Shown: positions 1 through 64,000 of the stretch, piece by piece
How positions within the stretch are numbered: the first letter of the stretch is position 1
Layout: every line of letters starts with the position of its first letter
Assembly: GCF_017349355.1 (NCBI RefSeq)
Contig: NZ_JAFMPM010000008.1
Location: 992,001-1,056,000 of the forward strand
Length of the DNA: 64,000 nucleotides
Direction: 5' to 3'
From: Thiothrix fructosivorans
GTDB taxonomy: Bacteria; Pseudomonadota; Gammaproteobacteria; Thiotrichales; Thiotrichaceae
Notes under the pieces: model-generated
What the model saw: the letters and a program-made list of their open reading frames with translations, nothing else
Databases searched by the model: none
Told to the model about the DNA's origin: nothing
Translations under genes and position numbers: made by a program

Positions 1-5
1 GGCAA

Positions 6-533
6 ATGCTGCATTCCCACGTTTTCGAGCATTTTGTTACCACCGAAACCAACGAAGACGGTGAAACAGTCTTGCAAGAATTCATGCGGACACGCGTGCA
101 GCAAGAAGAAAAGTCGTTTGCTTGCCAGTATTTGGAAGCGTTTTCCCATTCTGAACTCGCGTTGTGGGAAGTCGTTGGCAAAGTGGGCAAAAAAGTCGAA
201 GTGCGTCGTTTGGGTTCGGATGAACCGACCGTGTTAGCACAATTGGATGCGACCAACGTGCCCAACAATATCTGCATTGCGTCGCGTTTGTTGAGCTTGC
301 CGAATAACCAGCATATTTTCAGTTTTGGTATGTTGCCGATTGAAAAGACTGAGGCGGAAGAAATTATCGCTTACTTGGCGCAAGTACGCACGGAAATGCT
401 GGAAACAGCACAAACCGAAGAAGGTCAATCCCATGAGGCGGCGGACATTGATGCGGCTATCGTGGAAGAGTTAACCGATGTCATGTTCCACGAAACGCTG
501 ACGGCGTGGATTGGACAAGGTTTCGAGAATTAA
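6..533 (+). CDS. Hypothetical protein, probably 5'-truncated by the window edge
   Basis: An open frame of 175 codons ends at TAA 531-533. The frame is already open at the first bases of the window and no ribosome binding site can be seen before the ATG at 6, so this is likely the C-terminal part of a longer protein. The product is acidic, with a Glu-rich stretch near residues 115-155, and has no signal peptide or membrane segment. I do not recognise the family. It is followed directly by a strong hairpin terminator, which supports it as the last gene of its transcript. Confidence 0.6.
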   Translation: MLHSHVFEHFVTTETNEDGETVLQEFMRTRVQQEEKSFACQYLEAFSHSELALWEVVGKVGKKVEVRRLGSDEPTVLAQLDATNVPNNICIASRLLSLPNNQHIFSFGMLPIEKTEAEEIIAYLAQVRTEMLETAQTEEGQSHEAADIDAAIVEELTDVMFHETLTAWIGQGFEN

Positions 534-545
534 GCACAAAAAAAA

Positions 546-579
546 AGAGCCACATTATGTGGCTCTGAGTTTATCTTTT
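546..579 (+). terminator. Rho-independent terminator
   Basis: A perfect 9-bp stem (546-554 with 558-566, arms agagccaca/tgtggctct) closes a 3-nt loop and is followed by a T-rich tail. It lies 12 bases after the stop codon of the upstream gene. The A-run before the stem could let it work in both directions. Confidence 0.8.
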
Positions 580-581
580 AA

Positions 582-860
582 TTCTGTGTTGTGCTGTTAT
601 TTAGTACGTTATCACAACTGTTGAAAAGTGCTTGTATTCCTCCTAGCTGGCGTCTAATGCGCTCTCCAGTACAAGCACTGGGGAATAGTATACCGACTCG
701 ATTTACCCTTGCCTACTGGCATGAATGGCAGCTTAAGCAAGGGTATGCCCTAGATGTCCCTCAAAAGGTTAGTTGCCACCCTTAGTACTTCATGTTCTCC
801 CTGTTTGTAATGGCGTTTTAATCATTACAATCCCGGCTGGAACATAGTGGAGAACCAATC
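582..860 (+). other. Structured non-coding intergenic region with three hairpins
   Basis: No convincing gene is present in these 279 bases. Three separate perfect inverted repeats occur: 627-636 with 670-679 (10 bp), 704-712 with 737-745 (9 bp) and 805-812 with 823-830 (8 bp). The series ends just before the start of the TauE/SafE permease gene, so it could be a structured leader (riboswitch-like) or a separate small RNA. It matches no riboswitch class that I know. Confidence 0.35.
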
Positions 861-1661
861 TTGGACATTAATTTGCTGTTGATATTGCTGGCATTGGGTG
901 CTGTCGTGGGGGGGGTTGCTGGGTTATTCGGTGTCGGTGGTGGTGGTATTATGGTTCCAGCCCTGACGACCTTGTTTGTCGGCAAAGGCTTTCCCCCGGA
1001 TCAGGTGGTGCATTTGGCGTTGGGGACATCAATGGCAGCCATTGTCATGACTTCCTTTTCCAGTATGCGGGCGCACCATGCCAGAGGTGTCGTGTTGTGG
1101 GCAGTAGTACGCCACATGACACCCGGTATCCTGCTGGGAACATTTGCCGCAACTTTTTTGGCAATCTACCTGTCTTCACAACATTTGGCGATTTTCTTTG
1201 CCTGTTTCATGGGTTATGTCGCTTTGCAGATGATCCTGAACGTCAAGCCAAAACCGCATCGGGAATTGCCGGGGGCATTGGGGCTGGCATCAGTCGGCAC
1301 GGGGATCGGCGTGGTTTCGGCGCTGGTGGCTATCGGTGGTGGTTCGTTGTCCGTGCCTTACCTGACTTGGTGCAATGTCAATATCCGCCATGCGATTGCT
1401 ACCTCCGCTGCCCTTGGCTTACCGATTGCGCTGGCGGGGACGCTAGGGTATTTGTTTAATGGCTGGGGGCAAGTCGGCTTGCCGGAATACACGCTGGGTT
1501 TCATCTACTGGCCTGCGGTCATCGTGATTTCACTGGTCAGTTATTTTACAACCCCGTATGGGGCGCATCTGGCGCATTCACTGCCGATACCGACGTTGAA
1601 GAAAGGCTTTGCGGTGTTGCTGGTGCTGTTGAGCCTGAAAATGCTGTATTCGGTGTTGTAA
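861..1661 (+). CDS. TauE/SafE family anion (sulfite/sulfonate) exporter
   Basis: A 266-residue inner-membrane protein of the TauE/SafE family, whose members move sulfite, sulfoacetate and other organosulfur anions across the membrane. The N-terminal half has the typical first helix followed by GLFGVGGGGIMVPAL at about residues 20-35. The second repeat, with VAIGGGSLSVPYL at about 150-165, mirrors it, as expected for this internally duplicated fold. The start is a TTG at 861 preceded by GGAGA at 849-853. The next gene follows after 4 bases and is probably co-transcribed. In a sulfur oxidiser, sulfite export is a sensible role, but the substrate cannot be read from the sequence. Confidence 0.85.
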   Translation: MDINLLLILLALGAVVGGVAGLFGVGGGGIMVPALTTLFVGKGFPPDQVVHLALGTSMAAIVMTSFSSMRAHHARGVVLWAVVRHMTPGILLGTFAATFLAIYLSSQHLAIFFACFMGYVALQMILNVKPKPHRELPGALGLASVGTGIGVVSALVAIGGGSLSVPYLTWCNVNIRHAIATSAALGLPIALAGTLGYLFNGWGQVGLPEYTLGFIYWPAVIVISLVSYFTTPYGAHLAHSLPIPTLKKGFAVLLVLLSLKMLYSVL

Positions 1662-1665
1662 TTTA

Positions 1666-2964
1666 ATGAAATGGAGTCCTGCCTTTTTACGTTCCATCGC
1701 CAGCCTGTTGTTGTTGGGGATGGCTATCAGCAGTTTGTTGCACTTGTTGTATCCATCATTGCCTGCTTGGGTCAGTGGCTTGTGTGCGTGGCTGGGATTG
1801 GGTGCATTGTTGTTGTCGGCACATCCTCGCAGCTTCCAGCAGTTTTTCATGCTGGCGGGGGTAGGGCTGGTGTTCTTGCTGTGGGGGTGGGGGCGTGGGG
1901 CAAGCATTTCCCTGAATGATATTCTGCTACAAAATAATGGTTTGATGGTGATGCTGTACAGCGTCGGCTTCCTACGGTTGGTGGCGACATCAGCACAGGC
2001 CGATAATGAGCCATTACCCCAAGGGCGGCGTGCATTTGTGAATACCTTGCTGGGTGTGCATGTGTTGGGTGCGGTGATCAATATTTCTATCCTGATTCTG
2101 GTGGCGGAACGTTTGAAATCGCAGCAGGCATTGGGCAAGCAAACGGTAACCGTCATTGGGCGGGCGTTTTCGATGGCAGCGTTCTGGTCGCCCTTTTTTG
2201 CGGCGATGGCAGTGGCGCTGACGTATGCGCCGGGCGCTGAATTGCATCCGGTGATCCTGACAGGATTGGGGTTAACGGTTTTGGCGATGCTGGTGACGGT
2301 GCTGGAAATGGGCGGTAGTGGTTTGCACAAGGTGCAGGCATTTCGGGGGTATCCCATGCACGCGGGCAGTTTGCTGATCCCGGTGCTGCTGGCTGTTACT
2401 GTGATGGTGTTGCACCCGTTGTTACCCAATGTGCCAGTGTTGATGGTAGTCAGTACCACGGCAGTGACGCTGGCGGTGGTATTCCTGTCCCTGCGCCAGC
2501 CGGGGACAGCTAAAGCAGGGCTGAAGCAGCATGTGTGGAACAGTGCGCCACGTTTGGCGCGGGAACTGGGTCTATTCATGGGAGCTGGTCTGCTGACCGT
2601 GGGTGTACAGGCTGTGAGCCAGAGCTTTAGCGGTTTCCAGCCGTTTGCGGCCTTGGATGGCTTGGAATTGAGCCTGTTATTGGGTGGGGCGATTGTGGTT
2701 TCCTTGCTGGGGGTGCATCCGGTGGTCAGCGTGGCCGTGATTGGCCCGTTGGTGCAACCCTTGCACCCGGACGCGAATGTGCTGGCGATGTTGTTTTTGT
2801 GCATTTGGAGTCTGGGGGTGGTTGCCAGCCCGTTTTCTGGCCTGAATGCCATCATGCGTAGCCAGTTTGAGGTGTCGGGGCGTGACATCCTGCGCTGGAA
2901 TATTGGGTATGTTGTGGTGATGTGGGCGGTGGTTTCAGCGGCGTTTTTCTTGATTGAATCTTGA
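1666..2964 (+). CDS. Polytopic inner-membrane protein, possible transporter
   Basis: A 432-residue, very hydrophobic protein with about ten to twelve predicted membrane segments and short loops. A small charged stretch lies near residues 110-120. The overall look is that of an ion-transporter-superfamily permease, but no diagnostic motif lets me name the family. It starts 4 bases after the TauE/SafE gene, so the two are probably one operon and may act on related anions. A long antisense open frame across it is a shadow of its GC-rich third positions. Confidence 0.65.
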   Translation: MKWSPAFLRSIASLLLLGMAISSLLHLLYPSLPAWVSGLCAWLGLGALLLSAHPRSFQQFFMLAGVGLVFLLWGWGRGASISLNDILLQNNGLMVMLYSVGFLRLVATSAQADNEPLPQGRRAFVNTLLGVHVLGAVINISILILVAERLKSQQALGKQTVTVIGRAFSMAAFWSPFFAAMAVALTYAPGAELHPVILTGLGLTVLAMLVTVLEMGGSGLHKVQAFRGYPMHAGSLLIPVLLAVTVMVLHPLLPNVPVLMVVSTTAVTLAVVFLSLRQPGTAKAGLKQHVWNSAPRLARELGLFMGAGLLTVGVQAVSQSFSGFQPFAALDGLELSLLLGGAIVVSLLGVHPVVSVAVIGPLVQPLHPDANVLAMLFLCIWSLGVVASPFSGLNAIMRSQFEVSGRDILRWNIGYVVVMWAVVSAAFFLIES

Positions 2965-2969
2965 CCTAC

Positions 2970-3191
2970 ATGCCCTTTATGGCAAGCGGTTTCTACATCT
3001 CTGATTCAGGGGCGTACCCCGGAACAAAAGAACGCTTTTTTCGCACAAGTCACCGCCGTTGCGGCTGAAACGCTGGGTGTGAAACCGGAACACAGGTGCG
3101 TGTCGTCATCAACGCAGTACCAGCGGAACACTGGTGTATTGGCGGCGTCAGTAAAGCCGTGATCGACGCTCGTAACGCAGCCAAAGGATAA
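2970..3191 (+). pseudogene. Tautomerase (4-oxalocrotonate tautomerase family) pseudogene
   Basis: Translation in two frames recovers a degraded 4-OT-like enzyme. After ATG-CCC-TTT at 2970 (Met-Pro-Phe, the usual start with the catalytic Pro1), the reading frame is lost. LIQGRTPEQKNAFFAQV then appears in frame from 3001, continuing to GVKPEH. A second shift near 3093 leads to VRVVINAVPAEHW and IGGVSKAVIDARNAAKG, ending at TAA 3189-3191. These are the characteristic blocks of the family. At least two frameshifts mean that no functional product is made as sequenced. Confidence 0.75.
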
Positions 3192-3203
3192 GCCATTAGC
3201 TGC

Positions 3204-3247
3204 AAAAAGACCTCTTGATTCTTTATAGAAAAAAGAGGTCTTTTTTT
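3204..3247. terminator. Bidirectional terminator between the tautomerase remnant and ssb
   Basis: The arms AAAAAGACCTCTT (3204-3216) and AAGAGGTCTTTTTTT (3233-3247) form a stem flanked by A and T runs on the two strands. It sits between the end of the plus-strand permease/tautomerase region and the end of the minus-strand ssb gene, so it can serve both transcripts. Confidence 0.8.
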
Positions 3248-3252
3248 AAGGG

Positions 3253-3777
3253 TTAGAACGGGATGTCGTCGTCGAAATCTTCAAAGTTGTTGGAACTGTT
3301 GTTGCTACCGCTAGCCGTAGGGGCTGGTGAGCCACCACCGCCACTATAACCGCCGCCAGAGTAGCCACCGCTACCACCATTGCCGCCCTGATTACTGCGT
3401 GGTGTCGCGCTTTCGTAGTTACCGGATTCCATGCCGCCACCAGGGCGACCACCCAGCATTTGCATGTCAGAAGCAACGATTTCAGTCGCATAATGTTTCT
3501 GACCGTCTTTTTCCCATGAACGAGTTTTCAAGCTACCTTCGATGTAAACTTGCTGACCTTTACGCAGGTATTTGCCTGCAATGTCGGCTAACTGGCGGAA
3601 AAAGACGACGCGATGCCACTCGGTGATTTCTTTCTTCTCACCGGTGTTTTTATCTTTCCACGAATCATTCGTCGCCACGCTGATGTTGGCGATAGCGTCA
3701 CCGCTCGGCATGTACTTCATTTCGGGGTCTTTACCCACGGTGCCGACCAGAATGACCTTGTTAATACCTCGTGCCAT
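3253..3777 (-). CDS. ssb: Single-stranded DNA-binding protein
   Basis: SSB coats single-stranded DNA during replication, recombination and repair. The OB-fold occupies about residues 1-110 and begins [19 protein letters not shown], a near-canonical start. It is followed by a Gly/Ser-rich disordered linker and the acidic tip DFDDDIPF that binds partner proteins. The start is taken at the internal ATG at 3777, which gives 174 residues. An upstream ATG at 3795 would add MIQGTN, which is not seen in the family. It lies just after the YajR-type transporter gene, the arrangement found in several gammaproteobacteria. Confidence 0.95.
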
Positions 3778-3810
3778 GTTCGTTCCTTGTATCAATATTG
3801 CTGTGAGATT

Positions 3811-5175
3811 TTACGCTGATGGCGGCGAGAAAGCATCTAAGGCAGCCTCGTCCAGCGTGGTCTTGTCGATTTTCAGATAAGCGATGCATTCAGTCGCTGC
3901 AATCGCCACTTCTTGCACGCCGTTGACGCTCATTAGCTCATCATGCAGGCGTTGCGGATCAGAAAATAGCAGCGGGTCAAGTTTGAGTATCCGACTAGTA
4001 TAGAAGGTCGGTTGCGGTAATTGCAGTGCAATCAAAAACCAGCCCAACACCACCACAGCGCTGAACACAAAGACACCGGTTGTCCCCCACGTATGGTTGA
4101 TCATGCCGCCCAACGAGCCACCCGCAAAAATACCGAGAAATTGTGAGCTGCTGAAAATCCCCATTGCCGTGCCTTTAATGCTGACATCGGAGTATTTTGC
4201 GACCAGCGACGGCTGTACTGCTTCCAAAAAGTTGAAGCTCACAAAAAACAGGAAGAAGGCTGCCAGCAACCAGTCGATGTGCGTATGCCCCAGCGCCATG
4301 CCAGCTTCGGCGAGAAGCAGCGCAAGGGTGCTACCCAGTAACAGGGTGCGGATTTGCTGCTTTTTTTCCGCAAGAATAATCAGGGGGATAGCCAGCACAA
4401 ACGAACCTGCAAACACGGGCAAATACACCTGCCAGTGTTCGGCTCGCGGCAGATGGAGTTCGTGTTCAAAAATCGCAGGCAAGACCAGAAAGTTTGCGGT
4501 CATCACCAGATGAATAATGAAGACCCCCGCATTCATGCGCAATAGCGCGATATTGCGAAGTGCTATGCCTAGATAGCTTTTGATGATCCCCGCATCACGG
4601 TGTTGGGTGCTGTGCACAGGTGTAGGCACAGCCAGGACAACTAAGGCAATGCCCACTAAGGCTAGCAACAGGGTGAACCAGAAAATGCCTGGTACACCTA
4701 TACTGTGGAATTGGCTGATGACGGGACCCAAAATCATCCCACCCATGAAGGATAAACCAATGGTCATCCCAATCACTGCCATGATACGGGTGCGGTTTTC
4801 CTCGCGGGTTAAGTCGGCTGCCAATGCCATTGTCGGCCCCGCAATTGCCCCCATGCCTTGAATAGCGCGTCCGATAATAATCAGCCACATGGAATGCGCG
4901 AGTGCCGCCAGGATACTTCCCAAGGCAAACACTAACAAGCCGCCAATAATCACTGGCTTGCGCCCAATTTTATCGGAAAGGATGCCCAGCGGAATTTGGA
5001 ACACGGCTTGCGATAAGCCGTAAATACCAATGGCTAGCCCTGCCAGAAATGGGGTGGAGTCTGGCAAGGTTTCAGCATACAACGCGAAGACGGGCAAGAT
5101 CATAAACAGACCCAGCATCCGTACCGCGTAAATGGCAGCAAGCGAGGCGGTGACGCGCCATTCCAAACTATTCAT
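3811..5175 (-). CDS. yajR: YajR-type MFS transporter with C-terminal YAM domain
   Basis: A 454-residue major facilitator with twelve membrane segments, the same length as E. coli YajR. The cytoplasmic motif A between helices 2 and 3 reads GILSDKIGRKPVI at about residues 63-75. The last 65 or so residues (LHDELMSVNGVQEVAIAATE and onward) form a ferredoxin-like YAM domain, as in YajR. The substrate is unknown. It lies between dbpA (16 bases upstream) and ssb (15 bases downstream) on the same strand, so the three may be co-transcribed. Confidence 0.88.
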   Translation of the reverse strand: MNSLEWRVTASLAAIYAVRMLGLFMILPVFALYAETLPDSTPFLAGLAIGIYGLSQAVFQIPLGILSDKIGRKPVIIGGLLVFALGSILAALAHSMWLIIIGRAIQGMGAIAGPTMALAADLTREENRTRIMAVIGMTIGLSFMGGMILGPVISQFHSIGVPGIFWFTLLLALVGIALVVLAVPTPVHSTQHRDAGIIKSYLGIALRNIALLRMNAGVFIIHLVMTANFLVLPAIFEHELHLPRAEHWQVYLPVFAGSFVLAIPLIILAEKKQQIRTLLLGSTLALLLAEAGMALGHTHIDWLLAAFFLFFVSFNFLEAVQPSLVAKYSDVSIKGTAMGIFSSSQFLGIFAGGSLGGMINHTWGTTGVFVFSAVVVLGWFLIALQLPQPTFYTSRILKLDPLLFSDPQRLHDELMSVNGVQEVAIAATECIAYLKIDKTTLDEAALDAFSPPSA

Positions 5176-5191
5176 GGTTTACCGACACCCC

Positions 5192-6568
5192 TTACAACAG
5201 CTTCGCCTTGAATTTACGCCCTTTGATCTTGCCATCCAGCAAGCAGTTTAGCGCTTGCTTGGCGGCACTGCGTTCGACCGCGACATAGGCGGCGTAATCC
5301 AGCACGTCGATTTTACCGACGGATTTGCCGTTAATGCCCCCTTCGCCAGTCAATGCGCCGAGGATGTCGCCGGGGCGCACTTTTTCCTTGCGTCCGGCAG
5401 CAATGCACAGCGTGACATTGTTGGGTTGCGTCGGGCTGAGGCTGGCTTTGGGTAGCGCGGAAATCACTTCGTAATCCAGTTCGGTTTTTTGCGCAATGCC
5501 GATGTCGGCGAGTTTGTGGCGTTCGGCATCGGTGAGTAGATTGAGTGCCATGCCTTCTTTGCCTGCGCGTCCGGTACGCCCAATGCGGTGGATGTAAATG
5601 TCAGCATCGTGCGGCAGTTCGTAATTGATAACGCACGGCAGGTCTTCGATGTCCAAGCCGCGTGCTGCTACGTCTGTCGCGACTAGCAGGTTGAAACTGT
5701 TGTGCTTGAATTGCACGAATACTTCGTCACGGTCGCGCTGTTCCATTTCGCCGTGCAGGGCTTTCACGCTGAAACCGAGTTGGCTCAAGTGTTCCGTGAT
5801 TTCGCGTACCCCGACTTTCATATTGCAGAAAATCACCGCCGAACGCGGTTTGAAATGCGCCAGCAGGGTATCGAGCGCTTGCAAGCGTTCGGTTTTATTA
5901 CACAGGTACGAGTATTGGTTGATCACGCCAGCCGTGTGCAGGGCTTCGGCTTTGACTTCGACGGGGTTGCGCTGGAATTGCGCACTCAGGCGTTTAATGT
6001 CGTCGGGGTAGGTCGCAGAAAACAGCAGCGTTTGACGGTGTTTGGGGGTGAGGCTGATGATACGGGCAATGTCTTCCATAAAGCCCATTTCCAACATGCG
6101 ATCGGCTTCGTCGAGCACCAGCGTGTGAACTTGGCTGAGGTCGATGGTGCGTTTGCCGATGTGATCACCAATGCGCCCCGGTGTGCCGACGATGACGTGT
6201 GCGCCGTGTTCTAAGGAGGTGGCTTGCGGGGCGAGGGGTTGCCCGCCGGTCAAGGTGACGACTTTGATATTGGGTTGGTAACGCGCTAAACGGCGGATTT
6301 CGGTGGCAACTTGCGCACTGAGTTCGCGAGTCGGGCACATCACCAGCGCTTGTGCGGCAAAGTTTTGCGGGTCAAGTTTGGCGAGCAAGGTAATCGCGAA
6401 CACGGCAGTTTTGCCGCTGCCGGTTTTGGCTTGCCCGATGATGTCAGAGCCTTGTAAGGCAGGGGGGAGGGCTTTGGCTTGGATGCCCGTCATCAGTTTG
6501 TAACCCAAATTGCCAAGATTGGCGAGTTGTTGGGCAGGCAGATTCAGATTGGAAAAAGAAGCGGGCAT
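5192..6568 (-). CDS. dbpA: ATP-dependent RNA helicase DbpA
   Basis: A 458-residue DEAD-box helicase. In order it shows the Q motif (GIQAKALPP), motif I AKTGSGKT near residue 48, motif Ia PTRELSAQ, motif II as DEAD in VLDEADRMLEMGF, motif III SAT, and motif VI HRIGRTGRAG. The C-terminal 75 residues (LCIAAGRKEKVRPGDILGAL through GRKFKAKLL) are the DbpA RNA-binding domain, which recognises hairpin 92 of 23S rRNA. This points to a role in large ribosomal subunit assembly. The protein is complete. Confidence 0.93.
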   Translation of the reverse strand: MPASFSNLNLPAQQLANLGNLGYKLMTGIQAKALPPALQGSDIIGQAKTGSGKTAVFAITLLAKLDPQNFAAQALVMCPTRELSAQVATEIRRLARYQPNIKVVTLTGGQPLAPQATSLEHGAHVIVGTPGRIGDHIGKRTIDLSQVHTLVLDEADRMLEMGFMEDIARIISLTPKHRQTLLFSATYPDDIKRLSAQFQRNPVEVKAEALHTAGVINQYSYLCNKTERLQALDTLLAHFKPRSAVIFCNMKVGVREITEHLSQLGFSVKALHGEMEQRDRDEVFVQFKHNSFNLLVATDVAARGLDIEDLPCVINYELPHDADIYIHRIGRTGRAGKEGMALNLLTDAERHKLADIGIAQKTELDYEVISALPKASLSPTQPNNVTLCIAAGRKEKVRPGDILGALTGEGGINGKSVGKIDVLDYAAYVAVERSAAKQALNCLLDGKIKGRKFKAKLL

Positions 6569-6656
6569 GGAGTGGCTCTTGGGTAATGGGGCTAACCGTG
6601 CATGATAGCGGGTTTTGGGGCGGAGTGCTTATCAAATCCCTGAGGGGTGTTAACCT

Positions 6657-7073
6657 TCATTCCCAAGGGTTGATTAATAAAACACCTGTTGGAGAAAAAT
6701 CATCGACATTGCGCGTCATCACATGCAAACCGTAGCGGATGGCGGTTGCGGCAATCAAACCATCAGCCGCTGCGACTATTTTGCCTGATCGTTGGGCATT
6801 GGCGGTGATTTCACCCCAAATACGCACGGTTTCGAGATCGACGGGTAGGATGCGCTCGCCGTATTCCTGCTCCAGTGTTTCCAACCAGTCACGTAAAGCG
6901 CGTTTCCGTTTGCTGTCATCTAATAGCGCAATGCCTTTGGCAATTTCACCCAGAGAAATGACGCTGACGAATAGCTCATCGTCTTCCAGACGTTCTATTG
7001 CTGCACGTACTTGTGGTGGGCAATTTTGCTTGCGTAATTCGGATAACACGCACGTATCCAGCAATACTCTCAC
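6657..7073 (-). CDS. PIN-domain toxin (VapC/FitB-like ribonuclease)
   Basis: A 138-residue PIN-domain protein. The first acidic residue is in LLDTCVLSELRK near residue 6, a middle Glu is in SLGEIAKG, and the third acidic cluster is AADGLIAATA near residue 100, giving the Mg-binding pocket of PIN ribonucleases. The start codon overlaps the end of the antitoxin gene by four bases (ATGA). Family knowledge suggests that it cleaves specific RNAs when freed from its antitoxin. The FitB branch fits the length, but the target is unknown. Confidence 0.88.
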   Translation of the reverse strand: MRVLLDTCVLSELRKQNCPPQVRAAIERLEDDELFVSVISLGEIAKGIALLDDSKRKRALRDWLETLEQEYGERILPVDLETVRIWGEITANAQRSGKIVAAADGLIAATAIRYGLHVMTRNVDDFSPTGVLLINPWE

Positions 7074-7324
7074 AGGTCTACCTCGCGCATCGGTGACTTG
7101 TCACGGGATAGATCTAGCCCTTCCAGACTGGGCGAATGATCCAGTAGGAAACGCTTGAAACTGGTACGTTTGCCTGTCAACCGTTGATATTCCTGAAGGG
7201 ATATGACTACCACGGAACTGTCACGGCGGGAAACCTGTTGTGGTCCTTCGTGCAATGCCCGATTGACCACCTCGCTGAATCTGTTTTTCGCATCTGCTAA
7301 ACGCCATTGCATCATGTTGCTCAC
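7070..7324 (-). CDS. Phd/YefM-type antitoxin
   Basis: An 84-residue partner of the PIN toxin that follows. The N-terminal half, WRLADAKNRFSEVVNRALHEGPQQV, then RRDSSVVVISLQEYQRL, is the Phd/YefM DNA-binding fold. The C-terminal tail (FKRFLLDHSPSLEGLDLSRD) is the usual toxin-binding segment. Antitoxins of this family repress their own promoter, which should lie in 7325-7400. Its stop overlaps the toxin start. Confidence 0.9.
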   Translation of the reverse strand: MSNMMQWRLADAKNRFSEVVNRALHEGPQQVSRRDSSVVVISLQEYQRLTGKRTSFKRFLLDHSPSLEGLDLSRDKSPMREVDL

Positions 7325-7805
7325 CTTTATATCTAGCCAATCTAGCTTGAATTATTCTCGGTTATGTGGGGGATGGCAAGTCTGATAGTTCCGAAGCCTG
7401 CAAAATCCCCTATGAATTCAGTGTATAGAACAAGAGTAATGCAGATGATGGCATTGGCAAGACAACTGGCTTACCTGAGCGTTGAGGCGTATCTCGCGGG
7501 GGAGCACCGTTACCCCCGATGTTGTGGTGGTGTGCGATGAACAATTTCTGGATGACTATTCGACCGAATCCCCGGTGCTGATTGTGGAAGTGTTGTTCAA
7601 AGCTACCCGCCAGCGTGATCGGCAAGTTAAACGGCTGGAGTATTTGCAGTTGCCCAGTTTGCAGGAATACATGCTGATTGAGCAGGATACGGTAGAGGTC
7701 GAAGTTTTCCGCCGTAGCGATAGCTGGCGACCTTCGTATTATTATTGGGGGGATATGGTGGTGCTGGAATCGGTTGGGTTGAGTTTGAGTGTGGAAAGTA
7801 TTTAT

Positions 7806-9039
7806 CAGTAATCGCGTAAAACCTCGTCCTTCAGGACGGGGATATAAGCGTCTTCGGCTACCTCTGATGAAGAGTCATCCATTCAGTAGTTTTTTGCCGT
7901 AATACCGCTACAATCTACCTCATGAAACCCATCATCGCCACCCTGAAAACGCTCAAAGTCCGCATCCGCGACAAACACGCGCCCGTGCTAAAGCAGTGGG
8001 CGTTCGAGTGTAATCAGGTATGGAACGAAGCCAACGCTATTACGGCAGAATACAGCTACATAGCAGTGCCAGAAGTCGGCTACCTCAGAAATAATTTCAC
8101 CGACTTCGACCTCGCCAAGAGCCAAGCGGCATTCAAGAAAGCACGCGGCTTCACTCTCCACTCGCAAACCGTCCAAGAAGTGACCGAAGCCCACGCCAAA
8201 GCGCGAAAGCAATTCAAGAAAGATAAGCTACGCTGGCGGGTGTCTGGCGGTAGTCGGCGCTCGTTGGGCTGGATTCCGTTCAAATCCGGTGCAGCCGTTT
8301 GGAAAGATGGGCAAGTTCGCTACAACAAGCACTATTTCAAGGTGTGGGATAGCTACGGCTTGTCACAATACGCCTTCCGTTCCGGCTCATTCACCGAGGA
8401 TTCCCGTGGGCGCTGGTATTTCAATGTGGTGGTACAAGTCCCCGTTGTTGAAGCCATCGGGCGCGGTGAAGTCGGCATTGACCTTGGCTTAAAAGACTAC
8501 GCCACCTGTAGCAATGGCGAGAAACTTCAAGCAAATCAATTCTACCGCAACGCCCAAAAACAATTGGGTATTGCCCAACGTGCCAACAAAAAACGGCGCG
8601 TCAAGGCTATCCATGCCAAAGTCAAAAACCGTAGAGCCGATGCTATCCACCAGTTCACCACCAAATTGGTGCGTGAGCATTCATTAATCGTTGTCGGCAA
8701 CGTCAGCAGTAAAGCCTTAATCAAAACCAAAATGGCGAAAAGCGTCTTGGACGCAGGCTGGTTCATGCTGAAAACACAACTTGATGCAAAATCGAAAGCG
8801 ATGCAAGGCGTGTTTCTGGAAGTCAACGAAGCGTACAGTACCCAAGCCTGTTCGTGTTGCGGAAGTATTTCTGTCAACAGTCCGAAAGGTAGAGTAGGAC
8901 TTGGAATAAGAGAATGGACTTGTCCCGACTGTGGGTCATTGCATGACAGAGATGTCAATGCAGCTAAGAACATTCTCGCGGCAGGACATTGCCGTCTCGC
9001 AGGAGGAATCCCCGTCTTTTAGGGCGGGGAGGATGTCAA
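7806..9039 (+). mobile_element. IS200/IS605-type (IS1341-like) element carrying tnpB only
   Basis: The boundaries come from the interrupted Uma2 frame. The element starts after TTTAT (7801-7805) and ends with ATGTCAA at 9039. The left end holds a hairpin CCTCGTCCTTCAGGACGGGG at 7822-7841. The right end has a matching subterminal hairpin CCCCGTCTTTTAGGGCGGGG (9010-9029). There is no target duplication and no tnpA, as expected for a non-autonomous peel-and-paste element. The right end should also encode the guide RNA used by TnpB, with the guide starting at 9040. A relative with the same right end lies at 47942-49414. Confidence 0.88.
7922..9022 (+). CDS. tnpB: TnpB, RNA-guided nuclease of an IS200/IS605-type element
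   Basis: A 366-residue TnpB. The RuvC-I motif is GIDLGLKDYATC near residue 182. The zinc ribbon is CSCCGS...CPDCGS near residues 310-340, and the RuvC-III motif is DRDVNAAKNIL. The usual RuvC-II glutamate is not where expected: the strand reads LIVVGNVSSKAL. A Glu in EVNEAYSTQACS, just before the zinc ribbon, may replace it, as in TnpBs with a rearranged catalytic site. TnpB cuts DNA next to the element's target motif under guidance of an RNA from the right end and so helps to retain the element. The start at 7922 lies inside the element, 116 bases from its left end. Confidence 0.92.
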   Translation: MKPIIATLKTLKVRIRDKHAPVLKQWAFECNQVWNEANAITAEYSYIAVPEVGYLRNNFTDFDLAKSQAAFKKARGFTLHSQTVQEVTEAHAKARKQFKKDKLRWRVSGGSRRSLGWIPFKSGAAVWKDGQVRYNKHYFKVWDSYGLSQYAFRSGSFTEDSRGRWYFNVVVQVPVVEAIGRGEVGIDLGLKDYATCSNGEKLQANQFYRNAQKQLGIAQRANKKRRVKAIHAKVKNRRADAIHQFTTKLVREHSLIVVGNVSSKALIKTKMAKSVLDAGWFMLKTQLDAKSKAMQGVFLEVNEAYSTQACSCCGSISVNSPKGRVGLGIREWTCPDCGSLHDRDVNAAKNILAAGHCRLAGGIPVF

Positions 9040-9173
9040 GAGCGGGTGCGGAATGAGGATGTTGGGCGTTTGTTGAGTGGGGAATGAATGTGTTAATAAA
9101 GCCTATTGATTCTTCGTGCATGGTTCTTTGTTTTGCTTGATAATTGACCCCCACCGATTCCTAGGATGCCATC

Positions 9174-12100
9174 ATGCAGATCATTAAACCCTATGGGCGC
9201 AGTTTTACCGAAACTAACCAACGTGTATTGCTAGACAAGCATCGGGATAAACACGATGTTCCCCCATTTGCTGCAAGTCATGAAAAGCTGGTAATTGCGC
9301 AGTGGGTTTCTGTCATCGACAAAATTATTTGCAAACCCAATCCAAAAGCCAAAATTAGCCTGCCAACACCACAACAATATCAATTGCGGGAAACCTTGGG
9401 TAAAGCGGCATGGCTAGAACTCAACAAACGTTTGCCCTGTTCGGATCATGCCGTATTTTGGCGTTCAAAGATTCATCCCTATGGTGATGCGAAAGAACAA
9501 GAGCCTGCCCCGTTATTGCAAGGGCGTTGGTATCAGCGTTTTGTCGGTGATATTGAACCCACCGCCATCACAGAAAATGTTGCCCAAATCATCGTTGAGC
9601 GCATCGCCAGCCATTTGTATGAGGCTGAATTGCGCTTGAGTCCAGAAGCCGAGCCGCGTCGTAAAGGTAAAATCCAAGCGCAAGCGGAAAGCATCAAAGA
9701 AAATATTCTGCTCCAATCAAAGTCTTTAGCAACGTGGTGTGATGCCGATTGGACAGCCTACAACCGCCATGATGTCGCAGAGCGTATCTATCTAGTAGCC
9801 AAAGATCGGCTAAAACAAAAACAAGAAGCCCGTAAAAACAAACAGCCTATGCAACCTGAATGGCGTATTGACAGCAGTCTGGCGGGCAAAATGCTGTTTG
9901 AACATTGGGCGAAGGTTTACTCTGGCACAGATGGTAAATCACGCATCACTGAGGCAAAGCAGGAGAAACCGGGCTTGTTTCACCTCCACATGGCGGTCAA
10001 GGATTTTTATACCCGCTTGTTTGACAGTGATAGAAGAGATGAGACCTTGGTGGAATTTCTGTTACCCCGCAAGAAAAAAGCGTTACGGGAGAAGTTGGAG
10101 CATAAATCCAAAAATACCGATTTGGCAGCATCTATTCGCTTGGGCAAAATCTTGTATTACCGTGAAGCGGAAAGCGAAACTGTGCCATTGGCTAATAGCC
10201 GTTTTTGGGGCAGTGACGGGCAGGCAGAAATTAAACGAGCCGAAGCTTTTGTGCGTGTTTGGCGGCATGTTTTGGGGCAGGCAAATCTGACTTTGGCAAA
10301 TTGGGCTTCGTTAGCGTCCCCTGATGAGTTATGGGAAAAAGACAGTTTTGACAGTAAATTCCTTGATCATGTGGAGAAATTATTTGAAAAAGATGCCGGA
10401 TTAGATAGTCGCCTCGCCATCTTTAACCAAAACCTTCACCTGTTGTTTGGTACTTCCGCTAGCCTATTCCAAACCGATGATGGAATAACGCAGAAGGCAA
10501 GCATTCTGTTAGCGTACCAAGGCGGGAGTGCATTGCGCCATGCCGCTTTCCATTTCAAAGGGCGCGACAAGTTTCTGGAAGTATTGGATGAGGAGTTATC
10601 GGAAAAAGGACGCTCCAGTGGCTTGCTAACACCGTTAGGCGCGTTGTGGGATAAAACACAGGAAAAGCAAGATGAACGTTTGCTGGCAACGCTGGAAGGG
10701 GCGCATGTCTTTCAAGTCTGCACACAAGCGCAGGTACAGCAGTTGGTCAATGGTGTATGTGCAATACCAACAGGAGATTTGCCACTGCCGCGTTTTGGGC
10801 GTGTTATCGAACGTAACCACAATGCTGGGCTGAAAACAGGTTTACCGCCACGGGTCAATCGTCAGGCAATGGAACAAAATCCAGCACAGAAATGCCAATA
10901 CGTGGTGCTGAAAATGTTATACGAACGTCCTTTCCGTGTTTGGTTGGAGGGGGCTACTGATGCAATGCTTAGTACGTGGTTAACGACGGCATTGAATCGC
11001 AGCACCACGGCGGCTCGTAATAACCCAGATGTGCGCAGAAAGTCGGAAGCTGAACGTGAGCTGGTCACGGCACGCGCTGCCAAATTGCCGATTGCTATTG
11101 GTGGTAAAGACGGGCAGGGTAAGAATAAAAGCATCCGTCAGTTCTTCCACGATTTGTCCGCAGCGACAGCCAGTGAGATGCGTGTCCAGCGTGGTTATGC
11201 CAGCGATGCTGAAAAAGCACGAGAGCAGGCGGAATACATTGATGAGCTGTTGCGTGATGTAGTGGCGTTGGCATTTAAGGACTTTTTGGATGGCAAGGGT
11301 TTATGTTGGCTGTTGGACATTGATCCCAAGCAAGCATTGCAGCCAATCCGTTGCTGCCCAACAGAGAATATTCAACTGCCTGCAAGTACTTTGCAAATCG
11401 TTAACTGGCAACCCGTGCTGTATTTCTTGCTGCATTTGATGCCTGTTGGCGAAGTGTCACAATTACTGCACCAATTGGCAAAGTGGGAAATTCTTGCCAA
11501 ACCCGAACAGGCGCGGAATGACACAGAAGGAACACGCATCAAAGCATTGCAGCATACGCTCAAGTTGTATTTGGATATGCACGACAGTCAATACACGGGC
11601 GATGATGCCATGCCCACAGTGGAACGCGACGTATTGACGGCTTTTAGCAGTTTCTATGAGAACCCGCGTGTTTTTGCTCAAGTCTTTGAGAATCAAGGCA
11701 ATGGGCGCGAACGTGCGCAATATTTGCCACAGCGGGGTTTGCGGGAAATCCGCCGTTTTGGGCATACCCCCGTGTTACAGACATTGGTGAAGAAAAAAAT
11801 CACAGCGGAAGACGTAAGCCGTTGTCTGACGGCGGAAGCACCCCTCAAGAATGGCATATATTCAGTCGTGGCGGAGGCGCAATCTCAACGCGAGGCACTA
11901 CATGCGCAATGGGTGAAGGAACGCAAGCAGTTTGAAGGGTATCAGGGTTATGCTGCGGCGTTAAAAAAGGTGGTGGCACATCGACAAGACTCCAACCACA
12001 TTCGATTGGTGGATCATGTGGCAGCTCACCGGATTGTTATGAAAGTGCTGGCGCGGTTGGCGGATTTTTCCGGTTTGTTTGAGCGTGATTTGACGTTTGT

Positions 12101-12794
12101 AACGTTGGCTACATTGCATGAGTATCAGTTAAAATCGGAAGATTTTTTTGTCACTGATAACCCGCCTAAGTACAACAAAAAAGGTAAAATGGAAGACGAT
12201 GGTTTGACCTTGTTCAAGAAGGGGCAAATTATCGAAGCGATGGGGAAAGTACAGGTGAGTCAGAATGCCGTAAAACAGGCTATTGTTGGTCGAGTCAATC
12301 TTGATCTGTATCGTTCTATCCGTAATGATTTTGCTCATTTTAATATGTTGTATGGCAAGCAACGCACTATGCAAATCATTTCTGGCAAAAAAGAGTTACG
12401 GTGTCCAGATATGGGGTTAACGTGTTGGGTGAATTGTGCGCGTGATCTTATGTCCTACGATCGCAAACTGAAAAATGCTGTGAGCCAATCCATCATGGAA
12501 TTGCTGGAGCGCGAGGGGTTCATCCTCAAGTGGGAAATGAATAGCCACCACCAATTGTGTAATGCCACGATTGAATCGCGTGTTGTCCATCATTTGGGCG
12601 ATAAAACATTTCCACTGAAAGCGGACAAGCGAGCGTTTTGTCGCATCACCGAAAGTTTGCACTCTGATGCATTTGTCAAGATGTTAGCAGCCGCGTTTGG
12701 CGGTGCGGCACATCCGAATCAAGACATCGGCACACTGGATTTGCAAACGGTGAATTGGGAAGGAGCGAAAGCAAAATGGGCGGGTAGTCAGTGA
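9174..12794 (+). CDS. cas13a: Cas13a (C2c2), type VI-A CRISPR RNA-guided RNase
   Basis: A 1206-residue single effector immediately upstream of a CRISPR array. Two HEPN RNase motifs of the form R-X4-H are present: R455-HAAF-H460 and R1050-NDFA-H1055. The second lies in YRSIRNDFAHFNMLY, close to the Cas13a C-terminal HEPN signature. The length and the spacing of the two motifs (near 455 and 1050) match Cas13a, and the array repeat has the matching stem and tail. Cas13a processes its own crRNA and, on binding target RNA, cleaves RNA through the paired HEPN site. The start ATG at 9174 follows AGGA at 9162-9165. No cas1, cas2 or accessory csx gene is near, so adaptation would need other machinery. 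Overall similarity to known Cas13a proteins is low by eye outside the HEPN motifs. Confidence 0.93.
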   Translation: MQIIKPYGRSFTETNQRVLLDKHRDKHDVPPFAASHEKLVIAQWVSVIDKIICKPNPKAKISLPTPQQYQLRETLGKAAWLELNKRLPCSDHAVFWRSKIHPYGDAKEQEPAPLLQGRWYQRFVGDIEPTAITENVAQIIVERIASHLYEAELRLSPEAEPRRKGKIQAQAESIKENILLQSKSLATWCDADWTAYNRHDVAERIYLVAKDRLKQKQEARKNKQPMQPEWRIDSSLAGKMLFEHWAKVYSGTDGKSRITEAKQEKPGLFHLHMAVKDFYTRLFDSDRRDETLVEFLLPRKKKALREKLEHKSKNTDLAASIRLGKILYYREAESETVPLANSRFWGSDGQAEIKRAEAFVRVWRHVLGQANLTLANWASLASPDELWEKDSFDSKFLDHVEKLFEKDAGLDSRLAIFNQNLHLLFGTSASLFQTDDGITQKASILLAYQGGSALRHAAFHFKGRDKFLEVLDEELSEKGRSSGLLTPLGALWDKTQEKQDERLLATLEGAHVFQVCTQAQVQQLVNGVCAIPTGDLPLPRFGRVIERNHNAGLKTGLPPRVNRQAMEQNPAQKCQYVVLKMLYERPFRVWLEGATDAMLSTWLTTALNRSTTAARNNPDVRRKSEAERELVTARAAKLPIAIGGKDGQGKNKSIRQFFHDLSAATASEMRVQRGYASDAEKAREQAEYIDELLRDVVALAFKDFLDGKGLCWLLDIDPKQALQPIRCCPTENIQLPASTLQIVNWQPVLYFLLHLMPVGEVSQLLHQLAKWEILAKPEQARNDTEGTRIKALQHTLKLYLDMHDSQYTGDDAMPTVERDVLTAFSSFYENPRVFAQVFENQGNGRERAQYLPQRGLREIRRFGHTPVLQTLVKKKITAEDVSRCLTAEAPLKNGIYSVVAEAQSQREALHAQWVKERKQFEGYQGYAAALKKVVAHRQDSNHIRLVDHVAAHRIVMKVLARLADFSGLFERDLTFVTLATLHEYQLKSEDFFVTDNPPKYNKKGKMEDDGLTLFKKGQIIEAMGKVQVSQNAVKQAIVGRVNLDLYRSIRNDFAHFNMLYGKQRTMQIISGKKELRCPDMGLTCWVNCARDLMSYDRKLKNAVSQSIMELLEREGFILKWEMNSHHQLCNATIESRVVHHLGDKTFPLKADKRAFCRITESLHSDAFVKMLAAAFGGAAHPNQDIGTLDLQTVNWEGAKAKWAGSQ

Positions 12795-12976
12795 ATGGCA
12801 TTTGCTGTAGAGTGCGGCTTGCATGTTAGATGCTGAGGTGGCTTTTTAGGCAACATGCAGATTGTTTTTCGCACAAAAAGTACCATTGCTAATGCTAACT
12901 TCTAAATGCCATTTTGATGTTAAAATTTATACACCCCAAGCTGTTGAAACTAAAACGTTTCTGACGAACAAGCGGG
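12795..12976 (+). promoter_or_regulatory. CRISPR leader between cas13a and the array
   Basis: These 182 bases hold no gene and become AT-rich toward the array. A TATACA hexamer at 12928-12933 could be a -10 element placing transcription start about 35-40 bases before the first repeat. No good -35 was found. An inverted repeat GCATGTT/AACATGC (about 12821-12860) lies nearer cas13a and might form a hairpin at the end of its mRNA. The leader position is supported by the degenerate repeat at the opposite end of the array. Confidence 0.5.
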
Positions 12977-13924
12977 GTTTGAATACCACCCCCAAATGAC
13001 GGGGGACTACAACATTGTTTCATGGACGCATGTACATAACGCAATGCGTTTGAATACCACCCCCAAATGACGGGGGACTACAACAAACAATATGGTATGC
13101 TACCAACCAACACACTAATGTTTGAATACCACCCCCAAATGACGGGGGACTACAACGCGTCAGTGTGGTTGAATACAGCACCAGGTACAGTTTGAATACC
13201 ACCCCCAAATGACGGGGGACTACAACTCAAATTGCTGAGCAAATTGCATTTGTGAATTGTTTGAATACCACCCCCAAATGACGGGGGACTACAACTCTAA
13301 TGTCTGAAGCAATAGGTAATCAAAACCTAGTTTGAATACCACCCCCAAATGACGGGGGACTACAACGGATCGAGAAGCTGTTTGAGATACCGCTCTTCAG
13401 TTTGAATACCACCCCCAAATGACGGGGGACTACAACGCCAGGATAACTCCCAGTAACACCGCGTCGTCCGCGTTTGAATACCACCCCCAAATGACGGGGG
13501 ACTACAACGTTTGTTATTCACCCAATGCGACTCGTGTTTGGGGGTTTGAATACCACCCCCAAATGACGGGGGACTACAACCCGGTACACGAAAGCTCCCT
13601 ATCTTTATTCCTCGTTTGAATACCACCCCCAAATGACGGGGGACTACAACGTGAATTGGAGATCCACTTCGGGAAGAAGATGGTGTTTGAATACCACCCC
13701 CAAATGACGGGGGACTACAACACTTAGAACCGTGGAACGATTGAGTTATATCCTGCGTTTGAATACCACCCCCAAATGACGGGGGACTACAACTCAATGA
13801 TTCTCTTGCATACGTGCGAAAACTAGGTTTGAATACCACCCCCAAATGACGGGGGACTACAACTGCCTTGTATTTCGAGTTCCATTCAGCCGCTACGTTT
13901 GAATACCACCCCCAAATGACGGGG
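12977..13924 (+). CRISPR. Type VI-A CRISPR array, 14 repeats and 13 spacers
   Basis: A 37-bp repeat (GTTTGAATACCACCCCC...GGGGGACTACAAC) occurs 13 times without change, first at 12977-13013 and last at 13827-13863. A 14th copy (13897-13924) is cut off after the GGGG. Spacers are 32-35 bp and all different. In the plus orientation the repeat folds into a 5-bp CCCCC/GGGGG stem with a 7-nt loop AAATGAC and ends in ACTACAAC. This is close to the Cas13a crRNA 5' handle, whose tail is typically GGGGACTAAAAC. Mature crRNAs should therefore carry the repeat 5' of the spacer. The truncated last repeat marks the trailer end, so new spacers would enter at the cas13a side. Confidence 0.97.
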
Positions 13925-14007
13925 TAGCATCATAAAATAGGGAAATCTCCCTTCCCGCCAAAACCTGCTAAACTTCGTTTTTTGTTCGGCACGAGCTTGC
14001 ACACCCC

Positions 14008-16812
14008 ATGGAAAAATTCATCCGCATTCGCGGCGCACGCACCCACAACCTGAAAAACATCGACCTTGACCTGCCGCGTGACAAGCTGATCGTGATCACG
14101 GGCTTGTCGGGTTCGGGCAAGTCGTCGCTGGCGTTTGACACGATCTTTGCGGAAGGGCAGCGGCGTTACGTCGAGTCGCTGTCCGCCTACGCCCGCCAGT
14201 TTTTGTCGATGATGGAAAAGCCGGATATTGACCACATCGAAGGGCTTTCCCCGGCGATCTCCATCGAGCAGAAAACCACCTCGCACAACCCGCGTTCCAC
14301 CGTCGGCACGATCACCGAGATTTACGACTACCTGCGCCTGCTGTATGCGCGGGCGGGTGTGCCGCGTTGCCCGACGCATCACGTTGATTTGCAAGTGCAA
14401 ACCGTCAGTCAGATGGTCGATCAGGTGTTAAGTTTGCCCGAAGGCAGCAAGTTGATGTTGCTTGCCCCGGTGGTGCGCGAACGCAAGGGCGAGCATGTGC
14501 AACTGTTTGATTCGTTGCGGGCGCAAGGCTATTTGCGGGCGCGGGTGAATGGTGTGGTCTACGAACTGGACGTGCCGCCAACGCTGGAATTGCGCAAGAA
14601 ACACACCATCGAAGTGGTGATTGACCGTTTCAAAGTGCGCGACGACATGCAATTGCGCCTCGCCGAATCGTTTGAAACCGCGCTGAAACTCGCCAACGGG
14701 CTGGCAACAGTGGCGTGGATGGACGGTGACGGCGACGACATGATTTTTTCCGCCAACTACGCCTGCCCGCATTGCGGCTGGTCGTTGACCGAACTCGAAC
14801 CGCGCTTGTTCTCGTTCAACGCACCCGCTGGCGCGTGCCAGACCTGCGACGGTTTGGGCGTGGAACAGTTTTTCGACCCGCAACGGGTGGTGGCAAATCC
14901 GTCGATGAGCCTAGCGGGTGGTGCGGTGCGCGGCTGGGATCGGCGTAACGCCTACTACTTCCAAATGCTCACCTCGCTTGCCGAACATTTCAACTTTGAC
15001 GTGGAACAGCCGTGGGACGAGTTGCCCGTGTCTGTCCACAAATTGATCTTGCACGGCAGCGGTTTGGAGGAGGTGGAATTCACCTATGTCGGGCAAAAAG
15101 GGCAAATTTACACCCGTTCGCACACCTTTGAAGGCGTGTTGAACAACCTCAAACGCCGTTACCGCGAAACCGATTCGAGTGCGGTGCGCGAAGAATTGGC
15201 GAAATACCTCGCCAGCCGTGCCTGCCCGGATTGCGGCGGCACACGCTTGAACGAACAGGCGCGGAACGTGTTTATCGCGGGGCGCAATTTGCCTGCGATC
15301 ACGCATTTGCCGATTGGCGAAAGCCATGCGTTTTTCCGCAGCCTGAATTTGCTGGGGACGCAGGGGCAAATTGCCGACAAGATTTTGCGAGAAATTGCCT
15401 TGCGTCTGGAATTTCTGGTCAACGTCGGGCTGGATTATTTGACCCTGAGCCGCAGCGCGGAAACGCTCTCCGGCGGCGAAGCACAACGCATCCGCCTCGC
15501 CTCGCAGATTGGTGCGGGGCTGGTCGGGGTGATGTACGTGCTGGATGAGCCGTCCATCGGTTTGCACCAGCGCGACAACGCCCGCTTGCTGAAAACGCTG
15601 TTCCGCCTGCGTGACCTTGGCAACACCGTGATCGTGGTCGAACATGACGAAGACGCGATCCGTTCCGCCGATCATGTGCTGGATATTGGCCCCGGCGCGG
15701 GCGTGCATGGCGGCTACATTATTGCGCAAGGCACACCGGAAGAAGTGTTTGCCACGCCGGATTCGGTGACGGGGCAATTCATGTCCGGGCGGCGCAAAAT
15801 CACCATGCCCGCGCAACGCACCCCGTTCAACCCCGAACGCACCATCAAACTGATCGGCGCGACTGGCAATAACCTCAATGACGTGACGCTGGAAATTCCG
15901 TTGGGGCTGCTGACCTGCATTACGGGCGTGTCGGGGTCGGGCAAATCGACGCTGATCAACCGCACGCTGTACCCGTTTCTGGCGCGGCATTTGCACGATA
16001 GCAGCGTGGAAGTTGCCTCGGTGCGCGAAGTATTGGGCGTAGAGCAAATCGACAAAATCATCGACATCGACCAAAGCCCGATTGGGCGCACCCCGCGTTC
16101 CAACCCCGCGACCTACACGGGCGTGTTTACCGCGATCCGCGATATGTTTGCGGCGACGCAAGAAGCGCGTTCACGCGGGTATTTGCCGGGGCGGTTTTCG
16201 TTCAACGTCAAGGGCGGACGCTGCGAAGCCTGTTCCGGCGACGGTTTGATCAAGGTCGAAATGCACTTTTTGCCGGACGTGTACGTGACCTGCGAAGTGT
16301 GCGACGGCAAGCGTTACAACCGCGAAACCCTCGACATCCGCTACAAGGGCAAGAATATCAGCGAAGTGCTGGCGATGACGGTGGAAGATGCCTGCGAATT
16401 TTTCGCCGCCGTGCCGTCGATCCATACCAAACTGCAAACGCTGATGGACGTGGGGCTGTCGTACATCACGCTGGGGCAAAACGCGACTACGCTTTCGGGC
16501 GGCGAAGCGCAGCGCGTTAAGTTGGCGAAAGAGCTGTCCAAACGCGGCACGGGCAAGACCATTTATATTCTGGATGAGCCGACCACGGGGCTGCATTTCC
16601 ACGACGTTGACCAGTTGCTGCAAGTGCTGCACCGCTTGCGTGACGGCGGCAATACCGTGGTGGTGATCGAGCATAATCTGGATGTGATCAAGACGGCGGA
16701 TTGGGTGGTGGATTTGGGGCCGGAAGGCGGGAGTCGGGGGGGCATATTATTGCGGTGGGTACGCCGGAAGATGTGGCTGAAACCGAGGGGTCATTTACGG
16801 GGGAGTTCCTGA
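14008..16812 (+). CDS. uvrA: Excinuclease ABC subunit UvrA, C-terminus frameshifted
   Basis: The damage-recognition ATPase of nucleotide excision repair. It shows two ABC modules with Walker [12 protein letters not shown] (K38) and [11 protein letters not shown], two LSGGEAQR signatures, and CxxC zinc sites (CPHCGW...CQTCDG and CEACSG...CEVCDG). The frame changes in a run of seven G at 16736-16742: after [11 protein letters not shown] the sequence reads ILLRWVRRK and stops at 16812. With one more G it would read [20 protein letters not shown] and end at TGA 16824-16826, the normal UvrA tail. This is either a real one-base loss or a homopolymer read error. The start ATG at 14008 lies 83 bases after the CRISPR array. 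Confidence 0.93.
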
Positions 16813-16872
16813 AACGCATGTTGTGATACAGTACCAATCATGTAAAAAATCATTGTCGTCATGAGGTTAGCC

Positions 16873-17109
16873 ATGAATACACAAACGGTGATGGAGGGAT
16901 TTTCTTCCCTTCCTCCTGATGCGCAACAGCAAGTTGCCGATTTCATTGATTTTCTGAAAGTCCGTTACCAAAAAGCGAAGCCTGCAAAAAAGAAAGTTGC
17001 CCGTGAAGCCTTAGCGCAAGAGGCATTCATCGGCATGTGGCGCGAACGTAAGGACATGCAGGATAGTAGCCAGTGGGTGCGCGAGTTACGCCGTAAGGAA
17101 TGGGGCTAA
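16873..17109 (+). CDS. Antitoxin of a VapBC-like pair (DUF2281-like)
   Basis: A 78-residue protein starting MNTQTVMEGFSSLPPDAQQQ at the ATG at 16873. An in-frame ATG at 16861 would add four residues. The helical N-terminus with LPPDAQQQVADFIDFLKVRY and a basic, charged C-terminus (FIGMWRERKDMQDSSQWVRELRR) is the layout of DUF2281-type antitoxins placed before PIN toxins. The stop lies one base before the toxin ATG at 17112, so the two are translationally coupled. Confidence 0.75.
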   Translation: MNTQTVMEGFSSLPPDAQQQVADFIDFLKVRYQKAKPAKKKVAREALAQEAFIGMWRERKDMQDSSQWVRELRRKEWG

Positions 17110-17111
17110 GG

Positions 17112-33148: not shown

Positions 33149-34468
33149 ATGATTAAAATCCTTCAAGAAATACTCTTAGATTTTCAAGATCTTGAGCTTT
33201 TTTCTGGCATACCGCGTCGTTTGGATGTCACGCCCGTCCACGGCAAAGCCACTGTCTGTATCGGTGTGCGCCGAAGCGGCAAGTCAACCTTCATGTCGCA
33301 ACTGATACAAAAACTGCTAGATGGCGGTGTCTCGCGCCAAAATATCCTTTACCTGAACTTCTTCGATGACCGTCTGCACGGGCTTCAGCAAAGCGGTTTG
33401 GGCGTGATTTTGGATGCGTATTACACGCTCTACCCCGCTAAGAAAAACAGCGAAAAGGTGTACTGTTTTTTCGACGAAATTCAGGCGATTGAAGGCTGGG
33501 AACCGTTTGTGGATCGGCTGATGCGTACCGAAAACTGTGAGGTGTACATCACGGGTTCGTCAGCGCGAATGCTTTCCAAGGAAATTGCCACCCAAATGCG
33601 CGGTAGGGCGTTGTCGTGGGAAGTCTTCCCCTTTTCCTTCCGCGAATATCTCGATTATGTGGGAGTGGAAGCGGGTGACGGGCAGCTTTCTACCAAGCAG
33701 CGCTTGTTCGTGCAAAATGCTTTCGAGCAATATTGGGCAGCAGGTGGTTTCCCCGAAGTCGCGGGTTTGGAGAGGCGCTTGCGGGTCAAGATTCATCAGG
33801 AATATTTCCATGCAGTGCTGTTCCGTGATCTGGTGGAACGCCATGATATTTCCCACCCCAAAGCGGTGACGGATTTGGCGCATTGGCTAATTGACAATAC
33901 TGCCTCTCTTTATTCCTTGAACAAGCTAACAGCGTATTTAAAATCGTTAGGGCATAAAGCCCCTCAGTCAGCAGTGGCTGATTACTTGGAATGGTTTGAA
34001 GACGCTTATTTTCTGTTTACCGTGCGGCTGTTTGATGCCTCGTTGAGCCGTGCGAACGCTAACCCGAAAAAGATTTATTGTATCGACCATGCCATGGTCA
34101 CGTCGGTCGCATCGGGGATTTTGGTTAATGCGGGGCATTTGCTCGAAAATCTGGTGTTCATCACGCTGCGCCGCCTGACCCCCGACATTTTCTACTACAA
34201 AACCAAAAGCGGGCGCGAAGTGGATTTCATTGCCCAGTGGCGAGACCATGCTCGGTTATTGGTACAAGTGTGTGAATCACTGGCAAGCCCGACAACCCGC
34301 AAGCGTGAAATCGCAGCACTGGAAGAGGCAATGGCAGAACTGAATTTGCCCAATGGTATTATCGTGACACGCCATGAAGAGGAACGTATCGTACTTAATG
34401 TAGGCACTATCGAGGTCATCCCCGCATGGCGGTTTCTATTGTGTAACCCCCCGTTTTGTACTAAATAG
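33149..34468 (+). CDS. AAA_14/DUF4143 family ATPase
   Basis: A 439-residue ATPase. Walker A is IGVRRSGKSTFMSQL near residue 44, Walker B is VYCFFDEIQAIEGW near 110, and sensor-like YITGSSARMLSKE is near 132. The DUF4143 domain follows, with ENLVFITLRRL and YYKTKSGREVDFIAQW near 350-370, a PD-(D/E)XK-like core. Proteins of this type are common in bacteria and their cellular role is unsettled. It lies just upstream of the CHAT gene on the same strand, 32 bases apart. Confidence 0.88.
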   Translation: MIKILQEILLDFQDLELFSGIPRRLDVTPVHGKATVCIGVRRSGKSTFMSQLIQKLLDGGVSRQNILYLNFFDDRLHGLQQSGLGVILDAYYTLYPAKKNSEKVYCFFDEIQAIEGWEPFVDRLMRTENCEVYITGSSARMLSKEIATQMRGRALSWEVFPFSFREYLDYVGVEAGDGQLSTKQRLFVQNAFEQYWAAGGFPEVAGLERRLRVKIHQEYFHAVLFRDLVERHDISHPKAVTDLAHWLIDNTASLYSLNKLTAYLKSLGHKAPQSAVADYLEWFEDAYFLFTVRLFDASLSRANANPKKIYCIDHAMVTSVASGILVNAGHLLENLVFITLRRLTPDIFYYKTKSGREVDFIAQWRDHARLLVQVCESLASPTTRKREIAALEEAMAELNLPNGIIVTRHEEERIVLNVGTIEVIPAWRFLLCNPPFCTK

Positions 34469-34500
34469 TAAACACGCCGAAAAATAATGCGGGGGAACGC

Positions 34501-37500
34501 ATGGAATCGATCAAGATCAGTGGCAAGTTAACCGGGCAAGACTTTCCACACAACATCGCCAACGAATACGCCGACATCCTCAAAATCACCTGCCAGCAAG
34601 AAGTCACGCTGGAAGCGGTGCGCAGCGGCGGTAAAACCGTCGAACTCAAGGATGTTGCCGCCGAAACGCTCGTCGAACTCGAATTCGAGGGCGGTTTCAA
34701 ACGCTGGATTCGTGCCAGCGACCTCAAAGCGCAAACCACCCAGCAAACCTCACGCTCTGCCAGCGCTGAATTCGTGCTGACACCCGCCAGCTTTGAGCAA
34801 AGCGGCAAGCGCGGTGCGGTGAGTCTTGTGCTGAAATGCTTACGCTTGTTACAAATTGATCCAGTGATGGATGCCAGCCAAGCGCTCGCCGATCTACTCA
34901 TTGCCAAGCTGGAAACGCGCAAAATCGCCGCTCCGGGGCTGTACCGTTGTGCCAATCCCGACCAGCTCGTGTTGCAACCGATCACCCAATCCGGCGACAT
35001 CGACGCCACCAAGCCGGTGCTGCTATTCCTGCATGGCACGTTTTCCGATACCGATGGCAGCTTTGGCGAATTGTGGGAATCGCGCCAAGGTTACAACGCG
35101 CCTGCGTGGTTGCAACGCCTGTTTACGCCGTATTGCCAGCAAGTGTTCGCACTGGAACACCACACGCTGACGGTCAGCCCAGTGCAGAATGCGCTGCAAG
35201 TCTTGCGTCTGTTGCCGCCGCATACGCGCTTGCACCTGATCAGCCATTCACGCGGTGGGTTGGTCGGGGAATTGCTCTGCCAAGGCGTGTTGAAACGCAA
35301 AACCCGTGAATCTGGCGACCAGTTTTTGGTGAGCGATGAAGTGTTTACCGATGCTGATCTTCAGATGTTTAGTGCGGCAGCGCGGCGCAGCGACTTTGAA
35401 GCCTTGCAGGAAATCGCTACCTTGCTGCAAGACAAGCAGATTCGCGTGGAACGCTTTGCGCGGGTCGCGTGTCCGGGGCGCGGCACGGTATTAGCGTCGG
35501 AACGGCTCGAAGATAACCTCTCGGTGATTTTCAATGTGTTGAGTTTTATCCCTGCGCCGCGCTTCCAACTGTTGGCGGAATTTGTGCGCATGGTGTTGAT
35601 GGCGACTGCTCGCAAGCGCACCGACCCTGAAGAATTGCCGGGGATCGAGGCGATGATGCCCGGTTCGCCGTTGATTCGCTTGCTGAATCGCCCCGATGTG
35701 CAACTCGATTCCGACATCACTGTGATTGCGGGGACGATGAAAGCCTCCAGCCTGTTAGGGCATTTTAAAGAATGGGTGATGCAACGCTTTTTCGGCGAAG
35801 ACAACGATTTCGTGGTGAATACGGCGGGCATGTACGGCGGGGCGCGGCGCTTGCAGGGGATGCGTTTTTATTTGGATCAAGGCGATGATAGCAGCCATTT
35901 TGGGTATTTTCGCAAGGGCGATGTGCGCGAACGCCTGATTAATTCGCTGACACATCCCGATAACGATTTGCGGCTGCGTCCGTTGTTGCCGGAAGCACCT
36001 GCACCACGTCCGGCGGCACGTTCGAGTCGGGCGCAGGAAAAAGCCAAAGCCAAGCGCAGCACGGTGTATTTCCTGCCCGGTTTTATGGGGTCAAAATTGC
36101 AAGCGAATGGCGTGGCGGTGTGGCTGGATATGTCAGCACTCGGCTGGGGCGATTTTTCGCGGTTGGACATCGACAGTGCAGGCGTGCAACCAGCGGGTGT
36201 GCTGGAAACGCCGTACCGTGCCTTGCTGGATATGCTTGATGACAGCCATACTTTGGTGGAATTTGATTACGATTGGCGACGTTCGTTTGCGGAAGCAGGG
36301 CGGCGGCTGGGCGATGCGCTCGAACAGGCATTGGATACCGCAAAAGCGGCGGGCAACAAATTGGTGCTGCGTTTATTGGCGCATTCCAGTGGCGGTTTGG
36401 TCGCCTTGGCGATGATGAGCGAAGCACCGAATGTGTGGCAGCGCTTGCGTGCGGAAGCCGATTGCCGCGTGGTGCTGTTGGGTACGCCCTTGCAAGGCAC
36501 GTATGCAGCGGTGCAAATCCTGCTGGGGCAACACCGTTTGGTGAGCCTGTTGAACTTGCTGGATGGGCATCTGGATGAGGCGGAAAGCAAGCGGCTGGCA
36601 GCACAATTTGCACGTTATCCCGGTGTATTGGAGCTGTTGCCAGCGGCGTATTTGCAGGAAGCGCGTTGGCAAACCTTGCTGGGGGCGGATTTTGATACGT
36701 GGGGTGGGCGGGGTTTACTGGGCAGTGCTTTGCAGGTGCGTGAACAATTACGTGCGGTGGAGTTGGATACGCAACGCTTGATTTACCTGCATGGCAGAGC
36801 CGCGCTTACGCCGGATGAGGTCGGGGAAATCGACGGGCAATGGCGTTTTCATGCCAGTGGTGCAGGTGATGGCGTGACCTTGTGGATGAGTTTGCCGGAA
36901 CAGTTGCCGACGTGGTTTATGCCGGTGGAACACGGGCGCATGGCGAGCCACAGCGAGTATTTTCAGACACTGCAATATTTGCTGGATGATGGCGTATCGC
37001 GTCAGTTGGAGCAAAAACCGCCTGCGATTGGTAAAGCAGCGGAGCAGTGGTTGCCGGAAATTCGCCGCGAATTGTTCCCCGATGAAGCGGAATTGCTGGC
37101 AGCAGCGTTGGGTTATCACACCAGCATGACGCAGGAAGAAGTGCGCCCACCTGTGGAGGTGTGCGTGGTGCATGGCAATCTGGAACAGGTCGCGCACCCC
37201 GTGGTGGTCGGACATTACGAAGGCGATTCCATTATCAGTGCCGAAGCCTTGCTGGATAAGTGTCTGGATGGGCGCATGAGCGAATTGCACCGCATGGGGC
37301 TGTATCCGGGTGAACAAGGCACGTCGCATGTGTTCCTGCAACCGGGCTGCAAACCGGGCGGGGCGGTGATTGTCGGGTTAGGCGAGGTCGGCAAGCTGAC
37401 GGCGGGGGAACTTACCGCCAGTTTTACGCGGGCGATGATGGATTATGCCCTGAAAATCCGCGAGGTGTTGGAGCGCAACCCGACTAGCGACGTGATGGCG

Positions 37501-39891
37501 TTGCCGGTGGCGGAAGGCGAGGTGGTGCCGTTGCACGTTGCTACGTTGTTGATCGGTACGGTGGGCGGCGGCAGCGTGACGCTGGCGGATTCGATTACGG
37601 CGATTTTACGCGCCATTACTCACGCGAATCAGGCGTTGAACAAGAGTGAGCGCGGCTTGCGCTTGCGTTTGCAGACCGTGGAATTCATTGAGTTGTACGA
37701 AGATCGGGCGGTGGAAGCGGCGCGATTGGTGCAGGATTTTGTCTTGCTGCCGGAATTCCGCAGCGATTTTGCGGTGAAAAGTTTGATGCAGTGCTTGCCC
37801 GGTAAACGCCGTCGGGTGATGTACAACGATCCTCCAGGGTGGTGGCGACGTATCCAAGTGGAAGCCAGCGACAGCGGTTTGAAATACACCGCGCTGACCG
37901 ATAAAGCGCGGGCGGAGCTGGTATTGCAGCCGACGCAACGTAAATTGGTCGATCAGTTTATTGCCAAGGCGATTGCTTCCAATGCGGATGACCCCGATAC
38001 CGGCAAAATCCTGTTTGAATTACTGTTGCCAGCGGCGATGAAGGAACAAGCGCCGAGTGCGGAAAATCTGGTGATGGTGCTGGATAGTGCGTCGTCGGTG
38101 TATCCGTGGGAATTGCTTTACAACCGCTTGGATAATGAGTCGCAACCGTTGTCGGTACGTTTTGGCATGGTGCGCCAGTTGCAGGTGGCGCAATACCGCC
38201 AACGCGTGGTGAATCCGGTGGATCGTTCTGCGTTGGTGATTGGCGACCCGCCAGTGGGGGGCGAGTTCGTGCGCTTGCCCTCGGCGCGGCAAGAGGCGGA
38301 AACCGTGGCGAATTTGTTGGAAGCGGGCGGTTTCAGCACAGTGAGCCGCGAGATTGGCACTGACCCGCAATCCATTCTCAAGGCGTTGAATATTGCCGAT
38401 TACCGCGTGCTGCATTTGGCGGGGCATGGGGTGTACCGCTATCGCCCCGACAAAGACAGTGAGCTGGAAGTGAGCGGCATGGTGCTGGGCGATGGTATTT
38501 TCCTGACGCCTGTGGAAATTGGGCAGATGCGCAAAGTACCGGAATTGGCGTTCATTAATTGTTGTCATCTGGCGCAAATGGATTTCATGGAGGCCGATGT
38601 GCAAGCCGCGCTGACCCAAGACCGCAGCAAGTTGGCAGCGAGTTTGGCAGAAGAATTAATTCGCATGGGTGTGAGAGCTATCATAGCGGCAGGCTGGGCG
38701 ATTGATGATAATGCCGCCAAGGTGTTTGCGGAACAATGCTACAACGCGCTGTTACAGGGCTATCCCTTCGGGATGGCGGTATTAATGGCGCGGCGGGAAA
38801 CGTGGCTGCAATACCCGCACAGTAATACGTGGGGGGCTTACCAGTGTTACGGCGACCCTGACTACAAATTGTTGAGCCGCCAACCGCATAATAGCGGCGA
38901 AGACAAAACGGTGGATAGCTGGCGTTTTGTGGCGGAAGTCGAAGTCGTGGCGGAATTGCAAAACCTGATCAATGCTGCCGATACCGCCAAGGCGGGGGAT
39001 GTGGCGTGGTTGCAAGAACGTTTGCCGCAATTGCATCGGGCAATTCCGGCGGAATGGTTGGGTCATGCGGACATCTTGTACGCGCTGGGACGGGCTTACG
39101 GCAAGCTGGATATGTTTGCGCCTGCGTTGGATGCGTATGAGGCGGCGTTGGATTCGCCCCAAGCCGATTATCCGGTGGTGTTGCTGGAAGATAAGGTCAG
39201 CCTGCAAACTGCGTGGGCGTTGGCATGGGCGCAGGGCAGGGCGGATGCACCCGATCCGCATTTTGCGGCTTCCCCGGCGGAGATGATGGCGCAGAGTTTG
39301 AAAACCCTTGAATTGTTGGATGGTTTGGGCAATAGCCTGCAACGTTTCGAGGAGGTCGGCAAATTCTGGAAACGTCAGGCGATGCTGGTGACGGGCGAAG
39401 CGCGTGCCGATGCGTTGCGCGATATGGAGCAGGCGTATAAGCGTGCGCATGAATTCGCGTTGCAGGAAACGCATACGGTGGCGGGGTATCCGCTGATTAA
39501 TTGGTTGACGTGCAAAGTGGTGCGCTATTTGCGCGGGCATGTGAAGCAGTTGGATCGGCAAGACTTGAAGCACTGGCTGGATCAGGCGCGGCAAGCGGTG
39601 GAGGTGACAGATAAGAGTCTCGCATCGTTTGGTTCGGGGGTGACGCGGGCGGAATACAGTTTGCTGCATTACCTGATCGGGGCGCGGCTGAATGAGGCAA
39701 CGCAGGTGCAGAAAGTGGTGGGGGATTATGCGTTGGCGGTTGGGCGTGGGGCAGCGCCTCGGCACTTACGCTTTGTGACGGAGCACTTGGGTTTCTTGCG
39801 GGTGATGTTGGGCGAGTTTCAGGATAACAAGCCGCCATTGCAGCCAGTGGTCATGGCGATACTGACCATTGAGGAAAAATTAAATGTTTAA
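34501..39891 (+). CDS. Giant protein: two alpha/beta-hydrolase domains plus CHAT protease
   Basis: A 1796-residue protein. Around residues 175-350 a first alpha/beta-hydrolase shows LFLHGTFSDTDGSFGELW and the nucleophile elbow ISHSRGG (S250). A second, lipase/acyltransferase-like hydrolase starts near 521 with VYFLPGFMGSKLQ and has AHSSGG (S629). Residues 880-1100 resemble the N-terminal domain of M17 aminopeptidases (tentative). A caspase-like CHAT domain covers about 1190-1470, with His1309 in VLHLAGHGVYRYR and the Cys in FINCCHLAQ (C1354/C1355). The C-terminal 300 residues are helical and TPR-like. Coupling of lipase-like and caspase-like domains suggests a regulated cell-death or defence effector. 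No signal peptide is present. Confidence 0.85.
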   Translation: MESIKISGKLTGQDFPHNIANEYADILKITCQQEVTLEAVRSGGKTVELKDVAAETLVELEFEGGFKRWIRASDLKAQTTQQTSRSASAEFVLTPASFEQSGKRGAVSLVLKCLRLLQIDPVMDASQALADLLIAKLETRKIAAPGLYRCANPDQLVLQPITQSGDIDATKPVLLFLHGTFSDTDGSFGELWESRQGYNAPAWLQRLFTPYCQQVFALEHHTLTVSPVQNALQVLRLLPPHTRLHLISHSRGGLVGELLCQGVLKRKTRESGDQFLVSDEVFTDADLQMFSAAARRSDFEALQEIATLLQDKQIRVERFARVACPGRGTVLASERLEDNLSVIFNVLSFIPAPRFQLLAEFVRMVLMATARKRTDPEELPGIEAMMPGSPLIRLLNRPDVQLDSDITVIAGTMKASSLLGHFKEWVMQRFFGEDNDFVVNTAGMYGGARRLQGMRFYLDQGDDSSHFGYFRKGDVRERLINSLTHPDNDLRLRPLLPEAPAPRPAARSSRAQEKAKAKRSTVYFLPGFMGSKLQANGVAVWLDMSALGWGDFSRLDIDSAGVQPAGVLETPYRALLDMLDDSHTLVEFDYDWRRSFAEAGRRLGDALEQALDTAKAAGNKLVLRLLAHSSGGLVALAMMSEAPNVWQRLRAEADCRVVLLGTPLQGTYAAVQILLGQHRLVSLLNLLDGHLDEAESKRLAAQFARYPGVLELLPAAYLQEARWQTLLGADFDTWGGRGLLGSALQVREQLRAVELDTQRLIYLHGRAALTPDEVGEIDGQWRFHASGAGDGVTLWMSLPEQLPTWFMPVEHGRMASHSEYFQTLQYLLDDGVSRQLEQKPPAIGKAAEQWLPEIRRELFPDEAELLAAALGYHTSMTQEEVRPPVEVCVVHGNLEQVAHPVVVGHYEGDSIISAEALLDKCLDGRMSELHRMGLYPGEQGTSHVFLQPGCKPGGAVIVGLGEVGKLTAGELTASFTRAMMDYALKIREVLERNPTSDVMALPVAEGEVVPLHVATLLIGTVGGGSVTLADSITAILRAITHANQALNKSERGLRLRLQTVEFIELYEDRAVEAARLVQDFVLLPEFRSDFAVKSLMQCLPGKRRRVMYNDPPGWWRRIQVEASDSGLKYTALTDKARAELVLQPTQRKLVDQFIAKAIASNADDPDTGKILFELLLPAAMKEQAPSAENLVMVLDSASSVYPWELLYNRLDNESQPLSVRFGMVRQLQVAQYRQRVVNPVDRSALVIGDPPVGGEFVRLPSARQEAETVANLLEAGGFSTVSREIGTDPQSILKALNIADYRVLHLAGHGVYRYRPDKDSELEVSGMVLGDGIFLTPVEIGQMRKVPELAFINCCHLAQMDFMEADVQAALTQDRSKLAASLAEELIRMGVRAIIAAGWAIDDNAAKVFAEQCYNALLQGYPFGMAVLMARRETWLQYPHSNTWGAYQCYGDPDYKLLSRQPHNSGEDKTVDSWRFVAEVEVVAELQNLINAADTAKAGDVAWLQERLPQLHRAIPAEWLGHADILYALGRAYGKLDMFAPALDAYEAALDSPQADYPVVLLEDKVSLQTAWALAWAQGRADAPDPHFAASPAEMMAQSLKTLELLDGLGNSLQRFEEVGKFWKRQAMLVTGEARADALRDMEQAYKRAHEFALQETHTVAGYPLINWLTCKVVRYLRGHVKQLDRQDLKHWLDQARQAVEVTDKSLASFGSGVTRAEYSLLHYLIGARLNEATQVQKVVGDYALAVGRGAAPRHLRFVTEHLGFLRVMLGEFQDNKPPLQPVVMAILTIEEKLNV

Positions 39892-39940
39892 AAAATAGCC
39901 ATTTCGGAGTGTCAGCGGTAACATATCCCCGAAATGCGAG

Positions 39941-40309
39941 GTGTTTATGTTAAAGACTACAACGAAAGCGACAGCAGTAAAGGGCTTACTGATGGCGGGG
40001 ATGCTGTTGAGTGTGACGGCTTGTGGCACGGTGTCTGCGCCGTTGCCGTATGATTCTATTCGGTTGATTGCTAAACCGTTGGCGTTGCGTGCGGGCGATA
40101 TGCAGTTGGAGCAACGTCAGTGTGTGAATAGTAATGTGCTGATGCGCGATTGCGAGATGGTGGCGCGGCGCGAATTTCGCCTTGATGAGAACGTGCGCGA
40201 GAATGTGTTCGATAACTTGTCGGATCGGTTGTTTGCGAATGGGCATTCCAACCATAAGACGCGCTGGCGGCTGAAGCGGGATCGGGTGGAATGGCAATAC
40301 CGCTTTTAG
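39941..40309 (+). CDS. Small lipoprotein
   Basis: A 122-residue protein with a lipoprotein signal peptide: a basic start (KTTTKATAVKG), a hydrophobic core (LLMAGMLLS) and the lipobox VTAC, with Cys28 as the lipidation site. The mature part is charged and ends in a C-terminal aromatic stretch (WRLKRDRVEWQYRF). I do not recognise the family. Its stop overlaps the end of the convergent gene by four bases. Confidence 0.7.
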   Translation: MFMLKTTTKATAVKGLLMAGMLLSVTACGTVSAPLPYDSIRLIAKPLALRAGDMQLEQRQCVNSNVLMRDCEMVARREFRLDENVRENVFDNLSDRLFANGHSNHKTRWRLKRDRVEWQYRF

Positions 40310-40512
40310 GCGTGGGCGCTGGGTTGGATGAGCAGCATGAGTAAGCCTGCGAGCAGGTAATACGCGGAGAATTGGATGGTGAGCGCCTTTTTGAATTCGT
40401 CGGGAATGTATTCTTCCACGAAGGGGAAAAAGTGGCGGATGCTGCCAATGATCAGTGTGGTGATGCCAAACAGAACGAGTATGAAGCCGATGGCTGCTAG
40501 TAGATTCATCAT
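40306..40512 (-). CDS. Small two-helix membrane protein
   Basis: A 68-residue protein from the ATG at 40512 (MMNLLAAIGFILVLFGITTL), preferred over an upstream ATG at 40566 that adds an unlikely hydrophilic extension. It has two membrane segments separated by a charged loop (FPFVEEYIPDEFKKALTIQF). The function is unknown. Confidence 0.6.
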   Translation of the reverse strand: MMNLLAAIGFILVLFGITTLIIGSIRHFFPFVEEYIPDEFKKALTIQFSAYYLLAGLLMLLIQPSAHA

Positions 40513-40616
40513 GGTGGTGGTGCTGTTCCCTGTGTGTTTGGTGGGGGGATGGTAGCATTTTGGCAATAATTTTTACTTTTGTGAAGCTGAATAATGGGTT
40601 ATTAGTTTAGGATACT

Positions 40617-41407
40617 ATGAAATTTGAACATCTTGCAGGAAAAAGAGCATTAGGCATTGCTTATTCAAAAGATTATGCTGACTGGGCAGAATCTTTGCTG
40701 CACGAAGATATTGAATCTGAGAATGTTGCTATTCTTGCAAGTATTGGGCTTGAAAGAAACCCTGATTCTGAAGAAATTGAAGTATATTTTAAAAAATCAC
40801 TAACTGATCTTAATTTGGTATTGCCATCAGAAGTAATTAGCTTAGCGTTTTACCGCCAAAGCTCCTTTGTCATCAAATTGTATTAGGTGATGTAGATCCT
40901 GAAAAAGGGTTGGGTATTCTAGAAGCTTGTTATTCAAAGTCCGGTTACAAGACTATTTATAGCATTTGGGAGGAGCTTGCTGAAGATCTCTGGATGGTGA
41001 ATGATCGAGAGCATTGTATCTTTAATACCGGTTTGACGAAAGAGAATGCCAGCGACTATATCAAGAGTGTTGCAGCACAATTTATTGTTTTGCTGGAGTC
41101 TGAGTTGCCTGAAGACTTTTTTCATCTAAGTGCTTGCCCAGAATGTGGCTATATTGGTAAAAGTGAATATAAAGCAATCAACAATCCTTGGATGCCTGCA
41201 AAATTATTCAAATTTATTTATAAGCATAGTCAAACACAGATGGCAATTTGTCTGAAGTGTAAAAAACCGTTTCCAAAAAACATGAGCGATTATGAAGGGC
41301 GAGAGCAATATCTCAATAAAATAACTAATAAATTGTCTAATAATGGAGGTGGATTAAATGCCGCATCTTTACCAGATGCTCATGCAGAATTGGATGTTAT
41401 CCTTTGA
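40617..41407 (+). pseudogene. Hypothetical zinc-ribbon protein, frameshifted
   Basis: Two frames make one protein. The first (40617-40886) starts MKFEHLAGKRALGIAYSKDY and runs to about LPSEVISLAF. The second continues from about 40865 as LCHQIVLGDVDPEKGLGILE and then CYSKSGYKTIYSIWEELAED, to the stop at 41407. The first frame is closed only 24 bases before the second frame's first ATG. The shift lies around 40845-40870. The C-terminal part has two Cys pairs, CPECGY and CLKCKKPF, that could bind zinc. AT-rich codon use unlike the flanking genes points to acquisition from another source. I cannot name the family. Confidence 0.6.
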
Positions 41408-41612
41408 TCATCAATCAGTTGCAAAAAACTAAGATTGAAGAAGAACTGCTTTTTATAAATAATAAACTAAAAGGCATGTCTTATTCAGAGCTGAAGTTAC
41501 TTGATGGATTCCCCTTGGCTGATGAAAAAGAAATAGAGGGGAAAATATATGAATTTTCATCATGGTCAGAGCCAGCAATAAATGCAGAAGATGGTGTGCT
41601 AGCAGTCTTAAC

Positions 41613-43252
41613 GTAATTGATCACATCCCCACCCCTTGCGGTAAAGCGGGCAGGGCAAAGCCAGCGCGGGCAGCGGTAATAACACTGGCAAGATAAGCCA
41701 AGGCAGACTGTCCACGTTTGCGGCAAGTACCGATGATGCTGGCCAGCATGGCAAACGCACGGCTCCCCGTAGCACTCTTTGTGCCATGGTTGGTTTTGCG
41801 CAGGATCACCCAATGGCGCAACGCCCGCTCAGCCTCATTATTGGTCAAGGGAAGCCACGGGTGGTCAAGGATTCGGAAAATGGCATCCCAATCATTGATG
41901 AACTCTTTCGCCAGTGCCGCCGTCTTGTCATGGGCAGATACGGCATGGATCAAGCATAATGCCCTGAATTCCAGGAGTTTTGCCTGATGGCGTTGACGGA
42001 TCACGTCGGTTTGCGTCCCCACCGTGCCGCCTGCTGCCCGCCAAGCGTAAATGTCGTCCTGTAATACCCTCAGCCAAGCGAGGGTGAAGTTGCCAAACGT
42101 CCGCCCGTCTTTGTCCAGTGATTCTGCCAGCCCACGGGCTTTGCGGATCAGGTGCGCCCAGCAACGCAAGCGTTTGGGGTGGTGGCGGTAAGCGGCATAG
42201 CCATCACTCATCAGCCAGCCCCCAAAGTGGGGGCTAATCACGTTGTCGAGCATTTCAATGGTGCGCTGCCCTACGTAGAAACAAACGCTGAGGGTGGTGA
42301 CGAATGTCCATAGCCACAGGGCTTCGCCACGCTCTTTCCAAGAGGTTTCATCAATATACAGCACCCCGCCGTCAGCGGTGGCTTCTGCCAACAGCCCTTC
42401 CACCAAGGCATCTTCCAATGGAGAAGCACTCGCGGCTGCTTCCTCAAAACATTGCTGCAACACCCCGACACTTAGGGGAATGCCCAACACCTCCCGCAAC
42501 AGTTCTTGTGTGCCACGCAGTGACAAGCGTGAGCGCAGCCGTAGGTGGACAATAAGTGCCGCCAGATTGCCCCCAATCAGCCGCCACTCGCCCACATCAA
42601 CCTCCGGGTATAACGGGTCGGGAGCTTGGCGATGCGGGATATGGCGGCTCACATGACCGCAGGTGCATACGCTATCGTGAAGGTGGTGGCGGGTGGTGAT
42701 GACGGTCAGTCCGGGGTTCCCATCCGTGCCAAACTGGATGTCCACACTGTCATAGGCGGTATAAATACGGGAGACAGCCGCATCCAGGGACCTGCCACAG
42801 GCTTCACATCGGCTGGGGTAATGGTGTTCGTCTGCATTGATGGGCGGATGCCATACCCGACCATAACCCGGTGCGCCGGGTTGTTTACCCGCTTTGCGTT
42901 TGGCTGGTTGGGCTGGCTTTGTGCCCGCCACAGCTTCTGGTTCCGGGGTTGGCTTTCCTCTGGCTGCACCCACCCCTTCTGTTTCGGGCAAAGCCACCGT
43001 TTTGGGTGACGTTTCCCACGGGAAACCGCTGCTGGGTGGTTTGGAGGAGTTGTTGGAGTTTTGGTTGATCTGTTCCCGCGCTTCTTTCAGGTCATGCAAC
43101 AACTTGGTCGACAGGTGCAGCAGTTCCTCCGGCGTGAGCTTGGCAAGGTACTGGCTGTTAAGCTGTTTGAGGCTGTGGTCTTTCAGTTGTTGGGTCATCG
43201 GGGGAGTGTCGCAAATTTAGTGCGTTTGGGTAAGGGGGGACTGTTCAGTTAC
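41613..43252 (-). mobile_element. IS66-family insertion sequence, copy 1 (1640 bp)
   Basis: The boundaries are fixed by an 8-bp target duplication, GTCTTAAC, at 41605-41612 and 43253-43260. The ends GTAATTGATCAC and GTAACTGAACAG (complement of the right end) are imperfect inverted repeats. It carries one transposase gene and no tnpA/tnpB accessory genes, as in the single-gene branch of the IS66 family. It appears identical throughout to copy 2 at 45168-46807, so at least one transposition is recent. Confidence 0.93.
41621..43198 (-). CDS. IS66-family transposase (TnpC-like), copy 1
   Basis: A 525-residue DDE transposase. The N-terminus is helical with the family signature NQNSNNSSKPPSSGFPWE near residue 45. 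A zinc-binding region follows (CEACGRSLD...CTCGHVSRHIPHRQ). The catalytic core includes GVLYIDETSWKERG, WLMSDGYAAYRHH and, at the end, LTNNEAERALRHWVILRK. It is encoded inside the 1640-bp element and is the only gene there. Confidence 0.95.
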   Translation of the reverse strand: MTQQLKDHSLKQLNSQYLAKLTPEELLHLSTKLLHDLKEAREQINQNSNNSSKPPSSGFPWETSPKTVALPETEGVGAARGKPTPEPEAVAGTKPAQPAKRKAGKQPGAPGYGRVWHPPINADEHHYPSRCEACGRSLDAAVSRIYTAYDSVDIQFGTDGNPGLTVITTRHHLHDSVCTCGHVSRHIPHRQAPDPLYPEVDVGEWRLIGGNLAALIVHLRLRSRLSLRGTQELLREVLGIPLSVGVLQQCFEEAAASASPLEDALVEGLLAEATADGGVLYIDETSWKERGEALWLWTFVTTLSVCFYVGQRTIEMLDNVISPHFGGWLMSDGYAAYRHHPKRLRCWAHLIRKARGLAESLDKDGRTFGNFTLAWLRVLQDDIYAWRAAGGTVGTQTDVIRQRHQAKLLEFRALCLIHAVSAHDKTAALAKEFINDWDAIFRILDHPWLPLTNNEAERALRHWVILRKTNHGTKSATGSRAFAMLASIIGTCRKRGQSALAYLASVITAARAGFALPALPQGVGM

Positions 43253-43509
43253 GTCTTAACGGACGTTTGGAAAAAACATGTTATTGGTAGTGCTCGTTAC
43301 ATGAGGGGTTTTCTGCTAGATCACAGTGGTAACGTTGTCGATCTAACAGAATGTGAGCTTTGGGAGTATGATTAGCATATATTATATTGACTGACATCAT
43401 TTTTTATGGGAAAATCACTCAACTAAATTAGTTAATGCGAATGCAGATACGTATTTTCGTATGAGGCTCATGATTTCAGTATTTATTAAATTCAAATGTT
43501 AATGCTCTG

Positions 43510-43905
43510 ATGAAATATTCCTTCTTTATAATTTTTATGCTGATATTATCAGTAGCATACTTTTTTCTACCATCAAAAACATCGTCTATTGGTGAATTAG
43601 GAATGCAGTTTGAGTATATGGGGTGTGTTGGTGATTGGTCTGATGATCAATCAATTAAAACAATAATCACTAAAGAAGATACTCGAAATACATCGTTTTT
43701 AGTTCAAAATCCGGCAACCTGTGGTTTTGACTCAGCTAGTCAAGCTAGCTATAAAATTGAAGGTGATACCTTAATTCTTTCATATAAATATGATGAGCTG
43801 GATGGCGCTTTAGCTGCATGTATTTGTAAGTATCAATCACGTTTTACTTTTAAGGATAGTCCTGTAAATATCAATCATGTGGAATTTCATTCGCAAGGTT
43901 CTTAA
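43510..43905 (+). CDS. Hypothetical exported or membrane-anchored protein
   Basis: A 131-residue protein with an N-terminal hydrophobic segment (YSFFIIFMLILSVAYFF) that may be a signal peptide or anchor. An extracytoplasmic part follows, with four Cys (MGCVGD, TCGFDS, ACICKY). Codon use is AT-rich. It lies between the two IS66 copies. The family is not recognised. Confidence 0.55.
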   Translation: MKYSFFIIFMLILSVAYFFLPSKTSSIGELGMQFEYMGCVGDWSDDQSIKTIITKEDTRNTSFLVQNPATCGFDSASQASYKIEGDTLILSYKYDELDGALAACICKYQSRFTFKDSPVNINHVEFHSQGS

Positions 43906-43934
43906 GTAATATGGAGAAATAACTTAAAGTTTAT

Positions 43935-44291
43935 ATGAAGCTGACTAAACAAAATTATGCTGAAATAATTTCAGGGTTATCTCAAGAAGATAAAGTTTCG
44001 TTTTATGAATTTCTTTCTCATAATCTGACTGTATCTTGTAGGGTAATGTGGTCAAATGAAGCGATTTCAAAAGATGAGATTATTGATTCTATGAAATGGA
44101 TTAATGAGATACTGCATAGAGTTACTGCAAAAATCAGAGTTGAACGTTTGAAGCAACACGAATGGAAGGAAGAGGATGTCATTAAAATGATCTTTGGGTG
44201 TGTCAATCAATGTCCTCAGATAAACTCCGAAGTAACATGGGCATTAAGAAAAAGTTTTGAAACTTTGTTGAAAGCTCAATCTCAAAAATAA
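43935..44291 (+). CDS. Hypothetical soluble protein
   Basis: A 118-residue, mostly helical protein (MKLTKQNYAEIISGLSQEDK). It lies 29 bases after the preceding gene on the same strand, in an AT-rich stretch between the IS66 copies. It has no recognisable motif. A toxin immunity or accessory role is possible in such a setting but unproven. Confidence 0.55.
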   Translation: MKLTKQNYAEIISGLSQEDKVSFYEFLSHNLTVSCRVMWSNEAISKDEIIDSMKWINEILHRVTAKIRVERLKQHEWKEEDVIKMIFGCVNQCPQINSEVTWALRKSFETLLKAQSQK

Positions 44292-44336
44292 TTGAGAAAA
44301 TCAATCGAGTCCGCCCCTTTGATTCCACTATTTAAT

Positions 44337-44600
44337 TCATGCCGCCAATTTCTGACGAGCATGAAGTAGATCATAAGTCATCTGCATCCGCAACCAATGT
44401 TCAGCATTCGGTTTGCCAAAAACGTTCTCCAGCTTAATGGCGGTTTCTGCCGTAATCGGAGCGTAACCGTTGACGATGCTAGAGAGCGTTTTGCGACTAA
44501 TACCGAGTTTTTCGGCTGTTGCGGTAATGCTCATATTTAATTCCTTGAGAATGTCTTCCCCAAGAATTTCACCCGGATGGGCTGGGTCATATATAGGCAT
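44337..44600 (-). CDS. higA: HigA-type antitoxin (XRE family)
   Basis: An 87-residue protein with the HigA start PAHPGEILGEDILKELNMS. It has an XRE helix-turn-helix, ATAEKLGISRKTLSSIVNG, near residues 28-46, and the tail AEHWLRMQMTYDLLHARQ. HigA binds HigB and represses the operon promoter. The toxin gene precedes it by 11 bases, the usual HigBA order. Confidence 0.92.
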   Translation of the reverse strand: MPIYDPAHPGEILGEDILKELNMSITATAEKLGISRKTLSSIVNGYAPITAETAIKLENVFGKPNAEHWLRMQMTYDLLHARQKLAA

Positions 44601-44611
44601 GGTGTTTATCC

Positions 44612-44830
44612 TCAGTGGTAATCTTCATGGTCGATAAGTTCAATATCCTGTTCAGTGAATCGAAACGTGATACGCCAGTTGCCATTGACTTTGACCGACC
44701 ATGTTCCTTGTCGATTGCCCTGCAAAGAGTGAAGTCGATAGCTGGGAATGTCCATCAAATTGATCTTCCTCAACGAAAATCTCGCAGAAATTCTTATACT
44801 TAAAAGCTGAAAGAGTCCATCATCATACAC
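44612..44830 (-). CDS. higB: HigB-type toxin, probably N-terminally damaged
   Basis: A RelE-fold mRNA interferase partner of HigA. The C-terminal two thirds match HigB (IPSYRLHSLQGNRQGTWSVK, VNGNWRITFRF and the final IDHEDYH). The product is 72 residues against about 92 for the family. The first 20 residues (from a GTG start, YDDGLFQLLSIRISARF) do not look like the usual KSFRHKGLEKFF-type beginning. The gene is therefore likely truncated or rearranged at its 5' end, next to the divergent IS-interrupted gene. The toxin may be inactive. Confidence 0.75.
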   Translation of the reverse strand: MYDDGLFQLLSIRISARFSLRKINLMDIPSYRLHSLQGNRQGTWSVKVNGNWRITFRFTEQDIELIDHEDYH

Positions 44831-45167
44831 TTAGACGATTGACGTGGAGTTTGCTCATGGCTGAAGAACCCATCAAAAAGAAGGCGTGGTATGAAATAAT
44901 TGCCATACTGACACCTTTCATTATTGGTATTTGCGTCACTGGGCTTGGCACGTATTTCACGCAAGTTTATAACTTCAGGCAGCTACAAATAAATCAACTC
45001 AATCTGCTCGATAAATTTAAAGACTCACTTCTTTCGGAAGATGCTGATAAGCGTACCTTTGCATACGAATCATTTGTTACGCTGGGTTATGAAAGTCTGG
45101 CAGTCAAAATGATTGTGATTAACAAGGATTCTGCGGGTCGTTCCGTCATTCAAGAAATAAAATCCAC

Positions 45168-46807
45168 GTAATTGATCACATCCCCACCCCTTGCGGTAAA
45201 GCGGGCAGGGCAAAGCCAGCGCGGGCAGCGGTAATAACACTGGCAAGATAAGCCAAGGCAGACTGTCCACGTTTGCGGCAAGTACCGATGATGCTGGCCA
45301 GCATGGCAAACGCACGGCTCCCCGTAGCACTCTTTGTGCCATGGTTGGTTTTGCGCAGGATCACCCAATGGCGCAACGCCCGCTCAGCCTCATTATTGGT
45401 CAAGGGAAGCCACGGGTGGTCAAGGATTCGGAAAATGGCATCCCAATCATTGATGAACTCTTTCGCCAGTGCCGCCGTCTTGTCATGGGCAGATACGGCA
45501 TGGATCAAGCATAATGCCCTGAATTCCAGGAGTTTTGCCTGATGGCGTTGACGGATCACGTCGGTTTGCGTCCCCACCGTGCCGCCTGCTGCCCGCCAAG
45601 CGTAAATGTCGTCCTGTAATACCCTCAGCCAAGCGAGGGTGAAGTTGCCAAACGTCCGCCCGTCTTTGTCCAGTGATTCTGCCAGCCCACGGGCTTTGCG
45701 GATCAGGTGCGCCCAGCAACGCAAGCGTTTGGGGTGGTGGCGGTAAGCGGCATAGCCATCACTCATCAGCCAGCCCCCAAAGTGGGGGCTAATCACGTTG
45801 TCGAGCATTTCAATGGTGCGCTGCCCTACGTAGAAACAAACGCTGAGGGTGGTGACGAATGTCCATAGCCACAGGGCTTCGCCACGCTCTTTCCAAGAGG
45901 TTTCATCAATATACAGCACCCCGCCGTCAGCGGTGGCTTCTGCCAACAGCCCTTCCACCAAGGCATCTTCCAATGGAGAAGCACTCGCGGCTGCTTCCTC
46001 AAAACATTGCTGCAACACCCCGACACTTAGGGGAATGCCCAACACCTCCCGCAACAGTTCTTGTGTGCCACGCAGTGACAAGCGTGAGCGCAGCCGTAGG
46101 TGGACAATAAGTGCCGCCAGATTGCCCCCAATCAGCCGCCACTCGCCCACATCAACCTCCGGGTATAACGGGTCGGGAGCTTGGCGATGCGGGATATGGC
46201 GGCTCACATGACCGCAGGTGCATACGCTATCGTGAAGGTGGTGGCGGGTGGTGATGACGGTCAGTCCGGGGTTCCCATCCGTGCCAAACTGGATGTCCAC
46301 ACTGTCATAGGCGGTATAAATACGGGAGACAGCCGCATCCAGGGACCTGCCACAGGCTTCACATCGGCTGGGGTAATGGTGTTCGTCTGCATTGATGGGC
46401 GGATGCCATACCCGACCATAACCCGGTGCGCCGGGTTGTTTACCCGCTTTGCGTTTGGCTGGTTGGGCTGGCTTTGTGCCCGCCACAGCTTCTGGTTCCG
46501 GGGTTGGCTTTCCTCTGGCTGCACCCACCCCTTCTGTTTCGGGCAAAGCCACCGTTTTGGGTGACGTTTCCCACGGGAAACCGCTGCTGGGTGGTTTGGA
46601 GGAGTTGTTGGAGTTTTGGTTGATCTGTTCCCGCGCTTCTTTCAGGTCATGCAACAACTTGGTCGACAGGTGCAGCAGTTCCTCCGGCGTGAGCTTGGCA
46701 AGGTACTGGCTGTTAAGCTGTTTGAGGCTGTGGTCTTTCAGTTGTTGGGTCATCGGGGGAGTGTCGCAAATTTAGTGCGTTTGGGTAAGGGGGGACTGTT
46801 CAGTTAC
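45168..46807 (-). mobile_element. IS66-family insertion sequence, copy 2 (1640 bp)
   Basis: Same element as at 41613-43252. Its own 8-bp target duplication, AAATCCAC, lies at 45160-45167 and 46808-46815. The two copies have different duplications, so each arose by a separate insertion and they do not mark a composite transposon of the DNA between them. They are in the same orientation and 1.9 kb apart, so recombination between them could delete the intervening genes. Confidence 0.93.
45176..46753 (-). CDS. IS66-family transposase (TnpC-like), copy 2
   Basis: Translation is identical, residue for residue, to the 525-residue transposase of copy 1. Both copies are intact, so either could supply transposase. 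Confidence 0.95.
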   Translation of the reverse strand: MTQQLKDHSLKQLNSQYLAKLTPEELLHLSTKLLHDLKEAREQINQNSNNSSKPPSSGFPWETSPKTVALPETEGVGAARGKPTPEPEAVAGTKPAQPAKRKAGKQPGAPGYGRVWHPPINADEHHYPSRCEACGRSLDAAVSRIYTAYDSVDIQFGTDGNPGLTVITTRHHLHDSVCTCGHVSRHIPHRQAPDPLYPEVDVGEWRLIGGNLAALIVHLRLRSRLSLRGTQELLREVLGIPLSVGVLQQCFEEAAASASPLEDALVEGLLAEATADGGVLYIDETSWKERGEALWLWTFVTTLSVCFYVGQRTIEMLDNVISPHFGGWLMSDGYAAYRHHPKRLRCWAHLIRKARGLAESLDKDGRTFGNFTLAWLRVLQDDIYAWRAAGGTVGTQTDVIRQRHQAKLLEFRALCLIHAVSAHDKTAALAKEFINDWDAIFRILDHPWLPLTNNEAERALRHWVILRKTNHGTKSATGSRAFAMLASIIGTCRKRGQSALAYLASVITAARAGFALPALPQGVGM

Positions 46808-47203
46808 AAATCCACTGGTACGGCAACAACCAAAGCCGAGGCATCAGCTATTCTTCCCACGCTTCCCGCACAGGTATACATTCAAATTGCATCGGAATCT
46901 CAACGCGTTAAAGCTAATGAGATCACAACCCAGTTGCAGCAAAAAGGTTTCGTCATGCCCGGAATAGAAAATATGGCGGGTAAGGGGGCGGATATGCCCA
47001 AAAATACCAACGTTCGCTATTTCAACGACGAAGATAAACAAACCGCAGAAGCTATCGTTGCTATACTCAAAGAAGCAGGCATAACCACCGCATACGCCTA
47101 TCCCGTTTCAAAATATAAAGTCAAAGCAGGGGGTCTTGAAGTATGGTTTTCAGCCGATGTACATTAGTATTACACTCGTGTTCCACTGAATAGGTGAACC
47201 GCT

Positions 47204-47677
47204 ATGCAAATCAACCTATTGTTCAATAAAGACGAATGGGGTCGCGCATCCCTTACAGGCACAATTGCTGTCAGTGAACCATGCCACACCTTGATTTACG
47301 CTACGTACAAGGGTGACGTTTGGTGGGCGAAAAGCGCAAGTGCCCTCAGCGAAATTTCATACAGTGCTCTCTATCACCACGTACATGATGGCGAGAAACG
47401 CCAAGTCATCGTGAATTGCGGCGTAACCCTTCAGAATTTTGTCATGCCATCCGGTTACGACCCGCTACATTCTTGCGTGGTCGACATTACCCTACTGACA
47501 CCAAACACCCTGTATGCGTGTCGCGAGCATGAACTGGGCATTATTTTGCTTCCAAAAAGTGCAACAAAATCCATGCGGAATAAAATCTGGAAACTCAAAG
47601 ATGTGTTAATGACTGATGCGTTGCTGCCCTTCAGCGATGAACTTTCGCATGGAAGAACAGGGCACAGAACAAAATAA
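47204..47677 (+). CDS. Hypothetical protein
   Basis: A 157-residue soluble protein (MQINLLFNKDEWGRASLTGT) rich in beta strands, with no recognised motif. GC content is closer to that of core genes than the AT-rich genes just upstream. It lies between an IS-split gene and the xisH locus. The function is unknown. Confidence 0.6.
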   Translation: MQINLLFNKDEWGRASLTGTIAVSEPCHTLIYATYKGDVWWAKSASALSEISYSALYHHVHDGEKRQVIVNCGVTLQNFVMPSGYDPLHSCVVDITLLTPNTLYACREHELGIILLPKSATKSMRNKIWKLKDVLMTDALLPFSDELSHGRTGHRTK

Positions 47678-47941
47678 ACGTGTTCTGGTATACTCAGCCA
47701 ATACTCGGTTCAGCAGAAATGTAAAGGATTGCGGATGTCAAAACGGGATAAGTACCATGAAACGGTGAAGCAAGCCCTCATGAGGGAAGGCTGGGCGATC
47801 ACGCATGACCCGTATATGTTCAAAACTGACCCAAAACTCGCTACTGATCTAGGGGCAGAGCGTTTGCTTGCGGCTGAACGTGGCTATGAACGCATTGCTG
47901 TCGAGATCAAAAGTTTTTTACGCTCATCCCAAGTAGTTGAT

Positions 47942-49414
47942 CAGGTTGCGCGGCAAACCTCGTCCTTCAGGGCGGGGAGGATAGCGCGGGTGGCGAAGCC
48001 GCCCTATGTTCGTAGTGTTTAGTGTGGTATTTGCTGCTGCGCGATGTACAGGCGAATGACTGAAGTGTACCGATCCTCCCATTCCGTTTATCGGCTGAAA
48101 CCAGCATTTACGGTGGATTCAGGCACACGAAGTAGGGATTTTAGTCTACCCTCAACACCATGCAACGACTACAAGCCTTCAAATACGAACTGATGCCAGA
48201 CGGCGGTCAACAGCACACCCTGCGCCGTTACGCGGGTTCGTGTCGGTTTGTTTACAACAAGGCGTTGGCGTTGCAACAAGCCAATCATGAAGCGGGTGAA
48301 AAGTTCATCGGTTATGTGGCAATGGCAAAACACCTGACCGCATGGCGCAATGGCACAGAAACGCCTTGGCTGAAAGATGCCCCTGTCCATCCCTTGCAGC
48401 ACGCCTTAAAGGATTTGGAAAAAGCCTACAAAAATTTCTTTGCCAAGCGTGCGGATTTCCCCCGCTTCAAGCGCAAAGGCAGCGGCGACAGTTTCCGCTA
48501 TCCCGACCCCAAACAAATTAAGCTCGATCAAGGTAATAGCCGTATTTTCCTGCCAAAACTGGGTTGGATACGCTACCGCAACAGCCGCGAGGTGCTGGGT
48601 GAGTTACGCAATGTCACGGTATCCGGTAAAAACGGCAAGTGGTACATCAGCATCCAAATCCAACGGGAAGTGGAACAACCAACGCCCACAGCTACATCCA
48701 GCATCGGCATCGACTTAGGCATTGCCCGTTTTGCCACGCTCTCGGATGGCAGCTATATTGCCCCGCTCAACAGCTTCAAAACCCAACAAGCCAAACTCGC
48801 CAAATACCAAAGGCGCATGGCGCATAAGCAGAAATTCAGCAACAACTGGAAAAAGGCGAAAGCCAAAGTTCAAAAACTCCACACACAAATCGCCAATACC
48901 CGCCGCGATTTCCTGCACAAAGCGACGACAACAATCAGCCAAAACCACGCGGTAGTGTTCGTCGAAGATTTGCAGGTAAGTAATATGAGCCGATCAGCGG
49001 TAGGCACGGCAGAAAATCCCGGCAAGAACGTGGCGGCAAAGTCTGGCTTAAACAAAGCCATTCTCGACCAAGGTTGGGGTGAATTTCGACGGCAACTCGA
49101 CTATAAACTGGCGTGGAATGGCGGTATGTTGTTCGCCGTGCCACCGCATTACACCAGCCAAGAATGCCCCGAATGTCACCACATATCAGCGGATAACCGC
49201 CAAACGCAAGCTACGTTTGTGTGCGTGAAATGTCACTATGAAAATCACGCCGATCATGTCGGCGCGATCAATGTTAAAGAGCGGGGACACCGCTTGTTAG
49301 CCTGTGGAGATGCGGTATTAAGCCGCTCGATGAAGCAGGAACTCGCCGAAGTAAGTCAGCTATTTAGCTGAATGCAGTAGGAATCCCCTTCCTTTAGGGA
49401 GGGGAGGATGTCAA
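47942..49414 (+). mobile_element. IS200/IS605-type (IS1341-like) element with tnpB only
   Basis: A 1473-bp insertion whose limits come from the interrupted xisH frame. It starts after TTGAT (47937-47941) and ends with ATGTCAA at 49414. It has a left-end hairpin CCTCGTCCTTCAGGGCGGGG (47958-47977) and a right-end hairpin CCCCTTCCTTTAGGGAGGGG (49385-49404). Both are nearly the same as those of the element at 7806-9039, although the two TnpB proteins are very different. There is no tnpA. The predicted TnpB guide begins at 49415 (TTAGAGGAAGCCATTG). Confidence 0.92.
48160..49371 (+). CDS. tnpB: TnpB, RNA-guided nuclease of an IS200/IS605-type element
   Basis: A 403-residue TnpB with the complete canonical active site. 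RuvC-I is SIGIDLGIARFATL near residue 186. RuvC-II Glu is in VVFVEDLQVSNMS near 268. The zinc ribbon is CPECHH...CVKCHY near 338-360, and RuvC-III Asp is in NHADHVGAINVKERG. The N-terminus, LQAFKYELMPDGGQQHTLRR, and the segment AGSCRFVYNKALALQ are the family's helical start. Cleavage next to a TTGAT-like motif at empty donor sites would favour retention of the element. Confidence 0.94.
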   Translation: MQRLQAFKYELMPDGGQQHTLRRYAGSCRFVYNKALALQQANHEAGEKFIGYVAMAKHLTAWRNGTETPWLKDAPVHPLQHALKDLEKAYKNFFAKRADFPRFKRKGSGDSFRYPDPKQIKLDQGNSRIFLPKLGWIRYRNSREVLGELRNVTVSGKNGKWYISIQIQREVEQPTPTATSSIGIDLGIARFATLSDGSYIAPLNSFKTQQAKLAKYQRRMAHKQKFSNNWKKAKAKVQKLHTQIANTRRDFLHKATTTISQNHAVVFVEDLQVSNMSRSAVGTAENPGKNVAAKSGLNKAILDQGWGEFRRQLDYKLAWNGGMLFAVPPHYTSQECPECHHISADNRQTQATFVCVKCHYENHADHVGAINVKERGHRLLACGDAVLSRSMKQELAEVSQLFS

Positions 49415-49608
49415 TTAGAGGAAGCCATTGGGCAATACGCTCTATACCAGCTTTTTTTGCGCCAGAGTGACCCAGAACGCCAACTCTATTTGGCTGTTCC
49501 TCGCCATGCACTCGATAATATTCTGAGTCGTGAGGTTGGGCGTGTGGCAATAGAAGGGCTGAAGGTCAATGTGATTGTCTATTCTTTAGCGGAAGAGAAG
49601 CCACTTCA

Positions 49609-49962
49609 ATGGAAACCCCAGTAGCTTTTTATCAACGTTGCATCAAGCAAGTGTTAAGCGAATATGGCACGTTGAAAACAGATGACTCTGAGACACAACT
49701 CATTTTTGACGATGAGCGGATGCACTATTTAGTCATGTGGTTAGGTTGGCGCGGTCATAAACGCATCCATGAATGTGCCATCCATATCGACATTGTAAAA
49801 GATCAAATCGTGATTCAGTGGAATGACACCGAGGAATTGTTGGATGAAACGCTGATGGATATGGGTGTTCCCAAAACAGCAATTTGCTTGGGTACAATTC
49901 CCCCAGAATTCCGTGACGCTCCGCTCATGGAGGACGCTCCTCAATATCAAGAGGCTGCTTGA
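49609..49962 (+). CDS. xisI: XisI, fdxN-element excision controlling factor
   Basis: A 117-residue XisI-like protein (TPVAFYQRCIKQVLSEYGTL, MHYLVMWLGWRGHKRIHECA, HIDIVKDQIVIQWNDTEE). XisI pairs with XisH. Both were first named in cyanobacteria as controlling factors for DNA-element excision, but the pair is widespread in genomes without that element and its general role is not settled. The start overlaps the last 16 bases of the split xisH. XisI itself is intact. Confidence 0.9.
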   Translation: METPVAFYQRCIKQVLSEYGTLKTDDSETQLIFDDERMHYLVMWLGWRGHKRIHECAIHIDIVKDQIVIQWNDTEELLDETLMDMGVPKTAICLGTIPPEFRDAPLMEDAPQYQEAA

Positions 49963-49971
49963 TGAATTCGG

Positions 49972-50973
49972 CTAAACCGCCGCCAATTCCGTCAACGCCC
50001 AACGCGGACGCGCATTAATCACCGCCGCTTCACTCGCGCCCGCCTGCAAGCGCAACGCACCCGCATACGCAATCATTGCGCCGTTATCGGTGCAAAACGC
50101 CAAACGCGGGAAATACACTTCTGCTTTCAACTCCGCCAGCCGCGCCCGCAAGCGTCGATTCGCACCCACGCCGCCCGCCACTACCAGCCGCTTACGCCCC
50201 GCCTGTTCCAACGCCCGCCGACATTTGATAAACAGCGTATCCACCACCGCCTCCTCAAACGCCCGCGCAATATCCGCCTTATCCTGCTCCGTCTGCCCAG
50301 ACTTCTGCCACGTCGTCAGTGAAAACGTCTTCAAGCCGCTGAAGCTAAAATCACAGCCCGGTCGATCCACCATCGGGCGCGGAAATTTGTAAATCCCCTC
50401 ACGTCCTTGTTCCGCGAGCTTCGCCAGCAAGGGGCCACCCGGATAATCCAAGCCCATCAGTTTGGCGGTCTTGTCAAACGCCTCGCCTGCCGCATCATCC
50501 ACGCTTTCGCCCAGAATGTGGTATTCGCCAATACGCGGCACATCCACCAGCATGGTATGCCCGCCCGACACCAGCAATGCCACAAACGGCAATTCCGGCG
50601 GATTTTCTTCCAGCATCGGCGCGAGCAAATGCCCTTCCATGTGATGCACGCCCACTGCTGGGATATTCAAACCCCACGCCATCGACCGCGCAATCGAAGC
50701 CCCCGTCAGCAATGCCCCGATCAGCCCAGGCCCGGCGGTGTAGGCAATGCCATCAATATCCGCCATCGTCATGTTTGCATCCACCAACGCCTCGCGCAGC
50801 AACGGCAACACGCGCCGGATATGATCCCGCGATGCCAATTCCGGCACAACGCCGCCGTATTCCGCGTGCATCGCAATTTGGCTGAACAAGCGATGCGCCA
50901 ACAAGCCTTTATCGGTGTCGTACAACGCCACGCCGGTTTCATCACAAGAGCTTTCAATTCCAAGTACGCGCAT
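49972..50973 (-). CDS. tsaD: tRNA threonylcarbamoyladenosine synthase subunit TsaD
   Basis: A 333-residue Kae1/TsaD protein, which transfers the threonylcarbamoyl group to A37 of ANN-decoding tRNAs together with TsaB and TsaE. It begins [18 protein letters not shown]. The metal-binding motif is [15 protein letters not shown] near residue 110, and further signatures are [11 protein letters not shown] and [15 protein letters not shown]. The protein is complete. The other tsa genes are not in the window. Confidence 0.95.
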
Positions 50974-51052
50974 GAGGGTCTTCTGGTTAAATCAAGATGA
51001 ACGGCAGTATATATGCTAAAGTTGCGCGATGACAAAACAAGGTATTGGAAAC

Positions 51053-51796
51053 ATGCGATTCTTCTGGATACCCTTGCTGGCGCTTTTGCTGTTGGCACAG
51101 ACACCCGTTGTATGGGCAAAAGATCGGCTGATTTTACTCGCCGGACAATCCAACATGATGGGGCGCGGCAAGGTCAGCGAACTCCCCGCCACCTACAAAA
51201 CCACCCCCGCCAATGTGAAATACTTCTACCAAGGGCGCGAACACCCGCTGGCAAAATTTGCGTGGTTTGGCCCCGAAGTTAGCTTTGCGCACGATGTCGC
51301 CCGTGCTTTCCCCCACGACACCATCATCATGGTCAAGCAAGCCGCCACGGGCAGCCTGATCCAGCAATGGCAACCGGGGCAGGCGCTTTACAAAGGCTTG
51401 TTGCGCCAAGTCGGTTTTGCCACTCCCAAAGACACGACTTTGCAGGCAGATGCAATTCTGTGGATGCAGGGTGAAAGTGATGCCCAAGAATCTATCGGGG
51501 TCGCCAAACAATACGGGCAACGTTTCGCTAATCTGGTGACACATTTGCGGCAAGATTTGGACTCGCCTAACAGTGCGTTCATTTACGGGCAGGTGAATCT
51601 GGATCACCCAGAACATGCGGAAGCTATCGCGTCGGTACGCAATCAGCAGCAAGCCGCACAACGTTCGGTATCTCGCGCCGTAATGGTTTCTACCGACGGG
51701 CTGGGTAAGCAGGATGATGGCATCCACTACAACGCACAAGGGCAAATGGAATTGGGCAAACGCTTTGCAAAAGCCTACATTCAACAGATGAAATAG
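51053..51796 (+). CDS. Secreted SASA-type carbohydrate acetylesterase
   Basis: A sialate O-acetylesterase-like (SASA domain) hydrolase of about 247 residues. A signal peptide, MRFFWIPLLALLLLAQTPVV followed by WA, supports the start at ATG 51053 rather than 51029. The catalytic Ser is in ILLAGQSNMMGRG and the Asp/His pair is in DGIHYNAQGQMELG near the C-terminus. The oxyanion-like block is LWMQGESDA. It probably deacetylates polysaccharides in the periplasm or outside. It stands alone between tsaD and the fumarase gene. Confidence 0.85.
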   Translation: MRFFWIPLLALLLLAQTPVVWAKDRLILLAGQSNMMGRGKVSELPATYKTTPANVKYFYQGREHPLAKFAWFGPEVSFAHDVARAFPHDTIIMVKQAATGSLIQQWQPGQALYKGLLRQVGFATPKDTTLQADAILWMQGESDAQESIGVAKQYGQRFANLVTHLRQDLDSPNSAFIYGQVNLDHPEHAEAIASVRNQQQAAQRSVSRAVMVSTDGLGKQDDGIHYNAQGQMELGKRFAKAYIQQMK

Positions 51797-51898
51797 CGCA
51801 CGAAATAATGGTATTCACACGCATTTTCGCCTACGATTGTGCGCCACAACAAAAACAGTCTCCGCCCGCAGTTGATCAACCACCAAGGGAATAGAGCC

Positions 51899-53416
51899 AT
51901 GACCATTATTAAGCAAGACGACGTAATCGCCAGTGTAGCGGATGCGCTGCAATTCATTTCGTATTACCACCCGCTCGACTTCATCGAAGCGATGCACCAA
52001 GCGTGGGAGCGTGAAGAATCCCCTGCCGCGAAGGATTCCATCGCGCAAATCCTCGTCAATTCGCGCATGTGTGCGGAAGGGCATCGCCCGATTTGCCAAG
52101 ATACCGGCATTGTCACCGTGTTCGTCAAAGTCGGCATGAATGTGCAATGGGAAGGCGATCTGAGCCTGACTGATATGATCAATGAAGGTGTGCGCCGTGC
52201 GTACATGAACCCCGATAACGTGTTGCGTGCCTCCATCCTTGCCGATCCTGCCGGGGCGCGGAAAAACACCAAAGACAATACGCCTGCGGTCATCCATTAC
52301 GAAATTGTCCCCGGCGATAAAGTGTCGTTTGATGTGGCAGCGAAAGGCGGCGGTTCTGAAAACAAATCCAAAATGGTCATGCTCAACCCCTCCGACAGCA
52401 TTGTGGATTGGGTGCTGAAAACCGTGCCAGAAATGGGAGCAGGTTGGTGTCCACCGGGAATGCTCGGTATCGGCATTGGCGGCACGGCAGAAAAAGCGGC
52501 TGTCATGGCAAAAGAAGTGCTGATGGAATCCATCGACATTCAAGAACTGCAAGCGCGTGGTGCACAAAACCGTGTCGAAGAATTGCGTTTGGAACTCTAC
52601 GAAAAGGTTAACAACCTCGGCTTAGGTGCACAAGGCTTGGGCGGCCTAACCACGGTGCTGGATGTCAAAATCAAAGACTTCCCGACCCACGCAGCCTCTT
52701 TGCCTGTGTGCATGATCCCCAACTGTGCAGCCACCCGCCACACCCATTTCGTGCTGGATGGTTCGGGCGCAGCGCTGCAAACTCCACCAGACTTATCCAA
52801 CTGGCCGCAAATCTCGCTGGAAGGCGGTGCATCAGCCACCCGCGTCAACCTCGATACTATCACCCCAGAACAAGTGCGTAACCTGAAACCGGGCGAAACC
52901 GTCTTGCTGTCGGGCAAAATGCTGACAGGGCGCGATGCGGCCCACAAGCGCATGATCGACATGCTCAACAAAGGCGAACAATTACCTGTCGATTTGAAAG
53001 GACGCTTCATTTATTATGTCGGCCCAGTTGATCCGGTACGTGATGAAGTGGTGGGTCCCGCTGGTCCTACCACGTCCACCCGTATGGATAAATTCACCCG
53101 TCAAATCCTGCAACAAACCGGCTTGTTGGGCATGATCGGTAAATCCGAACGCGGCCCGATTGCGATTGAAGCGATCAAGGAATTCGGTGCGGTGTATCTG
53201 ATGGCAGTCGGTGGAGCGGCATATTTGGTTTCCAAAGCGATTACTGGCGCGAAAGTACTGGCGTTCCCCGAACTCGGCATGGAAGCGATTTACGAATTCG
53301 AGGTCAAGGATATGCCAGTCACGGTTGCAGTGGATAGCAATGGCGAATCGGTGCATAACACCGGCCCTGCGAAGTGGAAGCAAATCATCGATGCGCGAAT
53401 GTTAGCGGGAAAGTGA
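51899..53416 (+). CDS. fumA: Class I (iron-sulfur) fumarate hydratase
   Basis: A 505-residue class I fumarase, which interconverts fumarate and malate in the citric acid cycle. The first part contains the cluster Cys in GHRPICQDTGIVTVF. Further conserved Cys are in LPVCMIPNCAATRHTHF, and the C-terminal beta domain shows YYVGPVDPVRDEVVGPAGPT. The start is ATG 51899 with AAGGGA at 51885-51890, not the in-frame codon at 51839. Whether it is FumA- or FumB-like cannot be decided. Confidence 0.93.
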   Translation: MTIIKQDDVIASVADALQFISYYHPLDFIEAMHQAWEREESPAAKDSIAQILVNSRMCAEGHRPICQDTGIVTVFVKVGMNVQWEGDLSLTDMINEGVRRAYMNPDNVLRASILADPAGARKNTKDNTPAVIHYEIVPGDKVSFDVAAKGGGSENKSKMVMLNPSDSIVDWVLKTVPEMGAGWCPPGMLGIGIGGTAEKAAVMAKEVLMESIDIQELQARGAQNRVEELRLELYEKVNNLGLGAQGLGGLTTVLDVKIKDFPTHAASLPVCMIPNCAATRHTHFVLDGSGAALQTPPDLSNWPQISLEGGASATRVNLDTITPEQVRNLKPGETVLLSGKMLTGRDAAHKRMIDMLNKGEQLPVDLKGRFIYYVGPVDPVRDEVVGPAGPTTSTRMDKFTRQILQQTGLLGMIGKSERGPIAIEAIKEFGAVYLMAVGGAAYLVSKAITGAKVLAFPELGMEAIYEFEVKDMPVTVAVDSNGESVHNTGPAKWKQIIDARMLAGK

Positions 53417-53482
53417 CTTCCCACCGGTTTTCTGCTACAACTAAGCCCATTTTCCCCACTATTATTCCTTGAGGCACAACCG

Positions 53483-53821
53483 TTGAGCAGCGACCGCAGC
53501 ATCTACCGCATTTCTTTCGTCAACCAAGACAAGATTTACGAAATCTTTGCCCGTCAGGTCTACGAGTCAGACCTGTACGGCTTTGTCGTGGTGGAAGAAA
53601 TCGTCTTCGGTACGCAAAGCAGCGTGGTGATTGACCCCGCTGAAGAGCGCCTCAAAACTGAGTTTGAATCCGTCAAACGCAGCTTTATCCCCATCCATTC
53701 CGTGATCCGTATCGACGAGGTGGAACACACCGGTGTCAGCAAAATTCTGGCGATGGACGGTTCGGGCGCAGCAGGCAATGTCAGCCCATTCGCACGTCCT
53801 GCGGGCAAGAAAAAAGACTAA
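53483..53821 (+). CDS. DUF1820 family protein
   Basis: A 112-residue protein of the DUF1820 family, found mainly in gammaproteobacteria and of unknown function. It reads SDRSIYRISFVNQDKIYEIF with VVVEEIVFG and a late FIPIHSVIRIDEVE block. It starts with TTG at 53483 after TTGAGG at 53468-53473. It has a Lys-rich tail. It lies between fumarase and the lytic transglycosylase. Confidence 0.85.
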   Translation: MSSDRSIYRISFVNQDKIYEIFARQVYESDLYGFVVVEEIVFGTQSSVVIDPAEERLKTEFESVKRSFIPIHSVIRIDEVEHTGVSKILAMDGSGAAGNVSPFARPAGKKKD

Positions 53822-53899
53822 AGTTTGTCCTTCATCAAACCTTTCCCAATATCTCTGCTATTATACGTCGATGATTTTTCGAGTGTGTGGAACGGCTGA

Positions 53900-55132
53900 A
53901 TGAACCAGAAGTGGTTACATTGGTTGCCGATAGGATTATTGCTCGCCGTAGTGTTATTCGGTTACAGCTTCACTGTAGATACCGCGTTTGATGCATGGAA
54001 GCAGCAATTTCGTCAGGTTGCCATAGCGGAAGGTATTCACGTTGAAACCGTGGATAATGCTTTGCGCGGCCTATTGCCTGACAGTAAAGTGTTGCGTCTC
54101 GAAGCCCATCAACCCGAATTCACCAAAACCGTCTGGGAATACCTCGAAACTGCTGCATCGCCTGAACGCATCGCCAAGGGGCAAAGCCTCTTGCACGATT
54201 ACGCGCCACTGTTAACCCAAATCCACGCAAAATATGGCGTACAACCCGAATACCTATTGGCGGTGTGGGGGCTAGAAAGCAATTTCGGTAACCATACGGG
54301 GCGTTACGGTATTGTGCGCTCATTAGCGACGTTGGCATATGCTGGTGAGGTTGAACGGCGGGATTTTTGGCAAAAGCAATTACTCGCAACCTTACGAATT
54401 CTGCAACAAGGCGATATGCCGCCCGTTTCTATGCAAGGGTCATGGGCAGGTGCTATTGGGCATACGCAGTTTATTCCCACCACCTTTGAGTCCTATGCGG
54501 TTGATTTTGATGGCGATGGCAGACGTGATTTGGTAAACAGCATTCCTGACGCACTGGCTTCAACCGCTAACTACTTGGCAAGTTCTGGCTGGGAACGCGA
54601 TCAGCCGTGGGGTTTTGAAGTACGTTTGCCTGCGAATTTTGATTGGTCGCAAGCGGATGTGGATTTCTGGTTACCGTTAAATATCTGGGGCAAGATTGCG
54701 GGCGTCACTGCCGTCAATGGGCAGGCGTTGGATAGCAGCACGAGCAATGCGTTTGTGTTGCTGCCTGCGGGTTATCGAGGGCCAGCGTTTTTGGCGTTAC
54801 GCAACTTCGATGCGATTCTCAAGTACAACAATGCGCAGAACTATGCGCTCGCCGTCGGTTATTTGGGTGATCGTATCCAAGGCAAACCGCCGCTGTTGGC
54901 AACGTGGCCTACGGAGGAGTTGCCGTTGAGCCATGATCAGAAGTCCGAGTTGCAGGCATTGCTTACCTCGGCGGGTTACAGCACGGATGGGGTAGACGGC
55001 AAATTGGGACCGAATACCCGTTCAGCATTACGGCGCTGGCAACAGGAGGCGGGTTTCCCCGCCGATGGCTACGCGACCTTGCAACAGTTGGACGTGTTAC
55101 GTCAGCGCATCGCCGCCTCAACTCCCCGCTAA
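53900..55132 (+). CDS. Lytic murein transglycosylase, MltB family with peptidoglycan-binding domain
   Basis: A 410-residue enzyme that cleaves peptidoglycan glycan strands to give 1,6-anhydromuropeptides. The N-terminal membrane segment (WLPIGLLLAVVLFGYSF) is a signal anchor. The catalytic Glu126 is in LLAVWGLESNFGNHTGRYG. The SLT_2 core continues with SWAGAIGHTQFIPTTFESYA and DFDGDGRRDL. A PG_binding_1 domain closes the protein (LLTSAGYSTDGVDGKLGPNT followed by RSALRRWQ). Its 3' end overlaps that of the convergent SWIM gene by 15 bases. Confidence 0.92.
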   Translation: MNQKWLHWLPIGLLLAVVLFGYSFTVDTAFDAWKQQFRQVAIAEGIHVETVDNALRGLLPDSKVLRLEAHQPEFTKTVWEYLETAASPERIAKGQSLLHDYAPLLTQIHAKYGVQPEYLLAVWGLESNFGNHTGRYGIVRSLATLAYAGEVERRDFWQKQLLATLRILQQGDMPPVSMQGSWAGAIGHTQFIPTTFESYAVDFDGDGRRDLVNSIPDALASTANYLASSGWERDQPWGFEVRLPANFDWSQADVDFWLPLNIWGKIAGVTAVNGQALDSSTSNAFVLLPAGYRGPAFLALRNFDAILKYNNAQNYALAVGYLGDRIQGKPPLLATWPTEELPLSHDQKSELQALLTSAGYSTDGVDGKLGPNTRSALRRWQQEAGFPADGYATLQQLDVLRQRIAASTPR

Positions 55133-56749
55133 CCGCACTGCCAGCATGTGCTCACACGGCCCTTGATTCAGCTTGTTCTGAATATAGAAATGGCAAGAAC
55201 ACCGTGCCTCCACCAGCCGCATATCCGCATCCAGCGTAATCTCCGGCTGGTACGTGTGCGCATTGTCGATCACTTCACCACGCACTAACTGCCGTCCGTT
55301 TTGCTGCGCTTCCCGCGCCACCACCGTTACCAAACCCGCCTTACGGAAATTATCCGCCTTGGCTTCGCGTTCATTGCTAAAACGCAGCTTATCCATCGGC
55401 AACGGGTCTTTGCTGAGTTCACGGATGCGGTACACATCCTTATCCATGTCATACAACACCCGACCGTATTGTGAATAAATCCCCAGCGCGGATTTCACCG
55501 TCAGCACATCCAAGCCCAGACGCAATGCCAGCGAAGTCGCACTTTCCTGCCAAGTGGTTTGCAAGGCTGCAAATACCTGTTCCGCCGTGACGCTATCGAC
55601 CTCTCCTCGCGGAGCCATCAAATCGAAATTACCCATGCGCGAAAAGTCATTGGCACTCCAACCCGATAAGCCCAAGGTGAAGGTCATGTGTTCCATTTCC
55701 GCGACCCAGAAACTCGGTAAACCCGAACCCAACAGACTCACGCGGAAATGCTTCACGATGGGCAACAAACGTTCCAGTATAAACAAGCGCCGCCGTCCCC
55801 AAATCCGCACTTCCTGCGCCGCATTGCCCGTGTAAATACTGCGCGGACACGTCAAGGTTTCACCCCACGGATCAAACTTCACTTGAATCGGTTGATCCGG
55901 TGTCAGGCAAAACCGCAAGGAACGCGGCCCGGTTTTTTCCTTATGCCGCTTCAAAAACAGCAGGATATTGTACATATCCATCGGGTGCAGATTGAACTGC
56001 GTAAACGGTAAACTCATCGCCGAACTGACTTGCAGGAAACCGCGCACCCAACTGTCCGGCAGGTCGATTTTCTCTTCCTTGAAGTCATCACTCAGGTCAG
56101 TTTTTACCTCAAAGCCCGACGGATCAATCACAAACTCGGTGCGTTTGTAATCGCGGATTCTCTGAAATTCCTGATACAACGCGTGCGAATAGTCGATATT
56201 GGTCGTGCCGTAGGCGTGTTCGCGCACATGTTGGAACACTTCGTAGCGGCAGCTCAGTTTGCCGTAACTGGATTCGTCCTGCGAAAAGCATTCAAAGAAA
56301 ATGCTATCGGGGTGAACCGTGATTACTGGATCAAGCACATACCACGCGTCAATATCGTTTTTGTATAAATACTGGAAATACTTGGAACGTGCAGTGTAGA
56401 ACGGCGACAAAACGGCACTTTCGGCGTGTTGCACTTCGCGCATTTGCTGGCGTAATTCATCCAGTTGCGTTTTAATCTGCCCCTGTTTTGCCATGGCTTC
56501 TGCTAAGAACACATCCTCTTGCGCTTTCAACCACGCCTTGTAATCGGATTTGTCTGTGGGCTGAAAGCTCATATCCGACACTACCACCTGATGCAGCGCA
56601 GACATGGCTTCGCGGAAGGGAATATGTTGCCCCAAATCCGCTGCAAAAAACGTCGGGTTACGCAATGTATCCGGCACGAAGGACATAGTCGTTTCACGGC
56701 TAGTGTTCGAGACTTGCGAGTTGCCGTTATATTTTCTGGAAAACTCCAT
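55118..56749 (-). CDS. SWIM zinc-finger protein of a type XIII-like retron (WHSWIM)
   Basis: A 543-residue protein, third gene of the retron operon. The C-terminus holds a SWIM zinc finger, C517-x-C519 ... C532-x-H534 (EARCSCHFYIQNKLNQGPCE, then HMLAVR). SWIM fingers bind DNA or protein. The segment TTWQESATSLALRLGLDVLT, then VKSALGIYSQYGRVLYDMD, may be the winged helix. An in-frame start at residue 22 (MSFVPDTLRN) is also possible. The ATG at 56749 overlaps the stop of the preceding gene by one base, so translation is coupled. It is presumably part of the retron effector with the WGR/ARM-like protein. Confidence 0.82.
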   Translation of the reverse strand: MEFSRKYNGNSQVSNTSRETTMSFVPDTLRNPTFFAADLGQHIPFREAMSALHQVVVSDMSFQPTDKSDYKAWLKAQEDVFLAEAMAKQGQIKTQLDELRQQMREVQHAESAVLSPFYTARSKYFQYLYKNDIDAWYVLDPVITVHPDSIFFECFSQDESSYGKLSCRYEVFQHVREHAYGTTNIDYSHALYQEFQRIRDYKRTEFVIDPSGFEVKTDLSDDFKEEKIDLPDSWVRGFLQVSSAMSLPFTQFNLHPMDMYNILLFLKRHKEKTGPRSLRFCLTPDQPIQVKFDPWGETLTCPRSIYTGNAAQEVRIWGRRRLFILERLLPIVKHFRVSLLGSGLPSFWVAEMEHMTFTLGLSGWSANDFSRMGNFDLMAPRGEVDSVTAEQVFAALQTTWQESATSLALRLGLDVLTVKSALGIYSQYGRVLYDMDKDVYRIRELSKDPLPMDKLRFSNEREAKADNFRKAGLVTVVAREAQQNGRQLVRGEVIDNAHTYQPEITLDADMRLVEARCSCHFYIQNKLNQGPCEHMLAVRLAGS

Positions 56750-59700
56750 CAGAAAGCCCTCACTGCGGGTGCGATCACGCGCACTGGCGTTTGTTGGATG
56801 CCGTAGCGGTTTTGCAATTCAAACAAGGTCTTGATGTAACGCGCTTTATCGGCAATTACGCGGCTCAGGGATTGGTCGGTGAACAAGGTCGCTACCATGC
56901 GTGCCACTTGCTCATCCTTGCCGGATTCGGTGAATAGGAAGGCAATCACCCGATCTTTCACCAAACGCCCACGATTGACTTGCGACAACACGGTATTGAA
57001 ATAGCCTTGTAATTTGAGGATGGTGTCGGGCTTGCCACTGGCGTATTGCTGCAAGAAATTCGACACGAACAATTGCACGTTGTTGGCAGGGTGCTGGCTG
57101 AGTTGCAGCAAATAGGTTTCGCCTTCGCCATGTTCAAAGCCACGCAACACCAGTTCGCGCCCAAATTGTTGCACATCGTGGTAGACCTGATCACACACCG
57201 CTACCACGCGTTCGCTTGTCCAAAAGTCCGTTTCAAATGCCGTAAACAGGGCAATGGCTTGAGTGCGGGTATCGTCCCAACGGTTATCCAAAATCCGCAC
57301 GGCTTCGGCGAATTGCTCCGTCACCCGTGCAGGATCAGCTTGCAACGCTGCCATTGCCCACGTCCGCACTTGCAAGGTGGGAATTTTGGTCAACATCGCC
57401 AACTGCTTGATCGAAAATGCATCGGCAGGGTGGGCAGACAAAATGATTGCCCCCGCCCGTTCCGCCAATTTGCTTTTTGCGGTGAGCAACCGCCACAGTA
57501 AGTTTTGATCAATTTCGGCATGAATCGGTGCAACCGCTTGCACAATCGCCAGCATATCCTCGCTGTAACCGTCGACAGGTTCGGCTTTGAACAGCACGGG
57601 CAAAATGTGCGCGAAAATGTCCTTCTGGAAATCGGCATCTTGAACCGACAACACCGCCAGCCGCGCACCACGCCGCAATTCAGCATTTTCATCGGTCAGC
57701 GCATTGAACAGCAGTACGCGGTATTCGCGTTTTTCGGCATCGCTTAACTTGCCAATCAGTGCAATGCCCAAGACTTGCAGCGCAGGTTCGGGACGAGCCA
57801 ATAACAGCGGCAACAGCGTATGGTTGTTGGGCATCGCGTACACGTAATTCTTGGCGAACAACTGCACATCATCATGCGGCGAAAGCAGCAAATCCAACAA
57901 CAAATCGGGGTTTCCCGCAAAATGCGCCGGTGTCAGATTCGCCAAACCGTGATGGCGGATGGCGGCAAACTGCGCGTTCAACAGTGCGAATACCACCTCA
58001 GTTTGCGGCAAGCTATCCCGCAAATGTTCCAGTGCCAGCAGCGCGGTATTTTCGTAAGGGCGTACCACCAGTTCCAGCCACGTTGCTTGCGCTTGTTCCT
58101 GCAAGAATGCGGTTTGCGGTTGCAGGCGGCGGAAGGCGAAATCATTCACCATCGCCGCTTTGCAGTGGCGCAAAATGTAGAGCAAATCCTGACCCGCATA
58201 CGCCCACAAGGTAGCAAACGCTTCTGGCTGATTGGCTTCGTTCTGGCGATTTTCCTGCAAAAACCATGCACCCTTATAGTCTTGTTCGTACAAGTGACTG
58301 TGACGGTGCAGGATGAAATTCATTGCCACCAAGTCGGGGAAATGAATCAGTTGTTTCTTCGGGGTGCGTTGTGCAACAGGTGAGGCATCGTCCGCCAACA
58401 CCAAAACTTCCCGCGCCAGTTGCAAATAATCGTTGGGTGAAAACTTACCTAAGTTGCGTAAATGGCGCACGGTACGACGGCGTAAATAGCGTTTGCTTTG
58501 CTGGGTAAAACTGGGGTTTTCTTCGCGCCAGCTTTGCCGTCTGCCATCGTCGGGCGTGGTTTCCAACCGATGATTCAACACGGCTAAGGCTTCGTGATCA
58601 TCCAAAAACTCTGCCATTTTGTAGAGCTTGCGGAACGATGCCGTAAACGATTGGTTGATCGGCGCATGTTGGATAGCAGTGAACGCCAGCGCACGTTTGT
58701 CCGGTTCGACACTGGCAAGCGCGTACAAACTCACCACCTGCTGGCTGTAATGTTCCAGCAATTGTTCTTTGGGTTGAAGGGCTTCTTGGCGCAAATCGGC
58801 AAAACGGTCTTGGAATAAGCGTCGCACATGGTACGCCAGTGAGGTGTCGTATTTGCTGCGAATATCAGCGGCAATGGCGTATGAGTAGCCATGAAACCAG
58901 TGATCAGCATTGAGCGTGGGAATAATGCGGTTGACCACGCCTTCATACGCATCATGGCTGCGTAAGAGGGTGTAGCATTGTTGCAAACGTTCTGCGGACA
59001 CGTCTTGCTGGCGTTTGTAGTAAGCGTTAGCACTCCGGCTCTTATCCAGCAGGGCGTTATAGTGGTAACGCAATACGTCCATAATCGCGGGTTCGAGTTC
59101 CGGCACGGCGGCTTTGTTGGCTTGAATTGTGGCATAACTGGCGGCATCTACACGCAGTTGGATGAAATCCTGATCCGCATCTGCCAACACGGTTTGGCTC
59201 AATGCTTGCTCGACAGCAGCATTCAACCCGTGCCAGTGCAGTACTTGCTGGATGTATTCCCTACCTTCCTTGTTCACACGGTCGAAGGACATCGCGGCGT
59301 AGTGATCGAAGGCTTGGATGGCTTCGATGGCTTGCACGGCATCCAACGTTTGGTCGAATTCCGGCAAGCAACTTTCCGGTGGCTGCCCGATTTGCAAGCA
59401 CGCAAATTGATAGAGATGCGCGGGGATTTTGTCTTGGAGCTGCTGCAATACGGCGAACGCGGCAGGGTCACGGGTGCGCCCCGCTGCCCATGCGATGCTG
59501 TAATACGTCATCGCGTCGTCTTTGGCTTTGGCAGGCAGATTGGCGAGCAGGGCTTGCAGTGCGGCGGTTAGGTCGGGAATGCGCAATTCGCCCGCTTTCC
59601 ACACGCTGCGACTCAGGCGGTAGCCGTCAATCGTAATCGTGTCGCTCTCGGCGAATTTTTGCAGACGTTCGAGGATTTGCTGGTCGCGGCTTTGGGCTTT

Positions 59701-60018
59701 TTTGCCTTTGCAGGGTGCGGTTGTGGGTTGCGCGGCGGCACTTGCGCCGATGGTTTCGCCCGTTACGGGATTGTAGCCCATTAGCACTTGGTAGCCTTTG
59801 TTCATCTTGCTGACCAGCAGGCTATCGGCGACTTTTTTGGCTTTGGCGGAATCCACGGGCGCGGCGGTTTTGCTGCCTTCGGTCAAGGGTTTGCCGGAAC
59901 GTCCGTAGCGGAAATTGACCAAATAGCTGTCATCAGCGGCTTCCACAATGTCAACTTCGTACACTTTGTCGGATGTGCCATCCTGAAAGCGTAGGGTAGT
60001 ACGGCGAATCAGTTTCAT
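56749..60018 (-). CDS. WGR-domain/ARM-like repeat protein of a type XIII-like retron
   Basis: A 1089-residue protein. The first 80 residues are a WGR-type domain (LIRRTTLRFQDGTSDKVYEV, with YGRSG in place of WGR), a module that binds nucleic acid in PARPs and related proteins. The rest is a long series of helical repeats resembling HEAT/ARM repeats (for example AELRRGARLAVLSVQDADFQ and LAMLTKIPTLQVRTWAMAAL). The start overlaps the stop of the reverse transcriptase gene by four bases (ATGA at 60015-60018). The set RT, ARM-like and SWIM protein matches retron type XIII as I recall its definition. Confidence 0.83.
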   Translation of the reverse strand: MKLIRRTTLRFQDGTSDKVYEVDIVEAADDSYLVNFRYGRSGKPLTEGSKTAAPVDSAKAKKVADSLLVSKMNKGYQVLMGYNPVTGETIGASAAAQPTTAPCKGKKAQSRDQQILERLQKFAESDTITIDGYRLSRSVWKAGELRIPDLTAALQALLANLPAKAKDDAMTYYSIAWAAGRTRDPAAFAVLQQLQDKIPAHLYQFACLQIGQPPESCLPEFDQTLDAVQAIEAIQAFDHYAAMSFDRVNKEGREYIQQVLHWHGLNAAVEQALSQTVLADADQDFIQLRVDAASYATIQANKAAVPELEPAIMDVLRYHYNALLDKSRSANAYYKRQQDVSAERLQQCYTLLRSHDAYEGVVNRIIPTLNADHWFHGYSYAIAADIRSKYDTSLAYHVRRLFQDRFADLRQEALQPKEQLLEHYSQQVVSLYALASVEPDKRALAFTAIQHAPINQSFTASFRKLYKMAEFLDDHEALAVLNHRLETTPDDGRRQSWREENPSFTQQSKRYLRRRTVRHLRNLGKFSPNDYLQLAREVLVLADDASPVAQRTPKKQLIHFPDLVAMNFILHRHSHLYEQDYKGAWFLQENRQNEANQPEAFATLWAYAGQDLLYILRHCKAAMVNDFAFRRLQPQTAFLQEQAQATWLELVVRPYENTALLALEHLRDSLPQTEVVFALLNAQFAAIRHHGLANLTPAHFAGNPDLLLDLLLSPHDDVQLFAKNYVYAMPNNHTLLPLLLARPEPALQVLGIALIGKLSDAEKREYRVLLFNALTDENAELRRGARLAVLSVQDADFQKDIFAHILPVLFKAEPVDGYSEDMLAIVQAVAPIHAEIDQNLLWRLLTAKSKLAERAGAIILSAHPADAFSIKQLAMLTKIPTLQVRTWAMAALQADPARVTEQFAEAVRILDNRWDDTRTQAIALFTAFETDFWTSERVVAVCDQVYHDVQQFGRELVLRGFEHGEGETYLLQLSQHPANNVQLFVSNFLQQYASGKPDTILKLQGYFNTVLSQVNRGRLVKDRVIAFLFTESGKDEQVARMVATLFTDQSLSRVIADKARYIKTLFELQNRYGIQQTPVRVIAPAVRAF

Positions 60019-61574
60019 GATTTACCTCCGATGATTTGTTGGACTTCGATAATCACATCGCGGTGTTGAATCGTGTCATCCAGCGTCGGTGCTGGCTTGA
60101 TGGCTGCAATGCGCATCGCGTCCAGTGGCAACTTGCCTTGCGCGGCGCGTTCGCGGAATTGCGTGGTGCTGAACTTCATTGCCACATTGGGTTTGCCGTG
60201 TTTTTGCTGGATAGCGGCAATCTGTTGCAGAAATTGGCTGCCTTTTTCCGGGTTCACCATGCGCACGTAATGGGCGTAACTTTTGATGCTTGCCAGAATG
60301 TTGTAACCATTGCCCCAGCTTTTGTCGCCATAGCCGTCTTTGTCGATTTGGAATAGCAGGGCGCGAAATTGCTTGAGCTTTTTGTTATCAACCGACAGGT
60401 GTTGGTTGACCACAATGCCAGTGACTTCCTGCTTGCTGCCCTGTTTCATGATGCGGGTTTTGTCGGGGTGGACGTTGAAACCTTCCGCTGTCACCGTGGC
60501 TTTTGCGCCGTATAACAGGGCGGGAACGGCGGCAGTATCCGTGCCGGAAAAGGTCAAATCGTCGGCGTAACGGGTGTAGGCAAAACCGTGTTTGGTCGCC
60601 AATCCTTGCAAGCGCTTGTCCAGCGTGCGGCAAATCACGTTGCTCAACGCGGGGCTGGTGGGTGCGCCTTGCGGCAGGCGGCGGCTAGATGAATTCAGGT
60701 AATAGCGTTGCCCATCCATTTCCACGGTTTGCGTTTCGGGTTCGGAACACAGCAGCGCGAGCAGGGACGCGACCTCGTGGTTGTAGCCGAGTTGCGCGAA
60801 TGTGCCTTTGATACGCGGGTAAGTGACGGTGGGGAAAAAGTCTTTCAGATCCATATTGATCACGACTTTTTGCGCCAGATGCGGCTGGGCATTGCTGACA
60901 ATGCTGCGCCCTGTGACGAAACCGTGTGCTTGTTCGGTGAGTTCCAGCGGTTGCAGAATATTGTCTAGCACCCAGTATTGCAGGCGTTTCAGGCGCGGCA
61001 TCGGCGCGGAAATCAGGCGTGTGCCGCCGGACTTTTTCTGCATCGCAAAATGTTGGTAGTGGCACACCCGCGAGACTTGGTTGCTGTAGGTCAGAAAGCG
61101 CAATTCGTTGAGAGTAATGCCCATGCCTGCCGCGAGTTCGGCGGCATTGGAATAGACGGGTAAACCTAGGCTGTTGAGGCGTTCTGCATCGGACACATCA
61201 GCGGCGGCGGAGGGTTTGAATCCGGCAGCGTCACCGAGGTAATGGATGTGGTTTTGCTGCTTTTCGTGCCAAGCCTGAGCGCGTTGGTAACGTTCGACTT
61301 CGCGTTTAACTTTGGTATCAATGCGTTGCTGGCGAGCCGCTGCCATGCGTTCTTGGTGGATGGCTTTGAGCGCGGCTTTCGGGTCGGTAATTTGCGACGA
61401 TAAGGCATTGATTTGGCGTTGCAAGTCACCACGGCGTTTGATTAGGGATGCTGCCAGTGTTGGCTGTGCGTCTTCCTTCCAGTAGCCCAAGCGTTGCATC
61501 TCGCTGAGGATGTATTCATCCTTGGAGGTTTCTTTAATCTTGTCGTAGAGTTGCTGGCGGGTGAGTTGGCTCAT
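60015..61574 (-). CDS. Retron reverse transcriptase
   Basis: A 519-residue reverse transcriptase. An N-terminal extension of about 170 residues is helical. The polymerase core shows the catalytic Asp242 in VINMDLKDFFPTV, RRLPQGAPTSPALSN near 298-312 and Y336-A-D-D339 in YTRYADDLTFSG. Retron-specific features are the NAxxH motif (N228-A-Q-P-H232) in region X and the VTG triplet (384-386) in the C-terminal part. It makes multicopy single-stranded DNA from the RNA encoded just upstream. No maturase or DGR-type features were seen. Confidence 0.93.
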   Translation of the reverse strand: MSQLTRQQLYDKIKETSKDEYILSEMQRLGYWKEDAQPTLAASLIKRRGDLQRQINALSSQITDPKAALKAIHQERMAAARQQRIDTKVKREVERYQRAQAWHEKQQNHIHYLGDAAGFKPSAAADVSDAERLNSLGLPVYSNAAELAAGMGITLNELRFLTYSNQVSRVCHYQHFAMQKKSGGTRLISAPMPRLKRLQYWVLDNILQPLELTEQAHGFVTGRSIVSNAQPHLAQKVVINMDLKDFFPTVTYPRIKGTFAQLGYNHEVASLLALLCSEPETQTVEMDGQRYYLNSSSRRLPQGAPTSPALSNVICRTLDKRLQGLATKHGFAYTRYADDLTFSGTDTAAVPALLYGAKATVTAEGFNVHPDKTRIMKQGSKQEVTGIVVNQHLSVDNKKLKQFRALLFQIDKDGYGDKSWGNGYNILASIKSYAHYVRMVNPEKGSQFLQQIAAIQQKHGKPNVAMKFSTTQFRERAAQGKLPLDAMRIAAIKPAPTLDDTIQHRDVIIEVQQIIGGKS

Positions 61575-61606
61575 GCAAATCCCTGATTTTTAGTTATTTT
61601 TAATGA

Positions 61607-61631
61607 AATAGCCGACACGAGGTCGGCTATT
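61607..61631 (-). terminator. Hairpin between retron RNA and reverse transcriptase
   Basis: A perfect 10-bp inverted repeat (61607-61616 and 61622-61631, AATAGCCGAC/GTCGGCTATT) lies after the a2 end of the retron RNA and 33 bases before the RT start codon. On the minus strand it is followed by a T-containing stretch (TTCATT). It could be an attenuator that separates RNA and protein production, or simply a stabilising 3' hairpin. Confidence 0.55.
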
Positions 61632-61638
61632 AGGCAGT

Positions 61639-61854
61639 AAATCACCTTCGTTCATCCAGAAGATCAGCTTGCTACACTCGATGCGGGGACGGCCTACTGT
61701 GCGATATTGGTTTCCTAGAAACGCAATGCAATTCGCACAGTAGGCCAGTCCCCGCCCTAGTAAAGAGCAAGCTGATGTCGCTTTGACAGGCTTTATGCGC
61801 GAACAGCGATCCACTGTTCAACAGGCAAGGGTTCATCTACTGTGGAAGTAATTT
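61639..61854 (-). ncRNA. Retron msr-msd RNA
   Basis: Read on the minus strand, the elements of a retron RNA appear in the correct order before the RT gene. The outer ends pair as a1 (61854-61844, AAATTACTTCC) with a2 (61649-61639, GAAGGTGATTT), ten of eleven positions counting two G-U pairs. An msr stem-loop follows (61819-61801, GAACAG/CTGTTC). Next comes a long msd hairpin: an outer 11-bp stem (61776-61766 with 61673-61663) and an inner stem of about 22 bp with one bulge (61755-61733 with 61704-61683). The branch G could not be assigned with confidence. Confidence 0.8.
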
Positions 61855-61880
61855 AATAGATTTTGTTTATTTGGTCAAAA

Positions 61881-63221
61881 TCAGGCGGATGAACGGGCAT
61901 TGCGCATATCCCTGACATTCTGTTCAGCCTCGTGCTGTAATGCGCTGGATAATTCAGGGTTTTCCGCTAACCATGCTTCCGGCCATTGGATTTTATCAGC
62001 AGTAAAGCGCATGGGATCAGCGGCAGTGGGGCTGAGTACATCTTCTTCAAACAGATCAAAAACACCATTATCGAACGGTAAACCACTGGCGGCTTTGCGT
62101 AAGGCGAAACGTTCGCGCACGCCATTCGATGCATTGACTAGGGAACGGTGGTAGCAATAGGGATTGTTACCGCGCCGATCAAAGAATACGTGGGCTGTCC
62201 AATTGCATGCGCCCCGGCACAATTCTGCAAAATCACAGGTTTTGCAGAAGCCCCATAGGTGATCCGTGGCTGCGGGTGTTCCGGCACTCAGGTTGAAGGT
62301 CAGTTCGTCGCGTTCGGTGAGGATGGTAGCGAGTGAAGCCTCGCGGATAGTCCCGCCAGAATAAGCAGCCGTCGGCAGCGATGGGCAACCTTTGATCGTG
62401 CCATCCGCTTCAATGCCGATAGTGCGCAAGCCTGCAAAACAGCCCTGCCAGAATGACCATTCTGTAGGTTTACCAAAACCCCGCAACATGCGCTCATACG
62501 GGCCGTAGTAACCAAAGTTATTGCCGGGTTGCACGTAAAACCCTTGTGGATAGCCGCGCTTGGCGAGGTTGGCTATCAAGGGATGGAACACTAACAGTTC
62601 GTCGGGTTGCAAGAGGATGTCAGCATTATCCGCCGCGTTGCCCATCGGTACAGTCATTTGGATTTGCCAGCCTTTCGCACCCGCATCCACTAATGCCTGA
62701 AACAGCAGCGGAAATTCGGGGGCAGACAGGCGGTTGACTTGTGTGTTTGCGCCAAACGTCAGCCCTGCTTGTTGCAAGTGCCCCATCGTTTCAAAGGCGT
62801 ATTTCCACGAGCCGATTTTGCCGCGCAAACGGTCGTGGGTGTTACGCATTCCATCGACAGAAACCGATACTTGATTGATACCCGCTGCTTTCATGCGTTG
62901 TGCGGTGACTAAATTGATGCCATAACCGCCCGTGGTCATGGAGCAAATCATGCCGCACTTGACGATTTCAGCCGCAATTTCCAACCAGTCGCTGCGCAAG
63001 AAGGCTTCGCCACCAATTAGCGTGACTTCGGTGATGCCGACATCAGCCATTTGATGCACCAAATCCAGCGCTTCAGCCGTGGATAGCTCATTGACTCGTG
63101 CATCACCCGCCCGCGAGCCGCAGTGACTACAGGCAAGATTACATTTCAGGGTAATCTCCCAGACGGCGTAACAACTGCGTGTGCCGGGGGCATATTGTGT
63201 GATTGTTGGGGTGTCGGTCAT
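61881..63221 (-). CDS. Radical SAM/SPASM peptide-modifying enzyme
   Basis: A 446-residue enzyme. The radical SAM cluster motif CxxxCxxC is in LKCNLACSHCGSRAGD. The GGE-type strand is VTLIGGEAFLRSDW. The C-terminal SPASM region contains Cys residues in WQGCFAGLRTIGIEADGTIK, GCPSL, GFCKTCDFAELCRGACNW and NPYCYH, enough for two auxiliary iron-sulfur clusters. The start is set at ATG 63221 (MTDTPTITQYAPG), with AAGGT upstream. The longer frame from 63254 would overlap the preceding gene. The closeness to a repeat-bearing small protein suggests that it modifies that peptide. Confidence 0.88.
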   Translation of the reverse strand: MTDTPTITQYAPGTRSCYAVWEITLKCNLACSHCGSRAGDARVNELSTAEALDLVHQMADVGITEVTLIGGEAFLRSDWLEIAAEIVKCGMICSMTTGGYGINLVTAQRMKAAGINQVSVSVDGMRNTHDRLRGKIGSWKYAFETMGHLQQAGLTFGANTQVNRLSAPEFPLLFQALVDAGAKGWQIQMTVPMGNAADNADILLQPDELLVFHPLIANLAKRGYPQGFYVQPGNNFGYYGPYERMLRGFGKPTEWSFWQGCFAGLRTIGIEADGTIKGCPSLPTAAYSGGTIREASLATILTERDELTFNLSAGTPAATDHLWGFCKTCDFAELCRGACNWTAHVFFDRRGNNPYCYHRSLVNASNGVRERFALRKAASGLPFDNGVFDLFEEDVLSPTAADPMRFTADKIQWPEAWLAENPELSSALQHEAEQNVRDMRNARSSA

Positions 63222-63231
63222 GGTGTGAACC

Positions 63232-63633
63232 TTAGATGGTTGTTGGGGTGTCACCGGATTGCTCGGCAGGTGCTCGAATGCCGCCGTAAACCGGTTGAAC
63301 GCCAGTTGGTTCGCCGGGAAGTATCACGCCGTAAACCGGTTGTACATCGGGTGGGGTCGGTTCATCGGGGACAATTGCGCCGTAGACTGGCTGTACATTC
63401 GGCGGCGTGGGTTCTTTATCAAATTGCGCGAGCAAGCGTTGGATCAGGTTCATGATATTCTGAAAAATATCTTTTGACTGATTATTGCCTTGTGGAGCGC
63501 ACGATTGGTTTTTTGCCCCGTTAGAAAAATTGTCCAAATGCTGGGCGGCATTGCGCACCTGTTGGTTTTGATTGCCGCCACTTCTGGGGAGTACCGGCGA
63601 GGTGTTGGCTTTGTTTCTGTTCTGAATATCCAT
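63232..63633 (-). CDS. Candidate multi-core RiPP precursor with VQPVYG repeats
   Basis: A 133-residue protein whose stop lies 10 bases before the radical SAM gene. The first 75 or so residues (MDIQNRNKANTSPVLPRSGG, Asn/Gln-rich, then a helix FQNIMNLIQRLLAQFDK) look like a leader. Three repeats follow: EPTPPNVQPVYGAIVPD, EPTPPDVQPVYGVILPG and EPTGVQPVYGGIRAP. The conserved core VQPVYG keeps an aromatic Tyr next to Gly, as in substrates of cyclophane-forming radical SAM enzymes, but the chemistry cannot be deduced. The match to a precursor is by layout only. I know no named family with this repeat. Confidence 0.65.
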   Translation of the reverse strand: MDIQNRNKANTSPVLPRSGGNQNQQVRNAAQHLDNFSNGAKNQSCAPQGNNQSKDIFQNIMNLIQRLLAQFDKEPTPPNVQPVYGAIVPDEPTPPDVQPVYGVILPGEPTGVQPVYGGIRAPAEQSGDTPTTI

Positions 63634-63735
63634 ATCGAAAAATCTCCATAATGTTCGTAAGAGTAAGTAGAGATTTTTAGGCTGGATACTGCTGTTGTTT
63701 CTAGGTTATTCAGATTAGCGGTTATGAAAACGGGA

Positions 63736-64000
63736 TTAGCTAAACGGCACGTACAAGCGCTGCTGAAATTCGACGAATAGCTTTTTCACATCAGCGGCTT
63801 TACCCAGCTTTTCCGGCATATCGTGGATGCCTTGGTATTAGCATTCACCGCACGGCTGATCACTTGTAATTGTGCGGCGGCGTAACCTTTTGCCTGTAAG
63901 CCATCTAGCAAGCCTTGGCGGGTTTCGGGCTGATTAGTGATCAAACGCCTCAAAAGTTTGCTGGATGTCGATGGGCTACGGGCGTACAAAGGCTCAAAAC
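63736..64000 (-). pseudogene. 3' end of an unidentified gene, apparently frameshifted, cut by window edge
   Basis: From the window edge the minus strand encodes KLLRRLITNQPETRQGLLDG, then GYAAAQLQVISRAVNANT. At about 63835 the frame must shift to continue as QGIHDMPEKLGKAADVKKLF, then VEFQQRLYVPFS, stopping at 63736. Both parts have normal codon use, so they probably belong to one gene with a one-base error or mutation. The rest lies outside the window. The family is not recognised. The spacer 63634-63735 holds no feature beyond the precursor's ribosome site (GGAGA). Confidence 0.5.

Follow-up and report, generated by a model that had tools for sequence, protein, structure and literature searches.

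The nearest characterised relatives of the enzyme described here are the spliceases of the PlpX family, whose recognition motif is X-Tyr-Gly. In the excerpts of the literature on which we draw, the Plp system of Pleurocapsa sp. PCC 7319 consists of PlpA, PlpX and PlpY; PlpX, together with PlpY, excises tyramine at X-Y-G (PMC10533398, PMC11002830, PMC10373908), and the sites named for PlpXY are MYG and LYG (PMC10533398). PlpX is placed there in an uncharacterised SPASM subclass, with precursors that carry Nif11 or nitrile-hydratase leaders (PMC11002830), which agrees with the name of family TIGR04103, 'nif11-class peptide radical SAM maturase 3'. According to the excerpted reports, PlpY was labelled a truncated RRE and was later deemed too small for the RRE fold, and besides Plp, 27 further splicease systems have been reported as characterised and 939 as predicted (PMC10533398, PMC11002830, PMC10373908, PMC9415263, PMC12710340, PMC8326336). 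The ketoamide group of spliceotides served as a protease-inhibitor moiety, as described in the same source text (PMC11002830).

The DNA analysed here (the window) is a stretch of 64,000 nucleotides from Thiothrix fructosivorans. A preliminary description had pointed to a small three-repeat protein whose stop lies 10 bases before the start of a SPASM enzyme, and this arrangement was confirmed. The precursor gene (63232..63633, minus strand) encodes 133 aa, which ORF and repeat analysis divides into a leader and three X-Tyr-Gly cores. The enzyme gene (61881..63221, minus strand), with its ATG at 63221 and its end at 61881, encodes a radical SAM/SPASM protein of 446 aa, a putative PlpX-like splicease. 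The precursor stop (63232) and the enzyme ATG are separated by a gap of 10 nt (63222-63231); an alternative GTG start of the enzyme at 63254 would run into the precursor ORF. Core 1 is VQPVYGAI (63373..63396), with V-Y-G as the predicted splice site, X-Y-G being the splicease motif; repeat analysis of the precursor ORF places core 2, VQPVYGVI, at 63322..63345 and core 3, VQPVYGGI, at 63277..63300, all three on the minus strand. The Q residues of the QPVYG units are precursor residues 81, 98, and 113. When the residues of the precursor were shuffled, any hexamer was present three times in 1 of 200,000 shuffles.

The enzyme (E <= 1e-80) is present in 12 of the 63 genomes of the order. A precursor homologue (E <= 1e-4) occurs in 11 of the 63, all of them within the enzyme-bearing 12 and always adjoining the enzyme; in the twelfth (G015, locus L158) a diverged precursor was found by hand in the same place, and no precursor match at E <= 1e-4 was found in the other 51 genomes. 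Because enzyme and precursor co-occur, adjacent to each other, across genomes of the order, the pair is not a product of chance. The 12 enzyme-bearing genomes form one family in the order search and are called Thiotrichaceae here, with the proviso that NCBI places Thiofilum in Thiofilaceae. The earlier reading of the small protein as a RiPP-like precursor, made up of a leader and several cores and paired with a maturase of the radical SAM/SPASM type, is upheld: in none of the 63 genomes was the repeat protein found without a maturase, and in all 12 Thiotrichaceae loci a precursor stands beside the enzyme. As had also been anticipated, the number of repeats varies while the unit stays, with three VYG sites in the window and 2-5 X-Tyr-Gly sites in each of the 12 precursors. 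A class sample of 369 genomes gave 3 enzyme matches, all from this order, and a phylum sample of 398 genomes gave the window genome and two relatives at 44% identity. Over a range of 7 kb, or less where a locus is shorter, only precursor and enzyme are common to at least 3 of the 12 loci (ORFs of at least 50 aa, BLASTP 1e-8; the remaining clusters were ORFs overlapping the enzyme gene), and no protease or transporter is common to the 12. Among named relatives, the enzyme of Thiothrix caldifontis DSM 21228 comes closest, at 94% identity. Between the window and T. caldifontis, 22 of 87 precursor codons differ synonymously and 16 non-synonymously, as against 117 and 32 of 447 in the enzyme; judged by these codon differences, the precursor is under weaker constraint than the enzyme.

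Directly downstream of the enzyme lie the genes of a type XIII retron (55118-61574, minus strand), which encode a reverse transcriptase (60015-61574, RT_XIII 600.7 bits), a WGR protein (56749-60018, WGR_XIII 789.5 bits) and a SWIM protein (55118-56749, SWIM_XIII 762.8 bits), each on the minus strand. RT_XIII is found in 24 of the 63 genomes of the order and stands beside the enzyme in only 2 of the 12 enzyme genomes, the window genome and G049, which are close relatives; several of the other genomes are fragmented. In G050 and G056 enzyme and reverse transcriptase lie more than 1 million bases apart on one contig. The retron was rejected as a part of the peptide system, since the linkage is limited to the two nearest species and the genes are unlinked in G050 and G056. 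The spacer between enzyme and reverse transcriptase (61575-61880, minus strand) folds far more stably than shuffled versions of itself (-115.8 kcal/mol, z -7.84, equalled by 0 of 100 shuffles), contains a long hairpin and is a candidate for the msr-msd RNA of the retron; its only Rfam match, to a microRNA family at 26.2 bits against a gathering score of 75, was taken as chance. The RT_XIII matches of the order (L114-L140) come in two sizes, about 520-660 aa and about 430-441 aa, of which the shorter score lower, and G042 and G050 have one of each size group. Six RT_XIII matches were considered as decayed genes and rejected, their frames ending at most 1-2 codons from the match, most likely at ordinary terminal stops. 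On the other side, upstream of the precursor and just past the end of the window, locus L113 contains (6590-8240) two consecutive ORFs whose products both have RLVRSG and a single further residue at their C-terminal end; judged by eye, they seem to resemble DUF1566 proteins.

In an NCBIfam scan the window enzyme scores 700.4 bits against TIGR04103, under the curated cut-off of 725, and 390.9 bits against the second-best family, TIGR03913. We take TIGR04103 to be PlpX's InterPro entry, IPR026482. Three other Thiotrichaceae enzymes reach 693, 643, and 610 bits against TIGR04103, and two cyanobacterial enzymes 840 and 805. By these scores the Thiotrichaceae enzymes narrowly miss the curated family and are remote from all other NCBIfam families. 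A viperin assignment was rejected, as PADLOC pVip matches reach only 52 bits, against 700 for TIGR04103, and are attributed to the radical SAM core that both have in common. A search of genome contigs gave 203 enzyme relatives, of which the best 80 were kept, a sample that favours near relatives and has 123 further relatives outside it. It comprises 79 distinct loci, 6 of them Thiotrichaceae-like (L005-L010) and 73 cyanobacterial (L011-L083), and the window enzyme is 64-70% identical to the enzymes of these 73. Spread by phages and plasmids was considered and rejected: the search of viral contigs gave 18 loci with partial matches of 24-30%, and the plasmid search gave one Nostoc enzyme at 65% identity and five enzymes at 45-47%.

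The enzyme tree has 86 rows, namely 72 cyanobacterial enzymes (L024 was omitted, having no full-length row), 12 Thiotrichaceae enzymes, and two TIGR03913-type outgroups. The cyanobacterial enzymes lie on one side of a branch with an SH-aLRT of 100, the Thiotrichaceae lie beside them and are not resolved as one clade, and the window enzyme groups with the 72 cyanobacterial enzymes against the two outgroups, which are too distant (end branches 2.7-2.8) for safe rooting.

The CX3CX2C motif of the enzyme (residues 27-34; 63120..63143, minus strand) is invariant in 34 aligned sequences, as are C261, C279, C326, C329, C335, C339, and C356 of the SPASM region (62154..62441, minus strand). The Pfam SPASM match is weak, at 20.4 bits for a cut-off of 21.5. 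The only PDB sequence matches that pass 1e-5 are SkfB, PqqE, and two entries of cytosylglucuronate decarboxylase, and the best structural matches of the enzyme model are SkfB, PqqE, BlsE, and anSME.

The cores of the precursors can be compared with those of the cyanobacterial loci. From residue 46 onward, the 12 Thiotrichaceae precursors contain 43 X-Y-G sites, of which 37 are VYG, 4 IYG, and 2 LYG; QP precedes 31 of the 43, and 43 of the 45 Tyr in this part are in YG. For the cyanobacteria, a precursor was taken as an ORF with a GG-type leader end plus X-Y-G, located within -2.6 to +3.5 kb of the enzyme. This simple rule finds 104 precursors in 67 of the 73 cyanobacterial loci among the best 80 of 203 relatives, with 1-4 sites each and 187 in total. 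The X residue is L in 78 and M in 53 of the 187 sites, and the commonest flanks are QP before the site (97 of 187) and VV (63) or VI (46) after it (109 of 187). Among the 6 loci that the rule missed, L024, L037, and L067 have upstream X-Y-G ORFs, L029 and L059 start near a contig end, and in L055 no X-Y-G precursor was found. Read against these sequences, VQPVYG is the common splicease core with Val replacing Leu or Met. The preliminary description, which knew of no described class with this core, is not supported in this respect, since the PlpX splicease family has the motif X-Tyr-Gly and similar QP-X-YG-V-[IV] cores occur upstream of the cyanobacterial enzymes. Compared with Plp, which is known here by its excerpted description, the Thiothrix pair is alike in its radical SAM/SPASM enzyme and X-Y-G sites and differs in having Val before Tyr, where Plp has Met or Leu, in a leader that has no Nif11 match, and in the lack of a separate PlpY.

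The leader (residues 1-79; 63397..63633, minus strand) is polar and Gln/Asn-rich, with predicted helices at residues 22-38 and 52-71. In profile searches with leader and precursor, neither Pfam nor NCBIfam had a match at E <= 0.001; at E <= 1 NCBIfam still gave none, and Pfam gave one chance-level match (0.14). The Pfam Nif11 profile matches neither the window precursor nor that of L006, and it does match a control cyanobacterial precursor (L017) at 26.7 bits for a cut-off of 23.8. The AlphaFold model of the precursor is of low confidence (mean pLDDT 54) and too poor for a fold search. The GG-type leaders found by the rule in 67 of 73 cyanobacterial loci set those loci apart from the system described here. 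All 12 Thiotrichaceae precursors carry an [LF]PR motif within the first ~20 residues of the leader, followed by A-x(3)-[LIM], which in the window precursor falls inside the predicted helix 22-38; [LF]PR was found in 0 of the 104 GG-type cyanobacterial leaders. The window motif, VLPR (leader residues 14-17; 63583..63594, minus strand), is by alignments and profile comparison a candidate counterpart of the LLPR of PlpY-like proteins.

These PlpY-like proteins are encoded by a small ORF of 46-87 aa that each of the 73 cyanobacterial loci (best 80 of 203 relatives) has within ~0.4 kb after the enzyme gene, and that is taken as PlpY from its place and size. Its invariant residues are L-P-R, W, K, and L, in a set of which 59 of the 73 were picked by a pattern demanding PR and W and the other 14 through an HMM built from those 59. 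In the 12 Thiotrichaceae loci the HMM found no PlpY-like gene, with nothing better than E 2.5. Searched against the 12 whole genomes, the profile gave a best E of 0.0079 (G050) and a next of 0.13 (G045), whereas four cyanobacterial controls gave 7e-24 to 1e-19. The G050 match, 0.44 Mb from the enzyme, is an open stretch of 35 codons that contains LLPRxAW but ends short of the helix; both matches, being LPRxAW in short helix-less open stretches away from the enzyme, were read as chance and rejected as PlpY. At the sensitivity used, no plausible separate PlpY-like gene was found in the 12 Thiotrichaceae genomes. The leader itself was aligned by hhalign with the PlpY-like proteins from the LPR to the end of the helix (P 0.0046, probability 7.6%), a score equalled by 1 of 700 column permutations but by 12 of 400 permutations of 4-column blocks. 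With a second PlpY-like set of 23 rows the alignment is confined to the LPR stretch (P 0.0056). When 20,241 ORFs were searched with the plain HMM, the list included the two nearest precursors at E ~4.4, within noise, and none of the other ten. The leader appears to resemble PlpY-like proteins weakly, which is a suggestive lead, not proof.

Taken with the gene pair and its conserved cores, the enzyme family makes the splicing reading well supported by homology, and a two-gene spliceotide system is, in our judgement, quite probable; that the role of the PlpY-like helper is provided in cis is a suggestive reading. Some points count against this explanation: the window enzyme lies under the TIGR04103 cut-off, the X residue is mostly Val here versus Leu or Met in the cyanobacteria, the likeness of leader and PlpY-like proteins is weak, the precursor is under weaker constraint than the enzyme, the loci have no protease or transporter in common, and there is no separate gene for PlpY, with which the characterised splicease works; should PlpY be indispensable, the enzyme may not splice. 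The score and the missing PlpY would also suit a degenerate or inactive relative in which PlpY and then splicing itself have been lost. Such a loss is nonetheless highly improbable with radical SAM and SPASM-region cysteines invariant in the aligned sequences, X-Y-G cores in all 12 precursors, and synonymous differences well above non-synonymous ones in the enzyme of the two nearest species (117 versus 32). A different chemistry had been suggested in the preliminary description, in which the Tyr-Gly of each repeat is a crosslink site and the peptide loses 2 Da per repeat. Crosslinking of aromatic residues is known from other SPASM enzyme families, and each repeat here contains one conserved aromatic residue, so that an enzyme joining the Tyr of each repeat by a C-C, ether or cyclophane link (-2.016 Da per repeat) would define a new multi-core crosslinked RiPP. 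Yet the nearest characterised family is a splicease with an X-Y-G motif, and beside the Tyr there is no conserved aromatic or Cys partner: a single Cys is present in 5 of the 12 Thiotrichaceae precursors and is located in the leader, and Trp occurs from residue 46 on in only 4 of the 12. The crosslink proposal is thus unsupported, and we consider it very unlikely. As an X-Tyr-Gly splicease is the nearest characterised family, the change to be expected is the excision of tyramine, with an alpha-keto-beta-amino acid in the product and the loss of C8H9NO, predicted as -135.07 Da, per repeat.

If the enzyme splices, the helper could reside in either partner. After W417 the enzyme carries a C-terminal extension of 29 aa plus stop (61881..61970, minus strand), modelled as a helix over residues 424-445. 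The residues after the last conserved W number 29-51 in 12 of 12 Thiotrichaceae enzymes versus 4-21 in cyanobacterial ones (63 of 72 enzymes that could be measured, among the best 80 of 203 relatives). The cyanobacterial plpY-like ORF sits just downstream of the enzyme, the same end at which a fusion to the 3' end of the enzyme gene would have placed this helix, so splicing might hold with the extra enzyme helix, not the leader, as the helper. The extension, however, has no sequence similarity to PlpY-like proteins (hhalign P 0.62) and lacks their LPR and W; a fused PlpY was rejected on sequence grounds, and we regard the enzyme helix as sole helper as unlikely. The alternative is that LPR plus helix are carried as the N-terminus of the precursor, and that one enzyme and one substrate suffice to splice out tyramine at several sites and so to yield multi-headed Pro-Val ketoamide protease inhibitors. 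We hold this fuller proposal only tentatively, as possible but rather doubtful, and the evidence for the cis helper alone is suggestive.

More distant relatives, 44-46% identical to the window enzyme, are the TIGR03913 'GDL motif peptide-associated' enzymes of Azospirillum plasmids, G542 and G758, together with an Aureibacter enzyme that is similar to them; the two scanned members, which are the 44% relatives from the phylum sample, score higher against TIGR03913 than against TIGR04103. The plasmid enzymes of Azospirillum (L166, annotated as TIGR03913-type) and Aureibacter (L163, placed by similarity), at 45-46% identity, are adjoined by two or three DUF1843 peptides located upstream. Close to their N-terminus, some of these have PYG and, after it, a segment of the type G-D-L-x-x-M-K; L161 has a peptide similar to them. 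They differ from the Thiothrix precursor in that the site is near the N-terminus, helices come after it, and there is no repeat; it is possible that they are further splicease substrates. Kinship of the DUF1843 helix with PlpY or with the leader was considered and rejected; by hhalign the helix gives P 0.013 against PlpY (short end piece only) and 0.53 against the leader. No PlpY-like ORF was found in L161-L164 and L166 (best E 2.4; Nostoc control L165, 5e-14). Within the loci sampled, a separate PlpY is a trait of the cyanobacterial branch.

Returning to the two-gene spliceotide reading, we infer the following course from homology. The enzyme would splice each V-Y-G, most likely after the leader has docked, with the part of PlpY probably played by the LPR-helix in the leader, by the additional helix at the C-terminus of the enzyme, or by both. 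The tail of the product, unstructured and rich in Pro, would carry Pro-Val-ketoamide groups, three at most, and such a multi-headed electrophilic peptide would most simply inhibit serine or cysteine proteases in a reversible manner. Since classic inhibitors of elastase include peptidyl Pro-Val ketones, elastase-like proteases are the first-guess target, given Pro in P2 and Val in P1. The locus would represent known chemistry in a reduced arrangement that is probably new. No paper with both 'spliceotide' and 'Thiothrix' was found in a search that did not extend to Scott et al. 2022 (Chem) and Richter et al. 2024; the status as a variant is provisional because these two may already describe Thiothrix systems or the cis helix.

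Tyramine splicing is among the few known routes to beta-amino acids and reactive ketoamides in genetically encoded proteins, and it has been used for protein labelling. If the reading is true, a natural pair of enzyme and substrate that needs no separate PlpY would make splicing possible with very few parts and would offer a direct test of the role of PlpY. The chemistry would then also be present in filamentous sulfur bacteria, and, if the ketoamide reading holds, their products would be candidate protease inhibitors with a Pro-Val preference.
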